This document shows positions 1-35,623 of a stretch of 35,623 nt of DNA, piece by piece. The DNA is from Methanoregula sp. GTDB taxonomy: Archaea > Halobacteriota > Methanomicrobia > Methanomicrobiales > Methanospirillaceae. The translations under genes and the position numbers were made by a program. The notes beneath the pieces are model-generated. The model was not told where the DNA came from, made no database searches, and was given only the letters and a program-made list of their open reading frames with translations. The stretch lies in assembly GCA_026394595.1 (NCBI GenBank), contig JAPKXX010000044.1:1-35623 (forward strand). Direction: 5' to 3'. The number at the start of each line of letters is the position of its first letter. Position 1 is the first letter of the stretch.

Positions 1-2
1 CC

Positions 3-416
3 AAGATCATCGTATCAACTGGGAAAGAAACTACGCTTTCGTTTGCCCATCATACATTTCCTGCCGAATCTGTTTCTGTTGTCCCCCAGTCAACCATTGA
101 TGATGTCGTAAAAAAGTCACTGGAACCGGTGGTCCTTTCTCTTCTGGATAAACCGATTTCAGGGAATGATATCGTTCATGAGATCCATTGCCGGTACAAG
201 GTTCTTATTCCGCAGGCACGGGTTTATACCATCCTCCATGATCTTATGGAGAACGGGTACCTTGAGAGCAGGGTTTCAGGAAAATCTAAATTGTATTGTA
301 CTACAGAAAAAGGAAAAAAACATATCAGCCAGAAACTCAATGACTTCAAGCTGGTGTTCCAGCATATCTTAGTTGGCGGAAGTGGAATAAACGCGGGTAG
401 TAATGATAAAAATTAA
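3..416 (+). CDS. PadR-like winged-helix transcriptional regulator (5' end outside window)
   Basis: The frame is open from base 3 (KIIVSTGKETTLSFAHHTFPAES...) through the listed ORF at 129. PadR-like core: LSLLDKPISGNDIVHEIHCRYKVLIPQARVYTILHDLMENGYLESR. Confidence 0.7.
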   Translation, partial: KIIVSTGKETTLSFAHHTFPAESVSVVPQSTIDDVVKKSLEPVVLSLLDKPISGNDIVHEIHCRYKVLIPQARVYTILHDLMENGYLESRVSGKSKLYCTTEKGKKHISQKLNDFKLVFQHILVGGSGINAGSNDKN

Positions 417-611
417 TGAGAGTGGTATTAATCAGAAAGATTTATTTCCTCTCCTCTTTTATGTGTCAATCCCCGCTTCTTATGAAAAAACGAAACAATA
501 TTTGTAACATCCAGACAGGTTTATCTTCTTTCATACAGTGGTAATCAACAGGTATAATGGTACCCGCGGGAGGTGGATCGTCATCTTTGAGAGAAAGAAT
601 GCCTCATTTGA

Positions 612-639
612 CGTTGTGGATCCTTCGTTGTGGATCCTT
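612..639. repeat. Perfect 2 x 14 bp tandem repeat (cgttgtggatcctt)
   Basis: cgttgtggatcctt at 612-625 and again at 626-639. Confidence 0.85.
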
Positions 640-836
640 ACAACAAGAATCTGCACAATGCCACACGTGTGGATGGACGGAGAGGGGGTCCCATGTTCGG
701 GGATTGGGCTTCACGCGCTGCCATCCACGAGTAAATACCCTCTGAAGTAACAATACATGGAACAGCCCCGTAGATCAGGTTCACTAACTATGCCAGCACT
801 GCAGCAATCCGTTAAACCTAATTGTATGCCAGCTAT

Positions 837-869
837 CGATCGGTTACTATTTCCCCCGATCGTTTTTTT
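837..869 (+). terminator. Hairpin followed by a T-run (terminator-like)
   Basis: CGATCGG (837-843) pairs with CCGATCG (856-862), followed by ttttttt (863-869). Confidence 0.45.
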
Positions 870-966
870 GGGTATGCAGCTGGTAAAAAACAATTACTTA
901 AATGACTGAAAATAACCAGGAAAAAAACACCGGGGTCCATAAAAAAAGTAACGGGAGAGCAGGAAT

Positions 967-1263
967 ATGCGAACAGGAAATTCTAAAAATACCAGACCAA
1001 TAAAAACGATCGAACCAGCGACAACTCTTTTTGATAAAGGAAAATTCCTCCGCATCCTTACAGAACTGCCAGGCATAGCTGAGGAAAAAATCAAAATCGA
1101 TCTTGAAAACCACCCGACCTCGGTTATTATTGTTGCATCTGATACCGTAAAACAGTATAAAAAAGTGATCACCCTCCCCTGCAAAGTAAGATTTAGTAAA
1201 AAGCGGTTTTCCGATGGGGTCCTTGAACTAACCCTGGAAAAAACAAATCCTGATACCCTCTGA
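967..1263 (+). CDS. Hsp20/alpha-crystallin-like small heat shock protein
   Basis: FLRILTELPGIAEEKIKIDLE...YKKVITLPCKVRFSKKRFSDGVLELTLEK matches the Hsp20 domain pattern (ELPGI..., ...GVLELTL.K). Confidence 0.75.
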   Translation: MRTGNSKNTRPIKTIEPATTLFDKGKFLRILTELPGIAEEKIKIDLENHPTSVIIVASDTVKQYKKVITLPCKVRFSKKRFSDGVLELTLEKTNPDTL

Positions 1264-1399
1264 TCACCTAGTGATAAATTCCTCCCCTTTTTAAAAAAAT
1301 AGCAGGCACATTGTTGCAAAATTTGTTCTAAAATCTGCTTTCTGACAAAGATCGTATATCCCGAACCGACATGAAGGATAACCATCAAGGAGGTAAAAA

Positions 1400-3103
1400 A
1401 TGACAAGTATGAAAAAAAGTGGAGGAACAATTTTCTCCATTGTTTTTAGCTTAGCGTTGATCTGCCTGATGACTGCCGCGATAATTCCCGGCGTGATGGG
1501 CGCTTCAACCGTGGATCTTGGAAAGGCCGGCAATTTCGTTATTCTGACAAAAACAGGAATCACGACCACAGGAACGACACTGATCACCGGAAATATTGGA
1601 GTGAGTCCAATCGCTGCGACATCAATGACTGGATTTGGACTAATCATGGATCCCTCGAATCAATTTTCGACATCGTCTCTGGTTGTTGGAAGGGTATATG
1701 CAGCCGATTATACGGATCCAACTCCATCTACACTGACTACCGCTATAAGCGACATGGAAGCAGCGTACACTGATGCCGCCGGACGAGTTCCCGATGTTAC
1801 CGAACTGGGCGCTGGAAATATCGGCGGGCTGACACTCGCCCCTGGTGTCTACAAATGGGGTACTGGCGTGCTAATACCAACAGATGTCACCCTCTCGGGC
1901 GGCCCAGATGATGTATGGATATTCCAGATAGCACAAACTCTCGATATCAGCTCTGGTAAGCACATTATCCTCAGTGGCGGTGCACAGGCAAAGAACATCT
2001 ACTGGCAAGTCGCTGGCCAAACGGTACTTGAAACAGGATCGATGTTCAATGGAAATATTCTGGATCAAACAGCCATTGTGCTGAATACTGGTGCAACATT
2101 AAACGGCAGAGCACTGGCACAGACCGCAGTTACCCTGGACGCGAATACGGTGACCAGCTCAACGGTGCCGGCAGTACTGGCACCGGTTGCCTCATTCACC
2201 GGCACTCCGACAACAGGTACCGCTCCGTTAACCGTTGTCTTTACTGACAGTTCGACCGGTTCACCGACCTCGTGGAGCTGGGACTTCGGGGAAGTGGATA
2301 TTACGAATTCAACAGATCAGAACCCGGTGCATACCTACGCTTCAGCAGGTACCTACACGGTTGCCTTAATCGCAACCAACGCCGACGGATCCGATACTGC
2401 GACCAAGCCCGACTACATCACCGTCTCGGTACCGGCACCGGTAGCGAACTTAGCACCCGTGAATCTTGGAACGGCCGGCAATTTCGTTATTCTGACAAAA
2501 GCAGGGATCACCGATGTCCCTACATCTGTTATTACTGGAAATGTTGGAACTAGTCCAATCACCGGTGCATCTATTACTGGATTAGATTGTTCAGAAGTGA
2601 CTGGGACAATATACACGGTCGATGCTGCTGGCCCTGCATGTAGGGTAATAGCCCCGGTCTTACTGACCGCGGCTGTAGGCGACATGCAAACAGCGTACAC
2701 TGATGCCGCCGGACGAACTTCACCGGATCATCTTAACACTGGAAGTGGTGAGCTTGGCGGGCTGACACTCGCTCCTGGTCTTTATACGTTTACTACTCCC
2801 GTGACAATATCAACAGATGTCACCCTCTCGGGCGGCCCAGATGATGTATGGATATTCCAGATACCGGGAACTCTCGATATCAGCTCTGGTAAGCAGGTTA
2901 TCCTCAGTGGCGGTGCACAGGCAAAGAACATCTACTGGCAAGTCGCTGGCGCAACGACACTTAGAACGTACTCTACGTTCAATGGAAATATTCTGGCTGC
3001 GACGAATATTGCGCTACAAACTGGCGCAACATTAAATGGAAGAGCATTGGCGCAAACAGCTGTTACCTTGGACGCGAATACGGTGACTATCCCAAAATTT
3101 TAA
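1400..3103 (+). CDS. Secreted ice-binding-like protein: DUF3494 - PKD - DUF3494
   Basis: Signal peptide, two DUF3494-type domains (VDLGKAGNFVILTKTGI...DVTLSGGPDDVWIFQI...LSGGAQAKNIYWQVAG...NGRALAQTAVTLDANTVT) and a central PKD domain (ASFTGTPTTGTAPLTVVFTDSSTGSPTSWSWDFG). Strong SD aaggaggt just upstream. Confidence 0.9.
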   Translation: MTSMKKSGGTIFSIVFSLALICLMTAAIIPGVMGASTVDLGKAGNFVILTKTGITTTGTTLITGNIGVSPIAATSMTGFGLIMDPSNQFSTSSLVVGRVYAADYTDPTPSTLTTAISDMEAAYTDAAGRVPDVTELGAGNIGGLTLAPGVYKWGTGVLIPTDVTLSGGPDDVWIFQIAQTLDISSGKHIILSGGAQAKNIYWQVAGQTVLETGSMFNGNILDQTAIVLNTGATLNGRALAQTAVTLDANTVTSSTVPAVLAPVASFTGTPTTGTAPLTVVFTDSSTGSPTSWSWDFGEVDITNSTDQNPVHTYASAGTYTVALIATNADGSDTATKPDYITVSVPAPVANLAPVNLGTAGNFVILTKAGITDVPTSVITGNVGTSPITGASITGLDCSEVTGTIYTVDAAGPACRVIAPVLLTAAVGDMQTAYTDAAGRTSPDHLNTGSGELGGLTLAPGLYTFTTPVTISTDVTLSGGPDDVWIFQIPGTLDISSGKQVILSGGAQAKNIYWQVAGATTLRTYSTFNGNILAATNIALQTGATLNGRALAQTAVTLDANTVTIPKF

Positions 3104-3250
3104 CAATTTTTAAAAATTTCGGTAACTATCTAGCCTGACTCTAGAGCTACTGCTGGGATGAATGGTTTTCCTTTAAATGCATCTTTAATCGATGCGAGAA
3201 CCGGTGGCAAATATTCCGGAGTTCAAGGCGTGTGCTGTGAGAATTGAGAA

Positions 3251-3400
3251 GATCGCAAGGTGACTACCGGCACGCTCGCAAATATCTCAGCAGAAGCCAA
3301 AAAGGCTGGTGTCAAGCCCCCTGCAGTGATCGTGATTGGCGATGTGGTGAAGTTATATAGCCCAGACGCGCCGGATTTAATACCGGTCGATGAGGATTGA
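3251..3400 (+). pseudogene. C-terminal remnant of CobA-like uroporphyrinogen-III C-methyltransferase
   Basis: DRKVTTGTLANISAEAKKAGVKPPAVIVIGDVVKLYSPDAPDLIPVDED* matches the CobA/SUMT C-terminal pattern (QR.V.GTL..I...A...GVKPPA.IV.G.VV.L). An in-frame TGA lies just upstream at 3245-3247. Confidence 0.7.
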
Positions 3401-3650
3401 GTTTAGATGCTGGCAATCCCTGACCAACCTGCCGCCCCTGCTCCTTGAGAACCATGAGCTCACCAATCTGCTGGGTGTGTTTTTGTTGATCCTGATCGGT
3501 GTCGAATTCCTCGATACCATAAAGGCATATTTCAAAGAGAATGCCATCCACTTCGAGATTGTGATCCTGCTTGCGATTATCGCGATCGCCCGGAAGGTTA
3601 TCCTCCTCGATCCGGCATCGGCACCGGAATATATCGGTATTGAGTTGTAA
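3390..3650 (+). pseudogene. PsiE-like (phosphate-starvation-inducible E family) membrane protein, probably 5'-truncated
   Basis: GVFLLILIGVEFLDTIKAYFKENAIHFEIVILLAIIAIARKVILLDPASAPEYIGI resembles the C-terminal half of PsiE. The N-terminal TM segments are missing and the upstream frame is closed by TAA. Confidence 0.6.
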
Positions 3651-3735
3651 TTGGGGATCATGAATAAGGCAATGTGTGGAAAAGATTTACACATTTTTAT
3701 TCCAGTCGTGAGTAATGATGAGAATTGTATATGAT

Positions 3736-3749
3736 AGGTCATAAGACCT
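3736..3749. promoter_or_regulatory. Short inverted repeat upstream of the cbi operon
   Basis: aggtc-ataa-gacct at 3736-3749, about 65 bp upstream of cbiT. Confidence 0.25.
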
Positions 3750-3814
3750 TACCATAATATGGATCCCTTCTTTAAAACAAGTTTTAATACGTTAACACAA
3801 CTAAAGTTTAGGAG

Positions 3815-4357
3815 ATGAGCCCACCGAAACTTCCGGGCGGTCCCACGCAGGATGAGGTCATGGCAGTGGCACTCTTCAAACTCGGAGTGCGTGCCGGAGA
3901 TCTGATGCTTGATATCGGTTGCGGTACCGGAAAAATTTCAATTGCAGCGGCACAGATGGGTGCGAAAGTGATCGCAATTGACCGCAGGGCTGAAGCGGTT
4001 CGGTTCGCGGAGAGAAAGGCAGCGCGTATAAAGGTAAAAACTATTGAATTTTCCTGTGCTGAAGCAACAGAATTCCTTTCGGACGATGACAATATATTTG
4101 ACTGTGCATTTGTCGGAGGGACACACGGGCTTGCAGAATTTTTACCGGTTCTATCGAACCGTGTCCGGCGCACCATCGTGGTGAACGCCGTTCTCGTAGA
4201 AACACTTCAGACCGCAGTTATGAACATGCAGGAGCTCGGTATCTTTTTGGAGGTTGTGCATGTGCAGGTCGCACGTTCCCACGGGATCGCTGGCAGCATC
4301 ATGTTCAAACCGATCGATCCGGTGTATGTGATTGTCGGGAAGGGTTCGGCATGCTGA
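3815..4357 (+). CDS. cbiT: Cobalt-precorrin C15-methyltransferase (decarboxylating), CbiT
   Basis: LPGGPTQDEVMAVALFKLGVRAGDLMLDIGCGTGKISIAAA matches CbiT; first gene of the cbi operon. Confidence 0.93.
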   Translation: MSPPKLPGGPTQDEVMAVALFKLGVRAGDLMLDIGCGTGKISIAAAQMGAKVIAIDRRAEAVRFAERKAARIKVKTIEFSCAEATEFLSDDDNIFDCAFVGGTHGLAEFLPVLSNRVRRTIVVNAVLVETLQTAVMNMQELGIFLEVVHVQVARSHGIAGSIMFKPIDPVYVIVGKGSAC

Positions 4358-4956
4358 TCGGTCTGGGGCTCGGACCCGGAAACCCGGAACTTCTCACACT
4401 GAGAGCGGTAAGGTTACTGAAAGAAGCTGATGTGGTCTTTGTGCCAGGGAAGATTGCCTACAATCTTGTTGCACCCTACCGTCATGCGATCGTGCTTGAC
4501 TTTCCCATGACCGATGACGAATCAAGGATCAAAGCAAGCCTTAAGGAGAATGCAGCAGTGATCGCACCGGCAGCACGAAAGGGTTGTGCGGTATTTGGTA
4601 TCCTCGGTGATCCAAACTTTTACTCCACCTTCTCGAGGCTCTGTGCGGTGATGGCGGAGGAATATCCCGACATTGAGTGCCGGACAGAGCCCGGTATTTC
4701 AGCGATCACCGCATTTGCCGCAGCAGCAAACCTCTCGCTCTCCAATGGTTTTTTGGTCTCAGATGGTGGCATGCCCGACACCCGCATCCTGCTGAAAGTC
4801 CGGCGCCCGAAAGAGCGTGCCGCAGAACTGAAAAAAGAGGGCTACCGCGAGTTCGTACTTGTCGAAAGGATGTATTTTCCTGACATGAAGGTATACCGGA
4901 ACGGAGACCTGCCGGAACAGAGCGACTATCTCAGTGTCATGTATGCAAGGCGATAA
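4351..4956 (+). CDS. cbiL: Cobalt-precorrin-2 C20-methyltransferase, CbiL
   Basis: Tetrapyrrole methylase: LIGLGLGPGNPELLTLRAVRLLKEADVVFVPG; GDPNFYSTFSRL; operon position. Confidence 0.92.
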   Translation: MLIGLGLGPGNPELLTLRAVRLLKEADVVFVPGKIAYNLVAPYRHAIVLDFPMTDDESRIKASLKENAAVIAPAARKGCAVFGILGDPNFYSTFSRLCAVMAEEYPDIECRTEPGISAITAFAAAANLSLSNGFLVSDGGMPDTRILLKVRRPKERAAELKKEGYREFVLVERMYFPDMKVYRNGDLPEQSDYLSVMYARR

Positions 4957-4957
4957 G

Positions 4958-5686
4958 ATGCAAAAACAAAAAGAACCGGTGGTTTATTTTGTCGGCGCGG
5001 GACCAGGAGATCCTGACCTGATTACCGTTAAGGGGAAAAAACTTCTTGAGCGTGCCGATGTGCTGATATATGCCGGTTCCCTTGTGAATCCCGCACTTGT
5101 CGCCAAGTCAAAAGCACCGATCAGGTTTGATAGCTGGGGAATGCAGCTGGAAACGATTGTTACCGAAATGGAACAGCACGCAAAGGCTGGCAGGACTGTC
5201 GTCCGCCTCCATTCCGGCGACCCTTCACTTTTCGGTGCAACCGTTGAGCAGATTGCAGAACTGAAAAAACGGGGTGTTGGCGTGCGTATCGTGCCCGGTG
5301 TATCGTCACTGTTTGCCGCTGCAGCAGCCCTCCAGATCGAGCTTGTCCTGAACGGGATCACGGATTCGCTCATCATCACGCGGCCCGCGGGAGAGACTCT
5401 TGAAAAAGACCATATCACGGATCTATCAGGATTTGGTGCAACGATGGCGGTCTTTCTGGGAACGGACAGGTTTGAAGAAGTCACAAAAAAACTGACCTGT
5501 TCCCCAGATACTCCCGCGGCGGTTGTCTACCATGCATCATGGGATGACCAGATGGTTATCCGGGGTACTGTTGCGGATATTGCACAAAAAACGCGTGATG
5601 CCGGCATTCAGAAGACCGCACTCCTCATCATTGGTGGTGTGGTCAACCCAATGGAAACGTACAGGAGGTCGCACCTCTATTCATGA
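4958..5686 (+). CDS. cbiF: Cobalt-precorrin-4 C11-methyltransferase, CbiF
   Basis: VYFVGAGPGDPDLITVKGKKLLERADVLIYAGSLVNPALV; HSGDPSLFGATVEQI. ATG at 4958 is preferred over the upstream ATG at 4934. Confidence 0.93.
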   Translation: MQKQKEPVVYFVGAGPGDPDLITVKGKKLLERADVLIYAGSLVNPALVAKSKAPIRFDSWGMQLETIVTEMEQHAKAGRTVVRLHSGDPSLFGATVEQIAELKKRGVGVRIVPGVSSLFAAAAALQIELVLNGITDSLIITRPAGETLEKDHITDLSGFGATMAVFLGTDRFEEVTKKLTCSPDTPAAVVYHASWDDQMVIRGTVADIAQKTRDAGIQKTALLIIGGVVNPMETYRRSHLYS

Positions 5687-6555
5687 CCGATACTGTCGTT
5701 ATCGCATTTCCGAGGTCGTTTAAGCAGGCACGGCGGATCGCAGAGCACCTGAACGCAACACTGCTCCCGTATGATACCGAAGTCTTTGCACGTGCATTTG
5801 CCTCAGCACAACGGATTGTCGCTCTGATGGCTACGGGAATTGTTGTCCGTTCGATCGCATCGCTTATAGAGGACAAATGGGTGGACCCTGCAGTGGTCGT
5901 TGTAAGCCCTGACCTCTCTTATGCTATACCCCTGGTAGGTGGTCACCATGGCGCTAATCAGCTTGCACGAGAACTTGCCCCGCTTGGCATCCGGCCGGTC
6001 ATTACCACAGCAACCGAGACAACGGGAAAGGAATCAGTTGAGGTCATTGCAGAACAGTACGGGTGTGATATCGCGAACCGCGATTCTACACGCCGTGTCA
6101 ACGCTGCAATCCTTGATGGCGACGTGCCTGTGTATGCCATCAGAGGTCCGGCAGTTGTCATCGCCAGCCCGGAAGTGTCGGTTCTTTTCAATAAAGGATC
6201 ATATACACTGGGGATCGGGTGTCGGAAAGGTGTGCGGAAGGACGAAGTGCTTGATGCCATCAGACAGGCGCTCAGGTCATCCGGGATTTCTCATACCGAT
6301 GTATTTGCATATGCGACTACGGTCAAAAAGATTTCAGAGTCCGGGCTCACCGAAGCAATCACATCCCTGTCTGCCGGTTTGGTATTTCTCGATGATGATA
6401 CAATTAACACCCAGCCTCTCCAATCACCATCGCGTGCAGGACGCGTCGGCCTTTTGGGTGTTGCGGAGCCCTGTGCCCTTGCCGTATCGAAACATAAAAA
6501 ACTTGTCATGAAAAAGACCGTCTTTGGGAGGGTGACAATTGCCATCGCCCGCTGA
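5683..6555 (+). CDS. cbiG: Cobalt-precorrin-5A hydrolase, CbiG
   Basis: IVALMATGIVVRSIASLIEDKWVDPAVVVVSPDLSYAIPLVGGHHGANQLA; GIGCRKGV. Confidence 0.93.
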   Translation: MTDTVVIAFPRSFKQARRIAEHLNATLLPYDTEVFARAFASAQRIVALMATGIVVRSIASLIEDKWVDPAVVVVSPDLSYAIPLVGGHHGANQLARELAPLGIRPVITTATETTGKESVEVIAEQYGCDIANRDSTRRVNAAILDGDVPVYAIRGPAVVIASPEVSVLFNKGSYTLGIGCRKGVRKDEVLDAIRQALRSSGISHTDVFAYATTVKKISESGLTEAITSLSAGLVFLDDDTINTQPLQSPSRAGRVGLLGVAEPCALAVSKHKKLVMKKTVFGRVTIAIAR

Positions 6556-7321
6556 GCCAAAAGGATCACTTGCTATTGTGGGAATAGGTCCGGGAAGCCG
6601 GGACCAGATGACTGCTCGTGCACTCAAGGTTATAGCAGGTTCGGAGATTGTGATTGGAAATGACACATATCTTGATCAGCTTGAACCCCTCCTGATGGGA
6701 AAAAATGTTATCCGCAGCTCGATGGGAAAAGAAGTTGAACGTGCCAAGACTGCAATCAAACTATCCCTGAAACGTCATGTGGCAATGGTCTCCGGTGGCG
6801 ATGCAGGAGTGTATGGTATGGCGGGAATTGTGCTCGAGGTTCTGGAACATGAAAATGTGACAATCCCGCTTGAGATCGTACCGGGAGTGACAGCGGCGAA
6901 TGCAGCTGCATCCCGTGTCGGTTCCCCGCTGTCGGGAGATTTTGCGGTTATCAGCCTCTCTGACCTCTTAACCCCCCTCAATGTCATTGAAAAGAGGCTG
7001 GAATCTGTTTTTTCTATCGGGATTCCGGTTGTCCTTTATAATCCGAAAAGCCGCGGAAGACCCCATAATTTTTCAGGTGCGATCTCAATCGCACGAAAAT
7101 ATCTGAGTGATACCACACCGGTCGCCATCGTCAGGAATGCATACCGGCATGATGAAGGAATTACTATCACCACGCTCGGTGACGTCGAAAATCATTACGA
7201 AAAAGTGGATATGCACACCACGGTCATCATTGGTGGTGCAGAGAGCAGGATATGGAGGATAGGACAGGATGTCAAAGGAATCATCACGCCACGGGGATAT
7301 CACCGGAAATATGTATACTGA
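6539..7321 (+). CDS. cbiH: Cobalt-precorrin-3B C17-methyltransferase, CbiH (TTG start)
   Basis: LAIVGIGPGSRDQMTARALKVIAGSEIVIGNDTYLDQ; VSGGDAGVYGMAG; VVLYNPKSRGRP. Confidence 0.92.
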   Translation: MPSPAEPKGSLAIVGIGPGSRDQMTARALKVIAGSEIVIGNDTYLDQLEPLLMGKNVIRSSMGKEVERAKTAIKLSLKRHVAMVSGGDAGVYGMAGIVLEVLEHENVTIPLEIVPGVTAANAAASRVGSPLSGDFAVISLSDLLTPLNVIEKRLESVFSIGIPVVLYNPKSRGRPHNFSGAISIARKYLSDTTPVAIVRNAYRHDEGITITTLGDVENHYEKVDMHTTVIIGGAESRIWRIGQDVKGIITPRGYHRKYVY

Positions 7322-7955
7322 TCTCGGGGCTGAAACAAGGGAAGCGTACGAAATTTCAAAAAAGTCACGGAATCTGGCACGTTCGGTAATAGGGAACGCG
7401 TCCATGGAAGACCGGATACGGCAGCGGTGTTCCGTTGCGGTGGGCGATTTTTCCATGGCCCCGCTCATGCGGTTCTGTCATGACCCGGTCTCTGCCACCC
7501 TCACCGCCCTTTCCCGCACATCACCGATCATCACCGATATACGGATGGTGCAGGTAGGCATCCAGAAGAAGGGACATGAGTCCGAGGTAATCTGTGCGCT
7601 GGATTTCGGGAGTGAGGTTGCACAAAAAAGGGGAATCACCCGGACATCGGCAGGTTTTATTTCGCTCGAAGATCGGATAAGGGGTTCGGTTGTTGTCATC
7701 GGTAATGCCCCCTCTGCGCTCCTTGCGGTATGTGATATGGTCAATCACGGTATCAGACCTGCAGTTATAGTTGGCACCCCGGTAGGGTTTGTCAATGCAG
7801 CGGAATCCAAGGAACTTCTTCGGACACTTTCTATCCCCTCCATATCCAGTGAGGGGACACGGGGGGGAACACCGGTTGCCGTCGCAGCAATAAACGAGTG
7901 CATCACCATCTATTCCGAGGAGTCTTCTCATGAGGGATCCGGTCACCGGGTTTGA
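7311..7955 (+). CDS. cbiC: Cobalt-precorrin-8 methylmutase, CbiC
   Basis: EISKKSRNLARSVIG; TDIRMVQVGI; VVIGNAPSALLAVCDMV; PVGFVNAAESKELL; RGGTPVAVAAINE. The ATG at 7311 overlaps the end of CbiH; an alternative GTG start lies at 7269. Confidence 0.92.
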   Translation: MYTDLGAETREAYEISKKSRNLARSVIGNASMEDRIRQRCSVAVGDFSMAPLMRFCHDPVSATLTALSRTSPIITDIRMVQVGIQKKGHESEVICALDFGSEVAQKRGITRTSAGFISLEDRIRGSVVVIGNAPSALLAVCDMVNHGIRPAVIVGTPVGFVNAAESKELLRTLSIPSISSEGTRGGTPVAVAAINECITIYSEESSHEGSGHRV

Positions 7956-8934
7956 ATACCCCAAAACATGGCAGGACAAGTGCCGGTCACCGGAGTCCCT
8001 TGAGGATGTCACTCGCGGACTTTCCGTACTCACTGCTTCAGGTACTGTCCTGCGCCGCGGGTATACGACTGGCACCACCGCTGCTGCTGCGTGCAAGGCG
8101 GCTATCCTTTCCCTGCAGATCGATGTGTCATCAGTACGGATCACAATTCCCTGCGGACTTGCACTGGCAGTACCTGTCACGGCACGGAACGGATCCGCCC
8201 GGTGCATAAAATTCGCCGGGGATTATCCTGCGGATGCGACAGCCAGCCTTGAGTTTGTGGCTCGGGCATCACCAAAGGAGAGCGGAATCAGTCTCGTACC
8301 CGGAACCGGGATCGGGACATTCGTGCGGGACACACCGCGTTTTATCAAGGGTACACCGGCAATCAATCCGGCACCGCTTGCCTGCATACTCCAGTCCATG
8401 CAGGAAGCGCTCGATGAAACCGGAATACCCGGCGTCACGGTTACCCTCAGTGTCCCCCACGGTGCAGAGGTGGCAAAGACCACGCTCAACCCGCGGGTTG
8501 GTGTTGAAGGGGGAATCTCGGTGCTGGGCACGACAGGGCTTGTTGAGCCATGGGATGACCACATGACAGCATCAGTGATGGCACGCATTTCTTCATCGCA
8601 GCGCGTTGTCCTTACTACAGGAAGGACCGGACTCCGCTATGCCCGGCTGCACTATCCGGATCATGATACCATTTTGGTCGGGTCAGGGATTGGCGATGCG
8701 CTCGCAGCTGCCCGCGGGGAAGTAATCCTTTTCGGGCTCCCTGCTCTCATCCTGAAATATATCAAGCCGGATTTCCTCAACGGGACCGGTTTTTTGACTG
8801 TCGAAGAAATGAGCACTTCACCAGGCTTTGCTGATAAGGTCTATAACGCACTTTTAACATTCAAACAAGAACATCCATACATCCATGTTGTTGTTGTCAA
8901 CAGGGACGGTAACGTTATAGGAGAAACGCCATGA
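7930..8934 (+). CDS. cbiD: Cobalt-precorrin-5B C1-methyltransferase, CbiD
   Basis: LRRGYTTGTTAAAACKAAI; PHGAEVAKTTLNPRVGVEGGISVLGTTGLVEPW. Confidence 0.94.
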   Translation: MRDPVTGFEYPKTWQDKCRSPESLEDVTRGLSVLTASGTVLRRGYTTGTTAAAACKAAILSLQIDVSSVRITIPCGLALAVPVTARNGSARCIKFAGDYPADATASLEFVARASPKESGISLVPGTGIGTFVRDTPRFIKGTPAINPAPLACILQSMQEALDETGIPGVTVTLSVPHGAEVAKTTLNPRVGVEGGISVLGTTGLVEPWDDHMTASVMARISSSQRVVLTTGRTGLRYARLHYPDHDTILVGSGIGDALAAARGEVILFGLPALILKYIKPDFLNGTGFLTVEEMSTSPGFADKVYNALLTFKQEHPYIHVVVVNRDGNVIGETP

Positions 8935-9512
8935 AGATTGTTGGTGTCGGGTGCGGTCCGGGAATGCTGACAGAGGATGCAATCCGTGTTATTTGTTCTG
9001 CAACACTCGTTTATGGTTCAGACCGTGCGATCAAGATTGCGCGTCGCCACATCCCGCAAGGATGTACCGTAAAGACCATCGATGACTTCAAAGCCCTGCA
9101 CACACTCCCGGAGGACGCAGTTATCCTTTCAACGGGTGATCCGATGCTTGCCGGGTTGGGATATCTCAAAGGTGATGTCATACCGGGAATCTCATCCCTG
9201 CAGGTTGCAGCGGCGCGGCTGCACATCCCGCTTGCAAGGGTTGTGCCGGTCGTGGCACATGGCACCGGGCACGAACAGGGAATGAATGACACCATGGATG
9301 AAGTGCTGTGCAAAAAGATTGTATTTCTCCTCGCTGATCCTAAATTTGATACCGCAGAACTCTACAGGAAGCTCCGGGCACTTGGCATTCCGATGAAAGT
9401 GGCAGTCTGCGAAAACCTTGGCTATCCTGATGAGCGGATTGCCGTAGATACACTCGAATCTCCACCGCCACTTACTTCAACCAAGTATTCGCTTATGATC
9501 GGCGATTTTTAA
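8931..9512 (+). CDS. cbiE: Cobalt-precorrin-7 C5-methyltransferase, CbiE
   Basis: IVGVGCGPGMLTEDAIRVI; VILSTGDPMLAGLGYL; VIPGISSLQVAAARL. Confidence 0.9.
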   Translation: MKIVGVGCGPGMLTEDAIRVICSATLVYGSDRAIKIARRHIPQGCTVKTIDDFKALHTLPEDAVILSTGDPMLAGLGYLKGDVIPGISSLQVAAARLHIPLARVVPVVAHGTGHEQGMNDTMDEVLCKKIVFLLADPKFDTAELYRKLRALGIPMKVAVCENLGYPDERIAVDTLESPPPLTSTKYSLMIGDF

Positions 9513-9603
9513 TTTTAGTCTTCTCCAAACCTTTTTTCAAAGTATATGAAACCAAAAGCCTTTTTCACGTCAAATTTACATTCTGTACTGAGGAAGTGAA
9601 TGT

Positions 9604-9780
9604 ATGGATAAGACAACCAAATCCCAGATCAGTCTCGCATTATTCGCACTTGGTTTTATCATGATCTTCATCCAGGACCTAAAACGACTGGACACTATCA
9701 ATCTTGGGTTCTCGTGGCCCTTTGCGATTATGTTCTATCTCGGTCTTGCATGTATGGCGATCGGGTACTATCTGAAATAA
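9604..9780 (+). CDS. Small two-TM membrane protein (58 aa), below the length cutoff of the ORF track
   Basis: ATG..TAA: MDKTTKSQISLALFALGFIMIFIQDLKRLDTINLGFSWPFAIMFYLGLACMAIGYYLK; two hydrophobic segments; aggaagtga upstream. Confidence 0.6.
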   Translation: MDKTTKSQISLALFALGFIMIFIQDLKRLDTINLGFSWPFAIMFYLGLACMAIGYYLK

Positions 9781-9797
9781 AAAGAAAAAACAGGATA

Positions 9798-10669
9798 TCA
9801 ATTTTTTATTTGAGTATCGGATTGATCGTTCGGCCTACATTCTTGTCTATCATCACGATCTTTTGTTGACTCTGCCTTATACAAGGGCATTCCACAGTGC
9901 GGACAGACTACCATATCCTTGGTGTTTTCTCGTCTGAAATCGATAACCTCGATAAATCCCAAAGCAAGAATGGCGGTAGGAAGGGCAAAGATCCCAATGC
10001 CTATAATGACCACAATCCCGCCAATAACTTGTCCGAGCGGTGTAATGGGATAGATATCTCCATACCCGATGGTAGCAAGGGTGATGACTCCCCACCACAT
10101 TGCATGGGGAATACTGGCGAATTTCTGGGGTTGTGCTTCGTGTTCGGCATAATACATGCAGCTTGACGCAATGACCAAAATCATTAACAGGATGCCGAGA
10201 GCGACGATGATGTCTTCCTTCTTTTTAACAAGCACTTCTTCAAATAATTTGATTGATTCGGAATATTTTCCCATCTTCAATAACCGGATTAAGCGTAACA
10301 ACCGGAGCTCCCTCAGCATCCGCAGGTCAATGGGCAGGATCACGGGCAGATAGAATGGTAAAAAGGCGAGGAGATCGACAATTGCCAGGGGTGTGATTGC
10401 ATACCGGAGCCTTCCGGTAAGCGGGTCATGGTATGCCTTATGAAGGGTAACGTCCAGAGTCTGAGGATGTACTCGATGGTAAAAACAATGATTGAAAAGT
10501 CATCGATGAGACGGAATTCAACCAGAAACTATGTATGAATGGAGGTGACGGTTTCCAGTATAACAACAAGGATATTGATAATAATAAGAACGGACATCGC
10601 GATATTGAACCGCCTGCTTGCGCGATGGTCGCCATCTTCTTCGATGACCGAAAATATATACTGTTTCAC
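9798..10669 (-). pseudogene. Six-TM voltage-gated-type potassium channel with an in-frame TAG and a frameshift
   Basis: Minus-strand reading: VKQYIFSVIEEDGDHRASRRFNIAMSVLIIINILVVILETVTSIHT*FLVEFRLIDDFSIIVFTIEYILRLWT [frameshift] TLHKAYHDPLTGRLRYAITPLAIVDLLAFLPFYLPVILPIDLRMLRELRLLRLIRLLK...TLATIGYGDIYP...CPHCGMPL. The TAG is at 10531-10529 and the frameshift near 10445-10460. Confidence 0.8.
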
Positions 10670-10814
10670 CGATTGAGTAGCGGGAATACGAACACCCCGG
10701 AGGTCACAGATAACCCGATTATATTAACAAACTTATGCAACTGCCGATTAATAGTTTATGGATGAATCAAAAGCAATTAAAACATCGTGCGTACGGAAAA
10801 AATTCATCGTTGTT

Positions 10815-11333
10815 TTAGTTGGTTTTCTTTTTTTCCTGCTCTGCATCCTTATCAACTTTGATCTCGCACTGGTGGTCGCCCATGCACATCGCCCTCACGT
10901 ACCGTGATTTGTAATTCGGGTTGAGGTTTTTTTGCACGCTCAGACTGAATGCAAGGCAGCGCCTGAACGCACGATCAGGAGATGCTCCTATTCCAGTTGC
11001 CTCAGCAACTAAAGGGCAGTGTTTAACAATGACCACCGAACCATCTTCCCCGACATCCATCGCCTCGTCCTTGTAGTCGGGCCCGAACAGGATCGATCGG
11101 ATTGTGCTCATGCTCTGTGCAAGGTCCTTCGAATTTTTTACTGGCAGCTGGAGCGAACGTGCAATGTCAAATGCAAATTTTGAAAGTTCAATCCAAATAG
11201 CCTGTTCAAGTTCATCATATTTTTCGCCGACCGCCGGTAAAAAGACGAGTTCATACATTGCAGGAAGCCGGGCTGCACACTGGGCGGAAAGCTTCCATTT
11301 TACCTCGTCTGGGATGGACCTGAGATCTGGCAT
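10815..11333 (-). CDS. Conserved hypothetical protein, possibly L-2-amino-thiazoline-4-carboxylic acid hydrolase/V4R-like
   Basis: 172 aa intact ORF with Cys motifs (HCPLVAEATGIG, CMGDHQCEIKV). Family assignment is tentative. Confidence 0.5.
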   Translation of the reverse strand: MPDLRSIPDEVKWKLSAQCAARLPAMYELVFLPAVGEKYDELEQAIWIELSKFAFDIARSLQLPVKNSKDLAQSMSTIRSILFGPDYKDEAMDVGEDGSVVIVKHCPLVAEATGIGASPDRAFRRCLAFSLSVQKNLNPNYKSRYVRAMCMGDHQCEIKVDKDAEQEKKKTN

Positions 11334-11758
11334 CCGTGCTATTTCCTGTTGATCGAGTGTATGGTTGCGGGGGAGATATCAACCCATGGGTTGGGGAACA
11401 CAATTCTTTTTTTTTGGATAGAGTGGATACAGTTTTATCCTTTTTAACGAGGTAATTTTTCGGTTCTGCAGAAATGCTAAAAAAAGATCTTAGGACTCTC
11501 TTTTGGGCTCCAGCAAATGCCTCCGCCCCTGCCGCTGAGGCATCCCCTGTCTTGCGATAGCATGGGTAACAAGGTTACAAAAAGAGTGAATGAAATGAGG
11601 TTTTCTGCAGAGCCAATTTTTCACCGGTCATTGTATGGTTTTTTTATTAGAAGGGCCATGGCGCTGTCATCAGGCATCCGGCGGTATGGGACTGCCATCA
11701 ATAAAACAGGGAGGTGTCTGGTGTACCGCCGTTCAGACTATCCCTAAACCATGCCTGA

Positions 11759-12230
11759 TCAAGCACTTACGACATTGACAGGGATTCCGGCATCTTTCAG
11801 GGCGAACCTGAAAATTACTTCTTGGATCGAACCTTTGACGGTGGCGATCTGGAGCGGCCTGTAGGCGACAGCCCGGTCCTTTGCCCACTGGATGAACGAC
11901 TGCCAGTCGTTGCAGGGTGCATCAACGCCCACAACGAGTCCCGAGCCTTCGGTATTGATGGGATGCAGAATTTTAATCGGAATCCTGCTGTCAATGGCGA
12001 CAATTGAGGGTGGTGTCCCGGCGTACGCAAACTGTATTTCATCCTGATCCATCAATTTCATCAGTCCGGCACAGCCCTGTCCTTCGACCGCCCGTATCTC
12101 GGCAACAGTTTCATTGTTGATAATAAGATCAAACATGTCGGGTTTTATTTTTGTGGCATCTTTTGGTCTGATTGCGATTCCATAGTGAGAACTGAAATAC
12201 TGCCAGTCTTTTGCCGGGGGAGGTTCAAAA
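11759..12230 (-). pseudogene. Fragment of a NitT/TauT/SsuA-like ABC transporter substrate-binding protein
   Basis: DWQYFSSHYGIAIRPKDATKIKPDMFDLIINNETVAEIRAVEGQGCAGLMKLMDQDEIQFAYAGTPPSIVAIDSRIPIKILHPINTEGSGLVV...DWQSFIQWAK. No lipoprotein N-terminus; about half the expected length. Confidence 0.55.
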
Positions 12231-12870
12231 AGAATTGGGGACTTCATCAGAGAACATGAGATGCGCATCTCCATGCACCCTGACCAGTTCGTGGTGATCA
12301 ATGCGGTCGATCATGACATTTTCTGCCACAGCGTCAGAGAACTTGAATACCATGGGGCGGTGCTCGATGCACTTGGTCTTGACGACTCCGTAAAATACAG
12401 ATTCATCTTGGCGGAGAGTACGGGGATCGGGGGCACGCATGGACCGGTTTGTCGAACGGTGCAGCACCCTGCCACCGGACGTGCGCCGGCGCATTGTGAT
12501 CGAGAATGATGACCGGAATTATACCGTGCAGGACTGCCTTTTCGTATCGGAAAAGACCAAAATCCCAGTGCTTTTCGATGTCTTTCATCATGAGGTGAAC
12601 AGTTCCGGCATGTGTCCTGCTGATGTGTTTTTTCAGGTTGTGCAGACATGGGGAAAGAACGATGGTATTCCCATGGTCGATTACAGCAGTCAGGAGCCTG
12701 GTGCGAGGAAAGGGAAACACGCAGAACAGCTGAATACAGAACATTTCCGGCATTTTCTGGATGCGAGCCGGTTGTTTGACATCGATGTGATGCTGGAGAT
12801 CAAAGAAATGGAGCGCGCTGCAATCAGGGCGCTGGAAATTGCATCGGATGATCCCCGGCTTTCAAGGTGA
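12222..12870 (+). pseudogene. 5'-truncated UvsE/UVDE-like UV damage endonuclease with two -1 frameshifts
   Basis: RIGDFIREHEMRISMHPDQFVVINAV...RELEYHGAVLDALGLDDSVK | IQIHLGGEYGDRG | ARMDRFVERCSTLPPDVRRRIVIENDDRNYTVQDC...PVLFDVFHHEVN...MVDYSSQEPGARKGKHAE. Frameshifts lie at aaaa (12392-12395) and ggggg (12429-12433). Confidence 0.8.
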
Positions 12871-12906
12871 AGGAAATTCGCATTATAATGAAGGGATCGG
12901 GTTTTT

Positions 12907-14700
12907 TTAGGTCCTCTTGAACATGGTATCCAGCTGCTCACGGGAAAAGCGGATCATGACAGGTCTTCCATGGGGGCAGGAAAACGGATTTTTTGTCTTC
13001 CTGAGCTGCTGGAGAAGGCGCCGGCACTGGTCCGGAGTGCAGACTGTGCCGGCCTTTATTGCACTATGACATGCGATGATCCGCACGATTCTTTCGCGGT
13101 TGCTCACAAAGCGCCCGGGTTCCTCCCTGCTTAAATCATCGAGGATTTCATTGACCATGCCTGTCTGTTCAAGCGTTCCCAGAACTACCGGTATTGCACG
13201 AACAAGAAACGAGTCTTTTCCGAAATCTTCAATCAGGAATCCTTCTTCTGCCAGAGCTGGCAGGAGTTCGCGCATGATAGCAGCGTCCCGTGCGGAACGG
13301 TGAAGGGTGACCGGGACAATCAATTCCTGTGACCGGCATATGCTCTCTGACTTCAGGCTGACCAGTTCATACATGATCCGTTCATGTGCGGCGTGCTGGT
13401 CTACGAGAATCAAGTCACCTGAGGGTGTTGTTGCGAGAATGTAGATCCCGCCGATTTGCCCGATCACCTCTAATTCAGGGACGAGGCTTGGAGCGGGCTG
13501 GATCCCTGTAGGAAGTTCGGTCTGGCGGAGCTGGCGTTCAGTTGTAATAATGCCCGCATGCGTTGGTTCACTTACAACTGACGCATGGATCGGTACCTGA
13601 TTGTATGATGCCTCATAAGGGTTGGGTGTCGATAATCCCGTTACGATACGTGGAGTTGTCATAGTTCCGGCTGGGATCAGGTCAGAGTTTAAGAGCGCAT
13701 GTGAGACTGCCTCACGAACTGCAGAGCACACCTCAACCTCGCGGCTCAGTCGCACCTGTTTTTTTGTAGGATGGACATTCACGTCCACGGATTTTGTATC
13801 AATGTCAAGTGAGAGAAACACAATCGGAAAACGCTCTTTTGAAAGGAGTGTCCCATACCCTTCCACAATTGCTGCATTGATAGGGTGCGACGAGACATAC
13901 CGGCCATTAATGGATAAGAGTAACCGGCTCTGGTTTTTCCGGAACAGTGAGGGGCGGGAAATATAGCCGCTCACTAAGATGCCCGGTTGGTTATGCTCAA
14001 CCGGGATCAAGTCCTTGACAAGCTCACTTCCAAACAGGCGTGCGATTGTATCAAGGAGTCGGGAGGATTGTTCGGTAACTATCTGCTCGTTTCCGTTATG
14101 GGTCAGATGCATTGAGATATTCGGGTGGGAAAGTGCCAGTCCCTCGACAATACTGTTGATATGGGCAAGTTCTGTCGCAAGACTTTTTAAGAATTTTTTT
14201 CGCACAGGTATGTTGAAAAAGAGATTCTCTACAAGGATAGTTGTACCTTCCGGGGTGCCGATCTCACCACGCTCCCTGATCTCACCCCCCTCAATTATGA
14301 CCTTTGTGCCTGCGACAGTGGCCATTTCCCGGGGTTTTGTGCAGAGCGTAACCTGAGAAACAGCAGCAATGCTCGCAAGTGCTTCACCTCGGAAACCGAG
14401 GGACCGGATCGTATCGAGATCTGAGATATGGGAAATTTTGCTAGTTGCATGAGGAGCAAATGCAATTACCGCGTCCTCCTGCGACATGCCGCTCCCGTCA
14501 TCAGTCACCCTGATTCCTGTGATTGCTCCTTTTCCAGACTGAATTTCTATTTTAATTGTCTGAGCTCCGGCATCGATCGCATTCTCGACAAGTTCCTTGA
14601 TGACGGAAGCGGGGCGTTCCACGACTTCGCCGGCAGCAATCTTGTTTACGGTTGCAGGATCAAGGATGCAGATTGTCTGGCTGCCGGGATGCTTACTCAT
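12907..14700 (-). CDS. mutL: DNA mismatch repair protein MutL
   Basis: ILDPATVNKIAAGEVVERPASVIKELVENAIDAG; GFRGEALASIAAVS; VDQHAAHERIMYE; CPHGRP. Start at MSKHPG (14700), overlapping the mutS stop. Confidence 0.95.
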   Translation of the reverse strand: MSKHPGSQTICILDPATVNKIAAGEVVERPASVIKELVENAIDAGAQTIKIEIQSGKGAITGIRVTDDGSGMSQEDAVIAFAPHATSKISHISDLDTIRSLGFRGEALASIAAVSQVTLCTKPREMATVAGTKVIIEGGEIRERGEIGTPEGTTILVENLFFNIPVRKKFLKSLATELAHINSIVEGLALSHPNISMHLTHNGNEQIVTEQSSRLLDTIARLFGSELVKDLIPVEHNQPGILVSGYISRPSLFRKNQSRLLLSINGRYVSSHPINAAIVEGYGTLLSKERFPIVFLSLDIDTKSVDVNVHPTKKQVRLSREVEVCSAVREAVSHALLNSDLIPAGTMTTPRIVTGLSTPNPYEASYNQVPIHASVVSEPTHAGIITTERQLRQTELPTGIQPAPSLVPELEVIGQIGGIYILATTPSGDLILVDQHAAHERIMYELVSLKSESICRSQELIVPVTLHRSARDAAIMRELLPALAEEGFLIEDFGKDSFLVRAIPVVLGTLEQTGMVNEILDDLSREEPGRFVSNRERIVRIIACHSAIKAGTVCTPDQCRRLLQQLRKTKNPFSCPHGRPVMIRFSREQLDTMFKRT

Positions 14701-17374
14701 GCTGGTTTCCCTCAATCCTGATCTTCTCAATGATTTCGTGGAGTTTCTGGAGTGCCTGCAGGGGGGTCATTTTATCTGGGTCAAGCATCCGAATCTCATC
14801 GAGCACCGGGTTTAATCCCGGATCAGTCCGTAATGCAGTGTCATCTGCAAGCAGCAGCTGAGTGAAGCGCTGGACTTTTAGAGAGGGTGCAGTAGTCCGG
14901 CGCATTGACTGCTTGAGAACAGTATCCGCACGCTCAGTGACTTTTTTAGGGATCCCTGCAAGACGGGCTACATGGATACCATAACTTTTGTCTGTAGCGC
15001 CCGGAATCAGTTTACGCAGAAATATTACATCACTTTTTGTCTCTTTTACTGCGAAATGAAAATTTTTCACGCGTTTCAACTGTTTTTCCATGAGAATAAT
15101 TTCGTGGAAATGCGTTGCAAAGAGCGTCTTTGGTCCTGACTGCGCTTTCCCATGTAAGTACTCCAATACGGCGTATGCGATAGCATACCCGTCGATAGTA
15201 CTCGTACCCCTGCCGATCTCATCGAGGATCACCAGGCTCTTTTCAGTAACGTTGTTCAAGATGTTTGCCAGTTCGATCATCTCGACCATAAATGTACTCT
15301 GCCCGCTCGAAAGGTCATCAAATGCGCCCACGCGGGTGAAAATACGGTCAATAACGCCAATAGTGGCATGGGTTGCCGGCACAAAGCTGCCTGCTTGTGC
15401 CATGATGCAAATGAGTGCCACAGCCCGCATGTATGTCGATTTCCCTGCCATGTTGGCACCGGTGATAATCATGATCTGGGTTCCTGTTCCCGACAGATCG
15501 GTATCATTGGGCACAAAACCGGTTACCTGGCTCTGTTCAACTACCGGGTGCCTCCCATCCCGGACTATAATCCTCTCATTGGAGTTTAATTGGGGCCGTA
15601 CATAATTCTGAACCTTAGCTACCTCGGCAAGTGAACAATACAGGTCGAGTTCCGCGATACCCTGCGCAGTTGCCTGAAGGAATGGGATTGAGTCCTTCAG
15701 ATGTTCAATCAGCCCAACATACAGATCCCTTTCAAGGGAGAGCAGGCGCTCATCTGCATTGGTGATGAGTGCCTCCTTCTCCTTTAATTCCGGTATTGTA
15801 TAGCGTTCCCCGCCAGCCGTTGTCTGCTTCCGTTCATAGTGGAGTGGAACCAAAGAGAGATTGGCACGCGTGACATCGATATAATAACCAAAAATTTTGT
15901 TATACCCGATCTTTAACGATTTGATGCCGGTGCGTTCGCGCTCCCTGAGCTGCAGGTCTGCAATCCAGTCTTTTCCTGTTGTGAGAATGGTTTTAAGTTC
16001 GTCCAGCTGACTGGAGTAGCCTTCGCGAATCACCCCGCCGTTTTTCACGGTGGCGGGCGGGTCTTCAACAATGGCTTTACGGATAAGACCGGTAGCTTCT
16101 GAAAGTTCATGGAGATTTGAAACAGCGTCCCTCACAAGACCGGGTAATTCATTGCCTTTGGATCCAGCGATCAGGGTTTTAATCTGCGGGATGCGATCGA
16201 GAGATGCTGCAAGGACAACAAGATCGCGGGGACTGGCATTTCCATAAGCGATCCGTGCTGCGATCCGTTCTATATCTGCCATGGGGGAAAGCAATGAACA
16301 AAGGGTGAGACGGACAGAAGAATGTTGAACAAAATATTCCACAGCATCAAGCCGTCGGATGATCTCGTCCACGTCAATCAGGGGCCGGATAATCCTGCGG
16401 TAGAGAAGCCGCCTCCCCATCGCCGTTTTTGTACGATCAAGGCATGAGAGCAGTGTTGCACTTTGTGTCGTGGTCCGGATACTCTCTGTAATTTCAAGAT
16501 TACGCAAGGTGGTTGCGTCCAGCATCATGCATTGTGCATGCGTACGGGTTGAAAGTCCACTTATGTGGGAGAGCGGCGAATTCTGGGTTTCTTTTGCGTA
16601 CTGGAGTGCAGCTGCAGCAGCTCCCAGTGCAGCGGGAATATTATCGCACCCATATCCGACAAGAGAGGTAACATGGAAATGATCCGAAAGATATCTTCTC
16701 GCGCTCTGTGGATCAAATGCCTCATCGCGATAGTGGTTGACAACCACACCTTGGTTTCTGACCATCCTGACAACATCCGGGGGGAAAGCTGACGGGATGA
16801 TGCATTCCGCCGGATGATAGCGGGCGATCTCAGAGGTGATCTCCGGGACTTTCATGTCCGGGGAACACCAGGTGACAAAAAACTCTCCTGTTGAAATATC
16901 AAGAAAAGCAATTCCCCACTGATCGTTGCCATCGGCTGGACAAAGAGCCATCAGATACCGTGGGTTTGACGATGGAATCATGGAGGGATCGATGACAGTT
17001 CCCGGTGTGATTACCCGCACAACATCCCGTTTTACAATCCCCTTAGCCTCTTTTGCATCCTCCAGTTGGTCGCAGACTGCCACCTTGTAGCCTTTATTCA
17101 CAAGCTTTGCGATATACCCCTCGGCAGCATGATACGGGACACCAGCAAGAGGAACACGATTTTCTGAGCCGCGGGACCGTGATGTGAGGACAATATCCAG
17201 CTCTTTTGCCATCAGTTCAGCGTCTGCACCGAATGTTTCGTAGAAATCACCAATATGGAAAAAGAGGATTGCATCAGGATAGCGCGCTTTGATGGAAAGG
17301 TACTGGCGCATACCAGGCGAGACCTTTTCGTGTGCATTACTTCCCGGTTCCCCGCTTACAGATTCACCATGCAT
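14693..17374 (-). CDS. mutS: DNA mismatch repair protein MutS
   Basis: MRQYLSIKARYPDAILFFHIGDFYETFGADA; ITGANMAGKSTYMRAVALI; LVILDEIGRGTSTIDGYAIAYAVLEYL; LFATHFHE. Confidence 0.97.
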   Translation of the reverse strand: MHGESVSGEPGSNAHEKVSPGMRQYLSIKARYPDAILFFHIGDFYETFGADAELMAKELDIVLTSRSRGSENRVPLAGVPYHAAEGYIAKLVNKGYKVAVCDQLEDAKEAKGIVKRDVVRVITPGTVIDPSMIPSSNPRYLMALCPADGNDQWGIAFLDISTGEFFVTWCSPDMKVPEITSEIARYHPAECIIPSAFPPDVVRMVRNQGVVVNHYRDEAFDPQSARRYLSDHFHVTSLVGYGCDNIPAALGAAAAALQYAKETQNSPLSHISGLSTRTHAQCMMLDATTLRNLEITESIRTTTQSATLLSCLDRTKTAMGRRLLYRRIIRPLIDVDEIIRRLDAVEYFVQHSSVRLTLCSLLSPMADIERIAARIAYGNASPRDLVVLAASLDRIPQIKTLIAGSKGNELPGLVRDAVSNLHELSEATGLIRKAIVEDPPATVKNGGVIREGYSSQLDELKTILTTGKDWIADLQLRERERTGIKSLKIGYNKIFGYYIDVTRANLSLVPLHYERKQTTAGGERYTIPELKEKEALITNADERLLSLERDLYVGLIEHLKDSIPFLQATAQGIAELDLYCSLAEVAKVQNYVRPQLNSNERIIVRDGRHPVVEQSQVTGFVPNDTDLSGTGTQIMIITGANMAGKSTYMRAVALICIMAQAGSFVPATHATIGVIDRIFTRVGAFDDLSSGQSTFMVEMIELANILNNVTEKSLVILDEIGRGTSTIDGYAIAYAVLEYLHGKAQSGPKTLFATHFHEIILMEKQLKRVKNFHFAVKETKSDVIFLRKLIPGATDKSYGIHVARLAGIPKKVTERADTVLKQSMRRTTAPSLKVQRFTQLLLADDTALRTDPGLNPVLDEIRMLDPDKMTPLQALQKLHEIIEKIRIEGNQHE

Positions 17375-17498
17375 GACTGCAGTAAGATATCCATTATACA
17401 GAATTAATACCGATCTGATCTGATTCCCGGTATCATTCTATATCACCACGCATAAGGAAAAACATCACAACGGATATCACCAGATATCCACCTCATTT

Positions 17499-18230
17499 TC
17501 ATGACCCCCTTGTACTGTACAACGCCAAAAACGGTATTGCGACAACAGCCGTAATAATCTCGAACATAAGACCGACTGAAAAAGCATTATTCATGAGAGA
17601 GATGATAAGAGATATCAATGCGATACCGGGCTGATAACCAGTCCCTATAACAAGCAGGCAGAGTGCTATGAGGATTCCTATTCCTACTGCCGCATTTTTT
17701 ATATCCTGTCCGCTGGGGGAAAGGGAGAGGATGATGCTTCCAATGAGATAGAGATACAACAGAAACCATCCATTGAAATGGGTGATGAGATTTGTCTTAA
17801 ATATGGTAATAACCCCATTTATCATATCATACAGTCCCGTACCTGCATCCCATCCTGACGGAAAAGCCAAGGGAACATAACACCCGAAATACGACCCGAA
17901 TATCCAGGTCACTCCGGCAAGGATAAGCGGCAAAACAAAGAGCGGAGCTGTACTGATGATTACTGTCCCGATGAGTGGAATTCTTGGTTTTGCGTACGTG
18001 ACCGAACCCCCGGTTTCAGAAAAGAGTACTATTTTTTTTATCTCTGCACCCGAAATCAGACAACCCGCGATATGAGCGACCTCATGCAGGACAACACCTG
18101 GAAACCTCATGGCATAATAAAAAAGTCGAAAGGGGACGATATGAATAAAGAGCCGGTCAAGACCCACTGAAATCAACATAACGAGAACTGCGAGAATAAT
18201 AAAGTTGACAAATCCGGAAATGGTTATCAT
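17499..18230 (-). CDS. M50-like membrane zinc metalloprotease family protein
   Basis: Multiple TM segments and FPGVVLHEVAHIAGCLISGAEI (HExxH). Confidence 0.6.
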   Translation of the reverse strand: MITISGFVNFIILAVLVMLISVGLDRLFIHIVPFRLFYYAMRFPGVVLHEVAHIAGCLISGAEIKKIVLFSETGGSVTYAKPRIPLIGTVIISTAPLFVLPLILAGVTWIFGSYFGCYVPLAFPSGWDAGTGLYDMINGVITIFKTNLITHFNGWFLLYLYLIGSIILSLSPSGQDIKNAAVGIGILIALCLLVIGTGYQPGIALISLIISLMNNAFSVGLMFEIITAVVAIPFLALYSTRGS

Positions 18231-18343
18231 GATTCTGTTGTGAGTACGATTTGTTCCTTATACCAAAAACCATGAGCATAGTATGGAAGCTATAAACGTT
18301 CAGTCATTATCAGTGGTGAAACACTCATAAGACCACCGCACCA

Positions 18344-18628
18344 ATGAGCCCTCATGAAGTTGTTATCGCGGGTAATCTGCATCAGACCGACACTCAGGCG
18401 CTAATATATTCCCTCCATACACATTTTCTGCCATCGGTCCAGATCCATTTCCAACCCGCTGATGTTGCGGGTATAACTCCGTCAAAATCTGCAGGATCAC
18501 GTATAGACCACACAAATAATGAAAAAGCGACAGCATACGTCTGTTCCCGTCACACATGTTCACCTCCCGTTACAAATCCCGAAACTCTCATTAACTTGTT
18601 GGGAGGGGGGTCATCAAGCGTTCATTAA
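18344..18628 (+). pseudogene. C-terminal remnant of a DUF255/YyaL-type thioredoxin-domain protein
   Basis: HEVVIAGNLHQTDTQALIYSLHTHFLPSVQIHFQP...IDHTNNEKATAYVCSRHTCSPPVTNPETLINLL matches the extreme C-terminus of the YyaL family (...KATAYVC....C..P..dp..l..ll). The rest of the ~650+ aa protein is absent. Confidence 0.6.
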
Positions 18629-18692
18629 GTACTGCGAACCACAAAAAATATGCGACGATCAGGGGGCTACCATGCAACGCAATATTGGGGGA

Positions 18693-19169
18693 TTACATAT
18701 TTTTTAATGCAACAAGATCTTTTACCCCGACCAGCTTCCAGACCAGTGATCGCTCCTCCTGAGCGATTGCTGCCGGGGGGTCTTCCGGAGAATGCCCGAG
18801 AGCCGCAAGGATGTTGCAGGATAGGTCCCGGTCAACGATCATATCGACAAATTTTTCGCGTATCATCTTTTTCTCAATCGAGTCCTGAACTTCCTCCAAA
18901 TAACCCTGAAGCGTGACAAACATGAATGACGAGAGATCTTTTGAATAACGTTCGACCTCCACAGATACGTACGGGCTTTTTCTGAAATATTCAAGTTTTT
19001 TCCCGTATTTTGTTGAGAGGAAATACAGGAAGGACCCGTCAAAGACATAAAGGAACGGTGCGATATAGGGGTATTTTTCTCCCTGAAAAGCAATACGGCA
19101 AATATAACCTTTATCGATCAACCGGTCGTACTCTTTTTTTTCCATCCGCGGGATCTTCACAATGTCCAT
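18693..19169 (-). CDS. Pyridoxamine 5'-phosphate oxidase-like flavin-binding (NimA-type) protein
   Basis: IPRMEKKEYDRLIDKGYICRIAFQGEKYPYIAPFLYVFDGSFLYFLSTKYGKKLEYFRKSPYVSVEVE. Confidence 0.75.
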   Translation of the reverse strand: MDIVKIPRMEKKEYDRLIDKGYICRIAFQGEKYPYIAPFLYVFDGSFLYFLSTKYGKKLEYFRKSPYVSVEVERYSKDLSSFMFVTLQGYLEEVQDSIEKKMIREKFVDMIVDRDLSCNILAALGHSPEDPPAAIAQEERSLVWKLVGVKDLVALKNM

Positions 19170-19240
19170 GGGTATACACGATCTGATGTGAACGGGAGAT
19201 AATAAAACTTATTAATTATCTTTTGGCCAGATACCCACAA

Positions 19241-19864
19241 TTAAAGAAGTTTTTCTACAGGGAAACCTGCACGCTTCCATGCCTGCATCCCTCCAAGCAT
19301 GTTGGTGATGTGATGGAACCGGTTCTTCGCAAGGTAGCTTGCCGCAAGGCTCCCCTTCCATCCTGCATCACAATAAACAACAATAGGTTCATTCCGTGGA
19401 ATTTCTGCTAGGGTTTTTGGTAATTCGCCCACATAGATATGGTGCGCCCCGTGAATGTATCCGATTTCGCGATAATTCCTGATGTCCCGTACATCGAGAA
19501 TGAACGGTGATTCTTCCTGCAAACGTTCCTTAAGCTGCTATACTGAACATGCGCCAATCATCCCGATTTCCTGCGCGCCTCTTGACCATATGGGAAATCC
19601 CCCGGCAAGGTAGCCAATAATATTGTCATACCCAAGCCGTACAAGACTCCGCACAACCGTTTCGAGCCCGAGATTGAAGTCATCGACAAGAATTATAGGT
19701 TGATCATAGGTTAGGAACCAGCCGGCAAAAGTAGGAATGCCATCCCGCCAGATCGAAAGGCTTTGTGGAATATGCCCTGCTGCAAAAGCAGTCGGAGACC
19801 TGATGTCAATCACCTGTGCACTTGTATTTATAAGGTCACGAACCTGTGCAATTCCCAATGGCAT
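19241..19864 (-). pseudogene. Tandem rhodanese-domain protein split by an in-frame TAG
   Basis: ...YLAGGFPIWSRGAQEIGMIGACSV TAG QLKERLQEESPFILDVRDIRNYREIGYIHGAHHIYVGELPKTLAEIPRNEPIVVYCDAGWKGSLAASYLAK. Both ORFs (19538-19864 and 19241-19522) are in one frame, interrupted only by the TAG at 19540-19538. Confidence 0.75.
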
Positions 19865-20147
19865 TACAGTCTTTCATTTAATTTGTATGGAATTTAACTC
19901 AATAGTGCGAACGGTTGAGTACTCGTAACACTATGGCACGTATCACCGTGGCACGGCATGTTCAATATTTTTTTTATTTAAACGGAATGTGGGGGATGTA
20001 AATGTATTAGGGGCAATTAGTGTTATTGTACAGTACACTACGCGAGGCTTTTTCAATCCAGACTCATTTTGCGGTTCTTTTCTATGCTATCTTTTTCGGT
20101 TTTTGCACAAACAATATACAGGCAACGCGCGCAGAATATTCACGTAT

Positions 20148-20462
20148 ATGAGTACCAGAACAGACACTGACAGAGCCAATGCAGGTATCTCCGGTGCCAA
20201 ACTGACAAAGGACGTGACCATCAAGGTGGATCCCGAGATGATCGTTCAATGCGAGACCGCTGGATTGTTTCACCGAGGACATCGAACAGCAACGTCACCG
20301 ACATTGTCGCAATGGTGTTACAACGAGATGGTGAAGGCAGCGGAAGAACAGAAGACAATACAGCTTATGAAAGAAATTGCAGCACTTGCAAAAAAGAACC
20401 GCGAAGACATACAGCTGGCAATATTCCTGCAGGAACAAAAAGAGAGAACGGATTTACCATAG
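20148..20462 (+). CDS. Small conserved-looking hypothetical protein (104 aa)
   Basis: MSTRTDTDRANAGISGAKLTKDVTIKVDPEMIVQCETAGLFHRGHRTATSPTLSQWCYNEMVKAAEEQ.... Polar C-terminal helix; the internal ATG at 20148 is a more plausible start than 19989. Confidence 0.5.
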   Translation: MSTRTDTDRANAGISGAKLTKDVTIKVDPEMIVQCETAGLFHRGHRTATSPTLSQWCYNEMVKAAEEQKTIQLMKEIAALAKKNREDIQLAIFLQEQKERTDLP

Positions 20463-20626
20463 AGCCGGTACAGAAGCAACAGACTCAACGGTAAACCTCA
20501 CCATTGCAATTCCTTAACCAGTTATAGCATATCATCCCAGATACCCCCATTGAAAGAACCCCCCCCCGTTTTATGATTGTGGGGCATCAGGAATGTTTTT
20601 AATATGCTGGATGGTAATACTCTTGC

Positions 20627-20755
20627 ATGGGATTCAAAGGAACCAAGAACCATTGTCAAGGTATCGCCAACAGATGCAAGCCACCGGTAATGAGCCGCCT
20701 CAAAACAATTTCAGGATTGATCCCGGTCGGCAGTTCAAGGCAGCGCGGGATATAG
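20627..20755 (+). CDS. Possible 42-aa small protein
   Basis: MGFKGTKNHCQGIANRCKPPVMSRLKTISGLIPVGSSRQRGI*. Basic, two Cys, not in the ORF track, no clear SD. Confidence 0.25.
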   Translation: MGFKGTKNHCQGIANRCKPPVMSRLKTISGLIPVGSSRQRGI

Positions 20756-20945
20756 ATCCTGACCAGGACTAATTGCAACCTTATTTTTATAAATTAAAAA
20801 TTTGTCAATGAATTGAAGCCCAACTGATGGATCTGGATGAAATTAATAATAGAAATCAACTAGGGATATGAACTTTTTAATTCATTCCTGTATCGGGAAT
20901 TGAACGCTTCCGCCGTATATAGGTTATGAAGCAGGAGTTGTTATC

Positions 20946-22295
20946 TCATTCACCGCGCATCAGGATGTTTTTTTGATTCGGATTCAATTGACGGTCTTTT
21001 ATAATATTATAGAGTTCGGACAGGCTCACCGGCTGGTATCTCACCACTTCCGCACTCACGTTAATCCGCCGTTTTTCAAAATTGATAAAGGGGTAGTCCG
21101 CAAGATCGTTGTTATGGTGATGCCCGTGGATCACCCATCCACTGAAATTGTCCGGGGCATCCGCGGGATTATGGATGAGCACAAAGCAATTTTCCTTATA
21201 CACCAGTGTCTCTGAATGTGTTTCTGCACTGGCACTCTCATCATGGTTGCCCTTGATCAGGGAAATCTTGCCATTCAACCGCTTGATGTATTCATATGGG
21301 CTCTTTGCATTCGGTCCATAACAAAGATCTCCGATATGGAAGACCCGGTCTTCTGGTTTTATCGTGTAATTCCAGTTTTTGATCAGCATCCGGTTCATCT
21401 CATCTACAGCGTCATGGGGGAACGGACGTGAACAGTACCGGATGATATTTGCGTGATCGAGATGGAGATCGGAAATGACAAAGATTTCAGGGTCATCTTT
21501 ATAATACGGATGAGTAAGTTCTATTGCGCTTTTTTTTCGGTACTTCTCTAAGGTTTTTTGCCATTCAAGGGCAGCATTGGTGATGCCTTGAGGGATCCAG
21601 TAATGTTGTATAAGGTCGTATTCTGCAATGATGGTGGCGCCTCTGACAATGGTGACTCGCAACCCATCCTCATTATAGAGGGGGTGCCGGGGCATTGTTT
21701 CACCACTACAATTTATTAATGACCTCAACGGGATATTCAGGTGAGAAGGAAATTCGGTCTTTTTTTCTGGGATCTGGGCGGGAATCTGTGACGGGTCCTT
21801 GAGGTATGCAAAAATCTGAATTGCTCTTGCACGGTCAAGCCTGTTGGCAATGGTAATATGGAACCATTTTTTGTGGGGGTCTTTATCCCACATATTGAAT
21901 GTTTCAGCAAGTTCGCCGACCGACGTTGCCACCGATTCTGTCAGGTCAGCAAGGGACCGCGTGGGAATGACCTTGTACGCTATAACCGCACCATTGAGCC
22001 CCTGATTCATATCATATCCATGGATCCGAAAAGGGATCGCGCCAAATGGTTTTGCAGCAGCTTCAACGGCTTTCATTAGGTCCTGAACGGGGATCTTATC
22101 TTTTAATGAAAATGGTCCAAAAAGTGTAATGTGTGGATGGTTTTCAACGAATTCTTCAATCCGAAACATCCGGACAATCTCGGCTATGATCTTTTTAATC
22201 CTCCATTTTGTTCTTCCCAGCCTAATCTCGACAAGGAACATATTCTCCGGAAATGTTTCAACCATGACAAAATTCCAGTGGAGTATTTTTTTCAA
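20946..22295 (-). CDS. Fusion protein: 2'-5' RNA ligase-like 2H phosphoesterase + calcineurin-like metallophosphoesterase
   Basis: Two HxTx motifs (HPHITLFGPF and WFHITIANR) in the N-terminal domain. C-terminal MPE motifs: VISDLHLDHANIIRYC, HIGDLCYG, LIKGNHDES, VIHGHHHN. Confidence 0.85.
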   Translation of the reverse strand: MKKILHWNFVMVETFPENMFLVEIRLGRTKWRIKKIIAEIVRMFRIEEFVENHPHITLFGPFSLKDKIPVQDLMKAVEAAAKPFGAIPFRIHGYDMNQGLNGAVIAYKVIPTRSLADLTESVATSVGELAETFNMWDKDPHKKWFHITIANRLDRARAIQIFAYLKDPSQIPAQIPEKKTEFPSHLNIPLRSLINCSGETMPRHPLYNEDGLRVTIVRGATIIAEYDLIQHYWIPQGITNAALEWQKTLEKYRKKSAIELTHPYYKDDPEIFVISDLHLDHANIIRYCSRPFPHDAVDEMNRMLIKNWNYTIKPEDRVFHIGDLCYGPNAKSPYEYIKRLNGKISLIKGNHDESASAETHSETLVYKENCFVLIHNPADAPDNFSGWVIHGHHHNNDLADYPFINFEKRRINVSAEVVRYQPVSLSELYNIIKDRQLNPNQKNILMRGE

Positions 22296-22594
22296 ACATG
22301 GTTAAATCTTCTCCAGATACCTTTTCTCTTGCCACGTCAGTCTTATAATAAATTATGAAGACTTCAAAATAAACCTGCACCCCGAAAGAGGAAAACAGGA
22401 TAATAAAACCATATTTATTGTTATTTATTGTTCATGATAAGTGTCGTAATGAATGCCAGAAAATGCAAAAAAAACTTTTTTTTAATTGAGTTGAAATTCC
22501 ACATTATTTTGCCATGAAAGTGGAAAAATAGAGGAATTTTATTTTCTCTCGTTATCAACAAAACCTTAATGAAAAAAGAAACAAAATAAAGATC

Positions 22595-23137
22595 ATGTTC
22601 GTTCCAACAAGGATTTTCTTCACCAAGGGTGTGGGAGTCCACAAAGACCGTCTTGCCTCTTTTGAACTTGCATTGCGCAAAGCCGGAATCGAGCGATGCA
22701 ATCTTGTGTATGTCTCGAGTATCTTTCCACCTAATTGTAAGGAGATTCCCACAGTTCAGGGATTAGAAACACTGAAATCCGGCGGGATCACCTATTGCGT
22801 AATGGCACGTAACGAGACGAACGAACCAAACCGGCTTGTATCCGCAGCTATCGGACTTGCCCTTCCCAAGGATGCGGAGGAGTACGGGTACCTTTCAGAA
22901 CATCATGCATTTGGTGAGACGAAAGAGAAGACCGGTGAATACGCAGAAGACCTTGCAGCGACGATGCTTGCCACGACTCTTGGTATCGAATTCGATCTGA
23001 ATGCGGCCTGGTCAGACAGAGAACAGATCTACAAAGCAAGTGGCAAGATCATTAAAACAAAACACGTATGCCAGTCCGCTGAAGGGGATAAGAACGGGCT
23101 CTGGACTACGGTTATTGCCGTTGCAGTATTTCTATAA
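22595..23137 (+). CDS. pdaD: Pyruvoyl-dependent arginine decarboxylase
   Basis: [48 protein letters not shown]. The Ser-Ser in YVSSIFPP matches the self-cleavage site pattern. Confidence 0.92.
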
Positions 23138-23158
23138 TTTTTTGATTGGGAAAAACCA

Positions 23159-23914
23159 TCACATTTTTTCCATCGCAATAATCTTTTGTGAAAGCTCACG
23201 GACTGCCCTCTGCGCCGGACTATTCAGAGGGATTTTCGAGACCGGCGTTGCCGCGAGGTCAGCAGCTTCTACCAACGGGTCATCGGGGATGACTGCAATA
23301 GGAGTCTCATTCCCGAAGTCTACCGGTGCCGTTCCTGATTTATAACGGTTGAAGACGACATGTATCCGTTCGGGTGCAAGCCCGAGTGACGTAGCAATAT
23401 TTCGGATGCGTGTGACTGTGCGTAAGCCCCGTGCACCAGGATCACTCACAATGAGAAGGATATCCGGTATTCCGATTGTCCCCCGGCTGATGTGTTCCAT
23501 GCCCGCCTCTGTATCGATTACAATGAACCGGTACTCGCGCCCGAGCTGCTGCATGCATTCAGAGAGAAGATCGTTTGCAAAACAATAGCACCCGCTCCCT
23601 TCCGGGCGTCCCATCGCAAGGAGGTCAAACCCGTCTGACTCGACGAGCGCCTGCCGGAACCGGTACCTGATATAATCATGGCGGGACATACCAGCGGGAA
23701 TATTTTTTGTGAATGCGTCCTCCCTCATACTTCCAAGAGTTTCATGCACTTCCACACCAAGTGCCTCATGAAGGTTTGCATTCGGGTCTGCATCAACGCC
23801 AAGAATTGGTTTTTCTCCCGCTTCGACTAGTGAACGGATAAGGAGGGAACTGACAGTTGTCTTCCCTGTACCCCCTTTACCTGAAATGGCAATGGTAAAT
23901 GATTGATTTGAGAT
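23159..23914 (-). CDS. cooC: CooC-like P-loop ATPase; no canonical in-frame start codon
   Basis: Extending the frame upstream of the listed ORF gives ISNQSFTIAISGKGGTGKTTVSSLLIRSLVEAGEKPILGVDADPNANLHEALGVEVHETLGSMREDAF.... The upstream frame is closed by TAA with no ATG/GTG/TTG in between. Confidence 0.8.
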   Translation of the reverse strand: MSNQSFTIAISGKGGTGKTTVSSLLIRSLVEAGEKPILGVDADPNANLHEALGVEVHETLGSMREDAFTKNIPAGMSRHDYIRYRFRQALVESDGFDLLAMGRPEGSGCYCFANDLLSECMQQLGREYRFIVIDTEAGMEHISRGTIGIPDILLIVSDPGARGLRTVTRIRNIATSLGLAPERIHVVFNRYKSGTAPVDFGNETPIAVIPDDPLVEAADLAATPVSKIPLNSPAQRAVRELSQKIIAMEKM

Positions 23915-23918
23915 GGTT

Positions 23919-24962
23919 TCACCCTTGGAATTTTCTTATTCGAACTGAAATTTCTTCAGCCGCCTTCATGATTGCAATCGCCCCGTTACGGTCGGCAAAC
24001 CTTATCCCACAGCTCGGGGTGATCAGAGACTGCTGATCAAAAAGTGACTCAGAAATATGAGTACAGAGATCTGTTCGTATCGCGACATACCTTCCAAACA
24101 ACGAATCAATGGTTTCCTTTGAAAACAACTGGAAATCAGCAGGTACTATACCCCATGCAATAACACCGCCGCGTTCAAGATAACCGCAGATTGCATCGCT
24201 GTAAAGCAAAAATTCCTTTGCGGTAGCATAAGCATCGATTGAGAGAACAGAGGGATTCAGATCAATAACAAATTCCCAATCGGTATTCGAACAGCAGTGA
24301 ACCCCCAAACCCCCATCAACAATCGCAGCAATGTCCTGCCAGCCCGACCGGACTGTATCCCGGTCAATAGGCACTACTGAAGAACCGAGTAATGCGAGGT
24401 ATGGTTCATTCAAAATAACGAGCGTCTCCTTTACACCGGTTCTCTTCTGCATCTCCTTTTCACACCATCTGGCGCGCAGTGCTAGCAGTTTGGAAAGCAT
24501 ATCAGCTAGCTGGGTATCATAATATATGGGGCGTTTTTCGGCATCGACAACCTGCATGCCAAAGGTGACCGGACCTGTTACCTGACATTTGAGGATAGGG
24601 GCATTTGAGAGATCGTGCTTCATCATCTCGATAAAACCCGATGCATATTCTTCATGGAGTGCGTAGGGAGAGATGTTGCTCTCAAGGTAATCAGCAAAAA
24701 TTTTCTCTATTGCAGTAATGGTATCAGTGGTGCTGTCATATAGAATCCGGTCATCGCGTATAATTCTCCCTGGCATCTGTTCAGAATCATTGTATACGAT
24801 GCTTTCCAGCTGTCCGCGGTCCGGGAGCGTGGGAACGTAAGGAAAGTCGTAAAAGATCGAAAGGATATCTGAGCATGCCTGAACCGGATCGTTATGTGGT
24901 AACGCACCTACCCCTGTTGCGCCGGAATATGGGGGAGAGATCATCTGTGCCATGGGGGTCAC
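23919..24962 (-). CDS. UroD/MetE-superfamily protein, probable core (folate-independent) methionine synthase of the MesB/MesC type
   Basis: GVGALPHNDPVQACSDI; CQVTGPVTFG; LNEPYLALLG; candidate metal ligands GLGVHCCSNTDW and TPSCGIRF. Located in the corrinoid/ACS operon. Confidence 0.65.
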   Translation of the reverse strand: MTPMAQMISPPYSGATGVGALPHNDPVQACSDILSIFYDFPYVPTLPDRGQLESIVYNDSEQMPGRIIRDDRILYDSTTDTITAIEKIFADYLESNISPYALHEEYASGFIEMMKHDLSNAPILKCQVTGPVTFGMQVVDAEKRPIYYDTQLADMLSKLLALRARWCEKEMQKRTGVKETLVILNEPYLALLGSSVVPIDRDTVRSGWQDIAAIVDGGLGVHCCSNTDWEFVIDLNPSVLSIDAYATAKEFLLYSDAICGYLERGGVIAWGIVPADFQLFSKETIDSLFGRYVAIRTDLCTHISESLFDQQSLITPSCGIRFADRNGAIAIMKAAEEISVRIRKFQG

Positions 24963-26872
24963 TCCCTTTGTATGCGGCAGGCATCAAGCATTTTCTGAAC
25001 CTGTGGGAACAACGATAGATCAGTGTGGGGTAAAAAAGCACTGGAAGTGTACTCATCCATGAACGCGGGTTCTGCGTTCAGTTCAATATAGGCGATCTTT
25101 GAGGCAATCTCATCAAGGGTCTTTCGTTTCCGCCTGTTTATGAGGGCGATGTTTGCACCGGTCACGGCACCGTTACCGATGTTTTTGATTTGGTCATACG
25201 GGATTTCCGGTATGAGACCGATCGTTGTAGCATTCTTTTTATTCAGATAGTTACCGAACGCCCCGGCAAAATAGATAGTGGAGATGTCATGCCGGGATAT
25301 TCCGGCCTCCTTCATTAGCGTCACACAGGCAGCATGGACGGATGCCTTGCTCATAATCAGGTTTTTGATGTCATTTTCGGTAATTACGATATCCTTTCCT
25401 ATACCACTATCCTGTGCCCATGCAACTACAAACTCAGGGAAGTGAGAGGATGTCCGGATCCTCGGGTTGGTAATTCCGGTATTGATCCGCCCGTTCCTGT
25501 CAATGACGCAGGTCGAGAGCAGCTCCGCGAGCAGGTCAATCAATCCTGAACCCGTAATACCCCTTGGTTTAATACCATTGATCGTACTGAATACCGGGGT
25601 GAGTGTTTCAGGGTCAATCGTGATCTTATCTATCGCACCAGGGTTTGCCCGCATCCCAAAAAGGACTTCTCCTCCTTCAAGTGCCGGTCCGGCAGCACCA
25701 GCACAGGAAAACATCCAATCCTTATTGCCAAGCACGACTTCAAAGTTTGTTCCGATATCAATTAACAGGGAAACCCCGTCACTCTCACTCATACCGCAGG
25801 AAAGAATATCAGCAATGATATCCCCTCCGATAAAGTCGCTTACGGCAGGAAATGCAAAGACTCCGCCGTTCGGGTTGCATGCAATTCCCAGCCTGTTCGC
25901 AGCAACTGAAAGTGCCCGACGCACGACCGGTACGTACGGCTCGGCAATCATATATGCCGGATCGATACCGAGAAGCATATGTGTCATTACCGTATTCCCT
26001 GCGACAACAACCTCATAAATGTCATCGCGGTCAATTCCCGCGGTGTTTGAAGCGGTGGTAAGTGCGGTGTTGATACTTTCAGCGGCAAGTGCCTGGAGTT
26101 TTGAGAGTCCGTTCTTTCGTGCAAAATTAACGCGTGCGAGAATATCCTCACCACAGCTGATCTGCTTGTTGTAATTTGAAGCGACCCCGACTACTTTGCC
26201 GGAAACAAGATCCCAGAGATATACAACCACCGTTGTCGAACCAAGATCAATTGCAGCGCCGTAGAGCCGTTTTGAAGTGTCATTCTCCTGCAGATCGATT
26301 AACCGGTAACCTCCCGGGACAAGGGCAATGGTACCGGTCACTTTCCAGTCGGAATGGCGCAGCATTGTAGGGATTTCCCGCAGCGTTTCCAGCGGGGCGT
26401 ACATTTTCTCGGCAACCGGTCCGCCGCTTTTCTGTATCCCCCAGAGAAGCCTCGAGAGATCAGGAGAGGGGTTGGCGAGGGTCGGGGGTTCGAGCTCGAC
26501 ATAATATTTCCTGACTGAAGGATGGAATTCTATCTCGGTTTCCAGCCCTTCAATTAAGATCTTCTGTTCCTGGATCATGGTGCTCTCGGGAATAAAGACT
26601 AAAAGATCACCCTGCACACTTGTCGCGCAGGCAAGACAGGCACCATTCTTAAGTTCCTCCTCAGTAAAAAAACGCGAGTGCTTCTGCTGGTCAAATTCTG
26701 TTTTTCCCGATTGGACAAAGACGACGCATTTCCCGCATTTCCCCAGTCCCCCGCAAACGACATTGATGTTCAGCCCGGCATGTTGGGCGGCGTCGAGAAT
26801 CGTAGTCCCCCGATCCACGTCAATCTTACGGTAACTGGGAAGGAAGGTTATGGAGCGCATCATTTCTTCCAC
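24959..26872 (-). CDS. RACo/AcsV-like reductive activator of the corrinoid iron-sulfur protein (2Fe-2S + ASKHA, DUF4445)
   Basis: CGGLGKCGKCVVFVQSG...CLAC (2Fe-2S domain); YGAAIDLGSTTVVVYLWDL; LLIDIGTNFEVVLG; CAGAAGPALEGG. Confidence 0.88.
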   Translation of the reverse strand: MEEMMRSITFLPSYRKIDVDRGTTILDAAQHAGLNINVVCGGLGKCGKCVVFVQSGKTEFDQQKHSRFFTEEELKNGACLACATSVQGDLLVFIPESTMIQEQKILIEGLETEIEFHPSVRKYYVELEPPTLANPSPDLSRLLWGIQKSGGPVAEKMYAPLETLREIPTMLRHSDWKVTGTIALVPGGYRLIDLQENDTSKRLYGAAIDLGSTTVVVYLWDLVSGKVVGVASNYNKQISCGEDILARVNFARKNGLSKLQALAAESINTALTTASNTAGIDRDDIYEVVVAGNTVMTHMLLGIDPAYMIAEPYVPVVRRALSVAANRLGIACNPNGGVFAFPAVSDFIGGDIIADILSCGMSESDGVSLLIDIGTNFEVVLGNKDWMFSCAGAAGPALEGGEVLFGMRANPGAIDKITIDPETLTPVFSTINGIKPRGITGSGLIDLLAELLSTCVIDRNGRINTGITNPRIRTSSHFPEFVVAWAQDSGIGKDIVITENDIKNLIMSKASVHAACVTLMKEAGISRHDISTIYFAGAFGNYLNKKNATTIGLIPEIPYDQIKNIGNGAVTGANIALINRRKRKTLDEIASKIAYIELNAEPAFMDEYTSSAFLPHTDLSLFPQVQKMLDACRIQRE

Positions 26873-28194
26873 TCCTCATTTAAAAATTCCCCAATCTCTG
26901 CAGCATCGCGCGGACCAACGAGCACCTTCCACCCAGTCGCCTCCTCGATACGGCCGGAGAGGGGTGCCGCATAGCCCGGGATAATCAGACTGCGGTGGGA
27001 CACCTCGCTCTCGACGCCGAACTTAATTAACGAGTCGCGTACGAGGATTTCATTGAGTTTGCCGGCAGCAACTGCGGTGAGAACCGATAATCCTTCCGTA
27101 TCAACTATCAGCATGAAACAGGGTATGCGGGTTGATTCAAGGTAACCCTCGAGAGTGAAAAACGTGAGCGAAAAGTTCACGGTCATGAGCACTGGTGCAT
27201 CTTTACCGGGTGTTCCGACACGGTACAGACCAGGGTTCATCTGGATAGGTTTCTGGGGATCGGTATACACATTCTGCCGAAGTGTGAGGGCTGCCTTTGC
27301 TGAAGATGGTAAAAGGGGGTTGGTTACGATAACCGAGGCGTATTTTAGGATACCGATTACAATCCCTGCGTCCTGCATCCCACCAGCAGTTGCATCAAAG
27401 TATACCGGATACCCGAGATCAGGGGCTGTCCGGGTAATGGCGAGCTGCCGGATCTCCGTTGAAAGGCTAATAAAATCACGCAGAGATGCAGGTGACAAGT
27501 CCATGACCAGATCCTGTACTCCTTCTGCAGTACAGTCTTTTGCCAGTTGCCCTAGTTCATCCAGATGCCGGGCTTTTATTACGAGCGGGCAGCCATGCTG
27601 TTTTGCAACTGCACACATCCCTTTGAAATTTTTATTTGTCGCTGCATGGATGAGGGGACGGTAGGTTCCGCAATGGGCGAGTGCAGCAGTAAGAGCATCT
27701 GCACTGGAGGATATGAGAACAAGGGGCAGGTCTGCCATCTTTTCAACCGTTTCAACACTTTTTGCAAAGGTATCGGCAGAATTACTTGTGTTCTCGATTG
27801 CTATTCCATTAAACCGCAGATCTGCACCGACCCTTATGAACGATTCATCCCTCACTCTTTTTGTTACCGATGCAATCTCATCGGGTATTTGGGCATCAGA
27901 CACCTTGAACAGGATTCCCGGGGGATGGTAGAACGTCTTCTCATGCCTATAGAGTACAAACTCTTCGCCAACCGCAAATGACCGTTCACCCACACCGATC
28001 CTGACAAGGCGGATAGGTGGCCGGGTGGTTGCACCCAGTACGGTTTTTGACGTGTCGTCAAGGTACGGGCAAAGGTCGACATCTGCTTTACCGCCAGCAA
28101 GTTTCATGGCAAAGGTAAGACAAGTTGGATCCCCGCACTCCTTGCAGTTCTTTTTTGGCAGGAGTTTGTAGATATCCAGTGCTTTGAGTGCCAT
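26860..28194 (-). CDS. acsC: Corrinoid iron-sulfur protein large subunit (AcsC/CdhE)
   Basis: ALDIYKLLPKKNCKECGDPTCLTFAMKLAGGKADVDLCPYL; VLMTVNFSLTFFTLEGYLE. Confidence 0.93.
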   Translation of the reverse strand: MALKALDIYKLLPKKNCKECGDPTCLTFAMKLAGGKADVDLCPYLDDTSKTVLGATTRPPIRLVRIGVGERSFAVGEEFVLYRHEKTFYHPPGILFKVSDAQIPDEIASVTKRVRDESFIRVGADLRFNGIAIENTSNSADTFAKSVETVEKMADLPLVLISSSADALTAALAHCGTYRPLIHAATNKNFKGMCAVAKQHGCPLVIKARHLDELGQLAKDCTAEGVQDLVMDLSPASLRDFISLSTEIRQLAITRTAPDLGYPVYFDATAGGMQDAGIVIGILKYASVIVTNPLLPSSAKAALTLRQNVYTDPQKPIQMNPGLYRVGTPGKDAPVLMTVNFSLTFFTLEGYLESTRIPCFMLIVDTEGLSVLTAVAAGKLNEILVRDSLIKFGVESEVSHRSLIIPGYAAPLSGRIEEATGWKVLVGPRDAAEIGEFLNEEWKK

Positions 28195-28195
28195 G

Positions 28196-29164
28196 TTACG
28201 TCACCTCCATGGAGCCGGTACCGGTTTTCAGGCTCGCGAAAGCCAATTTAAGCATCCCGATCGTTTTTGGGTGTCGGACGCAGACGATTTCCGCCCCGGC
28301 AACCGCTGCAGCAAGAGAGGTGTAGAACTCCCACTTTACGGCCATGTCATCCTGTCCATCCAGGTCAGCTTCCCGCACTTCTTTAATGGTAAGGGTATCT
28401 GGTGCAGAAGAGATCATAGGCATGGCAAGGTCGGTATCACCTTTAAGTGCAGAAAACCGTATCCGTTCCATGGCAGAGTAAGAGTACTCAAAACCGTATC
28501 CGAGGGTACCGGTGTAGGGGTCGATAACGACATGGTCCCTCTGAATCCCGATCTCCCGCAGAAGGATATTGAGCTGTTTTGCTAGATTGACATCGATGGG
28601 AGACTGTGCGATGAGTGCGTGGTTATACGCAAGCGCAGCAGCAGCGATGCTCCGGTACCTGCTTGCCTCAGCGGTTCCAAGGAGCAATCGCTCTCCTTGT
28701 CCAACCTCTCCGCATTTCTGGAATATATCACTGTCAATTTTAGGATCATTGCTCCCTTCAATAATTAGGGGGAGGCTGGTTGCAGAGAGTGCAGTCTCGA
28801 CCGCTTTTCCCACAGCAGGAAAATCAGAAAAATTCCGTTGCCGGGTGCTGGTCAGATACAACCGTATCATATCGGCACCATAGGTTGCATCACCCGCCTT
28901 TGCCCATTCCTGTAAATTATTCACCAGTTCACCACAGTAATTTCTGATAATCGGGGACCAGAACACAGGATTATCACAGATCTCAAACGCGATGAGCGGG
29001 GCTGGTGATGAAGGATTTTTATCAAGGAACGGGAGCGTGGTTCCGCCACCGATACGATAGGATACTCTCCGTGAACCCCCGTCAGATTTGGTAGCCCCGA
29101 GAATCACTTCACCAATCGAGCCGGTCCAGTCAAAGTGAACATTAAAACCCATGGTCCTCCTCAC
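28196..29164 (-). CDS. acsD: Corrinoid iron-sulfur protein small subunit (AcsD/CdhD)
   Basis: FNVHFDWTGSIGEVILGATKSDGGSRRVSYRIGGGTTLPFL; VIDPYTGTLGYGFEYSYSAMERIR. Confidence 0.92.
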   Translation of the reverse strand: MRRTMGFNVHFDWTGSIGEVILGATKSDGGSRRVSYRIGGGTTLPFLDKNPSSPAPLIAFEICDNPVFWSPIIRNYCGELVNNLQEWAKAGDATYGADMIRLYLTSTRQRNFSDFPAVGKAVETALSATSLPLIIEGSNDPKIDSDIFQKCGEVGQGERLLLGTAEASRYRSIAAAALAYNHALIAQSPIDVNLAKQLNILLREIGIQRDHVVIDPYTGTLGYGFEYSYSAMERIRFSALKGDTDLAMPMISSAPDTLTIKEVREADLDGQDDMAVKWEFYTSLAAAVAGAEIVCVRHPKTIGMLKLAFASLKTGTGSMEVT

Positions 29165-31191
29165 ACCAACGGTTTCATGGTAAGGGCGGGATGCTTCACA
29201 CTGGCGAGATAGGTCACCAGTTCTTCAATGGTGTTTGCCTTGGTCTCATCGGCAATCTTTTCAAAGAAGTCTGTATGACCCTGTTCTGAGAGTTTTTTTT
29301 GCAAACGGAGTTTTAATTCGTCCTTCAGCTGCAACGGCATCCAGACAAGACGCTCAATACCCCCTTCCCCCTGGAGGAAGCGGTCGGAAAGGATATAATT
29401 TTTTGATATACCAGCAAACCCGGGTGTCTGTGCTCCACCCCCGATTGTCCCGGCAAGTGTGGAGAATGTCATACCTGATGGCGTGACACCTTTGAATTCG
29501 CGGTTCACGACCATAATCCCGTTCACTTCAGGAAGCATAAGGGCAATGCACTCAAAGCACCCACAACAAGTCATCGGATACTCCATGACACTGTACAGTG
29601 AGCACCGGTCGATCTCCCCATGGCTCGCCTTTTTCACAAACCTGTTGACACCATCATACTCCCCGTTCTGGGCATTGATTAACGCCCCTTTCCCGACCGG
29701 CTGGTTTGCGCCTGAAGGAGAGATCTCGAAAGCAATTTTTCCGTCGAGCCAGCTGATAGCACCACAGAGAGCGGGTCGCTCCGGAGTGATTACACACACA
29801 TGATTGGGTGCAAATGTCTGGCAGAGTGTACAGGAATAATACGTGTCCACGTCTCCATCCTTCATCCCTTTTATCCGTGCATCACGTTCGTTGTAGACTT
29901 TTTCCGCGTCACTCTTTGCTGCAAGCACTTTTTTTTCATCCGTAATCAATGTAACAGCGACAGCATCGAGGAGTTGAGGGAAGTCCATCCGGAACTTGCT
30001 TGCAAGAAGTTTTCCTATATGTTCGATCTTTACCCCTTTGGCAACCGCTTCCCTTGATATCCGGACCCAGATAATATCCCGTTGGGCAACATGCCATGAT
30101 CCTTCCCCGTAATTGACAAAGTTATGGATCCTCCGCTCGAGCACCGGTTCATAATCTTTTTTCATGGATTTGCCTGCAACCTCAATGATGATGCCCAAAG
30201 GATGTGCAGAGCCTTCCTTCATTGCATCGATCTCAGGACCAATCACTGTTATCTGACCGTCTTTGATCTCATCAACTCCCCTCATTCTCAACAGTTCAAA
30301 CGCTGGAGATCTTCCACCTCCGAATTCGACGTACATCTCCTCTTTTCTGATGCTTTTCCCCTCAAAAGCAGGTGAACACCCCATGGGAATGGGAATGGCA
30401 GTAACAGTGACCCTGATACCCTTTGCCTCCATCCCCCTGCGCACTGCATCTTCAGGTGCTGCGGTAATCCATGCATCACTGCGATAAGAACCAAGGGAAA
30501 CGATAGGAAAACCAAGAACTCTCATCGAGTCCACGAGCGCAATTTCCTCGTCAGAAAGACCTGGGAAGACAATCACAATTGCTTTTGCCCGTTCGGCAGC
30601 ATATTTCAGGAGACGTGCAGTATCTCCTGGTGTGACCCCCCCAAACATCATCGCAACCCGCGCTACAATGTCGGTAAAGTGCACGCCATGTATGTTTGTA
30701 GAACCCAGAGGAATAAGCCGGTATTCAAGACCCAGCTTCACATTGGAGTTCTGGAGTGCGGGAATGACACCCCCCGCAAGAAAAGTAAGCATATATTTTT
30801 CCTGCAGTTCCCGGCAGATTCCGGCAGCAGTACCTGCGTTCGCCGGTGTCCCGATCACAAGTGCGAGGCCCAAAATGCTCCCGTCAACAAGAGAATACCC
30901 GAGCTTGCGGAGTACCGTGTCCCCGACAAAACCCGTATAAGGTGCAGGTTCCCTGCCCTGAAGTACGGTTATTTCTGAGAGGAGACATTCAGCAGCGATG
31001 ATCGGGTTATTACCGGCACGGGCATAGGCATCCTGTGCAGTTATGCGATCATGAACGGCAATTCCTGTAAGTGCGTACGAGACAGGGAGATGATAGGCAG
31101 TCTCGTCATAGGCACGTGGATTGGAAATCGATAAGATACGGTTTTTTAAGCGTTCTTCACCAAATATTGCCGCGTTTTTTACATCGGTCAT
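29161..31191 (-). CDS. acsB: Acetyl-CoA synthase, long AcsB-type with N-terminal domain
   Basis: A-cluster motifs CTLCQTFAPNHVC and CCGCFECI; about 676 aa from MTDVKNAAIF, with ~300 aa N-terminal to the region equivalent to methanogen CdhC. Confidence 0.88.
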   Translation of the reverse strand: MTDVKNAAIFGEERLKNRILSISNPRAYDETAYHLPVSYALTGIAVHDRITAQDAYARAGNNPIIAAECLLSEITVLQGREPAPYTGFVGDTVLRKLGYSLVDGSILGLALVIGTPANAGTAAGICRELQEKYMLTFLAGGVIPALQNSNVKLGLEYRLIPLGSTNIHGVHFTDIVARVAMMFGGVTPGDTARLLKYAAERAKAIVIVFPGLSDEEIALVDSMRVLGFPIVSLGSYRSDAWITAAPEDAVRRGMEAKGIRVTVTAIPIPMGCSPAFEGKSIRKEEMYVEFGGGRSPAFELLRMRGVDEIKDGQITVIGPEIDAMKEGSAHPLGIIIEVAGKSMKKDYEPVLERRIHNFVNYGEGSWHVAQRDIIWVRISREAVAKGVKIEHIGKLLASKFRMDFPQLLDAVAVTLITDEKKVLAAKSDAEKVYNERDARIKGMKDGDVDTYYSCTLCQTFAPNHVCVITPERPALCGAISWLDGKIAFEISPSGANQPVGKGALINAQNGEYDGVNRFVKKASHGEIDRCSLYSVMEYPMTCCGCFECIALMLPEVNGIMVVNREFKGVTPSGMTFSTLAGTIGGGAQTPGFAGISKNYILSDRFLQGEGGIERLVWMPLQLKDELKLRLQKKLSEQGHTDFFEKIADETKANTIEELVTYLASVKHPALTMKPLV

Positions 31192-31270
31192 TGCAGATAA
31201 TCCTCTGGTCAAAGCATAGCACTATAAATTAGATATAGTTTCGGTACCGGCACAAATTGTCTCTTTTTTT

Positions 31271-31289
31271 CAATGTTATTTTAACATTG
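31271..31289. promoter_or_regulatory. Perfect palindrome in the divergent acsB / S-layer-like promoter region
   Basis: caatgtta-ttt-taacattg (8-bp arms), with TATA-like elements nearby: aaaaatatttat on + and ctatatctaatttatag on -. Confidence 0.45.
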
Positions 31290-31351
31290 GAAAAAATTAC
31301 AAAAATATTTATCCTGTCTCAATGATATTCTTTTTAAAGTGAGGCTGAAAA

Positions 31352-32236
31352 ATGAAAACACAGTGGGTTAAAACCTGTTTTATGGCAATCATCCTTCTCG
31401 TTGCAGCGATGTGCATAGTACTACCTGTGACTGCAGCAAGCGGAACAGTGACGATTTCATACCGTGGAACCGGTGAGATGAACATTGGAGATTCTATTTT
31501 CTTTGATGGCACAAACACTGCAGGAAACATAACCTTGATCAAGATCACCGGACCGGGGCTTCCATCTGAAGGCGTGCCCATGTCTGACCTGAACGGCGCT
31601 CCAGGAACAGGGAACACCGTGAAGGTGAATCCCGATGGGAAATGGACATTCCGATGGGACTCCCCGAAAGATTCTGCGAAATTACAGACAGCGAAATATA
31701 CCATCATTGCATCTGACTCTGCCAACCCTGATAAGACCGCTTCAGCTGCAATCCTGCTGGTAAAGCCAGAGTTTTACATTACCATAAAGCCCTCTTCTGC
31801 CCGTATGGGAGACTATGTCCAGATTCAGGGTATTGCTGATAAAAGTATCAATTATATCAAATTCAATGTAATGGATGCCTCTGGAACTGTGTATCACACG
31901 TACCTTACACCCGTAAGTGGAACGGGTTCCTTTGAGTACAGCTTCTATGCAGACATGCAGCCAGGGAAGTATACTGTTATTGGCAATAATCCTGCCATGA
32001 AAAACAATCTCGAGGTTGGTCTGACCATTACCGGTCCGCAGACAACTACGGTGCCAAGCTCATCCGTTCAGACAGCACCCACATTGACCGCAATGATGAC
32101 GTCCACGACACAGACGGATACCACGCCCCAAACAGCCAATACTAAAACCGGGATAGCACAAACAACACTTATTCTCGGTGTCATGATTTCTGGTGCGATT
32201 GCAGTCCTCATTCAAGGGAAGAGGAACAAGGATTAA
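31352..32236 (+). CDS. Secreted/cell-surface S-layer-like protein with C-terminal TM anchor
   Basis: Signal peptide; beta-rich repeats (GTVTISYRGTGEMNIGDSIFFDGTN...); Thr/Ser-rich stalk; TTLILGVMISGAIAVLIQGKRNKD TM anchor. Confidence 0.7.
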   Translation: MKTQWVKTCFMAIILLVAAMCIVLPVTAASGTVTISYRGTGEMNIGDSIFFDGTNTAGNITLIKITGPGLPSEGVPMSDLNGAPGTGNTVKVNPDGKWTFRWDSPKDSAKLQTAKYTIIASDSANPDKTASAAILLVKPEFYITIKPSSARMGDYVQIQGIADKSINYIKFNVMDASGTVYHTYLTPVSGTGSFEYSFYADMQPGKYTVIGNNPAMKNNLEVGLTITGPQTTTVPSSSVQTAPTLTAMMTSTTQTDTTPQTANTKTGIAQTTLILGVMISGAIAVLIQGKRNKD

Positions 32237-32370
32237 ATCAATTATCATTATTTTTTTAGCTTTTTTGTCCAATTGATGCGGGTTTTAAAAATTTCAACGT
32301 ACCAAACTTGATGGATTATAGACACACAATGTGGTTGATTTTCGTGAGGAAATTTTCTTTTATTACTTGA

Positions 32371-32450
32371 ATGCCTGACGAACCGGGCGCCCTCCACCGC
32401 GCGGCGGCACTATGCCATCGCTATACGGTAAACATCAATAGGCATGGAGT
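32371..32450 (+). pseudogene. Possible N-terminal ACT-domain remnant
   Basis: MPDEPGALHRAAALCHRYTVNINR resembles the beta1-alpha1 start of ACT domains (PDxPGALxRAAxI...NINRI), then loses similarity. Confidence 0.35.
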
Positions 32451-32640
32451 AGCTTCCCCTCTTGGATTGACGTACCTTCCCCCGCCCTTGCCTCGATCTC
32501 ACGACGGCATCCGTACAATCCCCAACAGTATCCCACGAGAGATGCCTGAGACCAGGGGCTGAAAGTGGGGTTTTTCCATATTTCGCGTATTATAGCCCGT
32601 TTTTGAAACGATCGGCCATCCAAAAGGGCCTGTTTAGGCT

Positions 32641-32730
32641 TTTTTTGGGGCTGTTTCATACCGAATCCTGGCAAACGGAGGGTTATACGCGGATATCACA
32701 AAACAATAGTCCTGTTTTTTCGTGAATTAA
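32641..32730. repeat. Diverged direct repeat, copy A
   Basis: ttttttggggctgtttcataccgaatcctggcaaac...aaacaatagt..tttcgtgaatt aligns without gaps to 32991-33080 (hand count ~65/90 identical). Confidence 0.7.
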
Positions 32731-32990
32731 ACTTAAAATTCTCATCCAAATCCTTTGGAAAGGGTGAGCCCATAGCAGTGCTACCGTCGAAAAAGTATTG
32801 ACTGCAGGAAGATGTGATCTCTTAACACATAGGTTGACCTTAGCTCATAGTAATGGGTTGGCACCCGGCCGTTTTGGATCATACCGGACCCTAGAAACCG
32901 GCATGGGCAAAACAGGGGTTCTTTCCATTTTGACCCCCTCAGGTACCATCTGGCATCCATAACGCTGTCCAATTGGTGCTATTTGCGGAT

Positions 32991-33080
32991 TTTTTGGAGA
33001 CTATTTTATACCGAATTCAGGCAAACTGGGCTCAATCTGCGGAATTCAAAAAACAATAGTGCCGCATTTTCGCGAATTTG
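32991..33080. repeat. Diverged direct repeat, copy B (350 bp from copy A)
   Basis: tttttggagactattttataccgaattcaggcaaac...aaacaatagt...ttttcgcgaattt. Confidence 0.7.
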
Positions 33081-33186
33081 TGCCATAATGCAGATCCCAT
33101 CATCCCCAAAACCGTCAATCCGGGCCCTATACGGGCTCCGTTTTCCTCAGGTCTCTTTGAGAGGATCTCAAACCGTGATCATAAGG

Positions 33187-34488
33187 TTAAATAGAGAACT
33201 CCATCCCCACATATATCCACCTTAGCCAGTTCATTCCTGTGGATGCCCGCCTTTTTGCCGTAGTGTCATTCAAAGAAACATGACGCTGAATAACCGGAGC
33301 TAGCAGTTTGGAGTTTAGTGAAGAGATATCATGATTCTGATCAACGAAAATGCGGATGATCTCGTTAAAACTCGGTTTCCTAAGCATCTGTTTCAACAAT
33401 AAAAGGTTCCGTTGAGATCTATTAGGAGAATTCGCAATGAATTCACCTTCCCGGGTCAGTTCGAATTCCGAAGATCGGGGAGGGCCTCGTTTGAGCAACC
33501 CGAGATAAATCGCCGCGTTCGCATAGTAATCTCCCTGACGCTCATCAAAGTTAAAAAATTCTGCAATCGCAGTTTTGTTGGTGAGCTCTGCTGAGTGAAA
33601 ATTGGTGGCAATATCAATTATCTTATCGAGATCGTTTGCCTGCGGGTAGGGGACGTCAGGCTCATTTTCGATGGTGGTTATTTGCAGGAGCCGGTACAGA
33701 TTGATATGCTGTTTTACTGGCTCATTGACGGTAAAACATTTGCCCCTGACAAAATGTAGTTCCCCATATTCTTCTCCAAAAGCAAACTGGAGGATATAGA
33801 ACAGGCCATTGGTATACACGAAAAACAGGGGAACAATCTCTTTTGTTGATTTGCATGACCAGTCCTTGAACGGGTAATAGAGCTGCCGGATATTGAAATC
33901 CTCAACCCGGCCGAGTTTGGCTTCAAAGAGATAAATCTTATTTGGGCTTTCAAATCCGGCATCCACCTCAATCTGGACCCCGGACACTTCGACAGTCTGG
34001 TGATTTGCGGGAATTTTTACCGAGAAAGATTCTGATCTCTGTCTTCCGCGAATGGTGAGGAACAACTCTGTTTCGTTGGTGAATGTTTTGAGAAGAGATA
34101 CGAGGTTGGCAAAATCAATGGCCTGCGATTCGGAAGAGATTTTCCGCGCTTCGATGGTCTGGAACTCGCTGTAATCCCTTGTCGGATTGTATTCTTCTGG
34201 TGTGATATCTGAAAATAATTGTTCCAGTGAATAATAGGTCTGCGATGTTTCATCCCTGAAGATAACGTACTTCCCGTTCTCAACCGGAAGGATCGATAAC
34301 TTATTCCGTTTGAAAACTTCAGGACGGGAATTTTTCGTATCCTGTTTGGCTAGGAGCCGGGGTTCCCGTTTGTCACTTGCTTCCTTGATATCATCAGCGC
34401 TGACAAAAACAAATCCTTGTCGCTCAATATCCGCAAGAAGAGGAAGGCGTTCGAAGATCTTTTCCCACGCTTCATCATTTTGGGTCAT
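33187..34488 (-). CDS. Type II restriction endonuclease-like protein (PD-(D/E)XK) partnered with the adjacent methylase
   Basis: EVDAGFESPNKIYLFEAKLGRVEDFNIRQLYYPFKDW gives a D...ExK motif; adjacent to and co-oriented with a DNA adenine methylase. Confidence 0.7.
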   Translation of the reverse strand: MTQNDEAWEKIFERLPLLADIERQGFVFVSADDIKEASDKREPRLLAKQDTKNSRPEVFKRNKLSILPVENGKYVIFRDETSQTYYSLEQLFSDITPEEYNPTRDYSEFQTIEARKISSESQAIDFANLVSLLKTFTNETELFLTIRGRQRSESFSVKIPANHQTVEVSGVQIEVDAGFESPNKIYLFEAKLGRVEDFNIRQLYYPFKDWSCKSTKEIVPLFFVYTNGLFYILQFAFGEEYGELHFVRGKCFTVNEPVKQHINLYRLLQITTIENEPDVPYPQANDLDKIIDIATNFHSAELTNKTAIAEFFNFDERQGDYYANAAIYLGLLKRGPPRSSEFELTREGEFIANSPNRSQRNLLLLKQMLRKPSFNEIIRIFVDQNHDISSLNSKLLAPVIQRHVSLNDTTAKRRASTGMNWLRWIYVGMEFSI

Positions 34489-34500
34489 GAGAGAACACGA

Positions 34501-35445
34501 TCAGGTCTTAGTGAGACGATAATTTGTTATGATCAATTCGTTTATTTCCCCGCGACGGGCTCCGTTGCAGTTAATTATCCGCTTTGCGGGAACGCGTTCA
34601 ATCCGGTAATTCGAATAGAGATCATCAAAGAATGTGTCAGACGGATTCTCATTCCTAGGATCGGAATTGCTGAGCATGACTTTCGCGCCGATAGCATCGA
34701 GATCCTGATAGAATTTTGCCAGTCGTATCTGGTCGTTGTCTGTGAAACCATTCTTTGAATAATTGGTAAACGAAGCCGTCTCGCTCAGGGGCCGGTACGG
34801 TGGATCGAGATAAATGAATGTCTTTTTATTTATAAGCCGTCTGCATTTTGTGAAATCCCCCAGAATGATCTGCGTGGTTTTCAAGAGCGTGGCGACATCG
34901 TTCAGGTTATCTTCGTTCAGAATCTCGGGGTTTTTGTACCTGCCAAATGGTACGTTGAACTCCCCTTTCCGGTTGACACGGAACAGGCCGTTGTAACAGG
35001 TGCGGTTGAGGAAGATGATCTGGGCGGCGCGTTCAATCCAATCCATCTGGTATTTTTGGAAATTAATCTCCGTTTTTCTCTCGTTAAATGACCCCCGCAC
35101 TTCGTAAAAGAATGCTTCCCGTTTCTTATCATTTTTCGATATATACTCCGATTCAAGGGCTTCCAGTTCATTGATCAGTTTTTTCACTGATTTTTTAATG
35201 ACGCGGTACGACAGGATGAGTTCCTCATTGGCGTCACAGATGTAACAGTGTTCAAATGAAAATCTCTGGTTGAGATAAAAAAATACAGCTCCGCCGCCAA
35301 CGAACGGCTCAACATAGTTCGTGATTTTCCCTTTCTTCATTTCAGAGGGGAAACGTCTGGAAAACTCCCTGAGTAGCTGTGTCTTGCCACCTGCCCATTT
35401 CATGAAGGGTCTTGCATCAGGAACGAGTCTCTTCTGTTTTGCCAT
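34501..35445 (-). CDS. D12-class (Dam/DpnM-type) DNA adenine-specific methyltransferase
   Basis: PFMKWAGGKTQLLREFSRRFP; YVEPFVGGGAVFF; FLNRTCYNGLFRVNRKGEFNVPFG; FIYLDPPYRPLSETASFTNYSKNGF. Confidence 0.92.
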   Translation of the reverse strand: MAKQKRLVPDARPFMKWAGGKTQLLREFSRRFPSEMKKGKITNYVEPFVGGGAVFFYLNQRFSFEHCYICDANEELILSYRVIKKSVKKLINELEALESEYISKNDKKREAFFYEVRGSFNERKTEINFQKYQMDWIERAAQIIFLNRTCYNGLFRVNRKGEFNVPFGRYKNPEILNEDNLNDVATLLKTTQIILGDFTKCRRLINKKTFIYLDPPYRPLSETASFTNYSKNGFTDNDQIRLAKFYQDLDAIGAKVMLSNSDPRNENPSDTFFDDLYSNYRIERVPAKRIINCNGARRGEINELIITNYRLTKT

Positions 35446-35623
35446 GGGTGAGTGAACACTGGTACGTTTGATTCGTCTCTTAACAATGTTATTTTACTAC
35501 CATTATAGGTATTGAAATGAGATCTCATGGATCATATCCCATCGGATTTATCGTCCGTTTAAAAAACGATCAGGCTGCCGCAGTTTTTTTTGCGATATTC
35601 TCTTTTACTATGGGATAATATGC

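Follow-up and report, generated by a model that had tools for sequence, protein, structure and literature searches.

The window, i.e. the whole stretch of 35,623 nucleotides analysed here, encodes a protein in which a 2H (LigT/CPDase-like) domain is fused to a calcineurin-like metallophosphoesterase (MPE) domain. Which chemistry, and which cellular process, would such a protein serve? 2',3'-cyclic phosphate ends come from many RNases, and their fate in archaea without KptA or Rnl3 is at issue. A putative fused phosphodiesterase-phosphatase found across a methanogen order, with variants lacking either site as a natural mutant set, would make this fate directly testable. The reading favoured here, tentatively and with somewhat less than even confidence, is that the protein may be a bifunctional cyclic phosphodiesterase and phosphatase that removes 2',3'-cyclic phosphates in RNA turnover or in the salvage of nucleotides; its substrate, the order of its steps and its cellular role are putative.

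The gene is located on the minus strand (22295..20946). Its open frame of 449 aa starts with TTG at 22295 and stops at 20946; an alternative start, ATG at 22265, leads to 439 aa. The choice of the start is uncertain; the alignments of most relatives from the same genus begin at about residue 9-11 of the 449-aa frame. Translation of the plus strand of 20946-22295 gives many stops. The single intact 449-aa ORF described at these positions by the initial annotation is thus retained as an intact frame, with the strand specified as minus and the start left uncertain. The six motifs that it listed (HPHITLFGPF, WFHITIANR, DLHLDHAN, GDLCYG, KGNHD, HGHHH) are all found in the translation. The catalytic residues are kept in orthologues from the same genus and from Methanoregula whose overall identity is just 40-67%, which excludes a chance origin of the motifs. 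The fusion is not an assembly artefact, since the single polypeptide recurs across many independently assembled genomes; the claim that both domains are carried by one chain stands.

The 2H domain (aa 18-170 of 449; 21786..22244, minus strand, as all features of the gene) includes HxT motif 1 (H55-I-T57, 22125..22133) and HxT motif 2 (H146-I-T148, 21852..21860). Such a pair of HxT/S motifs, spaced by ~90 residues, characterizes the 2H superfamily; orthologues keep both. PF13563 (2_5_RNA_ligase2) matches aa 51-172 (Pfam search; 5.4e-12; 46.4 bits, curated cut-off 27). The score of PF02834 (LigT_PEase, canonical LigT/ThpR) is below its curated cut-off (12.4 vs 23.3 bits). The AlphaFold2 model of the fusion, built on an alignment of 55 sequences, has a pLDDT of 88.7 and a pTM of 0.87. 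Its N-terminal half (predicted strands and helices, 10-156) shows the two lobes of the 2H fold and matches, in a Foldseek search of the PDB (TM by target length), YjcG (0.77), human Usb1 (0.70), Arabidopsis CPDase (0.69) and E. coli LigT (~0.6). The structural match to the 2H fold by which the initial annotation proposed to check this half was thus found. In its modelled fold, this half most resembles enzymes of the cyclic-phosphate or 2'-5' type.

The 2H domain is followed by a variable, poorly conserved loop (aa 171-204, 21684..21785) that is predicted to be disordered (pLDDT mostly <50; ~165-190 in the numbering of the 439-aa form). Then come a conserved hairpin-plus-helix module (aa 208-259, 21519..21674; strands 196-217 and helix 231-245 of the model in 439 numbering) and the MPE domain. 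At ~220 alignment columns, the fold matches of the 2H half seem long enough to take in the hairpin beyond the loop. Stronger evidence is given by the profiles of three protein pieces: stand-alone 2H proteins end in the same module, so the hairpin is the C-terminal part of the 2H protein. Loop and hairpin are best regarded as parts of the 2H fold, the hairpin forming its end and the loop being inserted before it. The "short beta-rich linker" initially placed between the domains is therefore withdrawn.

The MPE domain (aa 271-440, 20976..21485) includes the complete set of metal-ligand motifs of calcineurin-like metallophosphoesterases: D-L-H (metal ligands, 21462..21470; conserved), G-D (21327..21332; conserved), G-N-H-D (21240..21251; Asn swapped in several fusions from Chloroflexota and Methanoperedens), His of IHNP (21171..21173; invariant in A1 and A3) and H-G-H (21120..21128; conserved). 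PF12850 (Metallophos_2) matches aa 271-399 above its curated cut-off (3.7e-6), the PHROGs search places this half in phrog_547 (2e-42), and its fold matches aq_1665 (PDB 1xm7, also by sequence) and VPS29. The NCBIfam search of the fusion gave sub-threshold matches only, e.g. PdeM (TIGR04123; 39.8 bits, cut-off 150). Profile matches and a confident AlphaFold model thus support both predicted folds. A 2H domain fused to an MPE domain in an archaeon, with both sets of active-site motifs intact, had been recognized from the first reading and is confirmed by Pfam, motifs and model.

Matches to the whole protein or to a part of it (E up to 1e-5; some cover one domain only) were found in 125 of the 232 genomes of the order, from 28 of its 40 genera. 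Among named records, full-length relatives are found chiefly in Methanoregula and other Methanoregulaceae. Outside the order, full fusions are found in Methanoperedens, Micrarchaeota, Diapherotrites, a MAG labelled Thaumarchaeota and MAGs of Dehalococcoidia/Chloroflexi (Chloroflexota); organism labels on MAG contigs may be wrong. The 2H-hairpin protein is also encoded by stand-alone genes and, in three loci (L201, L204, L208), by a gene that adjoins or overlaps an MPE frame. Such adjacent genes constitute a Rosetta-stone pattern for coupled function. In L201, the MPE gene beside the 2H gene is frameshifted; in L202, from the same lineage, a small MPE remnant is found, suggesting decay of the partner gene. 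A viral origin of the fusion was considered and rejected: the best 80 viral loci encode a stand-alone MPE only (80/80), and coverage of the fusion query stays below 80% in every phage record. The component domains are known; their fused architecture was not found in the literature searched, most subscription papers, including the founding 2H paper, being outside the reach of the search.

According to the favoured reading, the 2H domain would open a 2',3'-cyclic phosphate (RNA 3' end or small cyclic nucleotide) by two-histidine acid-base chemistry, leaving a 2'-phosphomonoester. The metal-dependent MPE, held beside it, would then remove the 2'-phosphate and leave a 2',3'-diol. In the order, this would most likely serve to unblock ends so that RNA can be turned over or nucleotides salvaged, rather than to make ends ready for ligation. 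In the motif columns of 106 distinct fusions, both sites are intact in 70, the 2H site is lost and the MPE intact in 24, the 2H is intact and an MPE ligand changed in 11, and both are changed in 1. In the 2H-dead fusions, segments read directly show the PHITLFGP-type motifs replaced. On the MPE side, GNHD is changed to GRHD, GKHD, GSHD or GWHD in fusions from Chloroflexota and to GSHD in Methanoperedens; in L035 and L063, the MPE looks broadly decayed. Neither active site is altered in the window's genus or among the Methanoregula orthologues sampled, with the exception of one orthologue in which Tyr replaces the His of DLH. The tree of the hairpin-MPE part (quick method, many weak branches) implies ~4 changes of the 2H state and ~8 of the MPE state, with 2H loss confined to a few clades. 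With the 2H histidines gone from 24 of the 106 fusions and an MPE residue altered in 11 others, the two activities are separable in evolution and not obligately coupled, which speaks against the favoured reading. So does the very broad range of substrates on which MPE domains act. Reciprocal decay as an avoidance of double loss was also considered; it is suggestive, not significant (70/24/11/1, Fisher p = 0.29).

These losses also bear on the main alternative, itself rather unlikely: the MPE would be the working phosphodiesterase or phosphatase (acting on RNA, nucleotide or another phosphoester), and the 2H domain would chiefly bind or position the substrate, being an active enzyme in part of the lineages and a pseudoenzyme in the rest. 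2H domains of the AKAP18 type are proposed binding or positioning modules. The 24 fusions that keep the MPE motifs without the HxT histidines agree with this alternative, as does their grouping in a few clades instead of scattered recent decay. The model of one of them (L157) retains the 2H topology, and its N-terminal half matches Usb1, CPDase and AKAP18; however, its alignment also contained 2H-intact relatives. The full conservation of the 2H motifs in the window's genus and in Methanoregula, and the eleven fusions that show the reverse state, argue against it. A broader proposal is rather doubtful: the fusions may form an undescribed, widely conserved archaeal family that would convert 2',3'-cyclic phosphate ends to diols in one chain, and in which whole lineages would have switched off one site (the 2H site in some, the MPE site in others). 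Two catalytic steps would thereby have been reduced repeatedly to one, the silenced domain serving for binding.

The gene content of the genomes indicates which pathways could use the product. Rnl3 RNA ligase (TIGR01209) and KptA (PF01885) were each found in 0 of the 232 genomes of the order, with positive controls in place for Rnl3 and positive control genomes for KptA; KptA is found in 177 of 394 genomes of the phylum sample. Of the 21 genomes examined (the window's genome and its relatives), 20 have RtcB and all have a separate ThpR-like gene. With RtcB and ThpR present and Rnl3 and KptA absent, the fusion has no obvious use in ligation after healing or on KptA-derived ADP-ribose cyclic phosphate; since RtcB is present and Rnl3 and KptA are absent, turnover or salvage seems likelier than healing for ligation. 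Four fusion genomes outside the order encode KptA (G239, G261, G526 and, broken in pieces, G296). The fusion as a replacement for KptA was rejected, because these four genomes, the ones checked outside the order, have KptA and the order lacks it with or without the fusion.

The neighbours of the fusion are lineage-specific metabolic genes, which lend the favoured reading no RNA context, and conserved RNA-repair neighbours were not seen. They include an MBL-rhodanese gene (the window's genus and Methanoregula), an acyl-CoA-synthetase-like gene (one family) and an HcyBio-like gene (others); these names were assigned by eye. A conserved operon was rejected, since neighbours vary by lineage and an RNA-related pattern is absent. 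In Methanoregula, the neighbourhoods are stable and housekeeping-like. In relatives, the MBL-fold plus rhodanese gene lies 65-93 bp downstream of the fusion. In the window, the match is limited to its rhodanese half (19241-19864, minus strand; residues 250-457 at 19867-19244) and contains an in-frame stop. In place of the absent MBL half, 19865-20945 holds unrelated DNA with a plus-strand ORF (19989-20462) without Pfam match. Further away (33187-35445, minus strand), a DNA adenine methylase-like gene lies beside a 433-aa gene, a possible restriction partner (by eye). In Diapherotrites, the fusion is immediately preceded by AbiEi-like and AbiEii genes (AbiE-type toxin-antitoxin), with overlaps of one base (L146, 808-3742; L156, 260-2472). 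In Methanoperedens (L124, 2985-5269), genes encoding a nucleotidyltransferase and a HepT-like RNase and a 103-aa ORF of unknown function are found just upstream of a fusion whose GNHD is GSHD. Toxin-type neighbours in two lineages are too few for an argument.

RNA repair, the reading first proposed, in which 2',3'-cyclic phosphate ends would be healed to 3'-OH for sealing by an RNA ligase, is improbable. The chemistry of the domains is compatible with it, and the toxin-type genes of Diapherotrites (L146) and Methanoperedens (L124) may act on RNA; but Rnl3, the ATP-dependent RNA ligase family searched for and a would-be user of healed ends, is absent from the 232 genomes of the order, RtcB uses 2',3'-cyclic phosphate directly, and a kinase or ligase partner was not seen among recurrent neighbours. 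Coupled phosphate processing, the other component of this two-step RNA-end enzyme, is still plausible, the halves being encoded by adjacent or overlapping frames in several genomes. Its repair and obligate two-step components are weakened by the gene content and neighbourhoods described above and by the loss of the 2H histidines in about one quarter of the distinct fusions and the alteration of the MPE site in one tenth.

That the fusion breaks down a cyclic or 2'-5' oligonucleotide serving as a signal, or acts in defence in some other way, is more improbable still. Some phage 2H enzymes degrade such signals, and the fusion lies beside toxin-antitoxin genes in two lineages; however, the defence-system search (PADLOC) gave zero matches, the Methanoregula neighbourhoods are of the stable type, and the best 80 viral loci hold no fusion of this kind, nor does any phage record reach 80% coverage of the query. 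Least probable is an ADP-ribose pathway in which the 2H domain would open ADP-ribose 1'',2''-cyclic phosphate derived from KptA/Tpt1 and the MPE would take off the phosphate. In its favour, one of the best fold matches is Arabidopsis CPDase, KptA occurs in the four fusion genomes outside the order and a Nudix gene adjoins the fusion in L155, but the order that holds most of the fusions found has no KptA.

The enzyme proposed here, a bifunctional phosphodiesterase-phosphatase for turnover or salvage, may be compared with several known systems. YjcG-type 2H proteins (PF13563; PDB 2d4g) resemble it in sequence, fold and both HxT motifs, and the fold match suggests that the likeness reaches the C-terminal hairpin; unlike the fusion, they are stand-alone and without MPE. 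ThpR/LigT 2'-5' RNA ligases (PF02834) have the 2H fold and HxT motifs in common with the fusion, which scores below the PF02834 cut-off in a genome that encodes a separate ThpR-like gene. Small phage and bacterial metallophosphoesterases (phrog_547; aq_1665) match the MPE half strongly, but are stand-alone frames of ~160-270 aa without 2H. Bacterial Pnkp uses an MPE-fold phosphatase and 2',3'-cyclic phosphodiesterase. The analogy with Pnkp drawn by the initial annotation goes no further than this fold: the fusion has no kinase or ligase domain and carries a 2H domain instead, 2H and MPE being the only families above cut-off. UBASH3/STS-1 and STS-2 also combine a 2H-type esterase domain and a phosphatase domain in one chain (PMC10252698); in contrast to the fusion, they are animal signalling proteins with a PGM-fold phosphatase and with UBA and SH3 domains.
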